DNA from: Deltaproteobacteria bacterium GWC2_55_46 | GTDB lineage: Bacteria; Desulfobacterota; GWC2-55-46 | DNA: 64,000 nt | NCBI GenBank assembly: GCA_001595385.3 | Contig: LVEI03000001.1 | Coordinates: 744,001 to 808,000 of the forward strand | Direction of reading: 5' to 3' | Part shown: positions 1 to 64,000 of the stretch, piece by piece | Layout of the letters: each line of letters begins with the position of its first letter | How positions within the stretch are numbered: position 1 is the stretch's first letter | Position numbers and translations under genes: made by a program | Notes under the pieces: generated by a model | Told to the model about the DNA's origin: nothing | Databases searched by the model: none | The model's input: only the letters and a program-made list of their open reading frames with translations

Positions 1-60
1 ACAAAGCAGACCAAGGCGAACAGAAGAGCAACGCAGGCATGCCTCAGTCTCGTGGCTGCG

Positions 61-1992
61 TTACTTGGCCGCGGTCGTGTAGTTAAGCGTGCCTCCGGCA
101 AGTATCGTCTCTACCTGCCTGGGCGAGTACCCGTGCTTGAGCTTAACATCCGTACCCTTTGACACGTTCCTCATTATGACCGTATCACCGGAGGTAAGCC
201 CCTGCCTCAAGCCAGGCATCTCAAGCTCGTCCCCGTCCTCGATAGAATCGTAGTCAGCCGGGGTGGCGAAGGTAAGCGGCAGTATGCCGAAGTTCACCAG
301 GTTGTCCTTGTGGATCCTCGCGAAGCTCTTCGCGACTATCGCCTTAATGCCAAGGTACATCGGGCAGAGCGCCGCGTGTTCGCGGGACGAGCCCTGGCCG
401 TAGTTCTCTCCGCCGACCACGAACCCGCCGCCAGCGGCCTTCGCCTTCTCATGGAACTGTGCGTCTATCTGCGAAAAGACGCTCTCGGAGTACTTTGGCA
501 CGTTAGAGCGGTACTTGAGCCACGTGCCCGCGGGCGTGATATGGTCTGTGGTGATGTTGTCCCCGAGCTTTATGAGGACCTTGCCTTTAAGAACATCGGG
601 AAGGGGCGACTGCTTGGGGAGCTCTTTTATGTTCGGTCCGCGCGAGATATTGACCTTTGAAGGGTCCTTCGCTGGCGCGACTACCATAGAGTCGTCGATA
701 AGGAACTTTGCAGGCATCTTGACCTTGGGGAACTTGCCGAGCTTCCTCGGGTCGGTTATGACGCCGTAGATGGCGGCGGCCACGGCGACCTCGGGGCTGC
801 AGAGGTAGACCTTGCCGTCCTTGGTCCCCGACCTTCCCTCGAAGTTCCTGTTGAAGGTACGAAGAGAGACGCCGCCGGACGGGGGCGACTGGCCGTTTCC
901 GATGCAGGGGCCGCAAGTGGCCTCGAGGATCCTCGCGCCTGACTCGATCAGATGCGAAAGCCCCTTGTTCAGCGCCATCATGTCGAGCACCTGCTTGGAG
1001 CCAGGGGAGATGGTCATGCTCACGTCAGGGTGCACCTTGAAGCCGCCCTTGTGGAAGACCTCGGAAACGAGCATCAGGTCCCTGTATGAAGAGTTGGTGC
1101 AGCTTCCCACGCATACCTGGTCGACCTTGAGCCCTTCTATCTCGGAGACCTTGCAGACCTGGTCGGGCATGTGGGGCTTCGCTATCATAGGCTCGAGCTT
1201 CGAGAGGTTTATCTCGATAGTCTCGTCGTATTTTGCATCCTCGTCGGCCTTAAGCTCTATCCAGTCAGATTCCCTGCCCTGCGCCTCGAGGAACGCCTTT
1301 GTCACATCGTCAGAGGGGAATACCGAGGTGGTCGCGCCTAGCTCGGCGCCCATGTTGGTGATGGTAGCCCTCTCAGGCACGGTGAGGCTTGCGACACCCT
1401 CGCCGCCGTACTCGATGACCTTGCCTACACCACCCTTAACCGTCATCTTTCTCAGCAGCTCGAGGATGACGTCCTTGGCAGAGACCCAGGGCTTCAATTT
1501 GCCCTTGAGGTTCACGAGCACTACCTTGGGGTATACGAGGTTAAAGGGGCCGCCGCCGAGAGCCACCGCCACGTCGAGGCCGCCCGCGCCTATGGCCAGC
1601 ATGCCTATGCCGCCGCCGGTCGGTGTGTGGCTGTCGGAGCCGAGCATGGTCTTGCCGGGCTTCCCGAACCTCTCGAGATGGACCTGGTGGCATATGCCGT
1701 TGCCGGGCTTCGAGAAGTATATGCCGTACTTCGAGGCGAGTGTCTGGAGGAACCTGTGGTCGTCGGCGTTCTCAAAGCCGCCGTACTGCAGGGTGTTGTG
1801 GTCGACATAGCTCACCGAGATCTCTGTTTTGACCCTTGGCACGCCCATCGCCTCAAACTGCAGGTACGCCATCGTACCTGTGGCGTCCTGAGTAATGGTC
1901 TGGTCTATCCTGATGTTTACTTCTTTCCCCTGTACAGGCTCGCCTGATACAAGATGGCTGTCGATCAGCTTATGCGCAACGCTCTTGCCCAC
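61..1992 (-). CDS. acnA: aconitate hydratase, 640-residue class
   Basis: Aconitase: isomerises citrate to isocitrate via cis-aconitate in the TCA cycle, in the cytoplasm, using a [4Fe-4S] cluster. The 643-residue protein shows the three cluster cysteines: one in GSCTNSS (about residue 298) and two in CGPCIGNG (about 361 and 364). The swivel-domain motif YGQGSSREHAAL lies near residue 535. The length is well below the roughly 890 residues of E. coli AcnA and fits the shorter aconitase class seen in deltaproteobacteria and Aquifex. The start is GTG, with GGAGGAG about 9 bases upstream. The gene stands alone, with about 250 bp of AT-rich upstream DNA. Function is secure; the symbol is used for the general activity only. 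Confidence 0.95.
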   Translation of the reverse strand: MGKSVAHKLIDSHLVSGEPVQGKEVNIRIDQTITQDATGTMAYLQFEAMGVPRVKTEISVSYVDHNTLQYGGFENADDHRFLQTLASKYGIYFSKPGNGICHQVHLERFGKPGKTMLGSDSHTPTGGGIGMLAIGAGGLDVAVALGGGPFNLVYPKVVLVNLKGKLKPWVSAKDVILELLRKMTVKGGVGKVIEYGGEGVASLTVPERATITNMGAELGATTSVFPSDDVTKAFLEAQGRESDWIELKADEDAKYDETIEINLSKLEPMIAKPHMPDQVCKVSEIEGLKVDQVCVGSCTNSSYRDLMLVSEVFHKGGFKVHPDVSMTISPGSKQVLDMMALNKGLSHLIESGARILEATCGPCIGNGQSPPSGGVSLRTFNRNFEGRSGTKDGKVYLCSPEVAVAAAIYGVITDPRKLGKFPKVKMPAKFLIDDSMVVAPAKDPSKVNISRGPNIKELPKQSPLPDVLKGKVLIKLGDNITTDHITPAGTWLKYRSNVPKYSESVFSQIDAQFHEKAKAAGGGFVVGGENYGQGSSREHAALCPMYLGIKAIVAKSFARIHKDNLVNFGILPLTFATPADYDSIEDGDELEMPGLRQGLTSGDTVIMRNVSKGTDVKLKHGYSPRQVETILAGGTLNYTTAAK

Positions 1993-2192
1993 GATAGCTA
2001 CTCCTCCTTTTCGGATATTGGAGATTCTTTATTATTTTAACTTTAAAAAGCGCTTTTTTCCACAAAAACGGACACTTACGCTTTTCTAAATTTTAGAGCA
2101 CACAAGGATACACAAACATCCCTGAAAAGTCAATCCAAAACCGGCTGGCTCTCAGGCAAAAGCAGGTTTCCCTGAGTTTTCCCGAAAAAAAG
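1993..2192 (-). promoter_or_regulatory. AT-rich upstream region of aconitase with a perfect palindrome
   Basis: This gap between the chemoreceptor terminator and the aconitase start should hold the aconitase promoter, read on the minus strand. A perfect 14-base palindrome, AAAAAGCGCTTTTT, sits at 2045-2058. Just downstream on the minus strand is a TAAAAT-like -10 candidate. The best -35 (TTGTGG) is about 20 bases away, so the promoter match is poor. The palindrome could be an operator, but nothing shows which protein would bind it. Confidence 0.3.
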
Positions 2193-2228
2193 CCAAAAAA
2201 AAGCCCCCCTCTTTTTGAGGGGGGCTTA
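2193..2228 (-). terminator. Rho-independent terminator of the chemoreceptor operon
   Basis: A perfect 11-bp stem (2201-2211 with 2217-2227, five-base loop) is G/C-rich and, on the minus strand, is followed by a run of eight T. It lies 14 bp past the stop of the methyl-accepting chemotaxis gene, so it ends the cytochrome-chemoreceptor transcript before aconitase. Confidence 0.85.
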
Positions 2229-2241
2229 AAGCGCGAGCGCC

Positions 2242-4146
2242 TTATCTTACCAGGGCGAGCTTTCTTTTCAATTTCCCCTGTCTCTTTTTTTCATCCACGG
2301 CAGGGGGTTCGTCCTCTGTGGACGCCTCCTGCCCACCGCCCTGTTCAAGCTTGAACATGGATATCATATCCTTGAGCCTGGCTGAGAGCTTCGCGAGGTC
2401 GACCGCTGCCTCGGCTATGTGGTTCACGTCATCAGCCCTGCCATTCGCCACCTCAGCGACAGCCTCTATGTCACGGCTTATCTGGGTCGCGGCGGTCGAC
2501 TGCTGCTCGGATGCGGTAGCTATCTGCTGGACCATTACCGAGACCTGCTCGACCTGGCTCAATATCTCGTCAAGGGCTATCCCGGCTTCCCTGGCGTACC
2601 CGGAAGCCTCCTCGACGGCCTTGACCTCCTTGTCGGTGCTGTCTATCGCCAGCCTGGTATCCACCTGGATGGCCTTTATCATCACGCTTATTTCCTTGGT
2701 GGCAAGCGTTGTCCTCTCGGCAAGCTTTTTCACCTCGTCGGCCACGACCGCGAAACCCCTGCCCTGCTCGCCGGCCCTGGCGGCCTCGATGGCCGCGTTA
2801 AGCGCAAGGAGGTTGGTCTGGTCGGCGATGTCGTTGATGACTCCTACGATATTTCCTATCTCCGCGGAACGGCTGCCGAGTTTTGATATCGTATCGCACG
2901 ACTCGTTCACTATCGGCACGATGGAGTTCATGCCGTGTATCGAGTGGGCTACGATGTCTGCGCCCATCCTGGCGGCATTGCTGGCCTTCATGGCCGCCTC
3001 GGCGGCCCCGTGCGTATTGCCGGCGACCTCGTTAATAGTGGCGCTCAGTTCCTCGGAAGCTGTCGCGACCTGGGCCGTCTTCCCCCTCTGCGCGTCGGTG
3101 CCAGTCACTATCTGGCCGGATGAAGCGGAAAGCTCCTCCGAAGTGATGGCGATCTTCACCGTCGCGTCCTGTATCTCGCGGATCATCCCGTTGAACCTGT
3201 CGAGGAAAGAATTGAAGCCCTTGGAGAGCTTGCCCATCTCGTCATCCCTTGTCACAGGCAGCTTCGTCGAGAAGTCCCCTTCAGACATCCTGTCGAACCC
3301 GGCAAGAAGTTCTTTTATGCCCCTTATGACAAAAACACTCATGAAAAGGGATAGTATGCCCAATATTATGATGAGTCTCACGACCCCGACCCCGGCGGTC
3401 TTGAGGTTGTTGACCGTTATCTCCTTCTTGATATCGGCGATGGAGAACTCCATGCTTACGGCGCCGAGCACGTCCCCCTCTTTGGCGAGCTTGTGGCACC
3501 CGCTCGCCGACGAGCAGCTCTTCTGCGCCACGTAAGGTATCAGCACCCTGGCCTTGTCGCCATCGAAGCGGTATACGGGCTTGGCGGTATCAAGGACCTC
3601 CCTGTCGAACTCGTCCTTGGGGAGCTCCCTCGGGTCGGTCACAGGGGCGATCTTGCCCTTCTCGATCTTCTCTTCCGCGTCCTTGATAGAGCCCTGGATG
3701 TCATTTATTTCTTCCTTGATATCGCTCCTCTCGGAGGGGTCCTTTTCGGCCTTCAACTCCTTCTCGAGGCGCGCGATATCTTCCTTAAAACCCTCTATCG
3801 CCTCGAGCTCCCTGGGGATCACCTCTTCTTCCATGACCCTCCTGAAGCCTTCGTTGACCTTCGGTCCCCGTATTATCCTCACGTTCTCGACGCCGTTTAT
3901 CTCTTTTGACATGGCGTCAAGCATCGAGAAGCGGATATCCATCTGGTCTTCGCGCATGAGGGTATTGAGGGCGGTCCTCACGTTCTCCGCGAAGACAAAC
4001 GTCCATTTCTTGATGTCCTTGTACATTATGTCCTTCTCTTTTTGCGTGTTGAACCATACATCAAAAAGAGTCAGGACTACGAGGACGGCGCCGATCGAGA
4101 TCATGAACTTGGCGCCAAGGTTTAAATCCTTCAGCTTCTTCTTCAT
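2242..4146 (-). CDS. methyl-accepting chemotaxis protein with a haem-like CX5CH motif in its sensor
   Basis: A 634-residue chemoreceptor. From the N-terminus: TM1 (about 13-33); a charged coiled-coil-rich periplasmic sensor domain (34-250) containing a CSSASGCH motif near residue 210; TM2 (about 250-272); a HAMP linker (272-325); and a long cytoplasmic signalling helix pair whose conserved tip reads [18 protein letters not shown] near 440-460. Sensors of this layout in deltaproteobacteria often bind c-type haem through CXXCH. Here the spacing is CX5CH, so haem attachment is uncertain. The start ATG at 4146 has GGGGGAG just upstream. A longer frame back to 4164 would need TTG and would overlap the cytochrome stop. 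It lies 14 bp behind the multihaem cytochrome gene, suggesting a redox-taxis operon. Confidence 0.9.
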
Positions 4147-4160
4147 CGTTCTCCCCCGGA

Positions 4161-4724
4161 TCAATGATTGCCTTCGAGCGGATAGAGCTTATGGAAGGCG
4201 CGGGAATTGTCTATCGCCTCCTTGACGTCGAAACCCTCGTCCCTGAACGGGTTGTCCTTGTTTTTGTGGCAGGAGTAGCAGACCTGAGGGTCTACAGACC
4301 CGAAGAGCTGCCCGGCGGCCTTGACCTCTGCCCTTGTGAACTTGGTGGTCTTCTCCTTGTGGATCTGCCTGTAATCGCTTCCAGGACCGTGGCACATCTC
4401 GCAGCCGACCCCGGCGAGCTTCGCAGTGGAAGAGAGGTCCGTGAAGCCGCCATCATCCTTGTAGCCGGTAGTATGGCACTTTACGCACTTGGGGTCGCTC
4501 GAATAGTCCTTGTCCGGGTCCAGGCCGGCCTTCTTCTTCTTGGCGTCTTTCTTCCCTGGGCTCAACAGATCGAAGGCCTTGGCGTGAGAGCTCCTCTCCC
4601 AGTCGGATATCTCCGACTTGTGGCACTTACAGCCGTCAACGCCTACATACTTCGGAGCGGCCCAGGCGCTCCCGGCGAGTACCGTGACAAATGCCGCTGA
4701 TATGAACAGTTTCATGAAGCTCAT
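4161..4724 (-). CDS. periplasmic multihaem cytochrome c (cytochrome c-554-like)
   Basis: A 187-residue exported protein with a signal peptide (residues 1-22, ending AWA). It has three canonical haem c motifs, CVKCH, CEMCH and CYSCH. A fourth motif, near residue 33, reads CKCH and is one residue short of CXXCH. The spacing resembles the cytochrome c-554 family, whose first site normally reads CXXCH and is followed by a Trp-x-x-Ser-x-His stretch; that stretch is present here (WERSSHAKA). It is probably a periplasmic electron carrier or redox partner. It is first gene of an operon with the chemoreceptor. A ribosome site (AAAGGAG) lies 12 bases before the ATG; a second in-frame ATG is at 4715. 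Whether CKCH binds haem cannot be told from sequence. Confidence 0.85.
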
Positions 4725-4743
4725 CTTACGCCGTGCTCCTTTC

Positions 4744-4830
4744 AGTTTGTTATCCTGTCGTTATCCACCGAAGTGGTAGTCAAACGCTATCGCCAGCGGC
4801 ATAGCCGCTGTGCCTAATGGGCAAACTGTC
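4744..4830 (-). promoter_or_regulatory. hairpin-rich 5' leader of the cytochrome operon
   Basis: On the minus strand, upstream of the cytochrome, two tight hairpins lie in tandem: CAGCGGC-TAT-GCCGCTG (4794-4810) and CCAC-TTCG-GTGG (4765-4776, a stable cUUCGg tetraloop in RNA). The second is followed by the near-direct repeat GATAACGACAGGATAAC, then the ribosome site. This looks like a structured leader RNA. I do not recognise it as a named riboswitch; the c-di-GMP/cGAMP GEMM consensus does not fit. The 4725-5049 gap otherwise holds only the opposing promoter of the DUF2267 gene. Confidence 0.4.
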
Positions 4831-4967
4831 GTTTCTCAGGAAAAGGTAAGATCGCCGCCAGCCATATTCTCATGCATGGCTCCCCCGAAATGTTGCTTTA
4901 ACCTAATATCGTCCGGCCCCCGGAAAAACTTTACTGAAATCGCCCTCACTTTCCCGTATGCGTTGAT

Positions 4968-4996
4968 TTGACAAATGAATTTCACATGTTTAAATC
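4968..4996 (+). promoter_or_regulatory. sigma-70-type promoter for the DUF2267 gene
   Basis: A perfect TTGACA (4968-4973), a 17-base spacer and TAAATC (4991-4996). The match in the -35 box is complete and the -10 is moderate. It lies about 55 bp before the ATG at 5050. Confidence 0.5.
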
Positions 4997-5049
4997 AAAA
5001 TATATGGCAATTGAAGCCCGCTTTTCCCTTCAGCGGACAAGGAGTTCCC

Positions 5050-5430
5050 ATGGATTACACCAGGTTCATCGACGAGGTTAAAAAATACGGTTTCATAGGT
5101 TCCGAGGAAAGGGCCGATTCCATCGTGAAGGCCGCCCTCGGCATACTCGCAAGCTCCATGAGCGAGGAGCAGGCCCGAAAACTTGCCGCGCGGTTGCCGG
5201 AGCCGCTTACATTCGAGAGGCTCAGGGGGCACCAGGCAAGGCCGGTCGACATCACCATAGAAGAGTTCTTCTCGGAGATAGGCGCCCAGTTCAGGATCAG
5301 CCCGGATGAGGCCAGGACCGTGATAGACGAGGTCTTCCGCCTGGCAAAAGAAGCTATTGGAGAGGACGCGGCTTCCGAGCTCGAGTATGAGATGCCGCCG
5401 GATGTGGCAGAAGAGTTCGAAGCGGCCTGA
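5050..5430 (+). CDS. DUF2267 family protein
   Basis: A 126-residue soluble, acidic, largely helical protein. Its pattern fits DUF2267: an N-terminal DYTRFIDEVKKYG helix, a middle stretch with ILASSMSEEQARKLAARLP, and a second IEEFFSEIGAQF repeat unit. The molecular role of the family is unknown; members are often stress- or envelope-associated. The start at 5050 is chosen because AAGGAG lies 7 bases upstream; the frame is open back to 4975, but that region contains the promoter. It is a single gene, transcribed divergently from the cytochrome operon, with no close partner. Confidence 0.75.
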   Translation: MDYTRFIDEVKKYGFIGSEERADSIVKAALGILASSMSEEQARKLAARLPEPLTFERLRGHQARPVDITIEEFFSEIGAQFRISPDEARTVIDEVFRLAKEAIGEDAASELEYEMPPDVAEEFEAA

Positions 5431-5557
5431 AGGCGCGTCTCCGGAAATACTTAGGACGTAAACCGGTTGACGGAAAAACTCTGCCTGGTGAGAAGAAGAC
5501 GGCTGAAGGTAGACTACCGGCCTGTCTTCATAACGCGGGTGACCCTTGAACTATTAA

Positions 5558-5692
5558 GAAAGCTCTGATCAATTCGCAATTGTACGTCATTGTGAGCGAA
5601 GCGAAGAATCTCGTCTGTAGACAAATCAAAAGATTCTTCGGTCGCTTACGCTCCCTCAGAATGACAGAAACAGAATTAATCAGAGATTCCTT
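5558..5692. repeat. long imperfect inverted repeat (MITE-like intergenic element)
   Basis: The two halves are near-complementary over about 60 bases each. The outer arms are CTCTGATCAATTC (5563-5575) and GAATTAATCAGAG (5673-5685). The inner arms begin GTCATTGTGAGCGAAGCG (5586) and end CCTCAGAATGAC (5665), with AGAATCT/AGATTCT nearest the loop. It has no coding capacity and could fold into one long hairpin. A half-copy of the inner arm recurs at 28461-28488. In the 5431-6023 gap the remainder is 125 bp of unremarkable DNA (5431-5557), a terminator, tRNA-Cys and one more hairpin. Confidence 0.7.
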
Positions 5693-5697
5693 AAAAT

Positions 5698-5727
5698 AAA
5701 AAAGCCCCGCGCCGCGGGGCTTTTTTA
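5698..5727 (-). terminator. bidirectional Rho-independent terminator after tRNA-Cys
   Basis: The stem GCCCCGC/GCGGGGC (5704-5720, three-base loop) is flanked by an A-run on the left and a T-run on the right, so it can act in both directions. It lies just 3' of tRNA-Cys on the minus strand. Confidence 0.85.
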
Positions 5728-5736
5728 TGAAAGAAT

Positions 5737-5811
5737 TGGAGGCGGCGAGCGGATTCGAACCGCTGGATGGCAGTTTTGCAGACTGCTCCCTTGCCACTTG
5801 GGTACGCCGCC
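5737..5811 (-). tRNA. tRNA-Cys (anticodon GCA), CCA encoded
   Basis: On the minus strand a full cloverleaf is visible. The acceptor arm is GGCGGCG paired with CGCCGCC. The anticodon arm is GCAGT-CTGCAAA-ACTGC, giving anticodon GCA. The T arm is GCGGTTCGAATCCGC. The discriminator base is T, as expected for cysteine, and the 3' CCA is encoded (5737-5739). Only a small variable loop is present. Confidence 0.97.
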
Positions 5812-5883
5812 CTGAGTCCATATTTAATCAACAGGCCTTTATATTGTCAACACAAAAGAACGGATATAACAGGAGCAAACAAA

Positions 5884-5928
5884 CTCTCCTCATGGTCTCT
5901 TGAAGAAGTATGAGACCATGAGGGCAGA
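5884..5928 (-). terminator. strong hairpin downstream of pntB, possible terminator
   Basis: A perfect 12-bp inverted repeat, CCTCATGGTCTC (5888-5899) and GAGACCATGAGG (5912-5923), with a 12-base loop; outer CTCT/AGAG may extend it. On the minus strand it lies about 100 bp past the pntB stop and is followed by a weak T-rich stretch (TTTGTTTG). The large loop and poor T-run make terminator function only probable. Confidence 0.45.
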
Positions 5929-6023
5929 GATGCCATATAAATCGCAGCCACTCCATTTTATTTTGAAAGAAGAAAGGACTTTTGCGGTTTGATTTTACGG
6001 GTGATTTTTTATTTGAATCCCCG

Positions 6024-7427
6024 TTATCCCTTCAATGCCTTGAGCACCGCGTCAACCGTTGACTTGGCGTCGCCGAAGAGCATACGGTTGTTTTCCTTGT
6101 AGAAGAGCGGGTTGTCTACACCCGCATAGCCTGAGGCCATGCTGCGCTTGAGCACGATGGAGGTCTTGGCCTTCCATACCTCAAGCACCGGCATTCCCGC
6201 GATAGGGCTGCCGGGGTCTTCCTGGGCCGCGGGATTTACGATATCGTTGGCGCCGATCACCACTACCACGTCCGTATCCGGAAAATCGTGGTTGATCTCT
6301 TCCATCTCCATGACGATGTCATAAGGCACCTTGGCCTCGGCAAGGAGCACGTTCATGTGGCCTGGCATGCGTCCCGCCACCGGATGGATGGCGAAACGGA
6401 CCTTGACGTCCTTGTCGCGCAGAAGCTTGGCAATGTCAGAGACCGCGTGCTGCGCCTGCGCCACCGCCATGCCGTAGCCCGGGACGATGACCACCTCCTG
6501 GGAATTACGCAGGAGTTCTGCGGTCTCTTCCGCGGAGACGGATACCACCTCGCCGCCGGTCGTCGCCGCGCTCGAAGCCGTTGACGTGCCTGTGCCGAAG
6601 CCACCGGCGATGACACTCAGGAACTTCCGGTTCATGGCGCGGCACATGATGTAGCTCAGGATCGCGCCGCTGCTGCCCACCAGCGCTCCTGTAACAATAA
6701 GAAGGTCGTTGGAGAGCATAAAGCCGGTTGCTGCCGCCGCCCAGCCCGAATAGCTGTTGAGCATGGACACCACCACCGGCATGTCCGCGCCGCCGATGGC
6801 CATGACCATGTGGATGCCGAAGAACAGTGCGATGACGGTCATGACAATCAGCGGGAAAAGCCCCGCGGCGCTGTCTTCAGCGCGCACAAACGATACGGCG
6901 AAGAAGATCACGATGACGAGCGCGATGAGGTTGAGCCAGTGCCGGGCCGGAAGCAAAAGGGGCTTGCCGCCGATCTTTCCGCTCAATTTGCCAAAGGCTA
7001 TTATGGAGCCGGAAAATGTTACCGCGCCGATAAGCACGCCCAGATAGGTCTCCACATCGTGGACGGATTTTTCAGCGCCGGCTAAATGGATGTTAGGGTC
7101 GATGTAGTTTGCGTAGCCGACAAGCACCGCTGCGAGGCCCACAAAGCTGTGGAGCATGGCCACCAGTTCCGGCATCTCGGTCATCTTGACCTTTGCCGCC
7201 AGCAACGCGCCGATTATTCCGCCGGCGAGCATGGCGATGCCCAGCACACCGAATGAACCGGTGACCTTGCCGATGATCGTGGCAATTATAGCGATGGCCA
7301 TGCCGATTATGCCGAACATGTTGCCGCGGCGCGCTGTTTCGGGATTGCTCAGCCCGCCGAGGCTCAGGATGAAGAGGATGGTCCCTCCGATGTACGCTAT
7401 GGTCACTAATCCTTCAGGCATTGTCAT
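6024..7427 (-). CDS. pntB: NAD(P) transhydrogenase subunit beta
   Basis: Beta subunit of the membrane proton-translocating transhydrogenase, which moves hydride between NADH and NADP+ coupled to proton flow, mainly supplying NADPH. The 467-residue protein has about eight or nine hydrophobic helices in residues 1-270. The NADP-binding domain III follows, with [17 protein letters not shown] near 315 and the [23 protein letters not shown] loop near 405-427. The length matches the E. coli protein (462). It starts 6 bp after the pntA stop, so the two are co-transcribed. It was chosen over all overlapping frames because of full-length family similarity. Confidence 0.96.
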
Positions 7428-7433
7428 TCCCTT

Positions 7434-8990
7434 TTATTTGCTGAACATGCGCAGCATGCGCTGAGTCACAAGAAAACCGCCTGCGATATTGACCGAAGCG
7501 ATAAGTATGGCAAGCCCGGCCAACACCATAATAAACGTGGTCGGCGCGGCGACCTGCAAGATAGCCCCGATGACGATGATGCCGCTTATGGCGTTCGTCA
7601 CGCTCATGAGCGGGGTGTGCAGCGCTGGCGTCACATTCCATATCACCTGATATCCCACGAAACAGGCCAGAACAAATACGGTAAAGTGCGCCATAAACGC
7701 GGGCGGCGCAACCGCCCCCAGTCCGAGCAGGAGCAGCGCTCCCACAACCAGCGCAACCGCGGTCTTCACGCCTGATGAGGCGGCTGGTTTTTCCGGCTCT
7801 TTGACCACCGGCGGAGCGGCTGTCGCAAGTTTTTTCGGGCCGGAGAGCTTGGGCGCGGGAGGCGGCCATGTTATAGCGCCCTCTTTGATGACCGTGGCGC
7901 CGCGTATCACCTCATCCTCCATATTTATATCGATGGTCCCGTCTTTCTTTGGAGAGAGCTCTTCGGTAAGCCGTAAAAGGTTCGTGGCATAGAGCTGGCT
8001 TGCCTGCCTCGAGAGACGGCTGGGCAGGTCAGTGTAGCCGATTATCGTCACGCCGTATTTCACCACCACTTTTCCCGGCTCGGTGAGGGCACAGTTCCCG
8101 CCTTGCTCAGAGGCAAGGTCGACGATCACGCTCCCCGGTTTCATGCTTTCGACCATGCCCTCGAGAATAAGCTTTGGCGCTGGTTTGCCAGGGATAAGCG
8201 CCGTGGTGATGATTATGTCGACCTCCATCGCCTGGCGGGCGAAAAGCTCCATCTCCGCCTTGATGAACTCAGGGCTCATCACCTTGGCGTATCCGCCCTC
8301 GCCGCTTCCATCTTCCTTGAAGTCAAGCTCAAGGAATTCCGCGCCCATGCTCTTGACCTGGTCCTTGACTTCGGGACGGGTGTCAAATGCCCTGACAATG
8401 GCGCCCAGACCGTTGGCAGCGCCGAGCGCCGCGAGACCCGCCACTCCGGCGCCGATCACCATAACCTTGGCAGGCGGGACCTTTCCCGCTGCGGTTATCT
8501 GGCCCGTAAAAAAACGGCCGAAGTGGTGCGCCGCCTCTATCACCGCGCGATAACCGGCGATATTGGCCATTGAGCTCAACGCATCGAGTTTTTGAGCGCG
8601 CGAGACACGCGGGACGCTGTCCATGGCGATCACGTTTACTTTTCTGTCCGCCAAACGCCCCATCAACGTGGAGTTCTGGCCTGGCCAGATGAAGCTTACG
8701 AGCGTCGCCCCTTCTTTCAGGAGGCTGACCTCATCAACAGCCAGCTCAGGGTGGGTCTCCGGGGCCCTGACCTTGAAAATTATGTCGGAGGACGCCCACA
8801 GCGTCTTTGCGTCGGCTATGACCTCAACGCCTGCTTCCCGATAGGCTTCGTCGGAAAAGTTGGCGGCTGCGCCAGCGCCGGACTCGACGGCAACGGTAAA
8901 ACCGAGTTTTTGCAGCTTTTCGGCCACATCAGGCGTTGTAGCAACGCGCTTTTCCCCTTCGTGTATCTCTCTGGGTATACCTATCCTCAT
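7434..8990 (-). CDS. pntA: NAD(P) transhydrogenase subunit alpha
   Basis: Alpha subunit of the transhydrogenase, carrying the NAD(H)-binding domain I (residues 1-380; [18 protein letters not shown] at the start, [18 protein letters not shown] nucleotide fold near 178). Four C-terminal transmembrane helices follow (about 415-515). It is the fused form: the soluble and membrane parts, split into PntAA and PntAB in some bacteria, are one 518-residue chain as in E. coli. A Pro/Ala-rich linker (about 375-410) joins the parts. It has its own good promoter upstream and a GGGG-type ribosome site, and leads the pntAB operon. Confidence 0.96.
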
Positions 8991-9051
8991 CTCAAAACCC
9001 CTTTTGAGCCGTGTATTTCAAAGTTCTTCAATTCAGAAGAAATCGGGCAAA

Positions 9052-9080
9052 CAAATACCATCATGCATTATCCTTGTCAA
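9052..9080 (-). promoter_or_regulatory. sigma-70-type promoter of pntAB
   Basis: On the minus strand: TTGACA (9075-9080), a 17-base spacer, then TATTTG (9052-9057), about 62 bp before the pntA ATG. The -35 is perfect and the -10 partial. Confidence 0.6.
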
Positions 9081-9166
9081 TAATTTTATTTTCGTATAAC
9101 TCTCCAAAGGCCGGGAATGAAGCTCTGCAATATAACTACAGCTAACAAAAGGAAGTAAGATACATT

Positions 9167-9934
9167 TTATTCCAGCCTGGAAGGCGAATCGATGAGTATC
9201 TCAGGCCTGCCCCTGTATTCTGTTATTATGCCTGTTATGGCGACCTCCCTGCCCTTGAAGGCGTGGAGGTCTATGCCCCTTCTCTCGAACTCGGGAAGCG
9301 CCCTCGGCAGCACGACAGCCCTGAAGGCGTCAGGGCCGCCGAAATCAAGGTACCAGCTGTTGCCGAAATGGATGACGTCTTGAACCACACCCTTGAGCTT
9401 CACCATCCGCCCGATGTGCAGCCATGCCTCGTCGGAGCGGATAGTGGGCACGCCGGCCTGGGCTGCCGGCCCCCAGACACCCAGCTTCCTTGACCTGGCC
9501 TCTGACTCGGCCAACTCGAATTGCCTGGCCGTAACTAACCCGCAAGGCGGTATCATAAGGGCCCTTCCAAGCCCTTCCCTCAGAAGGGTCTCGTTAACGA
9601 GCGCTCCGTCGGAATAGACCCAGGCGAGCACCCTGCCGTACTTATCCCTTTGCTCCATACCGCAGACCGAGACACGCACAGGCTTGCCGAGCACAAGCAC
9701 CATGTTCCTTACCCTGGCCTCAAGATAAAAGGGTTCGTTCACCTCAGGTGTGTCAACACCTATATATCTTACCTTTTCACCGTTAAGGAGCACGATGGTG
9801 TCGCCGTCGATGACCTCGCGCACCGTGTAAGTGCCGGATGCCATCGATAACGCCGTGGAAGGAAGGAGCAGGAGGGCTATAAGGAATATTATCAAGGGCA
9901 TGGGTACGGAGCTACCATTTCTCCCTGAACTCAT
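9167..9934 (-). CDS. secreted or anchored thermonuclease-family protein
   Basis: A 255-residue protein with an N-terminal hydrophobic signal or anchor (about 11-30) and a staphylococcal-nuclease-type OB domain (about 34-150). Visible family motifs are VIDGDTIVLLNGEKVRYIGVDTPE (metal-binding Asp and an active-site Arg) and KYGRVLAWVY (second catalytic Arg). After residue 165 comes a second OB-like segment (WLHIGRMVKLKGVV ... GREVAITGIITEYRGRPEILI) that plain nucleases lack. It probably degrades or binds nucleic acid outside the cytoplasm; nuclease activity is inferred. The start at 9934 overlaps the upstream gene by 23 bp; a later ATG at 9901 is an alternative with no better ribosome site. Confidence 0.85.
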   Translation of the reverse strand: MSSGRNGSSVPMPLIIFLIALLLLPSTALSMASGTYTVREVIDGDTIVLLNGEKVRYIGVDTPEVNEPFYLEARVRNMVLVLGKPVRVSVCGMEQRDKYGRVLAWVYSDGALVNETLLREGLGRALMIPPCGLVTARQFELAESEARSRKLGVWGPAAQAGVPTIRSDEAWLHIGRMVKLKGVVQDVIHFGNSWYLDFGGPDAFRAVVLPRALPEFERRGIDLHAFKGREVAITGIITEYRGRPEILIDSPSRLE

Positions 9935-10457
9935 GCACTTTCTTTACAAGAACGGATATCTCTTCCCTTATCATCGGACAGTCAGCCTTTTCTTTTTCAA
10001 GCTCTCTGACCATCCCCTCAAGGCTTGCGAGCACTGTGCTGTTGAGGCGGCTGTATTCAACGCTCATGTCATCGAACCTTGACAGGAACGAGTTCAGATA
10101 GTTGATGAAGTTTTTGATGTGCAGGTCGTCCTGGTTCCTGACCGAGAGCTTATTAAGCCGGTTCCCGGCAACGATAAGCTTCATCTCGTATTCCAGGCGC
10201 TTGAACGGCCCGACAAGGCGGTGTGTGAAGAAAACGGCAAGGAGGATCACGATAAAGACATAGCCTAAGATAAGGAGCACCCCGAGCGCCGGGGTGTCCA
10301 TGCCGTAGTAGCTTATGAGGGCAGAAGAGACCGTCTGAAGGAAGATGCCGGCCAGGAGCGCCAGCACTACGATGAGGGCTATCGAGAATTGCAGCTCCCG
10401 GGCCGCGAAATGCCTCTGCTTTATTATCCTGGATTTCAGGGAGCCGTCCTTAGCCAT
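9912..10457 (-). CDS. two-helix membrane protein with HAMP-like coiled coil
   Basis: A 181-residue protein I cannot name. Two transmembrane helices (about 23-43 and 57-77) are followed by a HAMP-like segment (RLVGPFKRLEYEMKLIVAGN) and a helical tail ending VHEFREKW. There is no kinase, cyclase or methyl-accepting domain. HAMP-only membrane proteins of this size are common in deltaproteobacteria and have no settled role. The start is ATG at 10457, behind AGGGA; the frame is open to 10520 but would need TTG. It overlaps the nuclease gene by 23 bp, suggesting co-transcription. Confidence 0.7.
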   Translation of the reverse strand: MAKDGSLKSRIIKQRHFAARELQFSIALIVVLALLAGIFLQTVSSALISYYGMDTPALGVLLILGYVFIVILLAVFFTHRLVGPFKRLEYEMKLIVAGNRLNKLSVRNQDDLHIKNFINYLNSFLSRFDDMSVEYSRLNSTVLASLEGMVRELEKEKADCPMIREEISVLVKKVHEFREKW

Positions 10458-10574
10458 AGCTTTCCCTATCAAAGCAGCCGGATTGTGATTCTCTCTGCGC
10501 CGTTCAAAAAGCGGAAACAACTCTCGAATATTTTATAACTTAGCATAAAACAGGCCTTCATGGAACATAAATTC

Positions 10575-10603
10575 TTGACTATGCCCGGAGGCGCGATTAA
10601 GAT
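10575..10603 (+). promoter_or_regulatory. sigma-70-type promoter of the AbrB-like/cupin pair
   Basis: TTGACT (10575-10580), a 17-base spacer and TAAGAT (10598-10603), 40 bp before the ATG at 10643. Spacing and both boxes are good. Confidence 0.6.
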
Positions 10604-10642
10604 ATAGTCAATACACAAAAGACGAAGGCAGGGCGCTTTTCA

Positions 10643-10843
10643 ATGAAAGAGAAGATAGTAAAAATAGAAAAAGGAAAAGAGGGGGTAACCCTGCCTGAAG
10701 AATATCTTAGGTTCCTCGAGCTGATCCCCGGCGCCGAGGTCGAGGTCCGGCTCGACAAGAAGAAGAAGTGGATAATAATCCGCCCCATGCACGGCGAGGA
10801 CTTCCTCGAGCACTTCAAGGACACCATGGAATCGATGGCATGA
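10643..10843 (+). CDS. small AbrB/MazE-like DNA-binding protein
   Basis: A 66-residue protein with the swapped-hairpin pattern: a short strand (KIVKIEKGKEGVTLPEEYLRFL), a GAEVEVRL turn, and a basic strand (DKKKKWIIIRP). A C-terminal helix follows. This resembles AbrB/SpoVT/MazE transcription factors and antitoxins, but no toxin gene is adjacent. It probably binds DNA, perhaps its own promoter. The stop overlaps the start of the cupin gene (ATGA), so both are translated together. The family call rests on pattern only. Confidence 0.6.
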   Translation: MKEKIVKIEKGKEGVTLPEEYLRFLELIPGAEVEVRLDKKKKWIIIRPMHGEDFLEHFKDTMESMA

Positions 10844-11289
10844 AGATATACAGGCTCCCCCAGCTCGCCGACTCTGCCCAGGACGGAACATACCTTTTAG
10901 GACCCCATGAGCTGCACTCCAGGGCCATCTACATGGTCTACGGGAAGCTCCGTCCGGGAGAGACCCCGAAGAAGCTGGCCCCGGAAAACGGGACCGAGGC
11001 GATAATATTCGTCCTCAAGGGCAACATGAAGACCAAAACAGGCAAGACTGCCGTATCTGTCGGCCCTGGCGAGGCATTTCATCTGAAGGGCCCTGATATC
11101 TATTATCTGGAGAGCGCTGGCGCGGAGGAGGCCGTCTATATCGAGGCCGGTGGAAACGTTGTGGCGGGCTTCGAGCCCATGGCAATAAAGCCGCCCGAAG
11201 TTCCTCAAGCTGAACCGGCCCCTCAAAAGGCCGCCCAGGAAGAGCCCGAATTCATCATCACAAGGGAAGCCGGAGACGAGGGCTCTTAA
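10840..11289 (+). CDS. cupin-domain protein
   Basis: A 149-residue single-domain cupin. The beta-barrel region (about 30-110) has GTEAIIFVLKGNMKTKTG and VGPGEAFHLKGPDIYYLES, corresponding to cupin motifs 1 and 2. The usual metal-binding HXH of motif 1 is absent, so it may bind a ligand without metal or be structural. A Pro/Ala/Gln-rich tail (115-149) is probably disordered. The ATG overlaps the upstream stop by 4 bp. Its TAA lies within a TTAA shared with the stop of the convergent MetF-like gene, so the two coding regions overlap by 4 bp. Substrate is unknown. Confidence 0.65.
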   Translation: MKIYRLPQLADSAQDGTYLLGPHELHSRAIYMVYGKLRPGETPKKLAPENGTEAIIFVLKGNMKTKTGKTAVSVGPGEAFHLKGPDIYYLESAGAEEAVYIEAGGNVVAGFEPMAIKPPEVPQAEPAPQKAAQEEPEFIITREAGDEGS

Positions 11290-12158
11290 GCGCCCTCGAT
11301 GATATTGACCACGCTCTCTTCCTGCCCTATCGCCATTATGTGAGCGCCGTGGCTGAAGCCCTTCAGTTCCCTTACCTGCCTTGAAGCTATCTCGATACCC
11401 TTTTTAAGCTGGTCTGGCGCCGCCTCGATCTCGTCGATAAGGCCTTGAGGCACGGTAACCCCCGGCACGTTGTTATTAAGATAATGGGCCATCTTGGCTG
11501 ATTTCAAAAGGAGTATACCGCCAAGCACCTTCGCGCCGGTCTTCTCCGCCTTCTCAAAGAACCTCTTGAACCTGTCCATGTCGAATATGGCCTGGGTCTG
11601 GAAAAAGGTGGCGCCTGAAGCCAGCTTCTTCTCGAACTTTATCTCCTCCGGCTCCCATGGGTCGGCCTCAGGCGCGACCACGGCGCCGATATAGAAGCCC
11701 GTCTTCCCGCGAAGCTCGGTCTCTTTCATGTTCCTGCCCTGGTTCAGGGTATTTATGACGCCGACGAGCTGGACGGAATCGATGTCGAATACCGCCTTCG
11801 CCTCCCTGTGGTCGCCGAAGGCGACGTGGTCTCCGGTAAGCGCGAGCACGTTTTTGACCCCGAGGACCCATGCGCCCAGGATATCGGACTGGATCGCAAG
11901 CCTGTTCCTGTCCCTGCACGTGACCTGGAAGACAGGGTCTATCCCCTCGTTCAAAAGGAGCACAGAGCACGCAAGAGACGACAGGCGCATGACCGCCCTC
12001 TGGTTGTCTGTAACGTTTGCCGCGGCTACCTTGCCGCGGAGCAGCCTCGCTTTCTCTATGAACGAGGCTACGTCAGTGCCCCTGGGCGGGCATATCTCCG
12101 CGGTTATAACGAACCTTCCTGATTCCAGCTCATCCCTTAGGCGCAAGTTGACTTCCAT
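11286..12158 (-). CDS. metF: methylenetetrahydrofolate reductase-like protein
   Basis: A 290-residue TIM-barrel protein of the MetF family, which reduces 5,10-methylene-THF to 5-methyl-THF with FAD or a linked donor for methionine synthesis or the methyl branch of the acetyl-CoA pathway. The FVITAEICPPRGTD start supplies the catalytic Glu of the family. NVLALTGDH (near 105) and FFQTQAIFDMDRF (near 194) are typical family segments. Deltaproteobacterial and acetogen forms often work with MetV, which I do not see nearby. It sits 58 bp downstream of purQ on the same strand; folate also feeds purine synthesis. A lone paralogue with another corrinoid-linked role is possible. Confidence 0.85.
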   Translation of the reverse strand: MEVNLRLRDELESGRFVITAEICPPRGTDVASFIEKARLLRGKVAAANVTDNQRAVMRLSSLACSVLLLNEGIDPVFQVTCRDRNRLAIQSDILGAWVLGVKNVLALTGDHVAFGDHREAKAVFDIDSVQLVGVINTLNQGRNMKETELRGKTGFYIGAVVAPEADPWEPEEIKFEKKLASGATFFQTQAIFDMDRFKRFFEKAEKTGAKVLGGILLLKSAKMAHYLNNNVPGVTVPQGLIDEIEAAPDQLKKGIEIASRQVRELKGFSHGAHIMAIGQEESVVNIIEGA

Positions 12159-12216
12159 TTTTTATTTTCCGGTTGATTGGTTGTTTGTCAGGCGCTGACA
12201 GGCTTAAGATCGGCGT

Positions 12217-12906
12217 CTATTTCATGATCCCTAGAATAGACTCGAAAACTCCCCTGCCGTCAAGCGAGCCAAGCTCGCCCTCGCAGGCCCTCTCCGGGTG
12301 CGGCATCATGCCGAGGACGTTGCCACGCTCGTTGAGTATACCAGCGATATTGGAGAGAGCGCCATTGGGGTTGGCGTCAGCCGTAGCGAGCCCCTCAGGG
12401 GTAGAGTACCTGAAGGCGACCCTGCCCTCGCCTTCGAGCCTCTTAATGGTCTCTTCATCTGCGTAGTAGTTGCCGTCGGCATGGGCTATCGGTATGTCCA
12501 CGACCTCGCCCTTGCCGTAGGCCCTTGTGAAGGGCGAGCCAGTATTTTCTACCTTCAAATGGACGTGGCTGCAGATGAACTTGAGTCCCTTGTTGCGCAT
12601 GAGCACGCCGGGCAGGAGCCCGGCCTCGGTGAGTATCTGGAAGCCGTTGCAGATGCCGAGCACGAGCCCGCCCCTTCCTGCGAAGGCCTTTACCTCGTTC
12701 ATGACCGGTGACGAGCTGGCTATGGCCCCCGTCCTCAGGTAATCTCCGTAGGAGAAGCCTCCTGGCAGTATCACGCAGTCAAGGCCCTTCAGGCTCGTTG
12801 ACTTGTGCCAAACGTACTCGGCCTCCTGGCCGAACACGTGCTTTACCGCGTGGTAGCAGTCATGGTCGCAGTTTGAACCTGGGAATACGATGATGCCGAA
12901 TTTCAC
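12217..12906 (-). CDS. purQ: phosphoribosylformylglycinamidine synthase, glutaminase subunit
   Basis: Supplies ammonia from glutamine to PurL in step four of purine synthesis. The 229 residues form a class I glutamine amidotransferase: FPGSNCDHD near residue 8, nucleophile Cys in LGICNGFQ (about 86), and catalytic His/Glu in [10 protein letters not shown] (about 205). Length is normal for the separate PurQ of the PurS/PurQ/PurL system. Start is GTG behind AAGGTG. It lies 234 bp after purS, an unusually wide gap for this pair, containing a hairpin. PurL is not in the window. Confidence 0.95.
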
Positions 12907-13140
12907 CGAAGCACCTTCTTATTTTATTCTCACCCTCCCCTCAATCCCCTCCCGTCAAGGGAGGGGAAGCTGCCAGGAGAATTGGTATTTATTGAGCTGC
13001 GTTCTAAAAAATCAGGTTTTTTTTCTGAGGTCAAGGAATGGTGGAAATAAAAAGCGCAGCATATGTATTCTATATGTGAGCATTTTTATTTTCGCCCTGA
13101 CACAGAGATCAGGAAAAATAACAATTTTTAGAAGTAGCCT
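12907..13140 (-). other. purS-purQ intergenic region with GC-rich hairpin
   Basis: An AT-rich stretch holding a perfect 8-bp inverted repeat, CCCCTCCC (12946-12953) and GGGAGGGG (12959-12966), with loop GTCAA, 40 bp upstream of purQ. On the minus strand a TTGACC box (near 13030) precedes T-rich DNA, and a small CATAT/ATATG repeat lies at 13060-13076. It may hold a separate purQ promoter or an attenuator, but there is no T-run after the hairpin. No gene is visible. Confidence 0.4.
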
Positions 13141-13380
13141 TTATTCTATCTCTATCCTGTAGTTCTCGATGACGGTATTGGCGAGGAGCCTTTCGCACAT
13201 CTCCTTCAGGCGCTTCTCCTCCGCCTCCCTTGAAGCCCCGTCAAGCTCAAGCTCCATGAACTTTCCGACCCTTACGTCTTTTACCTCGCCGAACTCCATG
13301 GATTTCAGCGCGCCCATCACGGCCTTGCCCTGCGGGTCGAGAACGCCCTTTTTAAGTGTCACGTAGACCTTTGCCCTCAT
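13141..13380 (-). CDS. purS: phosphoribosylformylglycinamidine synthase subunit PurS
   Basis: The 79-residue third component of the three-part FGAM synthase, which bridges PurQ and PurL. Its sequence KVYVTLKKGVLDPQGKAV fits the family start, and the IENYRIEIE end is typical. Size matches Bacillus PurS (84). Its ATG overlaps the purC stop... read in transcript order, purC (upstream of purS on the minus strand would be 13377-14087) ends inside ATGA shared with the purS start, so purC and purS are translationally coupled. Confidence 0.93.
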   Translation of the reverse strand: MRAKVYVTLKKGVLDPQGKAVMGALKSMEFGEVKDVRVGKFMELELDGASREAEEKRLKEMCERLLANTVIENYRIEIE

Positions 13381-14087
13381 ATCTTCTCCGTTACCTTCCT
13401 CAGGACCTCCTGGTAGGCCTCTTCGACCTTGCCCAAGTCCCTCCTGAACCTGTCCTTGTCCATCTTCTCGCGGGTAACCTTGTCCCAGAGCCTGCAGCCG
13501 TCAGGGGTTATCTCATCTCCCAGGAGTACCTCTCCGTTGTGCTCGCCGAACTCGAGCTTGAAGTCAACCAGTATTATACCCCTCTTGTCGAAAAACTCCG
13601 AGAGGATTTCGTTTATCCTGAGGGCAAGCTCGGACATCCGCTTAAGTTCCTTGTCGGTTGCGAAGCCGAAGGCCCTGGCGTGGTACTCGTTTATCATGGG
13701 GTCGCCAAGCGGGTCGCTCTTGTAGAAGAACTCGACTATCGGCTCTTTTAACGGCGCGCCCTCTTCCATCCCAAGCCTCTTGGCAAGGCTCCCGGCGACA
13801 AGGTTCCTCACGACGACCTCTACAGGGATGATGCGGAGCTTTTTGACGACCATCTCCCTGTCGCTCGGCTGGTCTACGAAGTGTGTCTTTATGCCGTTTG
13901 ACTCGATGAGCCTGAATATGGCGGAGGATATCTTATTGTTGAATATGCCCTTCTTCTCTATTATGCCCTTCTTCTTGCCGTCAAAGGCCGTGGCCTCGTC
14001 CTTGAAATACTGGATGAGGAGGTCCGGGTTGTCTGTCGTATAAAGGACCTTTGCCTTGCCCTCGTATATCTTATCGCGCTTTTCCAT
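13377..14087 (-). CDS. purC: phosphoribosylaminoimidazole-succinocarboxamide synthase
   Basis: SAICAR synthase: joins aspartate to CAIR with ATP in step eight of purine synthesis. The 236-residue protein has the family motifs IYEGKAKVLY (near 8, nucleotide loop), IIPVEVVVRNLVAGSLAKR (near 87), and LVDFKLEFGEHNGEVLLGDEITPDGCRLW (near 170-205). Length equals the usual bacterial form (about 237). It overlaps purS by 4 bp (ATGA). Upstream is the mrr-like gene, 16 bp away, which interrupts the expected purB-purC junction. Confidence 0.96.
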   Translation of the reverse strand: MEKRDKIYEGKAKVLYTTDNPDLLIQYFKDEATAFDGKKKGIIEKKGIFNNKISSAIFRLIESNGIKTHFVDQPSDREMVVKKLRIIPVEVVVRNLVAGSLAKRLGMEEGAPLKEPIVEFFYKSDPLGDPMINEYHARAFGFATDKELKRMSELALRINEILSEFFDKRGIILVDFKLEFGEHNGEVLLGDEITPDGCRLWDKVTREKMDKDRFRRDLGKVEEAYQEVLRKVTEKI

Positions 14088-14103
14088 TGAAGCCCTCCCA
14101 AAC

Positions 14104-15015
14104 CTATTCTTCCGAAAAATAATCAGAATCTATTTTTTTAACTTCATAGGATGCGATTCTGGAAACACCGACATCATAATCAATCATATGCTGAGCAAGT
14201 GTTTCGCCATCAATAAGGACTATTTTGTTTTCAATTCTGGAAGCATAATCTTCCGCTTCTTTTGAAAAATTCGAAGTTGTGATGAAAACACCTTTTTTTG
14301 CCCTAAATCCCTGAAGTGCACCTGCAAATTTTTGAATTTCAGGACGTCCAACCGTACTATCCCACCTTTTGGCCTGCAAATATATTGCATCAAGACCTAG
14401 CTTGTCCTCTTTTATTATTCCATCAATCCCGCCATCGCCGCTTTTCCCTACGGCACTGCCGGCATCCTTTCTGGAGCCGCCGTAACCCATCTTAACGAGC
14501 AATTCCACAACAATCCTCTCAAAAAAACCAGGAGAGCTGCTTTTAATTCTTGTCAAAAGGTCGGAAGCCAAATCCTGTCTGATTTTTTGATAGCTATATT
14601 CAAATATTTCTTCCGGGGTCTGCTCTTCAGTTTCGATCCCCGTGTCAGTATTTTCTTTTATTTTCTTTACTGCAAAGTACCCCGATTCAAAAAAATCAGG
14701 AAACTGTTTGAGAAATTTTACATTTATATATGTGGGATTTTGGCTGAGTACTTTTAAGCCTCTGTCCGTTATCTTACAATAGCCCCTTTTTGTATATTCG
14801 ATCAAACCAGCTTTCTTAAGATAGGAACGCGCCCACCCCACCCTGTTAGCAAACACACCTTGCTGTCCGCTTGGCAATAACTCGTTCAATTCCATTTCGG
14901 ATAAATGGAATTGAGCTGCAAGATGTTCTCTTGCTTCGTTAATTGTATGCTCGTTTTTATCCCCAGCATACATTAAGAACGGCAGCATTATGCTTTGAAA
15001 ATCAGGAATCGCCAT
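14104..15015 (-). CDS. mrr: Mrr-type restriction endonuclease in the purine operon
   Basis: A 303-residue type IV-like restriction protein. The N-terminal part (1-95) is the winged-helix Mrr_N domain. The C-terminal part is the PD-(D/E)XK nuclease: FFERIVVELLVKMGYGG, then GGIDGII (catalytic Asp, about residue 199), then YLQAKRW (QXK catalytic pair, about 213-215), then VGRPEIQKFAGALQG and GVFITTSNFS. All catalytic positions are intact. Mrr enzymes cut methylated foreign DNA. The gene is clearly more AT-rich than its neighbours and lies between purB and purC in the same direction, overlapping the purB end by 14 bp. ATG 15015 is preferred to an upstream start within purB. Probably a horizontal insertion. 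Confidence 0.9.
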   Translation of the reverse strand: MAIPDFQSIMLPFLMYAGDKNEHTINEAREHLAAQFHLSEMELNELLPSGQQGVFANRVGWARSYLKKAGLIEYTKRGYCKITDRGLKVLSQNPTYINVKFLKQFPDFFESGYFAVKKIKENTDTGIETEEQTPEEIFEYSYQKIRQDLASDLLTRIKSSSPGFFERIVVELLVKMGYGGSRKDAGSAVGKSGDGGIDGIIKEDKLGLDAIYLQAKRWDSTVGRPEIQKFAGALQGFRAKKGVFITTSNFSKEAEDYASRIENKIVLIDGETLAQHMIDYDVGVSRIASYEVKKIDSDYFSEE

Positions 15016-16312
15016 TCTTTTTCCCGAAAGTCCTCGCAAATATGTAATCCACCTGCTTCAAATACGGCTTTATGTCAAAGCAGGAGTCTATTTCCTTTAC
15101 CGTGAGATAGTTCATCACCTCGGCGTCGTCTATAAGGAGCGACCTGAAGTCTCCAAGCCCCTCCCAGACCTTCATCGCGTTCCTCTGGACTATCGCGTAT
15201 GCCTCTTCCCTCGTGGTGCCTTTGTCGACGAGCTTCAAGAGAACCTTCTGCGAGAAGACCACGCCTTTCAACTTATCCATGTTCTCGAGCATGTTCTGCG
15301 GGTATACCACGAGGTCCCTGATGAGGCCGGTCGCCCTCGTCAACATGAAATCGACAAGTATGGTGGCGTCCGGCGCAATGACCCTTTCTACCGACGAATG
15401 GCTTATGTCCCTTTCGTGCCAGAGCGGGATGTTCTCAAGGGCGCTCACCGAGTAGCCTCGCACCAGCCTGGCCAGGCCCGTAAGGTTCTCGGATAGTATC
15501 GGGTTTCTCTTGTGAGGCATGGCGGAAGATCCCTTCTGCCCCTTTGTAAAAGGCTCTTCTGCCTCAAGGACCTCGGTCCTCTGGAGGTGCCTTATCTCCA
15601 CCGCGAACTTCTCAATGGACGAAGCTATGAGGGCAAGGGTCGTGAAGTACTCGGCGTGCCTGTCCCTGTGCACGACCTGGGTCGCCACGGATTCGGCCTT
15701 AAGGCCGAGCTTCTTCAACACGAACTTCTCTACCCTCGGGTCTATCTGCGAGAAGGTGCCTACGGCCCCGGAGAGCTTGCCGTATGAGATAGTCTCTTTC
15801 GCCCTCTCCATCCGGGCAAGGTTCCTGCCCATCTCGTCGTACCAGAGGGCCATCTTGAGGCCGAATGTCATGGGCTCGGCGTGTATGCCATGAGAGCGGC
15901 CCATCGTGGGGGTGTTCTTGTGCTCAAAGGCCTTCTTCTCAAGGGCCGCCCTCAGGCCCTTTATATCCTCTATTATGAGATCCGCCGCCTCACGGAGAAG
16001 TAGCGCAAGCGAGGTGTCGAGTATATCTGAAGATGTGAGGCCCATGTGTATGAAGCGGGAATCGGGGCCCACGAACTCGGCAACTGAAGTGAGAAACGCT
16101 ATGACGTCGTGCTTTACCGTCCTTTCTATCTCGTCTATGCGCGCGACGTTGAAGTCGGCCTTCCTTACGATGGTCTTAAGCGAGTTCGCGGGGATCTTGC
16201 CGAGCCTCTCCCACGCCTCGCACGCGGCGATCTCTACTTCAAGCCACTTCCTGAACCGGTTCTCCGGCTCCCAGATGCGCCCCATTTCCTTACGCGTATA
16301 TCTCTCTATCAC
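15002..16312 (-). CDS. purB: adenylosuccinate lyase
   Basis: Cleaves SAICAR and adenylosuccinate, releasing fumarate, in purine synthesis. The 436-residue protein is a fumarase/aspartase-fold enzyme with MGRSHGIHAEPMTFG (near 136, general acid His), HLQRTEVLEAEEPF and the signature loop GSSAMPHKRNPI (near 262) with the catalytic Ser. Length fits the 430-residue bacterial form. It is first in the purB-mrr-purC-purS-purQ series. Upstream is about 300 bp of non-coding DNA including a repeat element. Confidence 0.96.
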   Translation of the reverse strand: MIERYTRKEMGRIWEPENRFRKWLEVEIAACEAWERLGKIPANSLKTIVRKADFNVARIDEIERTVKHDVIAFLTSVAEFVGPDSRFIHMGLTSSDILDTSLALLLREAADLIIEDIKGLRAALEKKAFEHKNTPTMGRSHGIHAEPMTFGLKMALWYDEMGRNLARMERAKETISYGKLSGAVGTFSQIDPRVEKFVLKKLGLKAESVATQVVHRDRHAEYFTTLALIASSIEKFAVEIRHLQRTEVLEAEEPFTKGQKGSSAMPHKRNPILSENLTGLARLVRGYSVSALENIPLWHERDISHSSVERVIAPDATILVDFMLTRATGLIRDLVVYPQNMLENMDKLKGVVFSQKVLLKLVDKGTTREEAYAIVQRNAMKVWEGLGDFRSLLIDDAEVMNYLTVKEIDSCFDIKPYLKQVDYIFARTFGKKNGDS

Positions 16313-16494
16313 CTTGGATGTCCTTCAGCGGATTAGATTAAAAAAATAATATACCAGAAGGGAACGCCCCAATACAAGAGGGATATTTCCGAATGATTTC
16401 ATAGGGAAAGGCGGATTGTGGCGGGTTGCACGAAAGTAATCGCTATCATCAAAGGATTTGATTTAACAGGTTGCTGAACATCTCGGATTTTATT

Positions 16495-16620
16495 CAGGCT
16501 GCTCTAAAAACCATATGCGAGGCTATTCTCGCCGTTTGATGAATGAAGGCGTACCTGGATTGTACGCCGCAGTAGCCGGCTTCTGAAGCCAACGGAGCAG
16601 ATGGACTTTTTTCATGCCTG
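16495..16620. repeat. structured dispersed repeat, copy A
   Basis: A 126-bp element whose ends are imperfect inverted repeats (left CAGGCTGCTC ... CCATATGCG; right, read backwards, CAGGCATG ... CCATCTGC). Inside are GGCGTAC/GTACGCC (16548-16568) and GGCTT-ctg-AAGCC. A second copy is at 32312-32442 and a cut copy at 63962-64000. It directly abuts the stop codon of the V-ATPase D subunit gene. The rest of this 308-bp gap (16313-16494) is plain DNA with no gene or clear promoter, apart from a family-like fragment, ACAGGTTGCTGAAC, near 16467. Confidence 0.75.
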
Positions 16621-17259
16621 TCAAGCCTCCTCTGCCTGCCTCTTGGCCTTGTTCCTCTTAAGCCTGTAAACCTCCTCCCTCTCCCGCTCCTCAAGCACTC
16701 GCTCTATGTACTTTATCCTGCCTTTGATAGAGGGGAGTATCACCTCGGTGATGGCGTTGATCTTGCGCGAATCGGACCTTATGACCTCTCCTATCCGCGT
16801 AAGCCTTATCTCGCGTGAGGCTATCTTTATGATAAGCTCGCAGGCGCCCTCGAACTCCTTGGCCACCTCTATCACATCTGCCCTTTCGCCGATCGGGGAC
16901 AGGTCCCTGGCCTCAAGGGACCTCGTGAGCGCGGACTCTTCTATCTCCGGGACGAAGACCCCCCATATGCTCCGTGCCTTGATATCGAGGGGCACGCTCC
17001 TTTTGGCGGCATGCGCGAATGAGGCGACAGCCCCGGCGTCGATGGCCCTGGCGCGCTCAAGGTCCCTCTGTGCCTTTACAAGGAGCGAGTTCAGCTCATC
17101 GCGCATCCTTATCGACTCGTCGACGATGCCGAAGAACTCCTTCATGAGCGCCTCCCTCTTGCTCTTAAGGAGGTCGAGCCCTTTGCCTATGACGTCGTAC
17201 CTGCGCCGGAGGGCCAGGAACTGCTCCCTCGTAGGCGCGCTCTTCTCAAGCAGCGCCAT
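16621..17259 (-). CDS. atpD: V/A-type ATPase subunit D
   Basis: Central-rotor subunit D of the V/A-type ATPase, the coiled coil that turns inside the A3B3 ring. The 212 residues start with SAPTREQFLALRRRYDVIGKGLDLLKSKREAL and end with a long helix rich in Arg/Glu (RIKYIERVLEEREREEVYRLKRNKAKR), the two arms of the D coiled coil. Length matches the family (about 210-220). It is the last gene of the nine-gene operon and begins 4 bp after subunit B. The symbol here means the V-type D subunit, not the F-type beta gene. Confidence 0.93.
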   Translation of the reverse strand: MALLEKSAPTREQFLALRRRYDVIGKGLDLLKSKREALMKEFFGIVDESIRMRDELNSLLVKAQRDLERARAIDAGAVASFAHAAKRSVPLDIKARSIWGVFVPEIEESALTRSLEARDLSPIGERADVIEVAKEFEGACELIIKIASREIRLTRIGEVIRSDSRKINAITEVILPSIKGRIKYIERVLEEREREEVYRLKRNKAKRQAEEA

Positions 17260-17263
17260 CCCT

Positions 17264-18616
17264 TTATTTCCTCCTTGCCACAGCCTCTCTTTCGGGTACC
17301 GACTTCAATAGCTCAAGGCCCAGGTCGAGCGTTTCATCTATCGTCCGGTCGGCCTCGCCCTGGCCCACGAACCTCTTCTCGAACTCGTCGGCGAAGGCAA
17401 GGTATTTCCTGTCGAGGTCGGAGAGCCCTTCTTCCCCGACTATCGTGACAAGCCTCCTTACGTCGATGCCCTTGGCATAGGCTGAATAGAGCTGGTCGGC
17501 TATGTTTCTGTGCCCGTCCCTTGTCCTGCCCTTGCCTATCCCCAGGTTCATGAGCCTGGAGAGGCACGGCAGCACGTCAACGGGCGGGTATATCCCCTTC
17601 CTGTGAAGAGTTCGGCTCAAGACTATCTGCCCTTCGGTGATATAGCCTGTGAGGTCGGGTATCGGGTGGGTGATGTCGTCGTCCGGCATGGTGAGTATAG
17701 GCATCAATGTGACCGAGCCCTTCCTACCCTTGAGCCTCCCGGCCCTCTCGTAAAGGGTGGCGAGGTCGGTATACATGTAGCCCGGGTAGCTCCTCCTGCC
17801 AGGTATCTCCTCCCTGGCGCTGCCTATCTCGCGGAGCGATTCGCAGTAAGAAGTCATGTCGGTAAGCACCACCATCACGTGAAAGTCTCGCTCAAAGGCA
17901 AGGTACTCGGCAACTGTCAAGGCTATCCTCGGGGTGAAGAGCCTTTCGATCGTGGGGTCGTTCACCTGGTTTATGAAGGCTATAGTGCGCTCGAACGCCC
18001 CGGCCTCCTGCAAGGACCTTCTGAAGAAAAAGCTCTCCCTTGAGGTTATGCCCATGGCGCCGAGTATCACGGCGAAATCCGCCGCCTCCGATACCTTCGC
18101 CTGCCTCACTATCTGAAGCGCCAGCTCCTTGGCAGGGAGTCCCGCCCCTGAGAATATCGGCAGCTTCTGGCCCCTCACGAGGGTATTGAGCCCGTCTATG
18201 GCAGAGATGCCTGTCTGCACGAAGAAGTCCGGCTTCTCCCTTGAGGCCGGATTCATGGGAAGGCCGTTTATGTCCTTATACTCGTCAGGGACTATGGGGG
18301 GAAGGCCGTCTATGGGCTCGCCGAAGCCGTTAAGGACCCTGCCGAAAAGGTCCATCGATACGCCTATCTTCGCGGTCTCGCCTGTGGGGAGCACGCTTGA
18401 GGCGTCAGAGTCTATCCCGGAGGTCCCCTCCAGTACCTGGACTATGGCGCTCGTGCCCATAAGCTGAAGTATCTGCCCGGTGCGCCTGTCGCCTTCAGGC
18501 AGTTCGATAGAGCACATCTCTCCCAGGCTTCCGCCCCGCATCCTGTCCACGAATATGAGCGGGCCGGAGATGGACTTGAGCGTCTGGTAGCGCCTTGTAA
18601 TGAGGTCTATTGACAT
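17264..18616 (-). CDS. atpB: V/A-type ATPase subunit B (non-catalytic)
   Basis: Non-catalytic nucleotide-binding subunit alternating with A in the V1 head. The 450-residue protein has the expected fold: an N-terminal beta barrel ([26 protein letters not shown] region), a central domain with [20 protein letters not shown] in place of a functional Walker A, and the [19 protein letters not shown] and [32 protein letters not shown] segments. The absent P-loop is normal for B. Follows subunit A by 36 bp. Confidence 0.96.
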
Positions 18617-18652
18617 ACAGCCTCGCCTCTCCCATTTGGAAGATAAGCCTTA

Positions 18653-20407
18653 TTACTTCTCTTCCAGCATGCTGAACTCGTTTTCTATCTCACCTATGAT
18701 GGCGAGCGCCTTTTTCGAGAATCCCTCGTTCGGCTCGTCCTTCATCCGGGCTATCCTTCCCTTTACCGGGTTCTCGAGTATGGTCTCGATGTAGACCCCG
18801 CGTTTGAGAGCGGCTTCCGCGCTCTCGAAGTATGTGAATATGGCCTTCAGCATCCAGTACTGCTTCTCATACGTGTTGAAGGCGTCTATGTCGCTAAAGG
18901 CGCTCTGCTTGAGAAATGACTCGGTAGCTATGTTTGCCGCTTCAAGGGTAAGCCTGTCGGACTCCTGCAGCGCCTCGACCCCGATTATCTGTATTATGTC
19001 CTTTAGCTCGGTCTGCCTCTGCAGGAGCATATAGAGCCTGCCCCTCAGCCTTACCATGTCATCCGCCACCTCCCTTGCGAACCAGTCATTGAGCTCGGCC
19101 TGATAGAGGCTGAAGCTTGCCAGCCAATTGACCGCCGGGAAGTGCCTCCTGTAGGCGAGGTCCGGGTCGAGCGCCCATAGCGCGCCGGCGAACCTTAGCG
19201 ACGCCTGGGTCACAGGCTCGGAGAAATCCCCGCCAGGCGGCGAAACGGCGCTTATGACGGTCACGGAGCCGGTCCTCTCATCAGAGCCCAGGCACCTGAC
19301 CTTCCCGGAACGCTCGTAGAACATGCCGAGCTGGGTGGCGAGATAGGGCGGAAAGCCTTCCTCTCCAGGCATCTCTTCCAGACGCGACGATATCTCCCTT
19401 AGAGCCTCGGCCCACCTTGAGATGGAGTCAGCGAGCATCGCAACGCTGTAGCCCATGTCCCTGAAGTACTCGGCTATGGTTATGCCGGTAAATATCGAGG
19501 CCTCCCTCGCCGCAACCGGCATATTGGATGTGTTGACGACTATCACCGTGCGAAGGCTTAGCGACAGGCCTGACGTCGGGTCCTTGAGCTTCGGAAAATC
19601 CGTCAGTATCTCGGACATCTCATTTCCGCGCTCCCCGCAGCCCACGTAGATGACGATATCCGTCCGCGAGAACTTGGCTATCGTCTGCTCAACAACTGTC
19701 TTTCCGGTGCCGAAGCCTCCGGGGACGATAGCCGTGCCGCCGTCCGCCACCGGCAAGAGGGTGTCGAAGACCCGCTGCCCGGTGATGAAAGGCTCGCGTG
19801 GAGGGAGCTTGGCCTTGAAGGGCCTCGGTCTCCTCACAGGCCATTCCTGGAAAAGCTCTATGAACTTCCCGTTCTCAAGGAGGCATATATATTCCGCCCC
19901 CGATACCTTATCCTTTTTTATCTCCTTTATTACACCGCTCACACCGGGCGGGACCATTATGCTGTGCGTTATGCGCTCCGTCTCCTGCACGGTGCCGAGG
20001 ACGTCGCCTTCAGCCACATGGTCGCCTTCTTTCTTTAAAGGCGTGAAATCCCACTTTCTGTCAATATCGAGCGCCTCGACCTTTACGCCTCTCGTGATGA
20101 AGCCACCGGCAGCCTCCATTATCTTGTCAAGCGGCCTCTGTATGCCGTCGAATATGCCGGTAAGCAGCCCCGGCCCAAGTGTTACGCTCAAGGGTATCCC
20201 GTAGCTTATGACCTCCTCGCCGACAGAGATGCCACTGGTGTCCTCATAGACCTGCAGCGTGACAAGCTCTTCCTTTATGCGGATTATCTCGCCCAGGAGG
20301 CCGAGCCTGCCCACAAGGCAGACCGTGTTCATGACCGCGCCTGTCATGCCCTTTACGACGACCGTAGGGCCTGCCACCCCGTGTATCGTTCCCCTTGTCT
20401 CTTTCAT
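18653..20407 (-). CDS. atpA: V/A-type ATPase subunit A (catalytic)
   Basis: Catalytic subunit of the V1 head. The 584-residue chain begins GTIHGVAGPTVVVKGM, has the bulge domain of about 90 residues typical of A subunits (residues 110-200), Walker A GGFGTGKTVVEQ (near 230), catalytic Glu in GCGERGNEM (near 257) and the DSISRWAEALREISSRLEEMPGEEGFPPYL segment. Length fits the family (575-600). It begins 6 bp past the subunit F stop. It either makes ATP from, or pumps ions with, the ion gradient; direction cannot be judged from sequence. Confidence 0.97.
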   Translation of the reverse strand: MKETRGTIHGVAGPTVVVKGMTGAVMNTVCLVGRLGLLGEIIRIKEELVTLQVYEDTSGISVGEEVISYGIPLSVTLGPGLLTGIFDGIQRPLDKIMEAAGGFITRGVKVEALDIDRKWDFTPLKKEGDHVAEGDVLGTVQETERITHSIMVPPGVSGVIKEIKKDKVSGAEYICLLENGKFIELFQEWPVRRPRPFKAKLPPREPFITGQRVFDTLLPVADGGTAIVPGGFGTGKTVVEQTIAKFSRTDIVIYVGCGERGNEMSEILTDFPKLKDPTSGLSLSLRTVIVVNTSNMPVAAREASIFTGITIAEYFRDMGYSVAMLADSISRWAEALREISSRLEEMPGEEGFPPYLATQLGMFYERSGKVRCLGSDERTGSVTVISAVSPPGGDFSEPVTQASLRFAGALWALDPDLAYRRHFPAVNWLASFSLYQAELNDWFAREVADDMVRLRGRLYMLLQRQTELKDIIQIIGVEALQESDRLTLEAANIATESFLKQSAFSDIDAFNTYEKQYWMLKAIFTYFESAEAALKRGVYIETILENPVKGRIARMKDEPNEGFSKKALAIIGEIENEFSMLEEK

Positions 20408-20413
20408 GCCCCT

Positions 20414-20743
20414 CTATCTCTTGAGCTTGATCTGGTAGCCGATAGCCCTCCTTATGAGCCTCACCACAGGAGATTCCGCCGCTTCCATCTCGCCCCACTT
20501 CCTCGGAAGGTTAATAGGTATTATTATGGGAAGCCCCTTTTTCCGGAGGCGCTTCATGACAAGCTCCGGGACCTTCTCCATGAGCGTTTCCTCCATGGCA
20601 ACAAGGCCGTACCTGCCCCCCGACTGTATGCCAAGGAGCAGACCTGAGATATCTGAGGTCTCATCTACCTCAAGGGTATCGACCCCGGCGCATTTGAAAC
20701 CGGCTGAAGCCCCAGGGGCGGTTATCACGAGAAAATCGGCCAT
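20414..20743 (-). CDS. atpF: V/A-type ATPase subunit F
   Basis: Small rotor-associated subunit F. The 109 residues show the Rossmann-like start ADFLVITAPGASAGFKCAGVDTLEVDE, a YGLVAMEETLMEKVPELVMKRLRKKGLPIIIPI centre and a C-terminal helix VRLIRRAIGYQIKLK. These match archaeal and Thermus F subunits in length and order. It lies one base after subunit C and 6 bp before A. The symbol denotes the V-type subunit. Confidence 0.88.
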   Translation of the reverse strand: MADFLVITAPGASAGFKCAGVDTLEVDETSDISGLLLGIQSGGRYGLVAMEETLMEKVPELVMKRLRKKGLPIIIPINLPRKWGEMEAAESPVVRLIRRAIGYQIKLKR

Positions 20744-20744
20744 G

Positions 20745-21836
20745 CTACACCGGATATATGAGGAGCCTTCTTACTTCGTCATCGGGCATTCGGAAAGACT
20801 TCGCCAGTCCTATGAGCCTCAGGTTCTTCGCCTCCCTCGCCAACTTGTAGATGAAAGAGGCCGCCAGCGCGATAGAGAGCGGGTCTACGTTCGCCAGCTT
20901 CGAAAGCCTCTTTTGAAGAGCGTCATCGAAGGCCTCTTCGGTCAGGCCAAGGTCCCCGGGGTCGGCGTTGTCGAGCGCCCCCCTCATCCATACATCGGTC
21001 ACCCTCTTCCTCAAGGCCTCTAAAAGCCCTGCCCTGTCATTCAGCCCGGCCATACTGATGAAATCGCCTTTCCTTAACGCTATCCCGCCCTCGACGAAAA
21101 AATCCCCGGCCCCCTCTGCCGTATATCCCTCGTCAACGGCCTTGAACAGGGTAAGGATGTTCATCAGGTCTATCCTCATGGACATCCATCGCCTCATTAT
21201 CCCGGCGTCGGCCCCCTTTCCTTCTCCAAGGGTCGACATGATCGACTCGTTCGCCTGCCTGTCGAGCGCTATCTCCATCTCTGTTATCCTGCCGTCCCTC
21301 TGAAAGGCCGGAATGCCTTTCTTCAAAGGCCTGGAATAAGGGCTCCCCCATGTATCGAGGAAGCGTATGAGGTCAGGCACGTCCCGCGAGGTAAGGAGCA
21401 TCTTCAGGGCGGCTGTGTCGAGCTCGCCAGCCGGGATGAGCACATCCCCGACATCATCCCTTTTAACCCCTCTCGCTATCCCCCTGATAATGGTCTTGAG
21501 GTCAAAGACCTCCAATACCGAGAATACCGCCTTAAGGAGCGGCCTCGCGCCTTCCGGGGCTATCTTCCACAGAAGCTCGAAGGTCTTCGAAAGCCTTGAC
21601 CGCAGCGCGTTTGAGAGCACCTCTTCCTTATTTTCGGATTTAGCCGAGGCAAGCTCTACATCAGGGCCGTATCCCGTTGAACGGAGCCTGTCCACGACAG
21701 AGTCCAGCCCCTCGGCATGCAGGAGCGCCTCATAATCGGGACCCCTGAGAAGCGCGCCCCTTAAACCCCGCACCCTCGCGTTAAAATAGCTTAAGTCCGC
21801 CGGGGCCGGGTATTTCAATATCTTTCTCATGCTCAC
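20745..21836 (-). CDS. atpC: V/A-type ATPase subunit C
   Basis: Funnel-shaped socket subunit linking the central shaft to the membrane c-ring. The 363 residues are nearly all helical, beginning DLSYFNARVRGLRGALL and carrying internal repeats such as FFVEGGIALRKGDFISMAG near 230, as in the three-fold repeated C subunits (V-type d). Length is a little above the Thermus form (323). The frame starts at GTG 21836, with an ATG two codons later (21830); neither has a strong ribosome site. Position between E and F fits the Thermus order. Confidence 0.88.
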   Translation of the reverse strand: MSMRKILKYPAPADLSYFNARVRGLRGALLRGPDYEALLHAEGLDSVVDRLRSTGYGPDVELASAKSENKEEVLSNALRSRLSKTFELLWKIAPEGARPLLKAVFSVLEVFDLKTIIRGIARGVKRDDVGDVLIPAGELDTAALKMLLTSRDVPDLIRFLDTWGSPYSRPLKKGIPAFQRDGRITEMEIALDRQANESIMSTLGEGKGADAGIMRRWMSMRIDLMNILTLFKAVDEGYTAEGAGDFFVEGGIALRKGDFISMAGLNDRAGLLEALRKRVTDVWMRGALDNADPGDLGLTEEAFDDALQKRLSKLANVDPLSIALAASFIYKLAREAKNLRLIGLAKSFRMPDDEVRRLLIYPV

Positions 21837-21866
21837 TGGCCGCTTAGCCTTTTTCCCATTTAATCC

Positions 21867-22445
21867 CTACATCACCTCGTTAAAAAGCATCTCGTTCAAG
21901 GCAGGAACCATCTTCTTTCTGCCCCTTTCAAGCCTTGCCTCAACCGTGTTCTCAAACCTGACCCTCCCGTCCCCCGACGTGAAGACCACCCCTGCTTTCA
22001 CCTTCTCGTCAGGCAATACGTTACCTTCCGCGCTTAAGCGGCCGATATCCGCCGGGTTCACGTAGACTACAGGCGCCTCGCCATGAAGACCCTTCTCCCA
22101 AGCGCTTAAAAGCTCGTCATAGAAGCCGTTCAAGAGCCTTGAATACTCCTGTTCCGGCAGACTCGTGAGCCTTTTTACGGCCTCGTCAAGGGCCCGCCCG
22201 ACAAGCTCCAGCCTGACGCCGAGCTTCAGCCCTGAGGCCTTTGTCCTCGCGGCGTTAAGCCTGGCGGCCCGTTCCTGTTTGAGCCTGCCTGTTAGCTCAA
22301 AGAGGCGTTCTTCCCTCTCGCGCTCCGCCTCTTCCCTTGCCTTCTGCAAAGAGGCTGCAGCTGCCTCCCGGGCCTCTTCGAGTATCCTTCCTGCCTGGGC
22401 CCGGGCGTCTTCCTCAAGGGCCTCCATCAACTGGTCATCAGGCAT
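21867..22445 (-). CDS. atpE: V/A-type ATPase subunit E (peripheral stalk)
   Basis: Peripheral-stalk subunit E. The 192-residue protein has a long N-terminal charged coiled coil (1-85, rich in Glu, Ala, Arg) and a C-terminal globular part with VYVNPADIGRLSAEG and GVVFTSGDGRVRFENTVEARLERGRKKMVPALNEMLF, typical of the E head-binding domain. It pairs with the G/H subunit encoded first in the operon. It begins 4 bp after the K subunit stop. Confidence 0.9.
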   Translation of the reverse strand: MPDDQLMEALEEDARAQAGRILEEAREAAAASLQKAREEAEREREERLFELTGRLKQERAARLNAARTKASGLKLGVRLELVGRALDEAVKRLTSLPEQEYSRLLNGFYDELLSAWEKGLHGEAPVVYVNPADIGRLSAEGNVLPDEKVKAGVVFTSGDGRVRFENTVEARLERGRKKMVPALNEMLFNEVM

Positions 22446-22449
22446 AACG

Positions 22450-22662
22450 CTACCCGCTTATGATGAGGTAGGCCATGACGAAACCAAGCAGCACCATGGT
22501 CTCCGGTATGGCGATGAGGATTATGACGATGCCGGCAAGCTCCGGCTTTTCCGCCACTGTGCCTGCCCCGGCCGCCCCGATCCTGCTCTGCGCCAATCCG
22601 GTAGCCAGGGCAGGCAAGCCGATGGCTATCGCCGCCGCGATAGCGATGAGTCCATTTTCCAT
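22450..22662 (-). CDS. atpK: V/A-type ATPase membrane rotor subunit K (c-subunit)
   Basis: A 70-residue proteolipid with two transmembrane helices joined by a polar loop (RIGAAGAGTVAEKPE). The ion-binding Glu lies in helix 2 (IPETMVLLG), with a Gln in helix 1 (GLAQSRIG). This two-helix size is like Thermus rather than the four-helix Enterococcus NtpK. The Gln plus Glu-Thr set resembles sodium-binding rings, but the proton-using Thermus enzyme has it too, so the coupling ion is undecided. The preferred start is ATG 22662, behind AAAAGGGGGTG; an upstream ATG at 22692 would add ten residues. Confidence 0.9.
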   Translation of the reverse strand: MENGLIAIAAAIAIGLPALATGLAQSRIGAAGAGTVAEKPELAGIVIILIAIPETMVLLGFVMAYLIISG

Positions 22663-22698
22663 AAGCACCCCCTTTTCCTTTATTCCAGACATTCTTAC

Positions 22699-24585
22699 CT
22701 ATCGCTTCCTGAAAGGCCTGTACCTCCTCCCCCCACCCTCGTAGAACTTGCTGAAGAACTCGACGTACTGAAGCCTCATCGACTGTATCGAGGGGCTTAA
22801 TATGCTCAAGAGCAGGTTTAAGGAGTGTATGAGCCCCGCCACTATAACGCCCAGGACCAGGCTCTCCGCCATGGAGCCCATCCTGTTCGCTACGAGCGCC
22901 ATCACGACAGAGGCCGTGCCTACAGCCATGATACGGACGTATGAGACGATATGCCCGAGCGACTCGATAAACTCTATCGGAGCGAGCAAGCCTTCGAGCA
23001 CGACGAATATGATGAATGACAGGACCATCATAGTACCGCCGTAATAAAGAAACTCCCTGGGCACATAGCCGAAGATGGCGCCCAGAAGGACAAGAGACGA
23101 GGTAACGAGCACGAAATAAGAAAGCCTTGCGCCAGCCGAGCTGAATTCCCGCCTCAATAACCTGCTTATGAAGCTCAGGATGATGCCAAGCAGCACCTGC
23201 CCGACCCCTATTCCAAGAGTTATGTAGATCATTGTCTTCAATGCCTCTATCCTGTTGAACAGTACAGGGTGCAACAGGCCGAGCCTTTCCCCAAGGTCGC
23301 CGAAGAACTCGCCGAAGAGAAAGCCGAAGAGAATGGCCGAGATGCTGCTTATGGCTATGACATAGGCCATGTCAGCCAATATCCGGCGCCCCGGCTTACT
23401 CGTGAGCCTCCGTAAATAGAGCGCGAGGGCGAGTATCAGTAGGCCGTAGCCCATATCTGCCACTATAAGGCCGAAGAAAAGCGGGAAGAAGAACGCGACA
23501 TACGGGGTGGGATCGACTGAGCCGTACCTGGGCGGAGACAGAGCTGCGAGAAATACCTCAAAAGGGCGTATGATCGAGGGGTTCTTTATGTATACCGGAA
23601 CCGATCCCAGATCTTTCCTGCCTACCTCGAGGCGCCTTATCCTTACCCTTCCGCCAAACAGACCACTGAACCTTATTTTGAGCCCGGCATAATTTTCCGC
23701 TGGCACCCAGCCCTCTATTATGTAGGCGAACCTGGTGGCGGCCGCATAGGAGAGAGCCCCGAACTCGTCAAGGGCATCCTCGACGGCCATCAAGGCCCCC
23801 GCTATGATGCCATACCACTGGGATGAGAGGGCCGAAAGCTCCCTGTCGATATCACGTATGCGCCCGGGTATCTCGGCCTTGCGCTTTCCCATGAGCTTCA
23901 AGGCCTCTATAAGGGGCATCTCCTCATACTCGTCCGGCAGACGGACCTCGGTTATGGCCTTGCCCGTAAGGAGCGATTTTACCTCAGGGGCGAAGTGCTT
24001 CTGGTAGGCGAGTACCACCCCGATGGTCTCGGCCTCTATCTCGCGGGCGTGTATCTGGTAGGCGCCACCGGTAATCCTCGATACCTCCGCCCCGAGTAGC
24101 CCCGCGATGTCCTCCCTCGTCTTCTGCAAGGTAAGGCCGACTATCTCGAAGTTCTTTAACCCTCCAAGCCTTGTAACGACAGGGGCGAAGCCGCGGAGCA
24201 GCCTTGCATACCTGGTCACGACCGAAAACTCCTCGGTGAGGGCGTCCTTGCCTGCCCTCAAATACCTTGCCATCTCCTCGATGGGCTCGAGATCGCCCAT
24301 GTGCCTCGGTATCTCTTCAGCCGCCACAGCCACCGGCTTAAAGGATGGCGGAGGAGCGAGAAGGCCGCTCAAGCCCTTGAGCCTGTCGGCGGCCCTCTCA
24401 AGCTCCTCTTTCTCCTTGAGCTTTTCAGCCTCTATGGGCAATTTCATCAAAAAATCGCTTTTACGCAGCTCGTCCTCCGGTAATGTCTCTATATGGACCA
24501 CCGCGGCCTCGTGGAGCGCCTTTATAGAGGCGTCAAGGAGCGTCTTTGGACCTATTATCTGCACCTTGAGCATCTTCTTTATCAC
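22699..24585 (-). CDS. atpI: V/A-type ATPase subunit I (membrane stator)
   Basis: Large stator subunit (V-type a): anchors the peripheral stalks and forms the ion half-channels. The 628-residue protein has a soluble N-terminal half (1-340) with coiled coils and a membrane half of seven or eight helices. The latter includes VDPTPYVAFFFPLFFGLIVADMGYGLL and the half-channel helix FIESLGHIVSYVRIMAVGTASV (about 545-570) with the essential Arg. It starts with GTG overlapping the preceding stop (GTGA); ATG 24573 with AGGTGA upstream is an alternative. Confidence 0.93.
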   Translation of the reverse strand: MIKKMLKVQIIGPKTLLDASIKALHEAAVVHIETLPEDELRKSDFLMKLPIEAEKLKEKEELERAADRLKGLSGLLAPPPSFKPVAVAAEEIPRHMGDLEPIEEMARYLRAGKDALTEEFSVVTRYARLLRGFAPVVTRLGGLKNFEIVGLTLQKTREDIAGLLGAEVSRITGGAYQIHAREIEAETIGVVLAYQKHFAPEVKSLLTGKAITEVRLPDEYEEMPLIEALKLMGKRKAEIPGRIRDIDRELSALSSQWYGIIAGALMAVEDALDEFGALSYAAATRFAYIIEGWVPAENYAGLKIRFSGLFGGRVRIRRLEVGRKDLGSVPVYIKNPSIIRPFEVFLAALSPPRYGSVDPTPYVAFFFPLFFGLIVADMGYGLLILALALYLRRLTSKPGRRILADMAYVIAISSISAILFGFLFGEFFGDLGERLGLLHPVLFNRIEALKTMIYITLGIGVGQVLLGIILSFISRLLRREFSSAGARLSYFVLVTSSLVLLGAIFGYVPREFLYYGGTMMVLSFIIFVVLEGLLAPIEFIESLGHIVSYVRIMAVGTASVVMALVANRMGSMAESLVLGVIVAGLIHSLNLLLSILSPSIQSMRLQYVEFFSKFYEGGGRRYRPFRKR

Positions 24586-24911
24586 CTGAGCACCCCTTTG
24601 GGAGATTTGAGAAAACGCACGACCTCGGAGACCGCTTTCTCAATGTTCCTATCTCCCTTCCCGCGAAGCTCCCCCGCCTCCTTCTCCCCCTCCTCCACGA
24701 TCATCATGGCCTCTTTCCCGGCTGCCTCACTACCGGCCGCTTCGAGGCTGCGGGCCTCCTCCTCGGTCTCCTTCCTCCTCGACTCCTTCAATTCGCGGGC
24801 AGACCTCAAGGCCTCCTCCCTTATCCTGGAAGCCTCTTTCCTGGCTTCGTTTATAAGGGCCTCCATCTCCTCTTCCCTGGCTCTAAGCTCTGCGAGGATA
24901 TCTTCTGGCAT
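24582..24911 (-). CDS. atpH: V/A-type ATPase peripheral stalk subunit G/H
   Basis: A 109-residue, almost entirely helical coiled-coil protein (MPEDILAELRAREEEMEALINEARKEA; alternating Glu, Ala, Arg) as expected of the V-type G/H subunit that twists around E in the peripheral stalk. It is the first gene of the operon, matching the Thermus order G-I-L-E-C-F-A-B-D. Start ATG 24911 lies behind AGGGTGA; the frame two codons upstream would use GTG. Assignment rests on position and coiled-coil nature because the family is poorly conserved. Confidence 0.8.
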   Translation of the reverse strand: MPEDILAELRAREEEMEALINEARKEASRIREEALRSARELKESRRKETEEEARSLEAAGSEAAGKEAMMIVEEGEKEAGELRGKGDRNIEKAVSEVVRFLKSPKGVLR

Positions 24912-24978
24912 AATCACCCTGATTCTTAAAAAGAAACCGTAACTGCTTGAAAATAAAAGAATATTCCTTAGGAGAGAC

Positions 24979-25407
24979 CTACCTGGAAGGCTGACCTGAC
25001 CCGTCTGCTGAAGGCCCCGCTACTACAAGGCCCCGAATCTTCTCCAATTTTACTTTACCAACCCACTTGACCTCTGTCAAATCGTCGACCCTTCTGAAGC
25101 CATTGAGTTCGGCCCTTTTTTCGACTATCCTCCGGGCTGTCTTCTCGCCTATGCCTGGCAACAGCATAAGGTCTTCGACGGTGGCCCGGTTTATATCAAG
25201 AGGGAATACCGGGAGGATGTTTTTTGGCTGAGCCATAGCCTGCCCATCCGGAAGGGCGGAAGGAGATGGAGTTGTTGGCGATGGTTTTTCCTGATCTATC
25301 GACGGGTTATAGGCTTTTTTTGAGAAATGGCCTGAGTAGCTTATGAGAAAAGCGGAAAGGAGTACGGCTGAGACGAGGAGAAAGGCCGGGTAGCGCTTGT
25401 CTCTCAT
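24979..25407 (-). CDS. helix-hairpin-helix protein (ComEA-like)
   Basis: A 142-residue protein with one N-terminal membrane helix (about 7-25), a Pro/Ser/Thr-rich linker (35-65) and a tandem helix-hairpin-helix domain (about 68-130: DINRATVEDLMLLPGIGEKTARRIVEKRAELNGF, then VDDLTEVKWVGKVKLEKIRGL). This is the ComEA layout: a membrane-anchored periplasmic DNA-binding protein used in natural transformation. No other competence gene is near, so a general DNA-binding role is also possible. It lies 17 bp after cimA and 61 bp before the V-ATPase operon, all on the same strand. Confidence 0.82.
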   Translation of the reverse strand: MRDKRYPAFLLVSAVLLSAFLISYSGHFSKKAYNPSIDQEKPSPTTPSPSALPDGQAMAQPKNILPVFPLDINRATVEDLMLLPGIGEKTARRIVEKRAELNGFRRVDDLTEVKWVGKVKLEKIRGLVVAGPSADGSGQPSR

Positions 25408-25424
25408 GGATGCCCCTCCGGGCT

Positions 25425-27011
25425 TTAAGAGCGAGGCTTTCGTTTTTTCTTTTTACTGTCCTTAAAGAGTTTGTACTCGAGGCTGTCGACAATGGCCTGC
25501 CAGCTCGCCTCGATGACGTTCTCGGAGACCCCGACGGTCCCCCATTTATCGGTCTTGTCGCCTGATTCCACAAGCACGCGCACCCTGGCCTTGGTGCCCT
25601 GCATGCCCGCGAGCACCCGCACCTTGAAGTCCAGCAGCTCTACCTCGCTTAGCGACGGATAGAAGCGTTCAAGCGCCTTTCTCAACGCCTTGTCGAGGGC
25701 GTTCACCGGGCCGTTGCCTTCGGCGGCCGTGTGCTCGACGACCCCGTTTACCTCAAGCTTTATGGTAGCCTCGGAATGCGGGGCCTCGTCCTCGTTTTTC
25801 TTCTCGTCGATGACGCGGAAATCGAGGAGCTTGAAGTACCTCTGTTTCTTCTTGAGTGCCTTCTGGATGAGGAGCTCGAAGGACGCTTCAGCCCCTTCGT
25901 ACTGGAAGCCCTGGTGCTCGAGCACCTTAAGCTCTGAGAGTACGTCTTTCACTACATCCGAGGCGCTGCCGATGTCGACCCCGTACTCCTGCGCCTTGTA
26001 TACGATATTGGACCTGCCTGAGAGGTCGGAGACCAGCACCCGCTGGCGGTTCCCGACAAGCTCCGGACTCAAGTGCTCGTAGGTGGCCGGGTTCTTGAGG
26101 ACCGCGCTCACGTGGATGCCGGCCTTGTGTGCGAAGGCGCTGTCCCCCACATAAGGCTGGTGCTTCATGTGCGGCAGGTTCGCCAGCTCGTTTATGAACC
26201 TCGCGGTGCCCCTTAGCTTTTTAAGCCGCTCAAAGCTAATGCACTCAAGGCCCATCTTGACCTTCAAGGCCGGGATTATCGAGCAGAGGTTGGCGTTGCC
26301 GCACCTCTCGCCGAATCCGTTTACGGTGCCCTGCACCATCGACGCGCCCTCCCTTACGGCTGAAAGGGTATTCGCCACAGCGGTCTCGGAGTCGTTATGG
26401 GCATGGATGCCGAGCCGGGCGGAGGTATTCATCCGCACCTCCCTTGTTATCTCCGCCACATCAAAGGGCAGAGTGCCGCCGTTCGTGTCGCAGAGCACCA
26501 GGAAAGACGCGCCGGCTTCTTCCGCGGCCTTTAGCGTCTTAAGGGCATACGCCGGGTCGTCCTTATAGGCATCGAAGAAGTGCTCGGCATCATAGAAGAC
26601 CTCGCCGGTGCGTTTGTTAAGGTAGCTCACGGAGTCGAAGATCATATCGAGGTTCTCTTCAAGCGAGACCCTGATGGCCTTTAGTACGTGGAGCTTCCAT
26701 GTCTTGCCGAATATGGTAACCGCGGGCGTACCGGCGGCAAGGAGCGCTTTGATATTGGCGTCGTCCTTCGCCTTTACTCCGGCCCTGCGCGTTGAGCCGA
26801 AGCTTACCATCCTGGAGCAGGAAAGCCTCTCCCTGCCGATAGATTTGAAGAACTCGATATCGCGCGGGTTGCTCCCGGGCCAGCCGCCCTCGATATAGTG
26901 CACGCCGAGGTCGTCGAGCGCGTTTGCTACCCGGACCTTGTCCTCGACAGAAAATGATATGTCCTCTGCCTGGGTCCCGTCGCGAAGCGTTGTGTCGTAT
27001 AGAAGTATCAT
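25425..27011 (-). CDS. cimA: (R)-citramalate synthase
   Basis: Condenses pyruvate and acetyl-CoA to citramalate, the threonine-independent entry to isoleucine. The 528-residue protein has the DRE-TIM barrel start [19 protein letters not shown] (catalytic Arg-Asp), the [14 protein letters not shown] motif (near 205) and [12 protein letters not shown] (near 233), plus a C-terminal LeuA-type regulatory domain (about 410-515). The length and the [12 protein letters not shown] form point to citramalate rather than isopropylmalate synthase. In Geobacter this gene also lies beside lysC. Isoleucine feedback is likely, from the domain. Confidence 0.92.
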
Positions 27012-27102
27012 CTTATCAACCGTAAACCCTGTCAGTCATTTATCAGGATATTGCCCGACGTTTCAAGTCTCGCAATTTGACAATCCGTCCATGGATTGAT
27101 TA

Positions 27103-27126
27103 GCAGGCTGTTTTTCAACAACCTGC
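27103..27126. repeat. small hairpin related to the dispersed repeat ends
   Basis: GCAGGCTGTT (27103-27112) and AACAACCTGC (27117-27126) form a 10-bp inverted repeat with one mismatch and a four-base loop, in the lysC-cimA gap (27012-27139). It resembles the CAGGCTG/CAACCTG-type ends of the larger repeat. It lies 13 bp past the lysC stop and has no T-run, so it is not a typical terminator. Confidence 0.5.
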
Positions 27127-27139
27127 CATAATGCCGGTT

Positions 27140-28381
27140 TTAGACCCCTGCCTCTTCAACGACCTCGCTATTGCCGAGGCCGAAGGACTCGTGAAGGACC
27201 CTCACCGCCAATTCCGTGTACTTGACGTCCACCACGACCGATATCTTTATCTCGGAGGTGGATATCATCTGTATGTTGATGCCCTCGGCGGACATGACAT
27301 CGAACATCCTCGACGCGACTCCGGCGTGGCTCCGCATGCCGGCGCCGACGATAGATACCTTGGCTATGTTCGGGTCGCCTACGACGTCCTTTGCCTCTAT
27401 CTGCCCGGCGGTCTCCTCCACGAGCTTCAAGGCCCGCTTGAAGTCCTCCTTCGATACCGTGAAGGTCAGGTCTGTATGGGCGTCCTGGCTTATGTTCTGC
27501 ACTATCATGTCGACGTTTATGCCAGCCTCCGTAAGGGGGCGGAAGAGCTTCGCGGCTATACCCGGCCTGTCAGGCACCCTCAGGACCGATATCTTGGCCT
27601 CGTTCTTGTTATAGGTGATGCCTGAGACCATTACCTTTTCCATTTCCCTGTCCTCCTTGCACACGATGGTACCCTCGGTGTCGTTGAACGAAGACCTCAC
27701 CATAAGGGGGACCTCGTATTTCTTCGCGAACTCGACCGACCTTGTCTGCAGGACCTTGGCCCCGAGGCTTGCCATCTCGAGCATCTCGTCGTAGGAGACG
27801 CGCCTGAGCTTCCTCGCCTCCTGGCAGATGTTAGGGTCGGTGGTATAGACGCCGTCCACGTCAGTATATATCTCGCAGAGATCGGCCTTGAGCGCCGCGG
27901 CCAGGGCTACGGCTGTAGTATCCGACCCGCCCCTGCCGAGAGTGGTTATATTGCCCTCCGAATCCACCCCCTGGAAGCCAGCGACGACCACGATAGCGCC
28001 GTTTGCCAGCGCTTCCCTCATGCGCCTGTCGTCAATGGATTCGATCCTCGCGGAGCCGAACCGGGAGTCGGTAACTATCGGCACCTGGTGGCCCATGAAG
28101 CTCTTTGCCTTGCGCCCCATCTCCTTCAATACAATGGAAAGGAGCCCTATGGTGACCTGCTCGCCTGTTGAGATGACCACGTCGTACTCCCTGCCAACGG
28201 GGAACTCGCTCGCCTCGTTGCACAGGCCCACGAGCTTATTGGTCTCGCCAGACATCGCCGATAGGACCACGACCACCTGGTTGCCTTCGTCGCAGGTCCT
28301 GGCGACCCTTTTCGCCACGTTCTTTATGCGTTCGATATCGCCGACCGATGTCCCGCCGTATTTCTGGACTATCAAAGCCAT
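27140..28381 (-). CDS. lysC: aspartate kinase
   Basis: Phosphorylates aspartate in the first step toward lysine, threonine and methionine. The 413 residues contain the kinase start VQKYGGTSVGD, GRGGSDTTAVALAAAL (near 155) and TDVDGVYTTDP (near 180). Two C-terminal ACT domains (about 265-405; VPDRPGIAAKLFRPLTEAGINVDMIVQN and VGAGMRSHAGVASRMFDVMSAEGINIQMIS) bind regulatory amino acids. It is the monofunctional form, as in Bacillus and Geobacter. Sits upstream of cimA, in a block of amino-acid and core genes. Confidence 0.96.
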   Translation of the reverse strand: MALIVQKYGGTSVGDIERIKNVAKRVARTCDEGNQVVVVLSAMSGETNKLVGLCNEASEFPVGREYDVVISTGEQVTIGLLSIVLKEMGRKAKSFMGHQVPIVTDSRFGSARIESIDDRRMREALANGAIVVVAGFQGVDSEGNITTLGRGGSDTTAVALAAALKADLCEIYTDVDGVYTTDPNICQEARKLRRVSYDEMLEMASLGAKVLQTRSVEFAKKYEVPLMVRSSFNDTEGTIVCKEDREMEKVMVSGITYNKNEAKISVLRVPDRPGIAAKLFRPLTEAGINVDMIVQNISQDAHTDLTFTVSKEDFKRALKLVEETAGQIEAKDVVGDPNIAKVSIVGAGMRSHAGVASRMFDVMSAEGINIQMISTSEIKISVVVDVKYTELAVRVLHESFGLGNSEVVEEAGV

Positions 28382-28460
28382 AAAAAAATCCTTTCAACAT
28401 GTTTCTGAAACGCTTCTGACCATTCCAGGCTGGAATATCATGGCCGATGGCCATAAACAT

Positions 28461-28488
28461 AGAGATTCTTCGCTGCGCTCAGAATGAC
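28461..28488. repeat. half-copy of the inverted-repeat element
   Basis: AGATTCTTCGCTGCGCTCAG plus AATGAC matches the right inner arm of the 5558-5692 element with only small differences. It lies two bases from the lpd stop codon, in the lpd-lysC gap (28382-28490), which otherwise holds the small palindrome ATGGCCGATGGCCAT (28439-28453). Confidence 0.6.
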
Positions 28489-28490
28489 AC

Positions 28491-29882
28491 CTACCTCTTT
28501 CTCCCTATCTTGTGTATCGCCATGCCGTGCACGTCCTCTGCCGCCTCCATTACCATCTCCGGCAGAGTGGGGTGCGCGTGTACGGTCTCCGTCAACTCCT
28601 TTACGGTAACCCCCGCCTTCATCGCGACCGCGACCTCGCCTATAAGGTCGGTCGCGTGCGCGCCTACGATAGAGCAGCCGAGCACCTTGTCTGTGCCCGG
28701 GTCGGCAAGCATCTGCACGAACCCTTCGGTCTCTCCCATGCCGAGAGCCTTTCCGCTCGCCGCGTAAGGGAACCTGCCGATAGATACGGGTATGCCCTTT
28801 TCTTCCGCCTCTTTTTCGCGAAGCCCTACGCTTGCTATCTCAGGGTCGGTGAATATCCCCGCTGGTATCACCGAGTAGTCCATCCTCGCGTTCTTCCCAA
28901 GGGCGTTATTTGCCGCCACTATGCCCTGGCTGGAGGCGACATGCGCAAGGAGCATCTTGCCCGTGACGTCGCCTATGGCGAAAACTCCTTTTACGTTCGT
29001 CTCCATCCGCTCGTCAACGGCTACGCGCCCCTTCTCGACCTTTACCCCGGCCGCGTCGAGCCCTATCCCGGCTGAATTGAAGGAACGGCCGATGGAAACA
29101 AGCACCTTTTCGGTTATGAACTCACGGCCGTCCTTGAGAGTGGTCTTGACATGGCCGTTCTCCGGGACGACAGATTCGACCTGGACCTCCGTAAGGACGC
29201 TTACGCCCGTCTCCTTGAATTTCTTTACAATAACCCTTCCGACCATCTTGTCCTCGGTCGAAAGGATGCTGGGAAGGAGCTCTACTATCATGACGCGGCT
29301 CCCGAAGGATGAAAAGAGGGTCGCGAACTCGCAGCCCATGACGCCGCCGCCGATGATCAAAAGGGATTCGGGGACCTTCTTGAGGTCGAGCATCTCGGTC
29401 GACGTAAGCACGTGCACGCCGTCGATGTTGAACGCCGGTATCATGGCGGGCTCTGAGCCCGTGGCTATGATTATAGATTTGGCGGCGACGGTCTCGGCAT
29501 CCTCTCCGTTAGAGACCCTCACCTTGACAGCGGACTCTAAAAAGCCGTCGCCCTTTATGACCTCGACCTTGTTGCCCTTCAAGAGCTGCTCTATGCCGCC
29601 GACGAGCTTCTTTACTATCCCGTCCTTTCTCTCGACAGCCCTGGCGAGGTCAAAGCTGACCTCTCCCACGTTAACGCCGAACTCGGAGGCGCGCTTCGCG
29701 CTCTCTATCGTCCTGGCCGAATAATAGAGCGCCTTGGTCGGGATGCAGCCCCTGTTGAGGCAGGTCCCGCCTATCTTGTTCCTCTCTATGATGGCTGTCC
29801 TGGCCCCAAGCTGCGCGGCCCTTATCGCCGCCACATAGCCACCGGGGCCCGCGCCGATGACCACGCAATCGAACTCTTTCAC
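28491..29882 (-). CDS. lpdA: dihydrolipoyl dehydrogenase
   Basis: E3 flavoprotein of pyruvate or 2-oxo-acid dehydrogenase and glycine cleavage: reoxidises dihydrolipoamide with NAD+. The 463-residue protein shows FAD-binding VIGAGPGGYVAAIRAAQLG, the redox disulfide in GGTCLNRGCIPTKAL (Cys about 42 and 47), the NAD fold IIGGGVMGCEFATLF and the catalytic HAHPTLPEM near the C-terminus. GTG at 29882 is preferred because AGGGGGAT lies 7 bases upstream; the frame could start at another GTG six codons earlier. No dehydrogenase partner genes are adjacent. Confidence 0.95.
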   Translation of the reverse strand: MKEFDCVVIGAGPGGYVAAIRAAQLGARTAIIERNKIGGTCLNRGCIPTKALYYSARTIESAKRASEFGVNVGEVSFDLARAVERKDGIVKKLVGGIEQLLKGNKVEVIKGDGFLESAVKVRVSNGEDAETVAAKSIIIATGSEPAMIPAFNIDGVHVLTSTEMLDLKKVPESLLIIGGGVMGCEFATLFSSFGSRVMIVELLPSILSTEDKMVGRVIVKKFKETGVSVLTEVQVESVVPENGHVKTTLKDGREFITEKVLVSIGRSFNSAGIGLDAAGVKVEKGRVAVDERMETNVKGVFAIGDVTGKMLLAHVASSQGIVAANNALGKNARMDYSVIPAGIFTDPEIASVGLREKEAEEKGIPVSIGRFPYAASGKALGMGETEGFVQMLADPGTDKVLGCSIVGAHATDLIGEVAVAMKAGVTVKELTETVHAHPTLPEMVMEAAEDVHGMAIHKIGRKR

Positions 29883-29933
29883 TTTGAGATCCCCCTGCAC
29901 ATTAGTAATCTTTTTTATATCACAGGCTTTCTA

Positions 29934-30374
29934 CTATTTTCCAGCCCCTTTAATCCGTACCTCGATCTCCCTTTCGCCCTCGCTTACGTACCTGAACCGG
30001 ACGCTTATCCTGCACTCCCGTATAAGCCACGGGGTCCTGTCGGCCCATTCTATGACAGATACGCCCTTGCCGTAGACGTACTCGTCGAGGCCGGCGGCGT
30101 GGAAATCCTCCGGCCGGTGTATCCTGTAGAGGTCGATATGGTAAAGAGGCAGCCTGCCGCCCTCGTATATGTTGATTATCGTAAAGCTCGGGCTTTTGAC
30201 AAAGCCCTTTGAGCCGAGGCCGCGCGCGATCCCCCTTACGAAGCGGGTCTTGCCGCCGCCGAGCTCTCCAAGGAGGGCAACACAGTCCCCTTCCCTGAAC
30301 TTCCCTGAAAGCTCCTCTCCAAGGCGCTCGGTCTCCTCAGGGGTGGTAGACATGTATGTGAAGGACTCTTCCAT
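29934..30374 (-). CDS. tsaE: tRNA threonylcarbamoyladenosine biosynthesis ATPase TsaE
   Basis: ATPase of the TsaB-TsaD-TsaE system that makes t6A37 in ANN-reading tRNAs. The 146 residues carry Walker A GELGGGKTRFVRGIARGLG (near 37), SPSFTIINIYEG with the conserved Ser/Thr segment, and HIDLYRI (Walker-B-like). Length is typical (about 150). It abuts the nnr gene without spacing, a pairing common in many bacteria. Confidence 0.93.
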   Translation of the reverse strand: MEESFTYMSTTPEETERLGEELSGKFREGDCVALLGELGGGKTRFVRGIARGLGSKGFVKSPSFTIINIYEGGRLPLYHIDLYRIHRPEDFHAAGLDEYVYGKGVSVIEWADRTPWLIRECRISVRFRYVSEGEREIEVRIKGAGK

Positions 30375-31925
30375 TCAGGCTTCGAACGGGATAAAGGAGT
30401 TAATAAGGCGGGGTATCTCGTCGACGAGGTCGGTTGCCATCATGCCAAGCTCTCCGTGCTTCCTTTTTACCTCGTCCCCCGCAAGGCCGTGTATATAGAC
30501 CGCAGCCATGGCCGCCTCGATTGTCCCGTATCCCTGGGCAAGTAGCCCGCCGATCATGCCGGCGAGCACATCCCCTGTGCCGGCCGTGGCAAGGCCCGGG
30601 TTGCCGGTCATGTTTATGTAGATATTGCCCAGGGGGTCAGCGATGACAGTGCCAGCGCCCTTTAAGACCACGGTGGCGCCGGTTAACTCAACGAGCTTCT
30701 GCGCCGCGCCTATCCTGTCTGATTGCACATCGGCGGTGCTGATCCCCAGGAGGCGGGCCATCTCCCCCGGGTGTGGGGTAAGCACCACCTTCGCGCCTGA
30801 GCCCTTGAGCGTTGCTATCCGTGGAGCGAAAGAATTAAGGCCATCGGCGTCGATAACAATCGGCACCCTTGCTTCCGAAACGAGCCTTTCCACGAGCCTT
30901 CTCAGCTCATCGCTATTACCGGCTCCAGGGCCGATGACGACAGCCGTTTTATTGGGCAGTATCGCCCGTATGGCCTCGAAAGAAAGCTCGCCGAGGGTCC
31001 TGTGAGACGTCTCAGGCAAGGCCTTGCTCATGACCTCGGTCGTCTTGACCTCGATGATATCGTTCAGGCTTTCCGGGACGCCAAGGGTAGCAAGCCCAGC
31101 GCCCGTCCTCATCGCCGATACCGCTGCCATGCATGCGGCGCCAGTCATACCGGGGGAGCCGGCGAGAAGAAGCACGTGGCCGTGGGTAGCCTTGTGGGAC
31201 TCTGGCTTCCTGGGCCTGATTATCTTTCCTATATCTTCCCCTGTGATGAGGTTCCACTTTATCCCGGGGTCGTCTATTATCTCTGTCGGCACCCCGATAT
31301 CCACGACCTCGACCCTGCCGGCGTACAACCTGCCTGGATACAGGAGGAGGCCGAGCTTTAGGATTGCCATTGTCGCTACCACATGGGCCTTTACGGCATA
31401 GCCGAGGACGGCCCCTGTGGTAGCGTCTATGCCGGATGGCATGTCAACGGCGATGGTCTTCTTATTGAGGCTGTTGATGAATGTTATCGCCTGGGCGTGG
31501 AGGCCGGAGACCTCTTGAGAGAGGCCGGTGCCGAATATGGCGTCGACTATGATGGAGGAATGGCTGACAGGAGATCCGACTGACCTCAGGTCATCTGACG
31601 AGAGAAGTTCGCGTACCTCGCCCCCCATCCTGACCCACGAGGCGGCGTTCGAGGCCGCATCCCCCTTTAGATCCGCGATACTACCGAGAGAATATACCGA
31701 GGGCTTGTACCCCCAGTTTCTGAGGTGCCTTGCCGCCACATAGCCGTCCCCGCCGTTATTTCCCTTTCCAGCGAAGATGGCTACGCGCGAAGGCGAGGCC
31801 TCTCTCTTAATGATTTCAGCCAGGCCCCTTCCGGCGTTCTCCATGAGCTGCAGCCCGGTGATGCCGTACTTCTCTATCGCGGTCCTGTCGGCATCGCGGA
31901 TTGTCTGGGCATCGGCTATCTTCAC
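30375..31925 (-). CDS. nnr: bifunctional NAD(P)HX epimerase/dehydratase
   Basis: Repairs hydrated NAD(P)H: the N-terminal epimerase half (about 1-215, with GKGNNGGDGYVAARHL near 54 and DAIFGTGL near 128) interconverts epimers. The C-terminal ADP-dependent dehydratase half (about 225-510, with GSPGMTGAACMAA, TPHPGEMARLLG and GNPGLATAGTGDVLAG) restores NAD(P)H. At 516 residues it is the normal fused form (E. coli YjeF). Start overlaps the acpS stop (ATGA) and its stop abuts tsaE. Confidence 0.95.
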   Translation of the reverse strand: MKIADAQTIRDADRTAIEKYGITGLQLMENAGRGLAEIIKREASPSRVAIFAGKGNNGGDGYVAARHLRNWGYKPSVYSLGSIADLKGDAASNAASWVRMGGEVRELLSSDDLRSVGSPVSHSSIIVDAIFGTGLSQEVSGLHAQAITFINSLNKKTIAVDMPSGIDATTGAVLGYAVKAHVVATMAILKLGLLLYPGRLYAGRVEVVDIGVPTEIIDDPGIKWNLITGEDIGKIIRPRKPESHKATHGHVLLLAGSPGMTGAACMAAVSAMRTGAGLATLGVPESLNDIIEVKTTEVMSKALPETSHRTLGELSFEAIRAILPNKTAVVIGPGAGNSDELRRLVERLVSEARVPIVIDADGLNSFAPRIATLKGSGAKVVLTPHPGEMARLLGISTADVQSDRIGAAQKLVELTGATVVLKGAGTVIADPLGNIYINMTGNPGLATAGTGDVLAGMIGGLLAQGYGTIEAAMAAVYIHGLAGDEVKRKHGELGMMATDLVDEIPRLINSFIPFEA

Positions 31926-32272
31926 GGGCAGACCTCTATTATGGTCTCGGCTATGCTCAGGTCCCCGTCATGAGATATCGACAGGTTGACCTTGAGGCCG
32001 CCGCCAAGCCCCCTTGCCATTATAGACGGCGCGCCGGAGCTATCCTTTACGACCTCGACCTCCCTGTACGGAAGCACCCTGCCAAGGGCCTTGAAGAAAC
32101 TCACTTTCGCGGCGAAACGGGCTGAAAGATGACGCTCTGGACTCCTGTGCCTCATGCAGTAGGCGAGCTCACCGCCGGTAAAAAGGCGGGAAGTAAGCCT
32201 CTCGCCCCATCTGTCCATCGCCCTTTTGAACCTGGAGACCTCCAGGGCGTCTATGCCTATGCCGTGGATCAC
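31922..32272 (-). CDS. acpS: holo-[acyl-carrier-protein] synthase, metal-site Glu replaced
   Basis: Transfers phosphopantetheine from CoA to ACP. The 116-residue protein has the family start GIGIDALEVSRF with the metal-binding Asp8, and a C-terminal VNLSISHDGDLSIAETIIE. The second signature normally reads AAKEAF, whose Glu binds Mg2+. Here it reads AAKVSF, with Val57 encoded by GTG (32102-32104), one base from GAG. Activity may be reduced, lost, or served by another ligand; a sequencing error is also possible. Gene position between pdxJ and nnr is as expected for the genuine acpS. Confidence 0.88.
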   Translation of the reverse strand: MIHGIGIDALEVSRFKRAMDRWGERLTSRLFTGGELAYCMRHRSPERHLSARFAAKVSFFKALGRVLPYREVEVVKDSSGAPSIMARGLGGGLKVNLSISHDGDLSIAETIIEVCP

Positions 32273-32311
32273 GCGTGCCCCTTAGCGGTTGTTAAAAAAC
32301 ACAGTTTCGTT

Positions 32312-32442
32312 CAGGCTGCTCTAAAAACCATATGCGAGGCCCCCATTAAACCGGGGAGCAAGGAATGAGGCGTACTTCTCTGGTACGCCGTAGTAGCCGG
32401 CTTTTCGAAGCCAACGACGCAGATGGACTTATTTCATGCCTG
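32312..32442. repeat. structured dispersed repeat, copy B
   Basis: A 131-bp copy of the 16495-16620 element. Shared blocks are the left end CAGGCTGCTCTAAAAACCAT, GGCGTAC/GTACGCC (32369-32375 with 32383-32389) and GGCTT-ttcg-AAGCC. The right end is GCAGATGGACTT ... CATGCCTG. This copy adds a CCCC/GGGG hairpin in the left half. Stems are kept while loops differ from copy A. It ends 9 bp from the pdxJ stop codon. Confidence 0.75.
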
Positions 32443-32451
32443 TTGGGCCTT

Positions 32452-33174
32452 CTATCTCGCCTCTATAATAAGCCGCTTCATCTCCCTTACCGCCTCCCCG
32501 ATGCCGGTATATATGGAGCGGGCGATGATGCTGAAGCCGATGGCGAACTCGTCTATCTCTCTTATCGAGGCTACGGGGATGATATTGCCGTAATCAAGGC
32601 CGTGCCCGGCATGGGTCTTCAGTCCAAGCTTCCTTGAAAATATCGCCGAATCGTAAATCCTTTTAAGCTCGGAGTGCATGGCCGGCCCTTCCTTTGATTC
32701 GGCGTATGTCCCCGTATGAAGCTCAACCCCGTCAGAGCCTATCCTGTGGCACGCCTTTACCGCCTCTGGAGAAGGGTCGACAAAGAGGTTTACCCTGATC
32801 CCGGCGTCCTTAAGCTGCCCCACGAACCTCTTCAAGTGCTCCAGGTGCGTCTTCACGTCAAGGCCGCCCTCTGTGGTAAGCTCCTGCCTTTTTTCAGGCA
32901 CCAGGGTCACCATGTCCGGTTTTATCTCAAGGGCCGATTCGAGCATCTCTTTGGTGGCGGCCATCTCAAGGTTCAATTCAGTCTTTACGGTCCGGCGCAA
33001 GACCTGCACGTCCCTGTCCTGTATGTGGCGCCTGTCCTCCCTCAAGTGGACGGTTATGCCGTCCGCCCCGGCAAGCTCCGCCAAAACGGCGGCTGAGACC
33101 GGGTCCGGTTCTGTAGCCAGGCGCGCCTGCCTGACGGTCGCCACATGATCTACGTTCACAGAAAGCTTCGCCAT
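32452..33174 (-). CDS. pdxJ: pyridoxine 5'-phosphate synthase
   Basis: Last ring-forming step of the DXP-dependent vitamin B6 pathway: joins 1-deoxyxylulose phosphate and aminoacetone phosphate. The 240 residues form a TIM barrel with the family's start KLSVNVDHVATVRQAR, GADGITVHLREDRRHIQD (near 35-52), catalytic ELNLEMAATKEM (Glu near 72) and GLKTHAGHGLDYGNI (His near 193). Length matches E. coli (243). Part of the glmM-pdxJ-acpS block. An AT-rich gap (33175-33283) before it, after glmM, may hold a promoter, but no good match is seen. Confidence 0.96.
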   Translation of the reverse strand: MAKLSVNVDHVATVRQARLATEPDPVSAAVLAELAGADGITVHLREDRRHIQDRDVQVLRRTVKTELNLEMAATKEMLESALEIKPDMVTLVPEKRQELTTEGGLDVKTHLEHLKRFVGQLKDAGIRVNLFVDPSPEAVKACHRIGSDGVELHTGTYAESKEGPAMHSELKRIYDSAIFSRKLGLKTHAGHGLDYGNIIPVASIREIDEFAIGFSIIARSIYTGIGEAVREMKRLIIEAR

Positions 33175-33283
33175 CTCAAAATAGTCCCTTCACGTATTTA
33201 TATACAGCGACTGAGTAATTGCGCATAAAGAGCGACAGAACAAAGCAGGTCTGCCTTAGTTTGACACTCTATATACCAGCATA

Positions 33284-34642
33284 TCAGCCTATCTCTTTTT
33301 TGAGGACCTCGGCCAGCTCACTGGCCATGGCCGCGATCTCTTCCTTCCTCTCGCCCTCTATGGTTATCCTTGCCAGCGGCTCTGTTCCGGAATAGCGTAT
33401 GAAGGCCCGCCCCTTGTCCTTGAGCTTCTCCTCGACATCCTTCAGGGCCTTCGCCACCGCGGGGATGGAGCCGAGGTCTTTTTTCTCCCTGACCTTTACG
33501 TTAAGGAGTATCTGCGGGTAGGTCGTCATCACCTTCGCGAGCTCTGAAAGCGGCTTGCCTTCCTGTACCATCATCTTCAATACCTGAAGGCCGGATATGA
33601 CCCCGTCGCCCGTGGTCGTATGGTCGAGATAGATTATATGCCCGGACTGCTCTCCGCCGAGGTTGTACCCGCCCCTCAGCATCTCCTCGACCACGTACCT
33701 GTCGCCGACCGCGGTCCGTATGACCTTGCCGCCGGCGTTTCTGATGGCCTCCTCGAAGCCGGAGTTGCTCATTATGGTCGAAACTACCGTGTTGCCCTTG
33801 AGGGTCCCCTCTTTAAGCATGCCTGAGGCGCAGATGGCGAGTATGTAGTCTCCGTCGAGGACATTGCCGCGCTCGTCGACCATTATGCACCTGTCGCCGT
33901 CGCCGTCCAGGGCAAAGCCCACGTGCGCGCCGGTGGCCCGCACGAGGGAGGCGACCTTTTCAGGGTAAAGGGCACCGCACTCGTGGTTGATGTTCTCTCC
34001 GTCCGGGCTCACGCCTGTTGTTATGACCTCCGCGCCGAGCTCGTAGAATACGGATGGGGCAACCTTGTATGCCGCCCCGTTGGCGCAATCGACGGCTATC
34101 TTCAATCCGTCGAGGGTAAGCTCCTTGGGGAACGTGTTCTTCGCGAAGACGACGTACCTGCCGATGGCGTCATCTACCCTGTAGGCCTTTCCCACCTCTC
34201 TGGCGGTGGGCCTGTGGCTCGGGTCGTGGTTCTCGAAGATGAACTGCTCTATCTTAAGCTCAAGGTCGTCAGGGAGCTTAAGCCCGTCCCTTGAGAAGAA
34301 CTTGATGCCGTTGTCCTGGTAGGGGTTATGCGAGGCGGAGATGACGACACCCGCGTCAGCGCGCATGCTCGATGTGATGAAGGCTATGCCGGGCGTCGGG
34401 AGAGGCCCCACCATGAGCGCGTCTACCCCCATCGAGCAGATCCCGGCCATCATGGCGCTCTCGAGCATGTAGCCAGAAAGCCTCGTGTCCTTGCCTATGA
34501 CTATCCTGTGCCTCCTGGCCTCCTGCTTGAATATATACGCTATCGCCCTGCCAAGCTGAAGGGCCATCTCCGAGGTCATCGGCTCGATATTGGCCACTCC
34601 CCTCACACCATCAGTGCCAAAAAGCCTTTTCTTGACTCGCAT
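33284..34642 (-). CDS. glmM: phosphoglucosamine mutase
   Basis: Converts glucosamine-6-P to glucosamine-1-P for UDP-GlcNAc and peptidoglycan. The 452 residues carry the start [13 protein letters not shown], the catalytic phosphoserine in [14 protein letters not shown] (Ser near 102), metal loop DGDGDRC (near 245) and the phosphate-binding [11 protein letters not shown] near the end. It follows the ybbR gene by 5 bp. The cdaA-cdaR-glmM order is the arrangement in which CdaA activity is known to be regulated by GlmM in Firmicutes. Confidence 0.96.
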
Positions 34643-34647
34643 GGGGC

Positions 34648-35295
34648 TTATCTCTCCTTCCTTATGACTATCTTTACATCCACCTTGTCCGCGCTCAATG
34701 TCCTCAAATCCATCCCTGAGGCGTCTACAGTGGCAGAGAGGCTTACCGATGAATCGAGGCCGGAGACGTCGACCGGCCTTGTGTAGAGCTCTCGAAGGTC
34801 CCTTATCCCTTTTTTCGTGCCGCTCGCGGCCACCGTCCTTGGAAAGACCAGCACGTCCGCGACCCTGTAGCCGTGGGCCGGCCTGCCGGAGATCCTTACC
34901 CTCACAGGCAGCTCGACATTTATGAGCCTCTCAAGTCTAAAGTCTATCGAGCTCGGCCTGAACCTCTGCACGTCGACTCCCAATGGTGTCCTTATGTCGC
35001 CGGGCTGTATGCGGTATGTATTGAGCCCTTCCTTCGCTCCGCTCAAGTCAAGCTCGGCTGTTATCTGGGAAGAAGAAAGATTGCCGATGAAGAGCTTTGG
35101 CCCGGTGACCCGCACCTCCACCTCGTCAGGCGGCATGCTCGTCATGATGAGGTCTTTGGGGACCCCCTTGAAGCCCACGGGGACTATAAAGCCCACCTCG
35201 GTCCTCGACTGCCCGGCCACAAAGAACCATAACGCGGTGGCAAATACGAGGGCAAGGGCCTTTAGCCGCAAGTTCGACGAGAAGAGCACCTTCAT
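34648..35295 (-). CDS. YbbR-domain (CdaR-like) protein
   Basis: A 215-residue membrane-anchored extracytoplasmic protein: one N-terminal helix ([18 protein letters not shown], about 10-28) and two YbbR repeats. Recognisable are [29 protein letters not shown] and the later [41 protein letters not shown]. In Firmicutes CdaR regulates the adjacent diadenylate cyclase. The start overlaps the cdaA stop by 4 bp and glmM follows, supporting the same role here by inference. Firmicute CdaR has four repeats, so this is a shorter form. Confidence 0.87.
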
Positions 35296-36092
35296 TTTAC
35301 CGGCGCCCTCCAGGGGAATATGTCCTTCCTGGGATAGCCTTTGTGCGCGAAGAGCTTTTTGAGGTCCCCAAGGAGCTTGTCGGCGCCGAGGTCTACCTGC
35401 AGGCCATCCTCCACGACAAGCGTCATCTCCCCGGTCTCCTCGGAGACGACTATTATGGCGGCGTCCGTCTCCTCGGCAAGTCCTATGGCAGCCCTGTGCC
35501 TGGTCCCCATCGAATTGGAAAGCTCCCTGGCCGTAAGTGGCAGTATGGCGCCGGCCCTTGAGACCCTGCCGTTCTTTACGATTATCGCGCCGTCATGGAT
35601 AGGCGAGGCCGGGTTGAATATCGACAATATAAGCTCCTTCGAGACCCTGGCGTCGAGCTCTACCCCGGCCTCCTCCCCAACAAAGTCGCCAAGGTCGATC
35701 GAGCGCTCGAGAACCACAATGCCGCCTGTCCTCTCCTTGGACATCTTGGAGACGGCCTTCACTATCTCTTCGAGGAGCCCCCCTGAGTTCATGGTGTCGC
35801 GGGTGCTGAAGGGCTTGCCCATCTGGACAAGCGCCCTCCTTATGTCCTGCTGAAAGACGACTATCAAGAATATTACTATCGACCCGAGGAAGTTCGACAG
35901 TATCCAGTGGAGCGTAAGCAGCTCAAAGCGTTGGGAGACGAAATAGACCACCACGATGATGGCTATCCCCCAGAGCATCCTCTCTGCCCTGGTGCCCTTG
36001 AACATGAGCATGAGCCAGTAGAGGACGAAGGCCACTATAGCGATATCGAGTACCGCTATCACGGTATTGATGCCGAAGATATTCTCTATCAT
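35292..36092 (-). CDS. cdaA: diadenylate cyclase
   Basis: Membrane enzyme making c-di-AMP from two ATP. The 266 residues have three N-terminal transmembrane helices (about 10-85) and a DAC domain (about 100-255) with the catalytic SPIHDGAII (DGA, near 188) and GTRHRAAIGLAE (RHR, near 218), followed by SEETGEMTLV. Both active-site motifs are intact. It is followed by ybbR and glmM and preceded by folP, all on the minus strand. c-di-AMP usually controls osmolyte and potassium balance and wall homeostasis. Confidence 0.95.
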   Translation of the reverse strand: MIENIFGINTVIAVLDIAIVAFVLYWLMLMFKGTRAERMLWGIAIIVVVYFVSQRFELLTLHWILSNFLGSIVIFLIVVFQQDIRRALVQMGKPFSTRDTMNSGGLLEEIVKAVSKMSKERTGGIVVLERSIDLGDFVGEEAGVELDARVSKELILSIFNPASPIHDGAIIVKNGRVSRAGAILPLTARELSNSMGTRHRAAIGLAEETDAAIIVVSEETGEMTLVVEDGLQVDLGADKLLGDLKKLFAHKGYPRKDIFPWRAPVK

Positions 36093-36093
36093 A

Positions 36094-37299
36094 TTATCTA
36101 TGGTTTACGATTGCGTCCGCCACCAGCGCCGCGTCCTTTGCCTCTTTCACGTCATGGACCCTCAGGATGGAAGCCCCGTTCATGACCGCGGCAACCGAGG
36201 CGGCAAGGGTCCCGGAAAGCCGCTGCCCGGCATCCGCTCCGCCGGTTATCCTGCCGATGAACGACTTTCTCGAAGCCCCCACGAGCACCGGCCTGCCGAG
36301 CGATTTAAACTCCTTCAACCTGCCGAGTATTTCAAGGTTGCCTTCCATCGATTTACCGAAGCCCAGGCCGGGGTCTACGATGATGCTGTCCCTGTCTATC
36401 CCCCTTGAGACCGCGAACTCGACCCTGCCATGGAGCCAGCCGTAGACCTCGCCCATGAGGTCGGCGTAGCGGGTATCAAGCTGCATCGTCTCCGGAGTGC
36501 CTCTCCTGTGCATGAGTATGACAGGCGCTCCGCTTGCCGCCGCCACATCTGCCATCGCGTCGTCAGCCGTCAATGCGCTCACGTCATTTATTATCGAAGC
36601 TCCGGCTTCAAGGGCCGCCTTCGCGACAGCGGCCTTCGTAGTATCTATTGATACGGTAAGCCCTGCCTTTGATAAAGCCTCTACGACAGGAAGAACGCGC
36701 TTCAACTCATCCTCCGCGCAAATGGGCTTTGCCCCAGGCCTCGTCGACTCTCCGCCGACGTCTATCCAGCGGGCTCCCTCTTCGGCCATCTCAAGCCCTC
36801 TGGCCGCCGCCTTGCCACGATCGACGAAGGCGCCCCCGTCAGAGAAAGAGTCCGGGGTGACGTTCAGTATGCCCATTATAAGAGTAGACGGGCCTATGGT
36901 GAAGCTCTCAGCGCCGCCCTTTACAACATAGGTCCGCTGGTCCATACCCTTGATGGCCTCCTTCATCGAGGCGGCTATCTCAGGGAGGCCGAATGCCTGG
37001 CGGGCAAGCTTCTCGAAAAGAGCAAGGAAGTGCGCCATGGTGCCGGAGACTATGGCGTCCGTCCGCTCTACCGAGCACGAGGCCACGCCTCTGGCAACAG
37101 CCGCCTCGCCCCCTATGGAGAGGATGTCCTGCTTGAGGATATTCGCCTGGGCGGGGGTAAGCCCTTCTACCTTGAGGTTATAATGGAGCTGCTTGGGGGC
37201 CATTATCCTGGCCCCGGCCGGATCCACGCCGATCCGCTCCATCTCCGAGCGCGACCTATCGGCACAAGCTATCTCAAGGCATCTTACAGGCAACCTCAC
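36094..37299 (-). CDS. folP: dihydropteroate synthase with N-terminal extension
   Basis: Joins pterin pyrophosphate and p-aminobenzoate in folate synthesis. The enzyme domain occupies about residues 135-400: LIMGILNVTPDSFSDGG, WIDVGGESTRPGA, VILMHRRGTPETMQ and DPGLGFGKSMEGN. The first 130 residues are an extra domain (LHYNLKVEGLTPAQANILKQDILSIGGEAAVARG), which I recall as usual in Geobacter-type FolP; its role is unknown to me. Start is GTG with a weak ribosome site, so the exact N-terminus is uncertain. Lies between ftsH and cdaA. Confidence 0.93.
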   Translation of the reverse strand: MRLPVRCLEIACADRSRSEMERIGVDPAGARIMAPKQLHYNLKVEGLTPAQANILKQDILSIGGEAAVARGVASCSVERTDAIVSGTMAHFLALFEKLARQAFGLPEIAASMKEAIKGMDQRTYVVKGGAESFTIGPSTLIMGILNVTPDSFSDGGAFVDRGKAAARGLEMAEEGARWIDVGGESTRPGAKPICAEDELKRVLPVVEALSKAGLTVSIDTTKAAVAKAALEAGASIINDVSALTADDAMADVAAASGAPVILMHRRGTPETMQLDTRYADLMGEVYGWLHGRVEFAVSRGIDRDSIIVDPGLGFGKSMEGNLEILGRLKEFKSLGRPVLVGASRKSFIGRITGGADAGQRLSGTLAASVAAVMNGASILRVHDVKEAKDAALVADAIVNHR

Positions 37300-37332
37300 C
37301 AGAGTCTATCCGGAAGAAATTTTATCGGAATA

Positions 37333-37360
37333 TAAACCGGCCGCTTGTGCGGCCGGTTTA
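37333..37360 (-). terminator. strong hairpin between ftsH and folP
   Basis: A perfect 12-bp stem TAAACCGGCCGC/GCGGCCGGTTTA with a 4-base loop, 38 bp past the ftsH stop. On the minus strand it is followed by TTTATATT, a short weak T-tract. Probably a terminator or processing signal reducing read-through from ftsH into folP. Confidence 0.65.
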
Positions 37361-37398
37361 TGAACGACAGATAGGCGTAAACGGGATTTGGGCCGCGG

Positions 37399-39279
37399 CT
37401 ACTTTACGGAAACCCCGAGGCTGGCCGCGTCCTCAGGCTTGAGCGTCTCAGGCCTGGACCCGGAAGGCCCAGGGTCAGCTGGCCCCTCGTCGTCGCCGGA
37501 GAATATGAGCCTGTCTATCTCTGGGCCGTCCAGGACCTCTTTTTCAAGCAAGGCCTTTGCGAGCCTGTGCAGGACGCCCATGTTCGAGTCGATGAGCTTC
37601 CTGGCCCTGGCATAGTTCTCGATGACCGTCTTCTTTATCTCGGAGTCTATCTCCTCGGCGGTCTCTTCGCTGAAATCTCTCCGCTGCGCCATCTCTTTGC
37701 CGAGGAATATATGCTCTTCCTTCTTGCCGAACGTAAGCGGGCCGAGTTTATCGCTCATGCCCCATTCGCATACCATCTTGCGGGCAAGCTCTGTGGCCCG
37801 TTCGATATCGTTGCCGGCGCCTGTGGTCATGTGGTGAAGGACAAGCTCCTCCGCCGCCCTGCCGCCCATGAGCACCGCTATATTGTTGATGAGATATTCC
37901 TTGCTGTAGGTATGCCGCTCGTCTATCGGGAGCTGCTGCGTAAGGCCAAGGGCCATGCCCCTCGGTATTATCGAGACCTTGTGTATGGGGTCTGTGCCGG
38001 GTATGAGCCTCGCCACGAGCGTATGGCCAGCCTCGTGGTAAGCAGTACTTTTCTTCTCGGCCTCGTTTATAATCATGGACCGCCTCTCGGCGCCCATGAG
38101 GAGCTTGTCTTTCGCCTCGTCGAACTCGGCCTTCTCAAGCTTGTCCTTGCCCCTCCTGGCGGCAAGTAGGGCCGCCTCGTTCACCAGGTTTGCAAGGTCT
38201 GCGCCGGAAAAACCCGGTGTGCCCCTTGCGATGACATCCATCTCGACGTCGGGCGCGAGCGGGGTCTTAGAGGTATGTACCCGGAGTATCTCCTCCCTGC
38301 CCTTTATGTCGGGCTTGAGCACGACAACGTTCCTGTCGAACCTTCCCGGACGGAGAAGGGCCGGGTCGAGCACGTCCGGCCTGTTGGTGGCGGCTATGAT
38401 GATGACGCCCTCGTTGGACTCGAAGCCGTCCATCTCGACGAGGAGCTGATTTAAAGTCTGCTCCCTCTCGTCATGGCCGCCGCCAAGGCCAGCGCCCCTG
38501 TGGCGGCCCACGGCGTCGATCTCGTCTATGAATATTATGCAGGGCGCGTTCTTCTTTCCCTGCACAAAGAGGTCCCTTACTCTCGATGCGCCGACCCCAA
38601 CGAACATCTCAACGAAATCGCTCCCGGATATAGAGAAGAAAGGGACGCCTGCCTCTCCGGCTATCGCCCTTGCGAGAAGGGTCTTACCGGTGCCCGGAGG
38701 GCCTACCAGAAGCACACCCTTGGGGATGCGTCCGCCAAGGCGGGTAAACTTCTTCGGGTCCTTCAGGAACTCAATTACCTCCTCGACCTCTTCCTTGGCC
38801 TCTTCTATCCCGGCTACGTCCTTGAAGGTCACCCTGTGCTGGCTCTCGTTAAGGAGCTTGGCCCTGGATTTGCCGAAGCTCATGGCCTTGCCCCCGCCGC
38901 TTTGCATCTGGCGCATGAAGAATATCCAGACCCCGATGAGGAGTATCATCGGGAACCATGAGACGAATATGGTGCCCCATGAAGGGCTGTCCACGACCGG
39001 CTCGGCGGCGATCTTTACTCCGCTCGACCTGAGCTTCGATATGAGGTCAGGGTACTGGGGGGAGAATGTCTGAAAGACCTTGCCGTCCTTGTATTTGCCG
39101 TTTATGTTATTACCCTGGATCGTGACCTCGGATACGTTCCCGGACTCGACCTGCTGGATAAAATCGCTGAAAACGACCTTTTCTAAGGATGGCTGCTTGT
39201 AGCTTATAAGGTTAAACATCAGCACGACTGTGGCTATGATTATGAGCCACATGGCTATGTTCTTATATAGCTGGTTCAT
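37399..39279 (-). CDS. ftsH: ATP-dependent zinc metalloprotease FtsH
   Basis: Membrane AAA+ protease degrading misfolded and regulatory proteins. The 626 residues show two N-terminal transmembrane helices (about 8-26 and 108-128) flanking a periplasmic domain. Then come AAA+ Walker [10 protein letters not shown] (near 196), Walker [13 protein letters not shown], second region [17 protein letters not shown], and the zinc site [10 protein letters not shown] (HEXXH, near 421). The C-terminus is Pro/Asp/Gly-rich. Length is near E. coli FtsH (644). It precedes folP, as in many bacteria. Confidence 0.97.
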
Positions 39280-39405
39280 CTATTCCCCTTTGTAATGAGT
39301 TGTTTTCATTCAAATTTAAATAAAAACATTCTGTCATATATTTCTGGATTTTACAATAAAAATCTCCGTTTATTTGACGCTTAACCCTTCTGAAAACGGG
39401 CTTTT

Positions 39406-40245
39406 TTATATAGCGTGCCCTTTTTTTGACCTCAGGTAAGAGGCCCTGGCCATGGAGGCGGCGAAAAGAAAGATATTCATCGTATAGAATATCCACAAAA
39501 GCAGTATCATGAGGGTGCCGAGCGACCCGTAGAACTTATTATAGCTCAGGAAATTGGAGACGTAGAGGGCGAAGAGCTGCTTGGCCGCCTCCCACAGGAT
39601 GGCAAAGAGCGCGCTCCCGAAAAAGGCGTGCCTCAAGTCGAGGTTCCCCCCGGCAAGCACCCTGTAGACAACAGCTATCACAAGAGATATCAGCATAAGT
39701 GGCGCGAGGTATCCGAAGACAAGGATAAGGAGAAGCCCGTAGACGTAACCAAGGCCGAAGAGGTCTATCTCGAACCTGTCAAGAAAGAAGAAAAGCGCTG
39801 TCACCGATATCGAGGCCAGCGCGGACATTATTGCCAGGAATATCACGACGAGGCCTATCAGCCTGGTCCTGAAAAAACCGAACCTTTCCTCTGTATCGAA
39901 TATCGAGGTAAGGGCCTTTACCATGGCGTTGAGGACGAGTTCGGCGCCTGAGATGAGAGAAAGGAGGCCCAGCCATCCGAAGGTCTGCCAGTTCTCCGAG
40001 AGCGTCCTTAAGTCCCTGACAAGCCCTCCACCGATATACGGGAGGCTCTCCCTGACCATGCCGATTATCCTCTCCTCAAGGTCGGGCCTGGCGCCGAGGA
40101 CAAAGCCTGCGCCCGCGATTATAAGGAACATTATCGGGATCAGTGAAAAGAAGGCGTAAAAGGAGATGGCGGCCGCGTTTGTCATGCTGCCGTTTTTGCG
40201 GAATATCCTTATGCCCTCACTGGCGGCGGATATGAATTCCCTCAT
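39406..40245 (-). CDS. YihY/BrkB-family membrane protein
   Basis: A 279-residue integral membrane protein with six predicted helices. Family landmarks are the start RIFRKNGSMTNAAAISFYAFFSLIPIMFLIIAGAGFVLG and the segment FYGSLGTLMILLLWIFYTMNIFLFAASM near 235-262. The family was once called ribonuclease BN by mistake and its function is unknown. It lies 3 bp after der and 126 bp before ftsH; that gap is AT-rich and probably holds the ftsH promoter. Confidence 0.88.
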   Translation of the reverse strand: MREFISAASEGIRIFRKNGSMTNAAAISFYAFFSLIPIMFLIIAGAGFVLGARPDLEERIIGMVRESLPYIGGGLVRDLRTLSENWQTFGWLGLLSLISGAELVLNAMVKALTSIFDTEERFGFFRTRLIGLVVIFLAIMSALASISVTALFFFLDRFEIDLFGLGYVYGLLLILVFGYLAPLMLISLVIAVVYRVLAGGNLDLRHAFFGSALFAILWEAAKQLFALYVSNFLSYNKFYGSLGTLMILLLWIFYTMNIFLFAASMARASYLRSKKGHAI

Positions 40246-40248
40246 GCC

Positions 40249-41559
40249 TCAATGCCTTCTCCTGAAAACGAGCCGGAGCGGGACCTCCTCAAGGCCGAGG
40301 GCCTCCCTCAGGCCGGATGTGAGGTATTTTTCATAGGAAGGCTCCACCCCCTCTGGGTGGTTTGCGAAGATTATGAATGTCGGCGGCATGGTGCCTACCT
40401 GGGTAGCGTAGTAGAACTTGACCTCCTTGCCCCTGAAGGACGGCGGCCGGTGCCTGTTCGTCACAGACTCAAGGGCGCTGTTGATGGCCGAGGTCGCTAT
40501 CTGCCTCCTGGATTTCTCGACGAGCCCGTCGACAGTCTCCAATACCTTCGGGACCCTCTGCCCGGATAGCGCGGAGATAAAGAGCACCGGGGCGTAAGAG
40601 ATGAATGGGAGCTTCCCCCGGAGGGTATCCTTCGCGTGGTCGGCGGTCCTGGTGTCCTTTTCGACGAGGTCCCATTTGTTGACGACCACCATGCAGCAGC
40701 GCTTCCTCTCCTCGATGAGGCCCGCGATCTTTTCGTCCTGCGTCTTTACGCCGTCCTTGCCGTCGATGACAAGCACCGCCACGTCGCATCTTTCTATCGA
40801 CCTTATCGCCTCCATGACGGAGTAGGTCTCGACGGTCATGCTGACCTTGTTCTTCTTCCTTATGCCGGCGGTGTCTATGAAGAGGTACTTTCCCCCGCCG
40901 AGGTCTACCGGCATGTCAACAGGGTCTCTCGTGGTGCCGGCGATGTCGCTGACGATCGCCCTTGGCTTTCCTATTATCCTGTTCAGGAGCGAGGATTTTC
41001 CGACGTTCGGCCTGCCGACTATGGCTACCCTTATCCTCTCCTCGTCAACAGGCGCCGGCGAGCGCTCCGGGAGCCTCTTCATTATCTCGTCTATAAGCTC
41101 GTTTATCCCAAGGCCGTGCTCGGCTGATATGCCGAGCGCCTCTTCGATGCCGAGCGAGTAAAAATCAGCGGTGAGCGCGGCCTGCCTGGGCGTGTCTATC
41201 TTGTTCACGGCGTAGATAACGGGCTTGCCGGCCTTCCGGAGCATGCCTACGAGGTCGGAGTCCTGAGGAGTCAATCCAACCCTTCCGTCCATGACGAATA
41301 CTATGACGTCGGCGTCCTCGATGGCGACCCGTGCCTGCTCCCTCACCTGATCGAGGATTATATCGCCGGTGGCGGCCTCGAAGCCGCCGGTATCGACGAT
41401 CGTGAACGGGCGCGCCTCTTCTTCGACGTCCGCGAAGTTAAGATCCCTTGTGACCCCCGGCATGTCGTGGACTATCGCCTTTTTCCTGCCCAGGAGCTTA
41501 TTGAAAAGCGTCGACTTGCCGACGTTCGGCCTGCCGACGATAGCTACTATAGGTTTCAT
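40249..41559 (-). CDS. der: GTPase Der (EngA), ribosome assembly
   Basis: Double-GTPase needed for 50S ribosome assembly. The 436-residue protein has G domain 1 (GRPNVGKSTLF at 9, DTGG near 57, NKID near 118), G domain 2 (GRPNVGKSSLL near 181, DTAG near 228, NKWD near 293) and a C-terminal KH-like domain (about 350-436). Tandem G domains make the call secure. Downstream of era on the same strand. Confidence 0.97.
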   Translation of the reverse strand: MKPIVAIVGRPNVGKSTLFNKLLGRKKAIVHDMPGVTRDLNFADVEEEARPFTIVDTGGFEAATGDIILDQVREQARVAIEDADVIVFVMDGRVGLTPQDSDLVGMLRKAGKPVIYAVNKIDTPRQAALTADFYSLGIEEALGISAEHGLGINELIDEIMKRLPERSPAPVDEERIRVAIVGRPNVGKSSLLNRIIGKPRAIVSDIAGTTRDPVDMPVDLGGGKYLFIDTAGIRKKNKVSMTVETYSVMEAIRSIERCDVAVLVIDGKDGVKTQDEKIAGLIEERKRCCMVVVNKWDLVEKDTRTADHAKDTLRGKLPFISYAPVLFISALSGQRVPKVLETVDGLVEKSRRQIATSAINSALESVTNRHRPPSFRGKEVKFYYATQVGTMPPTFIIFANHPEGVEPSYEKYLTSGLREALGLEEVPLRLVFRRRH

Positions 41560-41612
41560 TTACTGTGCCGCGCAATCCTTTCCAAACTTTTAGAAGCTGA
41601 ATAAATAATATG

Positions 41613-41629
41613 ATTTTCAGCAGGCTGCT
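41613..41629. repeat. repeat-end fragment at the era stop codon
   Basis: A short stretch, ATTTTCAGCAGGCTGCT, containing the palindrome AGCAGGCTGCT. It overlaps the first base or two of the era stop region and resembles the ends of the dispersed repeat. The match is short, so it may be a relic or coincidence. Confidence 0.35.
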
Positions 41630-42506
41630 AATACCCGAATTCTTTTAACGCCCCCGGCTTCTTCGTCCACTCCTTCTGAACGCGGACGAACAACTCAAGG
41701 AATACCTTCGAGGCGAGGAGCTTCTCGATATCTTCCCTCGCGGCGGTCCCTATCTTCTTGAGCATCGCGCCGCCCTTGCCGATTACGATGCCTTTCTGCG
41801 AGTCCCTCTCGACGTTTATGGTGGCGGCGATGGAGATGACCTCTTTTTTTTCCTCGAACCTGTCGATAGTGACGGCTACCGAATACGGTATCTCCTCCCT
41901 TGTGAAGATAAATACCTTCTCCCTCACTATCTCGGCTGCTATGAACCTCTCCGGCACGTCCGTCAATACGTCGTCGGGGAAGTACTTCGGCCCCTCTGGC
42001 AGGAGAGCGGAAAGGGTATTGACCAATAGCTCCACACCCTCTCCCTTGAGGGCGGAAAGAGGTATTACGTCTTTAAAGGCGTACATCTTCGTGTACCGGT
42101 CGATGATAGGGAGTATCAACCTCTTGTCGACCCTGTCCACCTTGTTTATGCCGAGGAGCACCGGGCACTTGAGCCTTTCCAGCGCCTTTATGATGTAGAG
42201 ATCGTCCTCTGATACGGTCCTGTCTGCCTCGACAAGGAGCACCACCGCGTCCACGTCCCGTATCGACGAGACAGCCTGCTTGACCATGAACTCGTTAAGG
42301 AGGCCCTTGCCCTTGTGGATGCCGGGGGTATCCAAGAATACTATCTGGCAGCCGTCGAGGTTTTTGACCCCCCTTACGACGTTCCTTGTCGTCTGCGGCT
42401 TTGGCGAGACGATAGATATCTTCTCGCCCAGTATGCTGTTCAACAGGGTGGACTTGCCCGCGTTGGGCCTGCCTATGATGGAAACAAAACCCGATCTGAA
42501 TGACAT
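41628..42506 (-). CDS. era: GTPase Era, 16S rRNA maturation
   Basis: Binds 16S rRNA and couples 30S assembly to cell growth. The 292 residues have a G domain with GRPNAGKSTLLN (12), DTPGIHKGKGLLNEFM (near 60) and NKVD (near 125). The C-terminal KH domain has VIGKGGAMLKKIGTAAREDIE near 245. Length matches family members (about 300). It leads the era-der-yihY series. A TATAAT box on the minus strand at 42536-42541 could be its -10 element, but no good -35 is seen at the right spacing. Confidence 0.97.
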   Translation of the reverse strand: MSFRSGFVSIIGRPNAGKSTLLNSILGEKISIVSPKPQTTRNVVRGVKNLDGCQIVFLDTPGIHKGKGLLNEFMVKQAVSSIRDVDAVVLLVEADRTVSEDDLYIIKALERLKCPVLLGINKVDRVDKRLILPIIDRYTKMYAFKDVIPLSALKGEGVELLVNTLSALLPEGPKYFPDDVLTDVPERFIAAEIVREKVFIFTREEIPYSVAVTIDRFEEKKEVISIAATINVERDSQKGIVIGKGGAMLKKIGTAAREDIEKLLASKVFLELFVRVQKEWTKKPGALKEFGY

Positions 42507-42585
42507 TTGTTTAGACTCCGATATTTCAGGATACCATTATAGGATTAAGGTGTCAAAATGGTTTATTTTATGCTAATAAGGAGCC

Positions 42586-43533
42586 ATGGCAGAAGACATT
42601 GACAAATTCACCGTCTCGGTAGTGGTCCCTTGCTTCAACGAGGAGGGCAACATAGAAAAGGTCGCCTCCAGCCTTCTCCCGATATTGTCCGCTTACCCCG
42701 GCTACGAGATAATCTTCGTGAACGACGGCAGCAGGGACAGGACGCTGGAGGTCATCAAACGGCTCCACGCGGCGAACAGCAAGATAAAATACATCTCGCT
42801 TTCGCGGAACTTCGGCCACCAGAACGCGCTAAGGGCCGGCATCGACCACGCCTCAGGCGATTGCGTTATCTCCATGGACGCTGACATGGAGCATCCGCCG
42901 GAGCTGATACCCGCCATGATAGAAAAATGGCGCGAAGGCCATGAGGTCGTATTTACCATCAGGGAAGAGAACCCGAATCTCTCATTTTTCAAAAGGACGT
43001 CAGCCAGGATATTTTACAGGCTGATGAGCAGTCTCTCCGACTTAGAATTCGAACATGGCACGGCAGACTTCAGGCTCCTGGACAGAAAGGCCGTGGACGC
43101 GTTCAGGGAGATGCCGGAAGGGTTCCTCTTCGTAAGGGGCATGGTCAACTGGATGGGTTTCAGCCAATTCGGGATGAGATACGCGCCGAACAAAAGGACG
43201 TGCGGAGAATCGAAGTACTCTTTCAGGAAGATGCTCTTCCTGGCGATGAACGGGATAACGTCGTTCAGCACCAAGCCACTTCACCTGTCGACGCTGCTCG
43301 GCTTTTTTATCGCCTGCTCGTCTTTCCTGTACGCTTCATACGCCTTCTTCCTGAAGATATTCACCGACAGGGCCATATCGGGCTGGACCTCGGTCATCAT
43401 AAGCGTCCTCTTTATCGGCGGGGTGCAGCTACTGATGCTCGGCATAATAGGCGAATACCTCGGAAGGCTTTTCATAGAATCAAAAAGAAGGCCGCACTAC
43501 ATCGTGAAGGAAAGATCCCTGCCAAAGGATTGA
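42586..43533 (+). CDS. polyprenyl-phosphate-type glycosyltransferase (GT2) with two C-terminal helices
   Basis: A 315-residue family 2 glycosyltransferase. It has a cytoplasmic GT-A domain (VVVPCFNEEGNIEKV at 11, FVNDGSRDRT near 45, MDADMEHPPELIPAM with the metal-binding Asp pair near 99) and two C-terminal transmembrane helices (about 235-258 and 270-295). This layout is that of DPM1/GtrB/ArnC-like enzymes that load a sugar onto undecaprenyl phosphate. The sugar cannot be read from sequence. AAGGAG lies just before the ATG. It is convergent with a large membrane protein that could use such a lipid sugar. Confidence 0.87.
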   Translation: MAEDIDKFTVSVVVPCFNEEGNIEKVASSLLPILSAYPGYEIIFVNDGSRDRTLEVIKRLHAANSKIKYISLSRNFGHQNALRAGIDHASGDCVISMDADMEHPPELIPAMIEKWREGHEVVFTIREENPNLSFFKRTSARIFYRLMSSLSDLEFEHGTADFRLLDRKAVDAFREMPEGFLFVRGMVNWMGFSQFGMRYAPNKRTCGESKYSFRKMLFLAMNGITSFSTKPLHLSTLLGFFIACSSFLYASYAFFLKIFTDRAISGWTSVIISVLFIGGVQLLMLGIIGEYLGRLFIESKRRPHYIVKERSLPKD

Positions 43534-43564
43534 CCGGAGACCCGCCCTCTTTTTCCCTCCCGGG

Positions 43565-45349
43565 TCAGTATGCCCTGTAATAAGCCGCGAAGTTATACTC
43601 GTTTACGTATCTCCTGTACCTGGAGCGGTCAAGCCAGGGTGAGTCCGCGAGGAACTTCTCCTCAGCTCCCGGGAATATTACTATGGCCTTTATGACGCTC
43701 CTGTCAGGGATGGAGTCCAGCCCCTTGCCGCCATACAACTGGCCGGCGGAATTTATGAGCGTAGAGTCAAAGGCGTTATATGACGTACTGGTCATGACCG
43801 GATGGAAATAAAGGTTGGTCCGTCCGGACTTGATGTTCAGGTACCTTTTTAGAGAAAGCGCCCATTCGTAATTGAGCGCCGGGTCTCCGGCTACGACTAT
43901 CAGGTCGTCCCTTCCGGTGTTCTCCTCGATAGACGCGATCCATTCGTTCGTGGTCCGGCCCTGAAGGGCAGAAAGAAACCCTTTATCAAAGGAGATCGAC
44001 AGGTTAAAAAGGACCGCCCACGCCGCAAGCAGCATGAGAAGCGTCTTCTGGTTCAAGTACCTGCCGACGGCGGCTGTCCTGCTTGCGTAGGCGCTGAAGG
44101 CGGCGATAGCAAGGAGGATCCACGGTATCACCTGCTGTGACGCCTTGTGAAAACCGGCTGTGGCAAAGGCCATTGAAGGCACCTTTCTGAACTGAGAGAG
44201 CGCTTCAAGGTTGGGTACGGTGAAGGTTATCGAAAGCTTCGGGCCGCTCATCATCCACGCCCCGATAAGGACGGAAGCCGCGGCTGCGCCCCATCCCGCC
44301 AGAGAGCGCGCGCTGAATGACTGCCTCCGGGCTTTCATCTTCTCCCCCACGAGAGTTATCATCTGTACGGACATAAAGGCCAGGCCGAAGGCGCCGGGGA
44401 GTATGTACCTTTCGCTTACGCCTGATTTCGCGTAGACAAGCGCCTGCGGGACTACCGACAACAAGAGAAGCACCATGGACGGCATGACCTCGCGGGCGGC
44501 CCCCAGGGCGTCCCTTGATGTAGCAAGCAAAAGCGCCAGCCCGGCGAGTATGAGCCAGCCCTGGGCGGCGAAGAGGTAATTTACGATCGCCGAAAGGAAG
44601 GAAAGGGCGCTAAAGCCCTCATAGCCGGCATAGCCCGTGCCAGAGGTTCCTATCATGAGCTTGATAAAAAGAAGGCCTGCCGCGCTTGCGGCAAGGAGGA
44701 CCGCTATGGGAACGGCATTCTTTTTCGCAGCTTCGAGCCAACCCCGGCAACTCAAGCGGCTGGCCCAGACCTTGAAGAACAGCATCGCGGGGATAAAGGG
44801 GATGAAGGTCTCCTTTACCAGCATCATGAGGATACCCGCGAGCACGAAGAGGGCGTCAAAGGCAAGGCTCTTCCTCTTCGCGCCGAGAACGGCGGAAAGG
44901 GACATAACCGACAGGATGAACATAGCCAGAGTCTCGCCCGGGCCAAACCTCCACCAGATGGCGGACTGAAATCCGAGAAGCAAAAGCAGCGGGAACAGGA
45001 GCGCCTCAAAAAGACCGAAGCCCCAGACCAGAAGAGATGCCGAGAAAAAGGCGGAAGAGAGCCATGCCAGGACCCCGGTATATACGCCCCAGGCAAGAAA
45101 GCCTGTCCCGAAGAGCTTTATCTCGACAAGCCTGTGTATGTAATAGAGCGGACGGAACCTGCCTGAGGCCATGTCGCCGCCGATGAGATCCACCGCCGTG
45201 GTGAATAGGCCCGTACCCTTCATGCTCTCGGAGAAATATACGATCTCGTGGTCGTCGGTAAAATGGAAGCCGGATGTGAGGGTCCCGGCAAGGGCGAGGA
45301 AAACGGACCAGAATATCAGGAAGAAGATGAACGGAACGGCCTTTTTCAT
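43565..45349 (-). CDS. large multi-pass membrane protein, possible GT-C-fold glycosyltransferase
   Basis: A 594-residue protein with about 12 hydrophobic helices in the first 440 residues and a 150-residue C-terminal soluble part. The first loop holds FTDDHEIVYFSES, an acidic pair in the position where GT-C enzymes (which use lipid-linked sugars) keep their catalytic Asp. Beyond this pattern I do not recognise a family, and the C-terminal part shows no known domain. The neighbouring convergent GT2 makes a lipid-linked-sugar role attractive but unproven. A small exported protein follows upstream on the same strand. Confidence 0.6.
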   Translation of the reverse strand: MKKAVPFIFFLIFWSVFLALAGTLTSGFHFTDDHEIVYFSESMKGTGLFTTAVDLIGGDMASGRFRPLYYIHRLVEIKLFGTGFLAWGVYTGVLAWLSSAFFSASLLVWGFGLFEALLFPLLLLLGFQSAIWWRFGPGETLAMFILSVMSLSAVLGAKRKSLAFDALFVLAGILMMLVKETFIPFIPAMLFFKVWASRLSCRGWLEAAKKNAVPIAVLLAASAAGLLFIKLMIGTSGTGYAGYEGFSALSFLSAIVNYLFAAQGWLILAGLALLLATSRDALGAAREVMPSMVLLLLSVVPQALVYAKSGVSERYILPGAFGLAFMSVQMITLVGEKMKARRQSFSARSLAGWGAAAASVLIGAWMMSGPKLSITFTVPNLEALSQFRKVPSMAFATAGFHKASQQVIPWILLAIAAFSAYASRTAAVGRYLNQKTLLMLLAAWAVLFNLSISFDKGFLSALQGRTTNEWIASIEENTGRDDLIVVAGDPALNYEWALSLKRYLNIKSGRTNLYFHPVMTSTSYNAFDSTLINSAGQLYGGKGLDSIPDRSVIKAIVIFPGAEEKFLADSPWLDRSRYRRYVNEYNFAAYYRAY

Positions 45350-45395
45350 ATCAAATGAGAGTTAACCTTTCTAAAACGGCTGGGCCTGTCTTAAG

Positions 45396-45887
45396 TTACC
45401 AATCCGCCTCTGTCTGGTAGATCGACATAACCCCGCCGGGATCTTGCCAGCTATAGAGCTCCTTAAGGGGGAGGCGCTCCCTGAAATCGCTCTCCAAGGT
45501 ATTTGGCGTGTCAGTTGGCGTTATGAAGAGCAGGTAGTCGCCGTTTTTTATGGCCGCAGGGTCGAATTCCCGATCAAAAGATACAAGCGCGAGCTTCCTC
45601 TGGTAGAGCTGGTACTTGATCCTCATCTCATAGAAGCCGCCCCTGGAACTGCGTGGTGGGAACGGGTTGAAGAAAAAGACCTTTGAGCCGCGCGGTATCA
45701 GCTCTTCGGCCTTTATCGCGAACCTGTCTATGGGCTTTACCGTCGCGGCATCCCTTACAGCGGGTTCCGTCTGGAGGAGATACGCGAATCTTACCCCTTC
45801 CCACTCTGCCCTGAAAAGGGCGATGGAGCCGCCTATCCAGACGGGGAGCAACAGAACCAGGAGCTTTGATCTCAACAGGAGCTTCAT
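45396..45887 (-). CDS. exported or anchored protein of unknown function
   Basis: A 163-residue protein with an N-terminal helix (LLVLLLPVWIGGSIALF, about 8-25) and a soluble remainder. It has an FYEMRIKYQLYQRKLALVSFDRE stretch and a later YLLFITP strand, suggesting an alpha/beta domain. No family is recognised. The ATG overlaps the stop of the TatD/radical-SAM gene (ATGA), so they are co-translated. Downstream, 46 bp on, lies the large membrane protein; the two may form an envelope-glycan pair, by position only. Confidence 0.65.
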   Translation of the reverse strand: MKLLLRSKLLVLLLPVWIGGSIALFRAEWEGVRFAYLLQTEPAVRDAATVKPIDRFAIKAEELIPRGSKVFFFNPFPPRSSRGGFYEMRIKYQLYQRKLALVSFDREFDPAAIKNGDYLLFITPTDTPNTLESDFRERLPLKELYSWQDPGGVMSIYQTEADW

Positions 45888-47293
45888 CCGACGGTATTAT
45901 ATTCCCTTACCCTGAACCTTACCCCGAGGTCGTCCTCAGCGACTTTGCGGCAGGCCTCGATATCGAGGCCCGGGACGCTTACCGCCGAGGCTATGACCTT
46001 CGGGATGTGCTTTTTGGCTTCCCTGATGAAAAAAAGTATCGCCGGGTAGGCATTATCCCCGAAGGGCGTCTTTATGAGCTTCTGGTAGGTCTGTGAATCA
46101 GGGGCGTTCAGGCTCACCGATACGCAGTCAACGAACTGAAGCTCCGGCAGCACGTTCCTGCCGTGCACCAGGTTGGCAAGGCCGTCGGTGTCTATCCTTA
46201 TCTTGCAGCCCCTGCGCTTCAGGTACATGCCGACCTCCTTGACGAGGTCGACCCGGAGGAGCGGCTCCCCGAAGCCGCAGAATACGATCTCGTCGTACTT
46301 GTCTTCCGGGTCAGGTCCGGCGGCGGCTATCACCTCGGCGAAGGTCGGCTCCTGGCGGAGCCTCAGGTAGTGCCCCTTCACCGTATATGACTTGAACTTC
46401 GCGCAAAAGGTGCAGTAGTTGGAGCACCTGTTGGTGATATTGAGGTAGAGCGAGTTCCTTATCGGGTAGGCTATCCTGGCCTTTTCATCGACCGCCTTGA
46501 GCCCGAAAAGCTCCTCGGCATTGAGTGTTGTTATCCTGGCCACGTCATCGGCGCTCAAGCCCTTCAAGCGCGCTATCTCCCTGGCCGTCTCTACCACGAA
46601 GGCAGGCTCGTTCCTCCTGCCCCTGTACGGCTCAGGCGCAAGATACGGGCAGTCTGTCTCAACGAGCATATTCTCTATGGGGACCGATTTGACGACCTCC
46701 CTTAACGCGCCGGATTTCGGGAAGGTAATGACCCCGGTAAACGACAGATAAAAGCCCATGTCGAGGGCGGCCTTTGCCATCTCCTTTGAGCCGGAGAAGC
46801 AATGCACCACACCCCCTACCTCTTCGGCGCCCTCAGCGCGCATCACCTCAAGGGTATCCTCCTCGGCATCCCTGGAGTGGACTATAAGCGGAAGGTTCAG
46901 CTCCCTGGCGAGCCTTATCTGCCTGGCGAAGACCTCTTTTTGCGCCTCTCTCGGCGAATGGTCGTAATAGTAATCGAGACCGGTCTCTCCTATGGCCACG
47001 AGCCTGCCGCCGCCCTCTTTTTTCAATGCGACGCGCCTTATCTCTTCCCATGGGCCTGAGCCAACGGCGTCCCTGGCCTCATGCGGGTGCACGCCGAGCG
47101 CGAGATAGAGGAAGTCGTATTTCTCCAGCACGCTCAGTACCGGTCCATAGCCGTGCTCGCGGCTCCAGCAGCCTACCGTTATCACGGATTTAAGCCCGGC
47201 CTCTTTGGCTCTCCTTACGACGACGTCTATGTCTTCGGCGAACCTCGGGTCGTCGAGATGGGCGTGCGTGTCTATCAGTAAAGGCTTTTCCAT
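45884..47293 (-). CDS. TatD-family metal hydrolase fused to a radical SAM domain
   Basis: A 469-residue fusion. Residues 1-260 are TatD-like metal-dependent hydrolase: IDTHAHLDD (metal His pair near 10), GETGLDYYYD (near 104), VHSRDAEEDT, VHCFSG and ETDCPYLAPEPYRGRRNEP, all intact. Residues about 270-469 are a radical SAM domain, NITNRCSNYCTFC with the CX3CX2C iron-sulfur site (about 291-298) and GFGEPLLR. I recall a family of radical SAM proteins found next to or fused with TatD. TatD proteins act as DNases in repair; the radical SAM substrate is unknown. Overlaps the next gene by 4 bp and lies 14 bp after metG. Confidence 0.9.
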   Translation of the reverse strand: MEKPLLIDTHAHLDDPRFAEDIDVVVRRAKEAGLKSVITVGCWSREHGYGPVLSVLEKYDFLYLALGVHPHEARDAVGSGPWEEIRRVALKKEGGGRLVAIGETGLDYYYDHSPREAQKEVFARQIRLARELNLPLIVHSRDAEEDTLEVMRAEGAEEVGGVVHCFSGSKEMAKAALDMGFYLSFTGVITFPKSGALREVVKSVPIENMLVETDCPYLAPEPYRGRRNEPAFVVETAREIARLKGLSADDVARITTLNAEELFGLKAVDEKARIAYPIRNSLYLNITNRCSNYCTFCAKFKSYTVKGHYLRLRQEPTFAEVIAAAGPDPEDKYDEIVFCGFGEPLLRVDLVKEVGMYLKRRGCKIRIDTDGLANLVHGRNVLPELQFVDCVSVSLNAPDSQTYQKLIKTPFGDNAYPAILFFIREAKKHIPKVIASAVSVPGLDIEACRKVAEDDLGVRFRVREYNTVG

Positions 47294-47307
47294 CGATGAT
47301 CTTCTTT

Positions 47308-48837
47308 TTACTGAATCCTCGGAAAAAGCGGCGGCATCTTCGTTATCCTTGAGCCGGATAACGAATCACCCCAGGCCACAGCCTCGTCAAAGTTTGCCTG
47401 CGAGATATTCTTTTCGAGCCCCAGGCTCTCCCATATCTTCTGCGCTGAGCCTGGCATGGCAGGATAGGCGTATACGGCCACAATCCTCAAGCCCTCGGCA
47501 AGGGTCGCGAGCACGGTCGAAAGCGCCGCCTCGTCCTTCTCCTTCCATGGGGCGGCCTTGTCGACATAGGCGTTGAGCTCTCTTACCACAGCCCAGACCT
47601 TTGAAAGGGCGTCGTAGAAGTTAAGATCATCTATCCTCTCCTCGTACTGACGAGGGAGTTCGCTAAAGAGCAACCTTACCCTGCCCTCAAGCTCTCCGCG
47701 CTCGACAGACCCGGACGGGATAATGCCGCCTCTATACTTCTCTATCATCGTAACCGACCTGCTCAAGAGGTTTCCCAGGTCGTTGGCCAGGTCGCTATTG
47801 ATCCTTCCCACGAGCGCCTTCTCGGAGAAGTCCCCGTCGACCCCGAAAGGCACCTCCCTTAAAAGGAAGTACCTGAAGGGGTCCACCCCGAACTTCTCGG
47901 CGGTTGCCCAGGGGTCGACCACGTTGCCCTTTGACTTGCTCATCTTCTGCCCGTCTACCGTCCACCAGCCGTGGGCGAAGACCTGCCTCGGCGGCTCGAT
48001 ACCCGCTGCCATGAGGAATGCGGGCCAATATACGGCATGGAACCGCAATATGTCCTTGCCTATGAGATGGACGTCGGCGGGCCAGTATTTTTCATTCCGG
48101 CCGGTATCGTCAGGATATCCGGAGGCTGTGAGATAATTTGTGAGCGCGTCGAACCAGACGTACATGACATGCCTGGGGTTGCCTGGCACGGGGATGCCCC
48201 ATGTGAATGAGGTCCTGCTGACGCTCAAGTCGCGGAGGCCTTCCCTCAAGAAGGATGTAATCTCGTTTCTCCTGTTCTCAGGCCTTATGAACCGTGGGTT
48301 ATCCCCGATGTGCTTAAGGAGCTTCTCGCCGTACCTGGAGAGCCTGAAGAAATAGCTCGGCTCCTTTAGCTTCTCCACCGCCCTGCCGCAGTCAGGGCAC
48401 TTCATGTCAACGAGCTGTTTTTCAGTCCAGAAGCTTTCGCACGGGGTGCAGTACCAGTCCTCGTACTCGCCAAGGTAGATATCGCCGTTTTTGACGGCGG
48501 TATCCCAGAGGCGTTCTACAGCCTTCCTGTGCCTCTGCTCGGTAGTGCGTATGAAATCGTCATTCGATATGTTGAGCCTGGCCCATAGGTCTTTAAACCT
48601 CTGCCCGACCCCTGTAGCGAAATCCAGCGGCGCGAGCCCCGCGGCTGCCGCGGCCTTCTCGACCTTCTGGCCGTGCTCGTCGGTGCCGGTGAGAAAAAAT
48701 ACGTCAAGGCCCTTGAGCCTTTTGAACCTCGCCAGGCAATCGGCGGCGACGGTGGTGTAGGCATGGCCTATGTGCGGGACGTCGTTTACGTAATATATGG
48801 GGGTGGTGACGTAAAAAGTCTTCTTCTCCTCAGGCAT
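47308..48837 (-). CDS. metG: methionyl-tRNA synthetase
   Basis: Charges tRNA-Met. The 509-residue class I synthetase has PHIGHAYTT (HIGH motif near 22), a zinc knuckle CTPCESFWTEKQLVDMKCPDCG (four Cys, near 130-150), KMSKSKGNVVDPW (KMSKS near 300) and an anticodon-binding helical domain (about 380-505). It lacks the C-terminal tRNA-binding EMAP-like domain of longer forms, which is common. Its start overlaps the ricT stop by 8 bp, as in the known tmk-holB-ricT-metG order. Confidence 0.97.
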   Translation of the reverse strand: MPEEKKTFYVTTPIYYVNDVPHIGHAYTTVAADCLARFKRLKGLDVFFLTGTDEHGQKVEKAAAAAGLAPLDFATGVGQRFKDLWARLNISNDDFIRTTEQRHRKAVERLWDTAVKNGDIYLGEYEDWYCTPCESFWTEKQLVDMKCPDCGRAVEKLKEPSYFFRLSRYGEKLLKHIGDNPRFIRPENRRNEITSFLREGLRDLSVSRTSFTWGIPVPGNPRHVMYVWFDALTNYLTASGYPDDTGRNEKYWPADVHLIGKDILRFHAVYWPAFLMAAGIEPPRQVFAHGWWTVDGQKMSKSKGNVVDPWATAEKFGVDPFRYFLLREVPFGVDGDFSEKALVGRINSDLANDLGNLLSRSVTMIEKYRGGIIPSGSVERGELEGRVRLLFSELPRQYEERIDDLNFYDALSKVWAVVRELNAYVDKAAPWKEKDEAALSTVLATLAEGLRIVAVYAYPAMPGSAQKIWESLGLEKNISQANFDEAVAWGDSLSGSRITKMPPLFPRIQ

Positions 48838-49756
48838 TCTCTTGAGCCCCTTGCCCCTTTCCCTCTTTGCCCTTCTCTTCTTCCTTGTTCTGCTGCTCTA
48901 CCCTTTTCCCAGGCTCTTCCCTCTTTTTCTCCTTACGGCCATGGTCCCTGCTGCCGTGCCTGCCGCACCCGCCGCAGCCGTTCTTATGACCCTGCCCCTC
49001 GGCGGCCTTGCCCGGCCTCTTCCTGTCCCGGTCCCTGTCGCCCTTCTCCTTCTGAGGAGCCACTTCCCCTTTATCCCTATTTTCCTTCTCCTTTTCCCTC
49101 TCCTTCTTCCTCTCGTTCTGGTAGAAGTCGTGCTCGTAGGAGAGGCAGCACATAAGCCTGCCGCAGATGCCGGAGATCTTAACGGGGTTAAGGGCCAGGT
49201 TCTGCTCCTTGGCCATCTTTATGGTCACAGGCTCGAAGTCGGCGAGGAAGCCTGAACAACAGAGCTCCCTGCCGCAGGGCCCCAGGCCGCCTATCATCTT
49301 GGCCTCGTCCCTTACGCCTATCTGGCGCATCTCAATCCTGGTATGGAAGGTCGCCGCGAGGTCCTTCACAAGCTCCCTGAAATCCACCCTCAGGTCAGAG
49401 GTGAAGTAGAATATCGCCTTGCTCGAGTCAAAGAGGTACTCCACCCTGATAAGCTTCATAGGGAGGCTGTATTTTATTATCCTCTCCTTGCAGATTCTGA
49501 AGGCCTCGTACTCCCTCTCCGTATTGAAGCCGAGCCTCTCTATGTCGACAGGGTCGGCCTTTCTGACGATCTTTTTGAGCTGCCTGGCTATACTGGCAGG
49601 GTCGGCCTCCCTGGGGCTGTAGACCACGGTACCCATGCCGAGGCCCCTTTCGACCTCGACTATGACCGCGTCCCCGGGGTTAAGCTCTATCTCGCCTGAC
49701 TCAAAGTCATAGACCTTGCAGGCCTTCTTGAACCTTACTCCAGCTATCTTTACCAT
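48830..49756 (-). CDS. ricT: PSP1-domain protein RicT (YaaT-like)
   Basis: A 308-residue PSP1-family protein. The conserved half (1-205) has the PSP1 core (FTSDLRVDFRELVKDLA) and clustered cysteines in GPCGRELCCSGF and SGICGRLMCCLSYEH, the set linked with Fe-S binding in the RicA/F/T complex of Bacillus, which affects mRNA processing. Residues 210-308 are an unusual Lys/Glu/Gly-rich low-complexity tail with a GCGGCGRHG stretch. Lies between holB and metG. Start ATG 49756. Family assignment is secure; RicA and RicF partners are not in the window. Confidence 0.9.
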   Translation of the reverse strand: MVKIAGVRFKKACKVYDFESGEIELNPGDAVIVEVERGLGMGTVVYSPREADPASIARQLKKIVRKADPVDIERLGFNTEREYEAFRICKERIIKYSLPMKLIRVEYLFDSSKAIFYFTSDLRVDFRELVKDLAATFHTRIEMRQIGVRDEAKMIGGLGPCGRELCCSGFLADFEPVTIKMAKEQNLALNPVKISGICGRLMCCLSYEHDFYQNERKKEREKEKENRDKGEVAPQKEKGDRDRDRKRPGKAAEGQGHKNGCGGCGRHGSRDHGRKEKKREEPGKRVEQQNKEEEKGKEGKGQGAQENA

Positions 49757-49790
49757 CTATCGTTTACCTCGCAGTAGCCTTTCTCCAGCG

Positions 49791-50795
49791 CTACATGGAA
49801 TGCGCGCCTGAGAGCCTCAGCATGAGCGCCTCGAGCGTCAGTTGTTTGTTCCCGTACCTAGGCGGCGAGATGTTCTTTTTCGCCTCCTCCACCGCCTGGA
49901 AAGCGGAGCGCAGGCGGTTGAAGCCTTCGACCCGATTGTCCTTCATCTGCCTTTGCATATCTATGTTGGCTATGAGGTGGGCCGCGCCCTCAAGGGCCAC
50001 TATCCTGTCCCTGTACCACGACTTTAGGAAGTCAAGCATCTCGTCGAGGTCGTCGCGCTTTGAAAGCTCCTCGGCGAACTTAAGCGCCTCATCCGCGTCG
50101 TCCGGACCAAGCGCCGAAAGCCTCTCGATAACCGCCCTCCCCTTATGGTGCGCCCCATCATCTATATAGGCTGAGGCCCTTGAAAGCGACCCCTCGGAAA
50201 GGCGGGCCACGGCCCCGGCCTCGGCTGGGGCGACGCCCTTCTTCTCGATGAGGAAGGCCCTTACCGTCTCCTCAGGGAGCGGCCGGAAGTTTATCCTGTG
50301 GCACCTGGAAAGGACGGTGGGAAGGAGCTCTGCCGGCTTTGAGGATATGAGTATTATGACCGAATCCCCGGGAGGCTCTTCAAGGGTCTTGAGGAAAGCG
50401 TTGGCCGCCGCTGGCATGAGCCTGTCTGCCCTGTCGATGATTACTGCCTTCATGCCCCGTTCGGCCTTGTACCTGAGCGCCCCCTGTACCTCCCTTACCT
50501 GGCCTATCCTGACCAGCCCAAGCTCATCCGGCTCCCCATCTGCGTCAACAGGACCGACCTCTAACAGATTGGGGTGCGTGCCTGCGCACATCGCGACACA
50601 GTCGCCGCAAGCGCCGCAAGCGTCCCCGCCCCCAGCCGAGCAGTTTAGCGCCAACGCGAACGCCCTTGCGACAAGCTTTTTTCCTATGCCATCGGGGCCG
50701 GCAAACAGATGCGCGTGCGCCACCTTCCCGGCGGCGATAGCCTGCTTGAGTACGCCTATCGCGCGGTCATGCCCAAGTATGCCCTGGAAGCTCAT
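49791..50795 (-). CDS. holB: DNA polymerase III subunit delta prime
   Basis: Clamp-loader subunit. The 334 residues have an AAA+ fold: GHDRAIGVLKQAIAAGKVAHAHLFAGPDGIGKKLVARAFAL (Walker A near 35), a zinc-knuckle set CGACGDCVAMC near 60-70, VIIDRADRLMPAAANAFLKTLEEPP (near 110-130) and a C-terminal helical domain. ATG 50795 is chosen because it overlaps the tmk stop as ATGA; the frame four codons upstream would use TTG. The Gly-rich SAGGGDACGACGDC site is normal for bacterial delta prime. Confidence 0.93.
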   Translation of the reverse strand: MSFQGILGHDRAIGVLKQAIAAGKVAHAHLFAGPDGIGKKLVARAFALALNCSAGGGDACGACGDCVAMCAGTHPNLLEVGPVDADGEPDELGLVRIGQVREVQGALRYKAERGMKAVIIDRADRLMPAAANAFLKTLEEPPGDSVIILISSKPAELLPTVLSRCHRINFRPLPEETVRAFLIEKKGVAPAEAGAVARLSEGSLSRASAYIDDGAHHKGRAVIERLSALGPDDADEALKFAEELSKRDDLDEMLDFLKSWYRDRIVALEGAAHLIANIDMQRQMKDNRVEGFNRLRSAFQAVEEAKKNISPPRYGNKQLTLEALMLRLSGAHSM

Positions 50796-51430
50796 CCTTT
50801 GATCCAAACCCTATCAATAATATCACATATCTGCCTGTGGACCGTAGAGATTTCCGCCGAGCCCTCGACGACCTTTATCCGTGCCTCCCTTTTCGCGGCC
50901 TTAAGAAAACCGTCCCTTACCCGTCTATGAAAGTCTATCTCTTCCTTCTCAAAACGGTCCTCCCTTGCCCCCCTGGCCGACGCTATCCTCGAAAAGGCCC
51001 GCTTGAGCCCGTCTTCTACCTCGCAATCTATAAGTATCGTGATATCAGGGACGAGGCCGCCGGTTGCGATGCTGTTTAGCTTTCTGATCGACGCCCTTTC
51101 AAGCCCCCTGCCAAAACCCTGGTAAGCGAGGGTCGAATCGTAAAACCTGTCCGAGATAACGACCTTGCCGGCGGCAAGCGCTGGCTTCACAACGCGTGTT
51201 ACGAGCTGGGCCCTGCATGCCTCGTAAAGGAATAGCTCGGCCCATGGGTCGACAGATTCTTCAGCGCTCTCAAGGAGTATGGCCCTTACCTTCTCGCCAA
51301 GAAGAGTCCCCCCCGGCTCCCTCACGGCAACGACCTCTTTGCCCTTTTTTTCGAGATAGCCTTTAAGGAGGTTTAGCTGGGTGGACTTGCCGCAGCCCTC
51401 GATGCCCTCGAATGTTATAAAGAAACCCAA
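50792..51430 (-). CDS. tmk: thymidylate kinase
   Basis: Phosphorylates dTMP to dTDP. The 212 residues have GFFITFEGIEGCGKST (P-loop near 9-16), REPGGT (near 40), DRFYDSTLAYQGFGRG (DR(Y/F) motif near 98) and a C-terminal lid region. Start is TTG at 51430, 4 bases after GGAGG; the family's common first residues MGFFITFEG support it. First gene of tmk-holB-ricT-metG. Confidence 0.95.
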   Translation of the reverse strand: MGFFITFEGIEGCGKSTQLNLLKGYLEKKGKEVVAVREPGGTLLGEKVRAILLESAEESVDPWAELFLYEACRAQLVTRVVKPALAAGKVVISDRFYDSTLAYQGFGRGLERASIRKLNSIATGGLVPDITILIDCEVEDGLKRAFSRIASARGAREDRFEKEEIDFHRRVRDGFLKAAKREARIKVVEGSAEISTVHRQICDIIDRVWIKG

Positions 51431-51512
51431 AAAACCTCCGAAATACTGTCTGGAATGGCTTCAATTTTCACAAATATTACAGTAAACCGCCCTGATTGGC
51501 AAGGAATTCCGC

Positions 51513-51541
51513 TTGACTTTCTATACATTGTCGAATAATAT
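51513..51541 (+). promoter_or_regulatory. sigma-70-type promoter of the metal-efflux island
   Basis: TTGACT (51513-51518), a 17-base spacer and TAATAT (51536-51541), 17 bp before the ATG of the BlaI-type gene. A BlaI/CopY-type operator (TACA-N2-TGTA) is not visible as a perfect copy; a TACATTGT stretch lies inside the spacer. If the repressor is autoregulated it would most likely bind here. Confidence 0.6.
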
Positions 51542-51558
51542 GAGGTCGGAAGGTACTT

Positions 51559-51981
51559 ATGACAAAAAGCGCCAATTTTGAAAACTATGGAAAGCTCCTC
51601 GGCCCGCTTGAGCAGGAATTGATGGAACTCCTCTGGAGAAAAGGAGAAGCAAGCGGCAGGGAGGCCCACGCTCAGATAGCCTCCTCCAGGCAGGTCGCCC
51701 TTACGACCGTACTCACAGTCCTTGAGAGGCTCGCCAAAAAGGGGCTGGTCAAGAAGGTGAAGGGCGAAAGCGTATTTATCTTCAGGCCAGGATACAGCAG
51801 GGACGAGTTCGCAAAGGCGGTCTCCCATGACGTATTCAGGGGTATTATGGACATATCCTCGGCCGGGATATGCGCCTCTTTTGTCGATGCCCTCGCTGAC
51901 ACCGACCCTGGTGAGCTGGAGAGGCTTTCAGTCCTCATCGAATCCAAGAAAAAAGAGCTGCGCGTAAAGGTGGATAAATGA
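51559..51981 (+). CDS. BlaI/MecI/CopY-family transcriptional repressor
   Basis: A 140-residue winged-helix repressor: GPLEQELMELLWRKGEASGREAHAQI (helices 1 and 2), VALTTVLTVLERLAKKGLVKKVKGE (recognition helix and wing) and a C-terminal dimer region. BlaI-type proteins are inactivated by cleavage by an M56 protease. The CopY copper-binding CXCX4CXC motif is absent, so metal sensing is probably not done here. It overlaps the M56 gene by 4 bp and opens a plus-strand cluster with a CusCBA-type pump. Likely represses its own operon. Confidence 0.9.
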   Translation: MTKSANFENYGKLLGPLEQELMELLWRKGEASGREAHAQIASSRQVALTTVLTVLERLAKKGLVKKVKGESVFIFRPGYSRDEFAKAVSHDVFRGIMDISSAGICASFVDALADTDPGELERLSVLIESKKKELRVKVDK

Positions 51982-52889
51982 CAACGTTTGCGCTCCTCCC
52001 GGTCATGCTCCTGGCTATCACCGCAGCGTGGCTCGCATACGCCCTTCCCGGCCTTCTCTCATATACGGGCTCCATCGCCGACGCCTGCCAGAGCATCTTC
52101 GTAAGGTGCGTGGAGATATTCTCACTGGGAAAGCTCTTCATCTTCTGGTCAGGGGCGCTTCTTGTGCTCTCAGGCATCGTATATGCCTCTTTCCGCGCAG
52201 CTTTTGATATTGTTAAAACAAACAGGGCGATAAAGAGGCTCCCGCTCTCTAAAAGATGCGCCGGGTTTATCCTTATAAACGATGACAGCCTCAAGGCCGC
52301 GTTCACGCACGGCCTTCTGAAACCGGCGGTCTACCTGTCCAGGGGCCTTCTTAAGAGCCTTTCAAATGAAGAGCTGAAGGTAGTATTGCTCCACGAACTC
52401 AGCCACAAGAAGAGGAAAGACCCTCTCAGGTTCCTCGCCCTCGGCTTCCTGAGGAACGCCTTCTTCTACTTGCCCGCCATCGGGCGCATTGTCTCTTTCT
52501 CGAGGCTTAGAAGCGAGCACGCGGCCGATGACGCGGCGGCGAGGACAGGCGGTCAGGTGAGCCTCGCATCGGCGATACTAAAGGTGGCCAGGACGGCGCT
52601 GCCGGTCCCATCCATAACCGGGAGCCAGGAGCAGGTCTCAGGCAGGATCAGAAGGCTTCTCGAGGACAAGGAGCATTCCTTTTTAGTCCCCCGCGCTCAA
52701 GCCATCTTGAGCTTCAGCATAGCCATCGTCCTTGCGGCTTCTCTCGCCATGCCCCTTTACGCCGGCACCGAGGCGCACGAGTGCACGATGGAGCACTGTA
52801 AAATGCATGTAGACCAGGTGAACGGTTGCAAGACACATTGCGAAAAACACGGGCACATACACGACCACAGCCATCAGCACCCGCATTGA
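51978..52889 (+). CDS. M56-family membrane protease with a His/Cys-rich tail (BlaR1-like metal sensor)
   Basis: A 303-residue membrane zinc protease. TM1 (about 5-28) and TM2 (50-72) are followed by Lys/Arg residues, placing the catalytic part in the cytoplasm: LLHELSHKKRKDP (HEXXH at 139-143) and SEHAADDAAA (third zinc ligand region, 180). TM3 (about 241-262) then leads to a 41-residue presumed periplasmic tail with 11 His, 4 Cys and 2 Met (267-303). BlaR1 has a penicillin-binding sensor at this end; here it is replaced by a short likely metal-binding tail. Coupled to the repressor gene by an ATGA overlap. Sensing of Cu, Ag or a similar ion is an inference from the tail and the downstream pump. 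Confidence 0.8.
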   Translation: MTTFALLPVMLLAITAAWLAYALPGLLSYTGSIADACQSIFVRCVEIFSLGKLFIFWSGALLVLSGIVYASFRAAFDIVKTNRAIKRLPLSKRCAGFILINDDSLKAAFTHGLLKPAVYLSRGLLKSLSNEELKVVLLHELSHKKRKDPLRFLALGFLRNAFFYLPAIGRIVSFSRLRSEHAADDAAARTGGQVSLASAILKVARTALPVPSITGSQEQVSGRIRRLLEDKEHSFLVPRAQAILSFSIAIVLAASLAMPLYAGTEAHECTMEHCKMHVDQVNGCKTHCEKHGHIHDHSHQHPH

Positions 52890-52939
52890 TTTTTTTTGGA
52901 TATTGATTCTACGACTGGTAGAAAAAGGAGGATATACAA

Positions 52940-53320
52940 ATGAAGAAAAAGACGATATCAACCGCGGCACTGGCCGTCGCCGGAGCCCTGTTCATCTCAG
53001 CGCAGTCCTATGCTGATGTAACAGCAAAAGCCGCCGGGGACCTGAAGGCGACCCTTTCAACAGACCCGGCAAAATCGATGGTCGATCTCTTCCTTAAGGA
53101 ATTTAAGAGCGGGAACGCGATAACGAGCGCGAAGGTAAAGGCCAGGGTGACCTTCCCCAACGGCACGACGGTCGAAAAAGAGCTTATCGGCATGAAGATG
53201 GGCGACGCCTACTCCTACATGAACTCTCTGGACTTCTCAAGGAAAGGCAGATATATTTTCAACATCACTATCGTTACTCCAAAGAAAACCGTCAGTATGG
53301 AGTTCACTCACCGTATCTGA
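52940..53320 (+). CDS. small periplasmic protein, possible FixH/YtkA-like fold
   Basis: A 126-residue exported protein: signal peptide (1-25, ending SYADV) and a 100-residue mature part. The end (AKVKARVTFPNGTTVEKELIGMKMGDAYSYM ... GRYIFNITIVTPKKTVSMEF) resembles a beta-sandwich of the YtkA/FixH type, but this is only pattern similarity. AAAGGAGG lies 8-9 bases before the ATG. It sits between the M56 protease and tolC, so a periplasmic metal-handling or sensing role is plausible. No metal-ligand cluster is evident in the mature protein. Confidence 0.7.
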   Translation: MKKKTISTAALAVAGALFISAQSYADVTAKAAGDLKATLSTDPAKSMVDLFLKEFKSGNAITSAKVKARVTFPNGTTVEKELIGMKMGDAYSYMNSLDFSRKGRYIFNITIVTPKKTVSMEFTHRI

Positions 53321-53344
53321 CCTGCCATAGGGAGGCTTTTGTGT

Positions 53345-54643
53345 ATGCGGACGGTCTTCTCACGAGCGGCTTTGCTCATTGCGCTCCTCGCCCCTTCGCC
53401 ATGGATATTCGCGGAGGAGCCACTTCTTCTCGCTCCCCTTCTCGAAGAGGCGCGGGAAAAGAACCCGGAGCTTCGGGCCCTCAGGGAACGTGTCGAGTCT
53501 TTGGATGCAAGGACAAGAGCCATTGGGAGGCTCGATGATCCGACCCTCAAAATAGAGCTTGAGGACCTCTCCACCGACCGCCCCCTCGACATATCGCCTG
53601 ACGACGCGATGCTCACGAGGTACACCTTCTCACAGATGCTCCCCTTTCCGGGAAAATTGCGGCTGCGCGAGAGGATCGCCTCCAAAGAGGCGCTCTCAGC
53701 CAGGGCCGAGCTTTCATCCCGAACGCTAGATGTCTCGCAGATGATAAAGGAGGCCTTCTTCGATTACGCCTTCCTTGACGAGTCGGTCCGCATAAACATG
53801 GGCATAAAAGAGCTACTTTTGGATGCCGCGAAGACAGCCGAGGCGAGATACGCTACAGGCCAGGTCCCTCAGCAGGACGTCCTGAAGCTCAACGTCGAGC
53901 GGTCGATGGTCACGAACGAGATAATAGCCCTTGAGGCCGAAAAGGAGGTCGCCGCCGCGAGGCTCAAATCGCTCCTTGACAGGCCGCAGAAAAGCGAACT
54001 CGCCTCCCCCGGAGAGCTGCCGAAAGAGAGGGCGGCCTTCGACACAAATGAGCTTATCGACACGGCGGTCGCGTCAAGTCCTGATGTTAAGATGGCGGAA
54101 GCGGCGGCACAGGCAGGCGAGCTGGGGGCAGACCTCGCAGGCAAGAACTACTACCCGGATTTCATGGTAGGCATCGCGCCCATACAGCGGGACGGCAGGT
54201 TCGACAACTACGACCTCATGTTCCAGATGAACATACCGATATGGAGGGGAAAGTACGACTCTCAGGCGAAAGAAGCGAAGGCCGCGGCCACGTCCGCCCG
54301 CTCAAGGCTTGCCAACGAGAAGAACCGCAAGGGCTTCGAGGTAAAAAGCGCCGCTATCCAGGTGGGCGCGTCAGACAGGGCCAGGGAGCTTTACGAGACG
54401 ACCCTCATCCCGCAGGTAGAGCTCTCCTATGAATCGGCCTTGAGGAACTACCAGGCCGGGAAGATAGACCTCATTACGCTCCTTGATACCGAGCGCGAGC
54501 TCCGGAGGACGAGGATAGAGTACCTGCGGACGATACTCGGATACAACAAGCGCCTCGCCGCGCTTGAACGCGCCGTCGGCGCTGACATAAGGAAAGGCGC
54601 GACATCCCTTGAATCTACAGGTGTTGCGGACATGACTGAATGA
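53345..54643 (+). CDS. TolC-family outer membrane channel of the metal efflux pump
   Basis: Outer-membrane exit duct of the RND system (CusC-like). The 432 residues start with a signal peptide (1-23, ending IFA). Two long helical repeats follow, each with an outer-membrane-factor pattern: LLEEAREKNPELRALRERV ... FPGKLRLRERIASKEALSARAEL in the first, and SSPDVKMAEAAAQAGELGADLAGKNYYPD in the second. ATG 53345 lies 9 bases after GGGAGG; the in-frame TTG at 53339 would be too close to that site. It overlaps the adaptor gene by 4 bp. Confidence 0.88.
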   Translation: MRTVFSRAALLIALLAPSPWIFAEEPLLLAPLLEEAREKNPELRALRERVESLDARTRAIGRLDDPTLKIELEDLSTDRPLDISPDDAMLTRYTFSQMLPFPGKLRLRERIASKEALSARAELSSRTLDVSQMIKEAFFDYAFLDESVRINMGIKELLLDAAKTAEARYATGQVPQQDVLKLNVERSMVTNEIIALEAEKEVAAARLKSLLDRPQKSELASPGELPKERAAFDTNELIDTAVASSPDVKMAEAAAQAGELGADLAGKNYYPDFMVGIAPIQRDGRFDNYDLMFQMNIPIWRGKYDSQAKEAKAAATSARSRLANEKNRKGFEVKSAAIQVGASDRARELYETTLIPQVELSYESALRNYQAGKIDLITLLDTERELRRTRIEYLRTILGYNKRLAALERAVGADIRKGATSLESTGVADMTE

Positions 54644-55980
54644 AAAAAACAACAACCGCACTCTTATTTTTGGCTATCGGGCTCATGGCCGGCTCTGCCG
54701 CCGTGTGGTTCCTTACGCATGGCGATAAGGAACCGTCGGCAGCGGTAGCCAGGCAGAAAGGCGAGCGCGGGATAATCTACTACAGGAACCCGATGGACCC
54801 GGGCGTGACATCGCCTGTGCCCATGAAAGACCCGATGGGCATGGACTACATACCAGTCTACAAAGACGAGGCGGCTGCCGAAGCCATGAAGCCCGGCACG
54901 GTGCGTATAACACCGGAGCGCATTCAGAAGATAGGCGTCAAATCAGAGCCCGTTGAGAGAAGGCCATTAAACCACGTCATACGCACGGTCGGCAGGGTAG
55001 AGCCAATTGAAGAGAAGGTCCATATCATAACGGCCAAGGTACCGGGCTGGATAGAAAAGCTCTACGTCAACAGGACCGACGCGATGGTCGGCAAGGGAGC
55101 GATGCTCCTCGAGATATACAGCCCGGAGCTCGTCTCAGCCCAGCTGGAGTACCTGATCGCGCTCGAGGGCCTCAAGAAGGTGAAGGATAGCCCGTATAAA
55201 GACGCGCGCGAAGGGGCCGAGACGCTGCTGCGGGCCGCAAGGCAGAGGCTCAGGTACTGGGACATAACGGAAGACCAGATAAACGCACTTGAGGCGCGGG
55301 GCACTGCCGCGAGGACAATGGCCATAAGGTCCCCGGCCGGCGGGTCGGTTACCGAGAAGATGGTGGTCGAAGGGCAGAAGATCGAGGCCGGGGAGCCGCT
55401 CTTCAAGATCATAGACCATTCCAGCGTCTGGGTATACGGCGAGATATACGAGTACGAGATGCCTTACATAAAGATGGGGCAGTCGGCTCTCCTTACCTCG
55501 GCCTATTCACCCACAGACAGGTATACGGGGAAGATAGAGCACATATACACCCACCTCGGCTCCATAAGGTACACCCCTGAGGAAGGCACAGAGGTGAGGA
55601 CCGCCAAGGTGAGGTTCGCCCTCCCCAACAGGGAGCACAGGCTCAAGTTCGGGATGTACCTCAATATCGAGATATCGGTGCCCATAGCCAGGCGGCCGCT
55701 CTCTGTGCCTGAATCCGCCGTCATAGACACGGGTGTCAGGCAGCTTGTGATAGTGGACAGGCGCGACGGCACCTTTGAGCCCAGGGAGGTGAAGCTCGGG
55801 GCCATGGGCGATGGTATGCGCGAGGTGCAAAAGGGCGTTGCTGAAGGAGAATGGGTCGTGACCTCGGCCAACTTCCTCGTGGACTCCGAAAGCAACCTCA
55901 AGGCCGCGGTAAGCTCCATGGGCCACGCGAAAGGCGAAGAGGCGGCCGGACAAGCGCCTGCCCAGGGGCAGAAGCGCTGA
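54640..55980 (+). CDS. cusB: RND efflux periplasmic adaptor, CusB-like
   Basis: Membrane-fusion protein linking pump and channel. The 446-residue protein has an N-terminal membrane anchor (about 6-23). A heavy-metal-binding segment follows (about 47-70, YRNPMDPGVTSPVPMKDPMGMDYIPVY; Met-rich). Next come a lipoyl/hairpin region (HIITAKVPGWIEKLYVN; coiled hairpin 160-205) and beta-barrel domains. The Met-containing segment is characteristic of CusB/SilB-type adaptors. Start overlaps the tolC stop as ATGA; its stop overlaps the CusA start as TGATG. Substrate preference for Cu/Ag is inferred. Confidence 0.92.
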   Translation: MKKTTTALLFLAIGLMAGSAAVWFLTHGDKEPSAAVARQKGERGIIYYRNPMDPGVTSPVPMKDPMGMDYIPVYKDEAAAEAMKPGTVRITPERIQKIGVKSEPVERRPLNHVIRTVGRVEPIEEKVHIITAKVPGWIEKLYVNRTDAMVGKGAMLLEIYSPELVSAQLEYLIALEGLKKVKDSPYKDAREGAETLLRAARQRLRYWDITEDQINALEARGTAARTMAIRSPAGGSVTEKMVVEGQKIEAGEPLFKIIDHSSVWVYGEIYEYEMPYIKMGQSALLTSAYSPTDRYTGKIEHIYTHLGSIRYTPEEGTEVRTAKVRFALPNREHRLKFGMYLNIEISVPIARRPLSVPESAVIDTGVRQLVIVDRRDGTFEPREVKLGAMGDGMREVQKGVAEGEWVVTSANFLVDSESNLKAAVSSMGHAKGEEAAGQAPAQGQKR

Positions 55981-58900
55981 TGCTCAAGAAGATAATCGAG
56001 ATATCGGTAAAGCACAGGCTCCTTGTACTCCTTTTCACCGTCTTCATCACAGGCTGGGGCATATGGACCATATACAAGACCCCGATAGACGCCATACCCG
56101 ACCTCTCTGACGTACAGGTCATAATCTTTACCGAATACCCGGGGCAGGCCCCGCAGGTCGTAGAAGACCAGGTCACCTATCCTCTCACGACGGCGATGCT
56201 TGCCGTGCCGAAGGCGAAGGTGGTAAGGGGCTACTCCTTCTTCGGGGTCTCCTTTGTCTATATAATCTTCGAGGACGGAACCGACATCTACTGGGCCCGC
56301 AGCAGGGTCCTCGAGTACCTGAACTTCGCCGCCAACAAGCTCCCCTCAGGCGTCTCCCCTTCTCTCGGCCCTGACGCCACAGGCGTAGGCTGGGTCTACG
56401 AGTACGCCCTTGAGGGCAAGGGATACAGCCTCGCGGAGCTCCGCTCCATACAGGACTGGTTCGTAAGGTACCAGCTCACCTCAGTGCCAGGGGTATCTGA
56501 AGTCGCCTCCATCGGCGGCTTCGTAAAACAGTATCAGGTCAACATAGACCCCAACAGGCTCGTAACCCACGACGTCACCATAGACGACGTGGTAAAGGCC
56601 CTCCGGATGGGCAACCGCGACACCGGAGGCCGGGTCCTTGAGATGGCCGAACGGGAGTACATGGTCCGCGGCCTCGGCTACATAAAGAGCATCCCCGACA
56701 TAGAGAATATCGTCTTGAAGGTAGACCGCACCGGCACGCCCGTAAGGATACGGGACGTGGCGAGGGTAGAGATCGGCCCGGATGAAAGAAGGGGCCTTGC
56801 GGAGCTTGACGGCGAGGGTGAGGCCGTGGGCGGCATAGTCGTCATGCGCTTCGGCGAGAACGCCCTCACCGTCATAAACGGGGTCAAGGCAAAGCTCGAT
56901 GAGATAAAGGCCGGCCTACCCCCAGGCGTGAGCGTCAGGCCCGTCTACGACAGGAGCGAGCTTATCTACAGGGCCATAGAGACCTTGAAGGAGAAGCTCA
57001 TAGAGGAGTCTATCCTCGTCTCGATAGTCTGCATAATATTCCTCCTCCACTTCAGGTCATCTCTCGTCGCCATAATAATGCTGCCCATAGGCATACTCGT
57101 CTCGTTCATCGTCATGTACTCGATGGGCATCAACGCCAACATCATGAGCCTCGGCGGCATAGCCATAGCCATCGGCGCCATGATAGACGGCGCCATCATA
57201 ATGGTCGAGAACTGCCATAAGCACCTCGAGCGCGAAAGCGGCAACGGAAGCAACAAGCCCCATTGGGATATCGTCACGCAGGCCGCGAAGGAGGTTGGCC
57301 CCGCCCTTTTCTTCTCGCTCCTCATCATAACCGTCTCCTTCATGCCCATATTCACGCTGGAGGCGCAGGAAGGCAGGCTCTTCAAGCCCCTTGCCTACAC
57401 AAAGACCTTTGCCATGGCCGCCGCCGCCATACTCTCCATCACCCTGGTGCCGGTCCTCATGGGGATATTCATAAGGGGCAAGATCCGCCCCGAGGAGCAC
57501 AACCCCATTACAAGGTCGCTCATCTGGGTCTACAGGCCGGCCATAGAAAAGGTCTTGAAGTACAGGAAGGCGACGATATTCGCCGCCATAGGGGCCCTCG
57601 CCTTAACGGCCTTTCCAATCGCCAGGATCGGAAGCGAGTTCATGCCCGCTCTCAACGAGGGGACGCTCCTTTACATGCCCGTTACGCTCCCCGGCGTCTC
57701 GGTAACAAAGGCCGCCGAGATACTCCAGACGCAGGACAAGATAATCAAGAGCTTCCCTGAGGTCGAAAGCGTCTTCGGCAAGGCCGGGAGGGCGCTTACA
57801 GCCACGGACCCGGCGCCCTTCGAGATGTTCGAGACGGTAATAAACCTGAAGCCCATGGACGAGTGGCGCCCCGGCATGACAACCGACAAGCTCATCGAGG
57901 AGATGGACTCCGCCCTCGACCTCCCCGGCATAACGAACGCGTGGACGATGCCGATAAAGGCCAGGATAGACATGCTCTCGACAGGTATCAGGACCCCGGT
58001 GGGCATAAAGGTCTTCGGCAAGGACTTGAACGAACTTGAGAAGGTCGCCCTCGACGTGGAGTCGGCTGTCAAGAAGGTGCCGGGGACCTCGAGCGCCTAC
58101 GCCGAGAGGATAGTCGGCGGCTACTACCTCGACATAGACATAAAAAGAGAGGAGGCCGCGAGGTACGGCCTCAGGATAGAGGACATACAGGACGTGGTGA
58201 TGTCAGCCATAGGCGGCGAGAACGTGACCACGACCGTCGAGGGGCTTGAGCGCTACCCGGTGAACGTAAGGTACAAAAGGGAATTGAGGGACAACGTCGA
58301 CAAGCTCGGCAGGGTGCTTGTGCCGACCATGTCAGGCGACCACATACCGCTCTACCAGGTGGCTGACCTGAAGATCAAGATGGGCCCGCCCGGCATAAGG
58401 ACAGAGGACGCCCTTCTTACGACCTGGATATTCGTCGACGTAAGGGGCAGGGACATCGGCGGGTATGTAAAAGAGGCAAAGGCCGCGGTCGCGGATAACG
58501 TAAAATTCCCGCCGGGCTATTACGTCAGCTGGAGCGGACAGTACGAGTACATGCAGAGGGCGTATTCCAAGCTCAAGGTCATCATACCGCTTACGCTCCT
58601 CATCATATTCCTGCTCCTGTACTTCAACTTCAAGAGCTTGACGGAGTGCCTCATAATACTGCTTGCCATACCGTTCTCGCTCATCGGCGCGGCGTGGCTG
58701 ATCTATCTCCTCGGGTATAACCTCTCGATAGGCGTGGCGGTGGGGTTCATAGCCCTGGCCGGACTTGACGCGGAGATGGGCATAGTCATGCTCATCTACC
58801 TGAACCAGGCCTACAACCAGAGGAAGGAGGCCGGCAGGATGAACAACTGGGCTGACCTGCACGAGGCCATAATCGACGGAACTGTCTTGAGGGTGCGCCC

Positions 58901-59090
58901 AAAGCTCATGACCGTGACCGCGATAATCGCGGGACTTCTTCCCATCATGTGGAGCACCGGCACAGGGGCCGACGTCATGAAGAAGATAGCCGCCCCGATG
59001 GTCGGCGGCATGTTCACATCGGGCCTCCTCGAGCTCCTTGTCCTCCCTGCCATCTACGCCGTATGGAAAGGAAGGAATCTCCCCCGGTAG
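55980..59090 (+). CDS. cusA: heavy-metal RND efflux pump, CusA-like
   Basis: Inner-membrane proton-driven pump of 1036 residues with 12 transmembrane helices in two repeats. Visible are IDAIPDLSDVQVIIFTEYPGQAPQVVEDQVTYPL at the start, the proton-relay Asp in GAMIDGAIIMVEN, ATDPAPFEMFET and RIDMLSTGI in the periplasmic part. The last two carry methionines at the positions used by E. coli CusA; CzcA, the Zn/Co/Cd type, lacks them. Thus Cu(I)/Ag(I) is the likely substrate. ATG 55980 overlaps the adaptor stop by one base; the open frame extends 43 codons upstream but lies within the adaptor gene. Confidence 0.95.
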   Translation: MLKKIIEISVKHRLLVLLFTVFITGWGIWTIYKTPIDAIPDLSDVQVIIFTEYPGQAPQVVEDQVTYPLTTAMLAVPKAKVVRGYSFFGVSFVYIIFEDGTDIYWARSRVLEYLNFAANKLPSGVSPSLGPDATGVGWVYEYALEGKGYSLAELRSIQDWFVRYQLTSVPGVSEVASIGGFVKQYQVNIDPNRLVTHDVTIDDVVKALRMGNRDTGGRVLEMAEREYMVRGLGYIKSIPDIENIVLKVDRTGTPVRIRDVARVEIGPDERRGLAELDGEGEAVGGIVVMRFGENALTVINGVKAKLDEIKAGLPPGVSVRPVYDRSELIYRAIETLKEKLIEESILVSIVCIIFLLHFRSSLVAIIMLPIGILVSFIVMYSMGINANIMSLGGIAIAIGAMIDGAIIMVENCHKHLERESGNGSNKPHWDIVTQAAKEVGPALFFSLLIITVSFMPIFTLEAQEGRLFKPLAYTKTFAMAAAAILSITLVPVLMGIFIRGKIRPEEHNPITRSLIWVYRPAIEKVLKYRKATIFAAIGALALTAFPIARIGSEFMPALNEGTLLYMPVTLPGVSVTKAAEILQTQDKIIKSFPEVESVFGKAGRALTATDPAPFEMFETVINLKPMDEWRPGMTTDKLIEEMDSALDLPGITNAWTMPIKARIDMLSTGIRTPVGIKVFGKDLNELEKVALDVESAVKKVPGTSSAYAERIVGGYYLDIDIKREEAARYGLRIEDIQDVVMSAIGGENVTTTVEGLERYPVNVRYKRELRDNVDKLGRVLVPTMSGDHIPLYQVADLKIKMGPPGIRTEDALLTTWIFVDVRGRDIGGYVKEAKAAVADNVKFPPGYYVSWSGQYEYMQRAYSKLKVIIPLTLLIIFLLLYFNFKSLTECLIILLAIPFSLIGAAWLIYLLGYNLSIGVAVGFIALAGLDAEMGIVMLIYLNQAYNQRKEAGRMNNWADLHEAIIDGTVLRVRPKLMTVTAIIAGLLPIMWSTGTGADVMKKIAAPMVGGMFTSGLLELLVLPAIYAVWKGRNLPR

Positions 59091-59134
59091 CCCACAACTA
59101 CCTCTCGGGATTCTCTGCTATAGTAAATTGTATA

Positions 59135-59166
59135 GGCTGAATGGCGGGTTCTGCCGCCTTTCAGCC
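59135..59166 (+). promoter_or_regulatory. GC-rich hairpin ahead of the small exported protein
   Basis: GGCTGA-A-T-GGCGG paired with CCGCC-T-T-TCAGCC (six-base loop, one internal mismatch). It lies between the CusA stop and the ribosome site of the next gene, 11 bp before GGAGG. There is no T-run, so it is not a standard terminator; it could be an mRNA stability or attenuation element. A TATAGT-like sequence lies just upstream (59119-59124). Confidence 0.5.
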
Positions 59167-59190
59167 ACATACCCTACGGAGGTCATGAGC

Positions 59191-59502
59191 ATGAAAAGAG
59201 CGTGGCCGGTCGTTGTCCTGCTACTGTTTACCTTCGCCGGTCCATTGACATCGCCGGGTACTTCTCTGGCTCAGTTCCCTGACCAGAGGTTTCCGTCCGG
59301 GGACCCGTTCCTTAATATGGAAAGCCAGCAGTTGACCCAGGAGACGCTTATGGCATTAAGGGAGCTCGTAAACGTGATGAAGGAGCTTCAGTCGACTCCG
59401 CAGCCACAAAAGGAACGGCTTCAAGCGCTCTCCGAGAGGCTCGATTTCCTCATAATGCGCCAGCAGGACCTCGCCATGCGCCAGAGGATGAGCAGGCCCT
59501 GA
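59191..59502 (+). CDS. small exported helical protein
   Basis: A 103-residue protein with a signal peptide (about 1-29, ending SLA) and a short mature domain of amphipathic helices (ESQQLTQETLMALRELVNVMKELQ ... RLDFLIMRQQDLAMRQRM), rich in Gln, Leu, Met and Arg. No family is recognised. ATG 59191 lies 8 bases after GGAGG; an ATG two codons earlier (59185) is too close. It is 100 bp after cusA, so it may belong to the metal island. The six Met in the mature part could bind metal, but this is weak evidence. Confidence 0.65.
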   Translation: MKRAWPVVVLLLFTFAGPLTSPGTSLAQFPDQRFPSGDPFLNMESQQLTQETLMALRELVNVMKELQSTPQPQKERLQALSERLDFLIMRQQDLAMRQRMSRP

Positions 59503-60018
59503 GGCCCAAAAAAGGTCTATCATGAAAAGAACGGCCCTTGCGAAACCGCCGCAAGCCAGATAATGAAGGAGAGCCGGGCAAACGCCCTTCCGGGCAACAA
59601 CTCAACAGGCTCAAATAACGATTGAAGAGTCTTCCCCCCTGTGTTAAAATCCCGAAAAATTAAAAGGGACTGTAGTATTAAGAACCACCCGTCAAAGCGC
59701 CCGGGACCCCTCGTTATCCTGAGTTTCTTTTCCCTGTCAACTCCCCATTAAAGACGCCGGGTCGGAAACGAAAAGACAAGCGATAAGCAGGAGAACGCCC
59801 TGCGTACAAATAGCTTGACAACGAACTTTGGCATGTGATAGCAATACCCTGTTTAAGCTTTAGCAAGGCCAAACTTCACAACCCAGACAACCATTTCGGC
59901 ATGCGCGGCGGCCTTATGAACGCACGTTGCCAGGCGGTCCTCATACCCTGGGCTTGAGGGCTTAAGCGTATCGGCTCTCTTAAAAAACGTTAAAAAATCC
60001 AAGGCGTACGGATAAAAG
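59503..60018 (+). other. 516-bp non-coding region before the F-type ATPase genes
   Basis: No credible gene is visible in either direction. It holds a TTGACA box (59815-59820) and inverted repeats nested over 59824-59960: AACTTTGGC with GCCAAACTT (one mismatch), AAGGCC with GGCCTT, and CCCAG with CTGGG. A CCCTGTTTAAGC/GCTTGAGGG pair also spans it. Some pairs exclude one another, as in a switching leader or small RNA, but this may be chance. The left 300 bp (59503-59800) shows nothing recognisable. Confidence 0.4.
59815..59843 (+). promoter_or_regulatory. possible promoter of the F-type ATPase genes
   Basis: TTGACA (59815-59820), a 17-base spacer and ATAGCA (59838-59843). The -35 is perfect but the -10 is weak. 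It is about 175 bp upstream of the first gene, leaving a long leader. Confidence 0.4.
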
Positions 60019-60978
60019 ATGATATCACTCGACCAGACCCTTCTTTTCCAGGTAATCGGCTTTTTCATCCTCCTCGTTATCTTGAACCAGTTTCTTTACA
60101 AACCTGTTCAGAGGGTCCTCAGGGAGCGGGACGAGCGCATAGACGGCAATCTGAAGAAGGCCTCCCTTACTAAAGAAGAGCTTGCCGAAGGCCTTTTGAA
60201 CTATGACAGGAAGCTCAAGGAAGCTGCTGTAAAGGGGCACGAAGAACGCGCCAGGATGAGAAAAGAGACCCAGGAAAAGGAAAAGGCCATAATCGAAGCG
60301 GCCAGGGTAGATGCCGCCAAAGGGCTTTCATCCATAAGGACCGAGCTTTCGGCAAGCAAAGGAAGCGCCCTTGCGGGCCTTAAGGCGGAAGCGAGCGTGC
60401 TTGCCAGGGAAATAGCCGGCAAGGTTCTCGACAGGAACATAGCCGGCCTGCTCGTCCTTGCTATCCTTCTCCCCTCCATCGCGTTCGCCTCGGAGAGCGA
60501 GCACGGCGGGAACGGCTCGACATGGAAGCTCATTAACTTCGCGATACTCGCCATAGGAGTATACTTCGTCTGGACAAAGGTCATAAAGGGTCTGCTTGAC
60601 AAGAGGGGCACCGATATAAAAAAGGCCATCGAAGAGGCTCAAATGGCCAGGGACGAGGCCGAGAAGAAGGCTGCCGAGTACAGGGAAAAGCTCTCGCTCC
60701 TCGATAAAAGGGTCGCCGGGATACTGAGCGAGCTCCGGGCAGAGGGTGAATCCGAAAAAGAAAGAATGATACTTGACGCCGGCAAAGCCGCCGAGAGGCT
60801 CAAGGAGCAGGCGAAGGTGGCCGCCGAGCAGGAGATAAGGAAAGCGAAGCTCGAGATAAGGGAAGAGGCCGCAAAGCTCTCTGTAGAGCTTGCGGAGCAG
60901 ATATTGAAAAAGGAGCTCAATCCTGCTGACCAGGAGAGGCTTGTAAAAGGATACCTAAACAATCTGAGGCTTAACTGA
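60019..60978 (+). CDS. F-type ATP synthase b'-b fusion subunit
   Basis: A 319-residue stator protein that joins two normally separate subunits. Residues 1-140 match a b' subunit: TM helix about 8-27 (FQVIGFFILLVILNQFLY), then a charged coiled coil ending EIAGKVLDRN. Without a stop, residues 141-157 continue as a signal-like hydrophobic stretch (AGLLVLAILLPSIAFA). A second TM helix follows (169-188), then the b-type coiled coil to the end. In related bacteria b' and b are separate genes of about 140 and 205 codons. The topology works: cytoplasmic coil, out, short loop, back in. The junction is at DNA 60436-60442. It could be a true fusion, a natural deletion or an assembly error. Overlaps delta by one base (TGATG). 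Confidence 0.85.
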   Translation: MISLDQTLLFQVIGFFILLVILNQFLYKPVQRVLRERDERIDGNLKKASLTKEELAEGLLNYDRKLKEAAVKGHEERARMRKETQEKEKAIIEAARVDAAKGLSSIRTELSASKGSALAGLKAEASVLAREIAGKVLDRNIAGLLVLAILLPSIAFASESEHGGNGSTWKLINFAILAIGVYFVWTKVIKGLLDKRGTDIKKAIEEAQMARDEAEKKAAEYREKLSLLDKRVAGILSELRAEGESEKERMILDAGKAAERLKEQAKVAAEQEIRKAKLEIREEAAKLSVELAEQILKKELNPADQERLVKGYLNNLRLN

Positions 60979-61523
60979 TGAAGAGTTCCGCATCCAAGAG
61001 GTTCGCGAAGGCCCTTATAGAGGTCGGCAAGGAAGAAGGGGCATGGGACAGGTACGGCAAGGAGCTCAGGACCGTTATTGCCGTATTCAGGGGAAACCCG
61101 GAGCTTGAAAAGGCCCTCCTGAACCCCATGTACAAGCTCGAAGAGAGAAAGGCCCTGATGGACAGCGTTGCCGCCTCTACGGGACTTTCGGCCCACGTCG
61201 CGAAGTTCCTCGACATACTCGTCGAGACCAGGAATATCCGTTTCATAGAAGATATAGCCGAGGCATACTCAAGGTTCGAGGACGCCATCGCGGGCAGGAT
61301 AAGGGCCACGGTCGAATCGCCTGCCGAGCTTTCCCAGGCCCTCGCGGAAGAGATAAGGACGAAGCTCAGCGCCACAACGGGCAAAGAGGTCATACTCACC
61401 TGCAAATACAACCCTGAGCTACTCGGCGGGCTTGTCCTCAGGATAGACAACACCATCCTTGACGGCAGCCTCAAGACCCAGCTTGAACTCATGAAAGAAA
61501 AAATACTCGAAGGGGTGGTTTAG
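60978..61523 (+). CDS. atpH: F-type ATP synthase subunit delta
   Basis: Stator subunit delta (OSCP-like) that joins b/b' to the alpha3beta3 head. The 181-residue protein begins SASKRFAKALIEVGKEEG, has LNPMYKLEERKALMDSV near 50 and the C-terminal GKEVILTCKYNPELLGGLVLRIDNTILDGSLKTQLE, the family signature. Length is normal (about 180). Start ATG overlaps the b'-b stop by one base and alpha follows 3 bp later. Confidence 0.95.
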   Translation: MKSSASKRFAKALIEVGKEEGAWDRYGKELRTVIAVFRGNPELEKALLNPMYKLEERKALMDSVAASTGLSAHVAKFLDILVETRNIRFIEDIAEAYSRFEDAIAGRIRATVESPAELSQALAEEIRTKLSATTGKEVILTCKYNPELLGGLVLRIDNTILDGSLKTQLELMKEKILEGVV

Positions 61524-61526
61524 ACG

Positions 61527-63041
61527 ATGATCAAGGTAGAGGAGATAAGCCAGCTCATTAAGACCCGGATAAAGGGTTTTGAGAAGGAAATAGACGTACA
61601 GGAAGTCGGCACCGTAATATCGGTGGGCGACGGGATCGCCAGGATATACGGCCTTGAGAAGGCCATGGCCGGAGAGCTCCTCGAATTCCCCGGCGGCCTC
61701 TACGGCATGGTCCTCAACCTCGAAGAGGACAACGTCGGCGCCGCCATATTCGGAAGCGACCAGACGATAAAAGAGGGCTCCCCGGTAAAGAGGACCGGCA
61801 GGATAGTCGAAGTGCCTGTAGGCAAGGGGCTCATGGGCAGGGTCATTAACGCCCTGGGCCAGCCCATAGACGACAAGGGGCCGATCGAGGCCGCCGAGTA
61901 CAAGAGGGTCGAGCTCAAGGCCCCCGGCATAGTCGCGAGGAAGTCTGTCAAGGAACCTCTCCAGACCGGCATCAAGGCCATAGACGCCATGATACCCATC
62001 GGAAGGGGCCAGAGGGAGCTCATCATAGGCGACCGTCAGACAGGAAAGACCACCGTCGCCATCGACACCATCATAAACCAGAAGGGGCAGAACGTATTCT
62101 GCATATATGTCGCGATAGGGCAGAAGCAGTCCACCGTCGCGCAGATAGTCGAGAAGCTCAAGCAGTTCGGAGCCATGGAATATACGGTCGTGGTAGCCGC
62201 CACCGCCAGCTCCCCTGCCCCGCTTCAGTTCATATCCCCGTACACGGGCTGCGCCATAGGCGAGTACTTCAGGGACAACGGCATGCACGCCCTGATAATA
62301 TACGACGACCTCTCGAAGCACGCGGTCGCCTACAGGCAGCTCTCTTTGCTCCTGCGCAGGCCTCCGGGCAGAGAAGCCTACCCCGGCGACGTATTCTATC
62401 TCCACTCAAGGCTCCTTGAGAGGGCCGCGAAGCTCTCGGATAAGCTCGGCGGCGGCTCGCTTACGGCACTGCCGGTCATCGAAACGCAGGCAGGCGACGT
62501 CTCGGCCTATATCCCGACCAACGTCATATCGATCACCGACGGGCAGATATTCCTCGAGACCGACCTCTTCTACTCAGGCATAAGGCCGGCCATCAACGTC
62601 GGCCTCTCGGTCTCCAGGGTCGGCGGCAGCGCCCAGATAAAGGCGATGAAGTCGGTTGCCGGCACCCTGAGGCTCGAGCTCGCGCAGTACAGGGAACTCG
62701 CGGCCTTCGCGCAGTTCGGCAGCGACCTCGACGCCGCCACACAGAAGCAGCTCAACAGGGGATCCAAGCTCGTCGAGATATTGAAGCAGGGGCAGTACAA
62801 GCCCCTTCCGATTGAAAAGCAGGTACTGATAATCTACGCCGCCACAAACGGCTACGTAGACGCCTATCCCAACTCGGCCCTCAAAAGGTACGAGGAAGAG
62901 CTCATATCCTTTATCGAGAGCAGGCACGCGGACATCATAGAGGATATCCGCACCAAGAAGAACATAGATAACGAAGTAAAGGCGAAGCTCAACAAGGCGC
63001 TCGACGACCTGAAGGGCCTTTTTGTGGCAGTGGGCAAGTAA
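61527..63041 (+). CDS. atpA: F-type ATP synthase subunit alpha
   Basis: Non-catalytic nucleotide-binding head subunit. The 504-residue protein has the usual [20 protein letters not shown] start, [15 protein letters not shown] (Walker A near 170), [52 protein letters not shown] and the C-terminal helical bundle. Length matches the family (about 503). Read on the minus strand this gene shows a long antisense frame, which is a shadow. It sits in the delta-alpha-gamma order common to F-type operons; beta and epsilon are expected just beyond the window. Confidence 0.98.
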
Positions 63042-63071
63042 TACAAAGACTATCACAGGGTGACCCAATAG

Positions 63072-63932
63072 ATGCCAAGCCTTAAGGACATAAAAAGAAG
63101 GATAAAGTCGGTCAAGAACACCCGGCAGATCACGAAGGCCATGAAGATGGTCTCCGCCGCCAAGCTCAAAAGGGCGCAGGACGAGATCGTGGCCGCGAGG
63201 CCCTATGCCGAAAAGATGCTCGAGCTCATAGGCTCGCTCGCCTCAAAGGCCTCATCCGACAGCCACCCCCTGCTTGAAGCGAGAGGCGGCAACAAGGTCG
63301 GCCTCATGCTCTTCACCTCCGACAGGGGCCTTTGCGGAAGCTTCAACTCCCAGCTCCTCCGGAACGCGGAGAGGTTCATGAGGGAGCGCCCTTCCGCGGA
63401 GATAAGCCTCTATCTCGTCGGCAGGCGCGGCGGAGAGTACTTCAAGAAGCGCGGCATCAAACTGATCAACTCCCGGAACATGGGCAACGCGAGGCCGAAC
63501 TACGGCTCGGCCGCCGAGATAGCCAATGATATCATCGGAGCTTACTTGAAGGGCGAGATCGACGAGGTCCATATCATATTCAGCGAGTTCAAGTCTGCCC
63601 TTACCCAGAAGCCGGTCCTCCAGCAGCTCCTGCCAGTTGTCGCTCCTCAGAACGAGGAGAAAAAGGAAGAGGGCGGCGATTACCTGTACGAGCCGGCTGA
63701 GGACGCGGTCCTTGCGAGCCTCCTGCCCAGGTACGTCGAGGTGCAGGCTTTCAGGGCGCTCCTTGAAACCTCGGCCAGCGAGCACGGTGCGAGGATGACG
63801 GCCATGGACTCGGCCTCAAAGAACGCCGGACAGATGATAAGCGGCTTGACCCTCGTCTACAACAGGCTCCGCCAGGCCGCTATAACCAAGGAGCTGATGG
63901 AGATCATCGGGGGCGCCGAGGCGCTCAAGTGA
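63072..63932 (+). CDS. atpG: F-type ATP synthase subunit gamma
   Basis: Rotor subunit turning within the head. The 286-residue protein starts PSLKDIKRRIKSVKNTRQITKAMKMVSAAKLKRAQ. It has MLFTSDRGLCGSFNSQLLRNAE near 80 and ends EHGARMTAMDSASKNAGQMISGLTLVYNRLRQAAITKELMEIIGGAEAL, the conserved coiled coil. Length is normal. Complete within the window; a repeat fragment follows it immediately. Confidence 0.97.
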   Translation: MPSLKDIKRRIKSVKNTRQITKAMKMVSAAKLKRAQDEIVAARPYAEKMLELIGSLASKASSDSHPLLEARGGNKVGLMLFTSDRGLCGSFNSQLLRNAERFMRERPSAEISLYLVGRRGGEYFKKRGIKLINSRNMGNARPNYGSAAEIANDIIGAYLKGEIDEVHIIFSEFKSALTQKPVLQQLLPVVAPQNEEKKEEGGDYLYEPAEDAVLASLLPRYVEVQAFRALLETSASEHGARMTAMDSASKNAGQMISGLTLVYNRLRQAAITKELMEIIGGAEALK

Positions 63933-63961
63933 TAGGCAGGCTGTAAAACGCTGATTTTTAT

Positions 63962-64000
63962 TAAGGCTGATCAAAAAGCTCCATATGCGAGCGACGAAGA
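63962..64000. repeat. structured dispersed repeat, copy C (cut by the window end)
   Basis: AAGGCTGATCAAAAAGCTCC followed by ATATGCGAGCGACGAAGA matches the left end of copies A and B (CAGGCTGCTC, AAAAA, CCATATGCGAG). It begins about 30 bp after the atpG stop, again at a gene's 3' end. A GGCAGGCTGTAAAACGC fragment lies directly between. The copy runs past the window. Confidence 0.6.

Follow-up and report, generated by a model that had tools for sequence, protein, structure and literature searches.

One open frame for both stalk subunits

The ATP-synthase stalk subunits b′ and b normally come from separate genes, and a locus that carries both in one frame raises the question of whether its product is a permanently fused stator arm, as the original prediction proposed, or a chain that still delivers two subunits. 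In the window, by which we mean the whole 64,000-nt stretch of DNA analysed, a single open frame at positions 60,019–60,978 starts with ATG and runs for 319 codons to a TGA stop; this gene, its parts, atpH and atpA all lie on the plus strand. An in-frame TAA stands two codons 5′ of the ATG, so that no earlier start is possible. The ATP-synt_B family (PF00430, curated cut-off 28 bits) matched the 319-aa translation twice, with 67.8 and 69.5 bits, bearing out the prediction of an in-frame b′-b fusion with no stop between the halves. These two were the only PF00430 matches in a profile search of the whole 2.79-Mb genome, which revealed no other b or b′ gene; the fused gene must therefore supply both stalk subunits.

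The fused gene sits in the normal b/b′ operon position. It precedes atpH (delta/OSCP; 60,978–61,523; PF00213, 143 bits), whose ATG shares one base with its 3′ end, and atpA (alpha; 61,527–63,041; PF00006, PF00306 and PF02874). A gamma-like frame, read by eye, follows delta and alpha, and the gene for the F0 a subunit is located elsewhere on the same contig. Both traits by which we assigned the gene to the F-ATPase b/b′ family, an above-cut-off PF00430 match and a place before atpH-atpA, were present; in contrast, the one b-type domain per gene characteristic of this family is replaced, order-wide, by two in one frame. Directly 5′ of the region, inspection by eye found a gene for a CusA/CzcA-like heavy-metal RND efflux pump (55,851–59,090), followed by a small secreted-protein-like frame (59,188–59,502).

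The fusion is a fixed trait of the order

We searched 48 genomes of the order of the source genome for b and b′. The in-frame fusion was found in all 42 genomes with an identifiable b/b′ locus, representing 24 genera and 7 families, and the joint was free of stops in each of the 43 fused genes, one more than the number of genomes because the genome G034 carries the fused gene twice. Its copies (L045, L046) have diverged and lie on different contigs. In one of the 43 genes (L049), the contig ends short of the gene's own start. A PF00430 match was absent in the other six order genomes (G012, G020, G027, G043, G044 and G046), which, lacking any such match, are no exceptions to the fusion. Some of them are rated 90–100% complete. 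Assembly gaps or loss most likely account for these six genomes; some members of family f4 may lack the F-ATPase, or its genes may fall within assembly gaps.

Outside the order, two separate genes were present in all ten class-mates with a readable locus (L050, L052 and L054–L061), in agreement with the expectation that two genes are the rule in related bacteria. In the IQ-TREE tree of b′ plus b (53 rows), one branch with 100/100 support parts the fused from the split sequences, and the tree requires a single change between the two states. The comparison with relatives suggested in the original prediction thus found the same fusion, stop-free at the joint, in 43 of 43 order homologues, which places the stop-free joint well beyond chance; the b′-b fusion is a fixed trait of the whole order, not a local mutation. 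The proposed small deletion at the joint stands in so far as the b′ stop, the b start and the b n-region have been lost; it fails as a local event, the loss being order-wide and traced to one change in the tree. An origin of the joint in sequencing, assembly or strain-level mutation has a negligible probability, since the same stop-free joint recurs in all 43 genes, which come from 42 separate assemblies, one of them a genome in a single contig (G002), and assembly error is excluded in practice.

In a sample of 395 genomes from the phylum, every row holding both halves, among the matches listed outside the order, has a stop; a distant fusion elsewhere in the phylum could be missed. A second, independent fusion had been suspected in family f22 (G071, G108 and G143) from long "open frames", and was rejected when the DNA showed two same-frame genes with one stop between them. 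Similarly, both halves lie in one frame in G055 (family f8), with a TAA directly before the b ATG.

A retained signal peptide at the joint

The b′ half (residues 1–141; 60,019–60,441) comprises an N-terminal membrane helix and a full coiled coil ending in KVLDRNI, which, by comparison with the ends of split b′ proteins, is where those proteins stop. The internal signal sequence (residues 139–157; 60,433–60,489) consists of Arg139 as the n-region, a hydrophobic stretch at 141–151, Pro152 at position −6 and A155-F-A157 at −3 to −1. A signal peptidase I cut is predicted between Ala157 and Ser158 (IAFA↓SE; 60,487–60,492) from the conservation of the −1 residue and from the same site in the ten split relatives. 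The b half (residues 158–319; 60,490–60,975) opens with a short Gly/His/Glu-rich, putatively periplasmic stretch and continues with a membrane helix at about 169–192 and a coiled coil, the PF00430 match covering residues 169–296.

The separate atpF′ and atpF genes of the ten class-mates encode the same subunits in the same order, and the end of b′ and the beginning of b coincide with those in the fusion. Their b′ ends in ...AEKILERKVA-stop, and the signal peptide that opens their b closes with [A/V]xA (AFSA in one). A Gly/His/Glu-rich stretch follows at once, then the b membrane helix, whose spacing from [A/V]xA equals that in the fused genes. Unlike the fusion, the class-mates have a stop and a start between the genes and a b with its own n-region of 10–30 residues. 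The fused genes read ...AEKILERK-[V/L]-hydrophobic-PxxAxA↓[S/A]...: b′ is complete to within 1–2 residues, no linker precedes the signal sequence, and b retains its signal peptide minus the Met and n-region, the basic charge coming from the end of b′. In five of the class-mates (L055, L056, L059, L060 and L061) the b signal peptide begins with an n-region that resembles a translated dispersed repeat (MKFQISNLKFQI..., MKNQKLEIRNQKL...), giving the impression that a short repeat from the intergenic DNA had become part of the 5′ end of the b gene.

Lys or Arg occurs just before the hydrophobic segment in all 43 fused genes, charged residues are absent from the hydrophobic stretch in all 43, Pro occupies −6 in 38, and position −1 holds Ala in 41 genes and Gly in the other 2, the sequences being related by kinship and these counts consequently not independent. 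Variability in the signal segment far exceeds that of the full protein (median column entropy 2.21 versus 1.51), and within the segment the −1 residue and Arg139 each rank 25th, and Pro −6 49th, in conservation among the 319 columns. A variable segment with conserved cleavage-site residues is the way in which cleaved signal peptides evolve. The pN/pS ratio of the segment, 0.35–0.39, is above that of the coils and below one. Counts and conservation together delineate an internal n-region, h-region and c-region, and positions −3 and −1 carry small residues, as expected of a polyprotein processed by signal peptidase. The signal-like hydrophobic segment noticed between the halves therefore finds an identity: judged from sequence comparison, it is probably the inherited, cleavable signal peptide of b rather than an arbitrary extra helix.

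A precursor probably cut into b′ and b

Taken together, the architecture of the joint suggests, with a probability of roughly two in three, that the fused gene encodes a b′-b precursor acting as a small polyprotein that is cut after membrane entry. One translated chain would carry the b′ membrane helix with its full cytoplasmic coil, then the internal Sec signal sequence, then b. The signal sequence, with the end of b′ as its n-region, would cross from the cytoplasm to the periplasm, and the b helix would cross back. Signal peptidase I would then cleave after AxA on the periplasmic side, at the predicted IAFA↓SE site, leaving b N-out and C-in, just as two-gene relatives have it. In a later step, possibly carried out by an RseP-type site-2 protease, b′ would lose its hydrophobic remnant and so be able to reach the top of F1, and the outcome would be a normal b′b stalk with a 1:1 ratio. 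We infer all of translocation, cleavage, tail removal and the fixed ratio, and the removal of the tail from b′ is the least supported step.

Both b and b′ have an N-out, C-in topology. For the b subunit of Bacillus PS3, the N terminus was placed in the periplasm (PMC6377231). For the b helix to be N-out in the fused chain, one more membrane crossing is needed between the halves, and the retained signal sequence gives it. In E. coli, RseP clears remnant signal peptides after leader peptidase cleavage (PMC8144685). The remnant on b′ would be oriented like such a remnant signal peptide. The source genome encodes signal peptidase I and several M50 proteases. Nearly all bacteria encode both. The b′ product would keep its hydrophobic tail until a second, unproven step, which counts against the cleavage model. 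The signal-like segment could also have been kept merely for the needed third membrane crossing, cut or uncut; this need alone leaves the fixed Ala at −1 unexplained, which weighs against the objection.

The fused stator arm of the original prediction would be an uncut protein with three membrane spans, its b′ and b coils working together in one enzyme. It agrees with the single stop-free frame kept across the order and with a middle segment that gives b the correct topology; its chain would return to the membrane, and no ATP synthase structure is known to have such a geometry. We consider it quite improbable. The end of b′ belongs atop F1 and here joins the next membrane span without a linker; judging from this architecture, the intact chain would block normal assembly. 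It also leaves the conserved −1 Ala and −6 Pro unexplained, and these conserved cleavage-site residues of an inherited signal peptide make a permanent fused arm less likely than a cut precursor. An AlphaFold2 model of the fused protein (12 sequences, mean pLDDT 71, pTM 0.44) showed, at low confidence, two long helices, one spanning residues 4–131; residues 132–188, including the b membrane helix, were unformed when the coils lay together, again with low confidence there, which would fit a poor compatibility of the intact chain with a parallel stalk. A sequence search of solved structures returned single b subunits of 156–180 residues and none spanning both halves, and structural comparison with solved structures returned generic long helices only, to which we gave no weight.

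Separate synthesis of b from a start codon inside the frame, with the long chain minor or degraded, would equally account for the −1 Ala, which would then serve an ordinary signal peptide. A GTG or ATG occurs near residue 136 in some species, a Shine-Dalgarno-like word precedes a GTG in five, and the source gene has a GTG at residue 127, the only in-frame ATG, GTG or TTG within its residues 101–166. We nevertheless regard this route as unlikely for the order, as the frequency of start codons near the joint matches that of the gene at large (0.70 observed versus 0.67 expected), 22 of the 43 genes have none there, no start column within residues 107–166 is common to more than 10 genes, and internal initiation would make a lasting stop-free joint needless. 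It may operate in individual species, for example where GTG stands at residue 136. Shine-Dalgarno scoring was dropped as evidence, such words being seldom seen at the fused genes' own starts (3 of 42).

Comparison with known systems

A cut b′-b precursor finds a parallel in FbcH of Bradyrhizobium japonicum, a cytochrome b/c1 precursor translated as a single polypeptide, within which signal peptidase cleaves at an internal signal sequence. It likewise joins two subunits of one energy-conserving complex, but the proteins are unrelated, and cleavage is experimental there, whereas for b′-b we infer it. The mycobacterial b-delta fusion (NF009961, PRK13428) also joins ATP-synthase stalk subunits, but with other partners. 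Its joined chain is used uncut. The fused b′-b protein matched PRK13428 with 36.4 bits against a cut-off of 328, and delta, rather than sharing a frame with b, is a separate gene here (60,978–61,523). The alternate F1F0 ATPase b subunit (TIGR03321) and PRK14474 (246–258 aa) are likewise long b-type proteins, but each half of the fused protein matches them singly and far below cut-off (92.5 bits versus 224.7 and 73.5 versus 339, respectively). As a gene structure, the fusion differs from every NCBIfam model of b, b′ or b-delta to which it gave a match. A report of a b′-b fusion was not found in the open literature; an earlier description may still exist.

Implications

If the cut-precursor reading is true, a whole order synthesizes b′ and b as a single chain that bears a conserved signal-peptidase site inside it, and the chain would be a housekeeping polyprotein of a kind that is rare in bacteria. 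Synthesis as one chain would be a natural way to fix b′:b at 1:1 and to pair both arms, and the loss of a stator subunit's hydrophobic tail before assembly would become testable. The fusion of two frames into one need not imply a fused protein.
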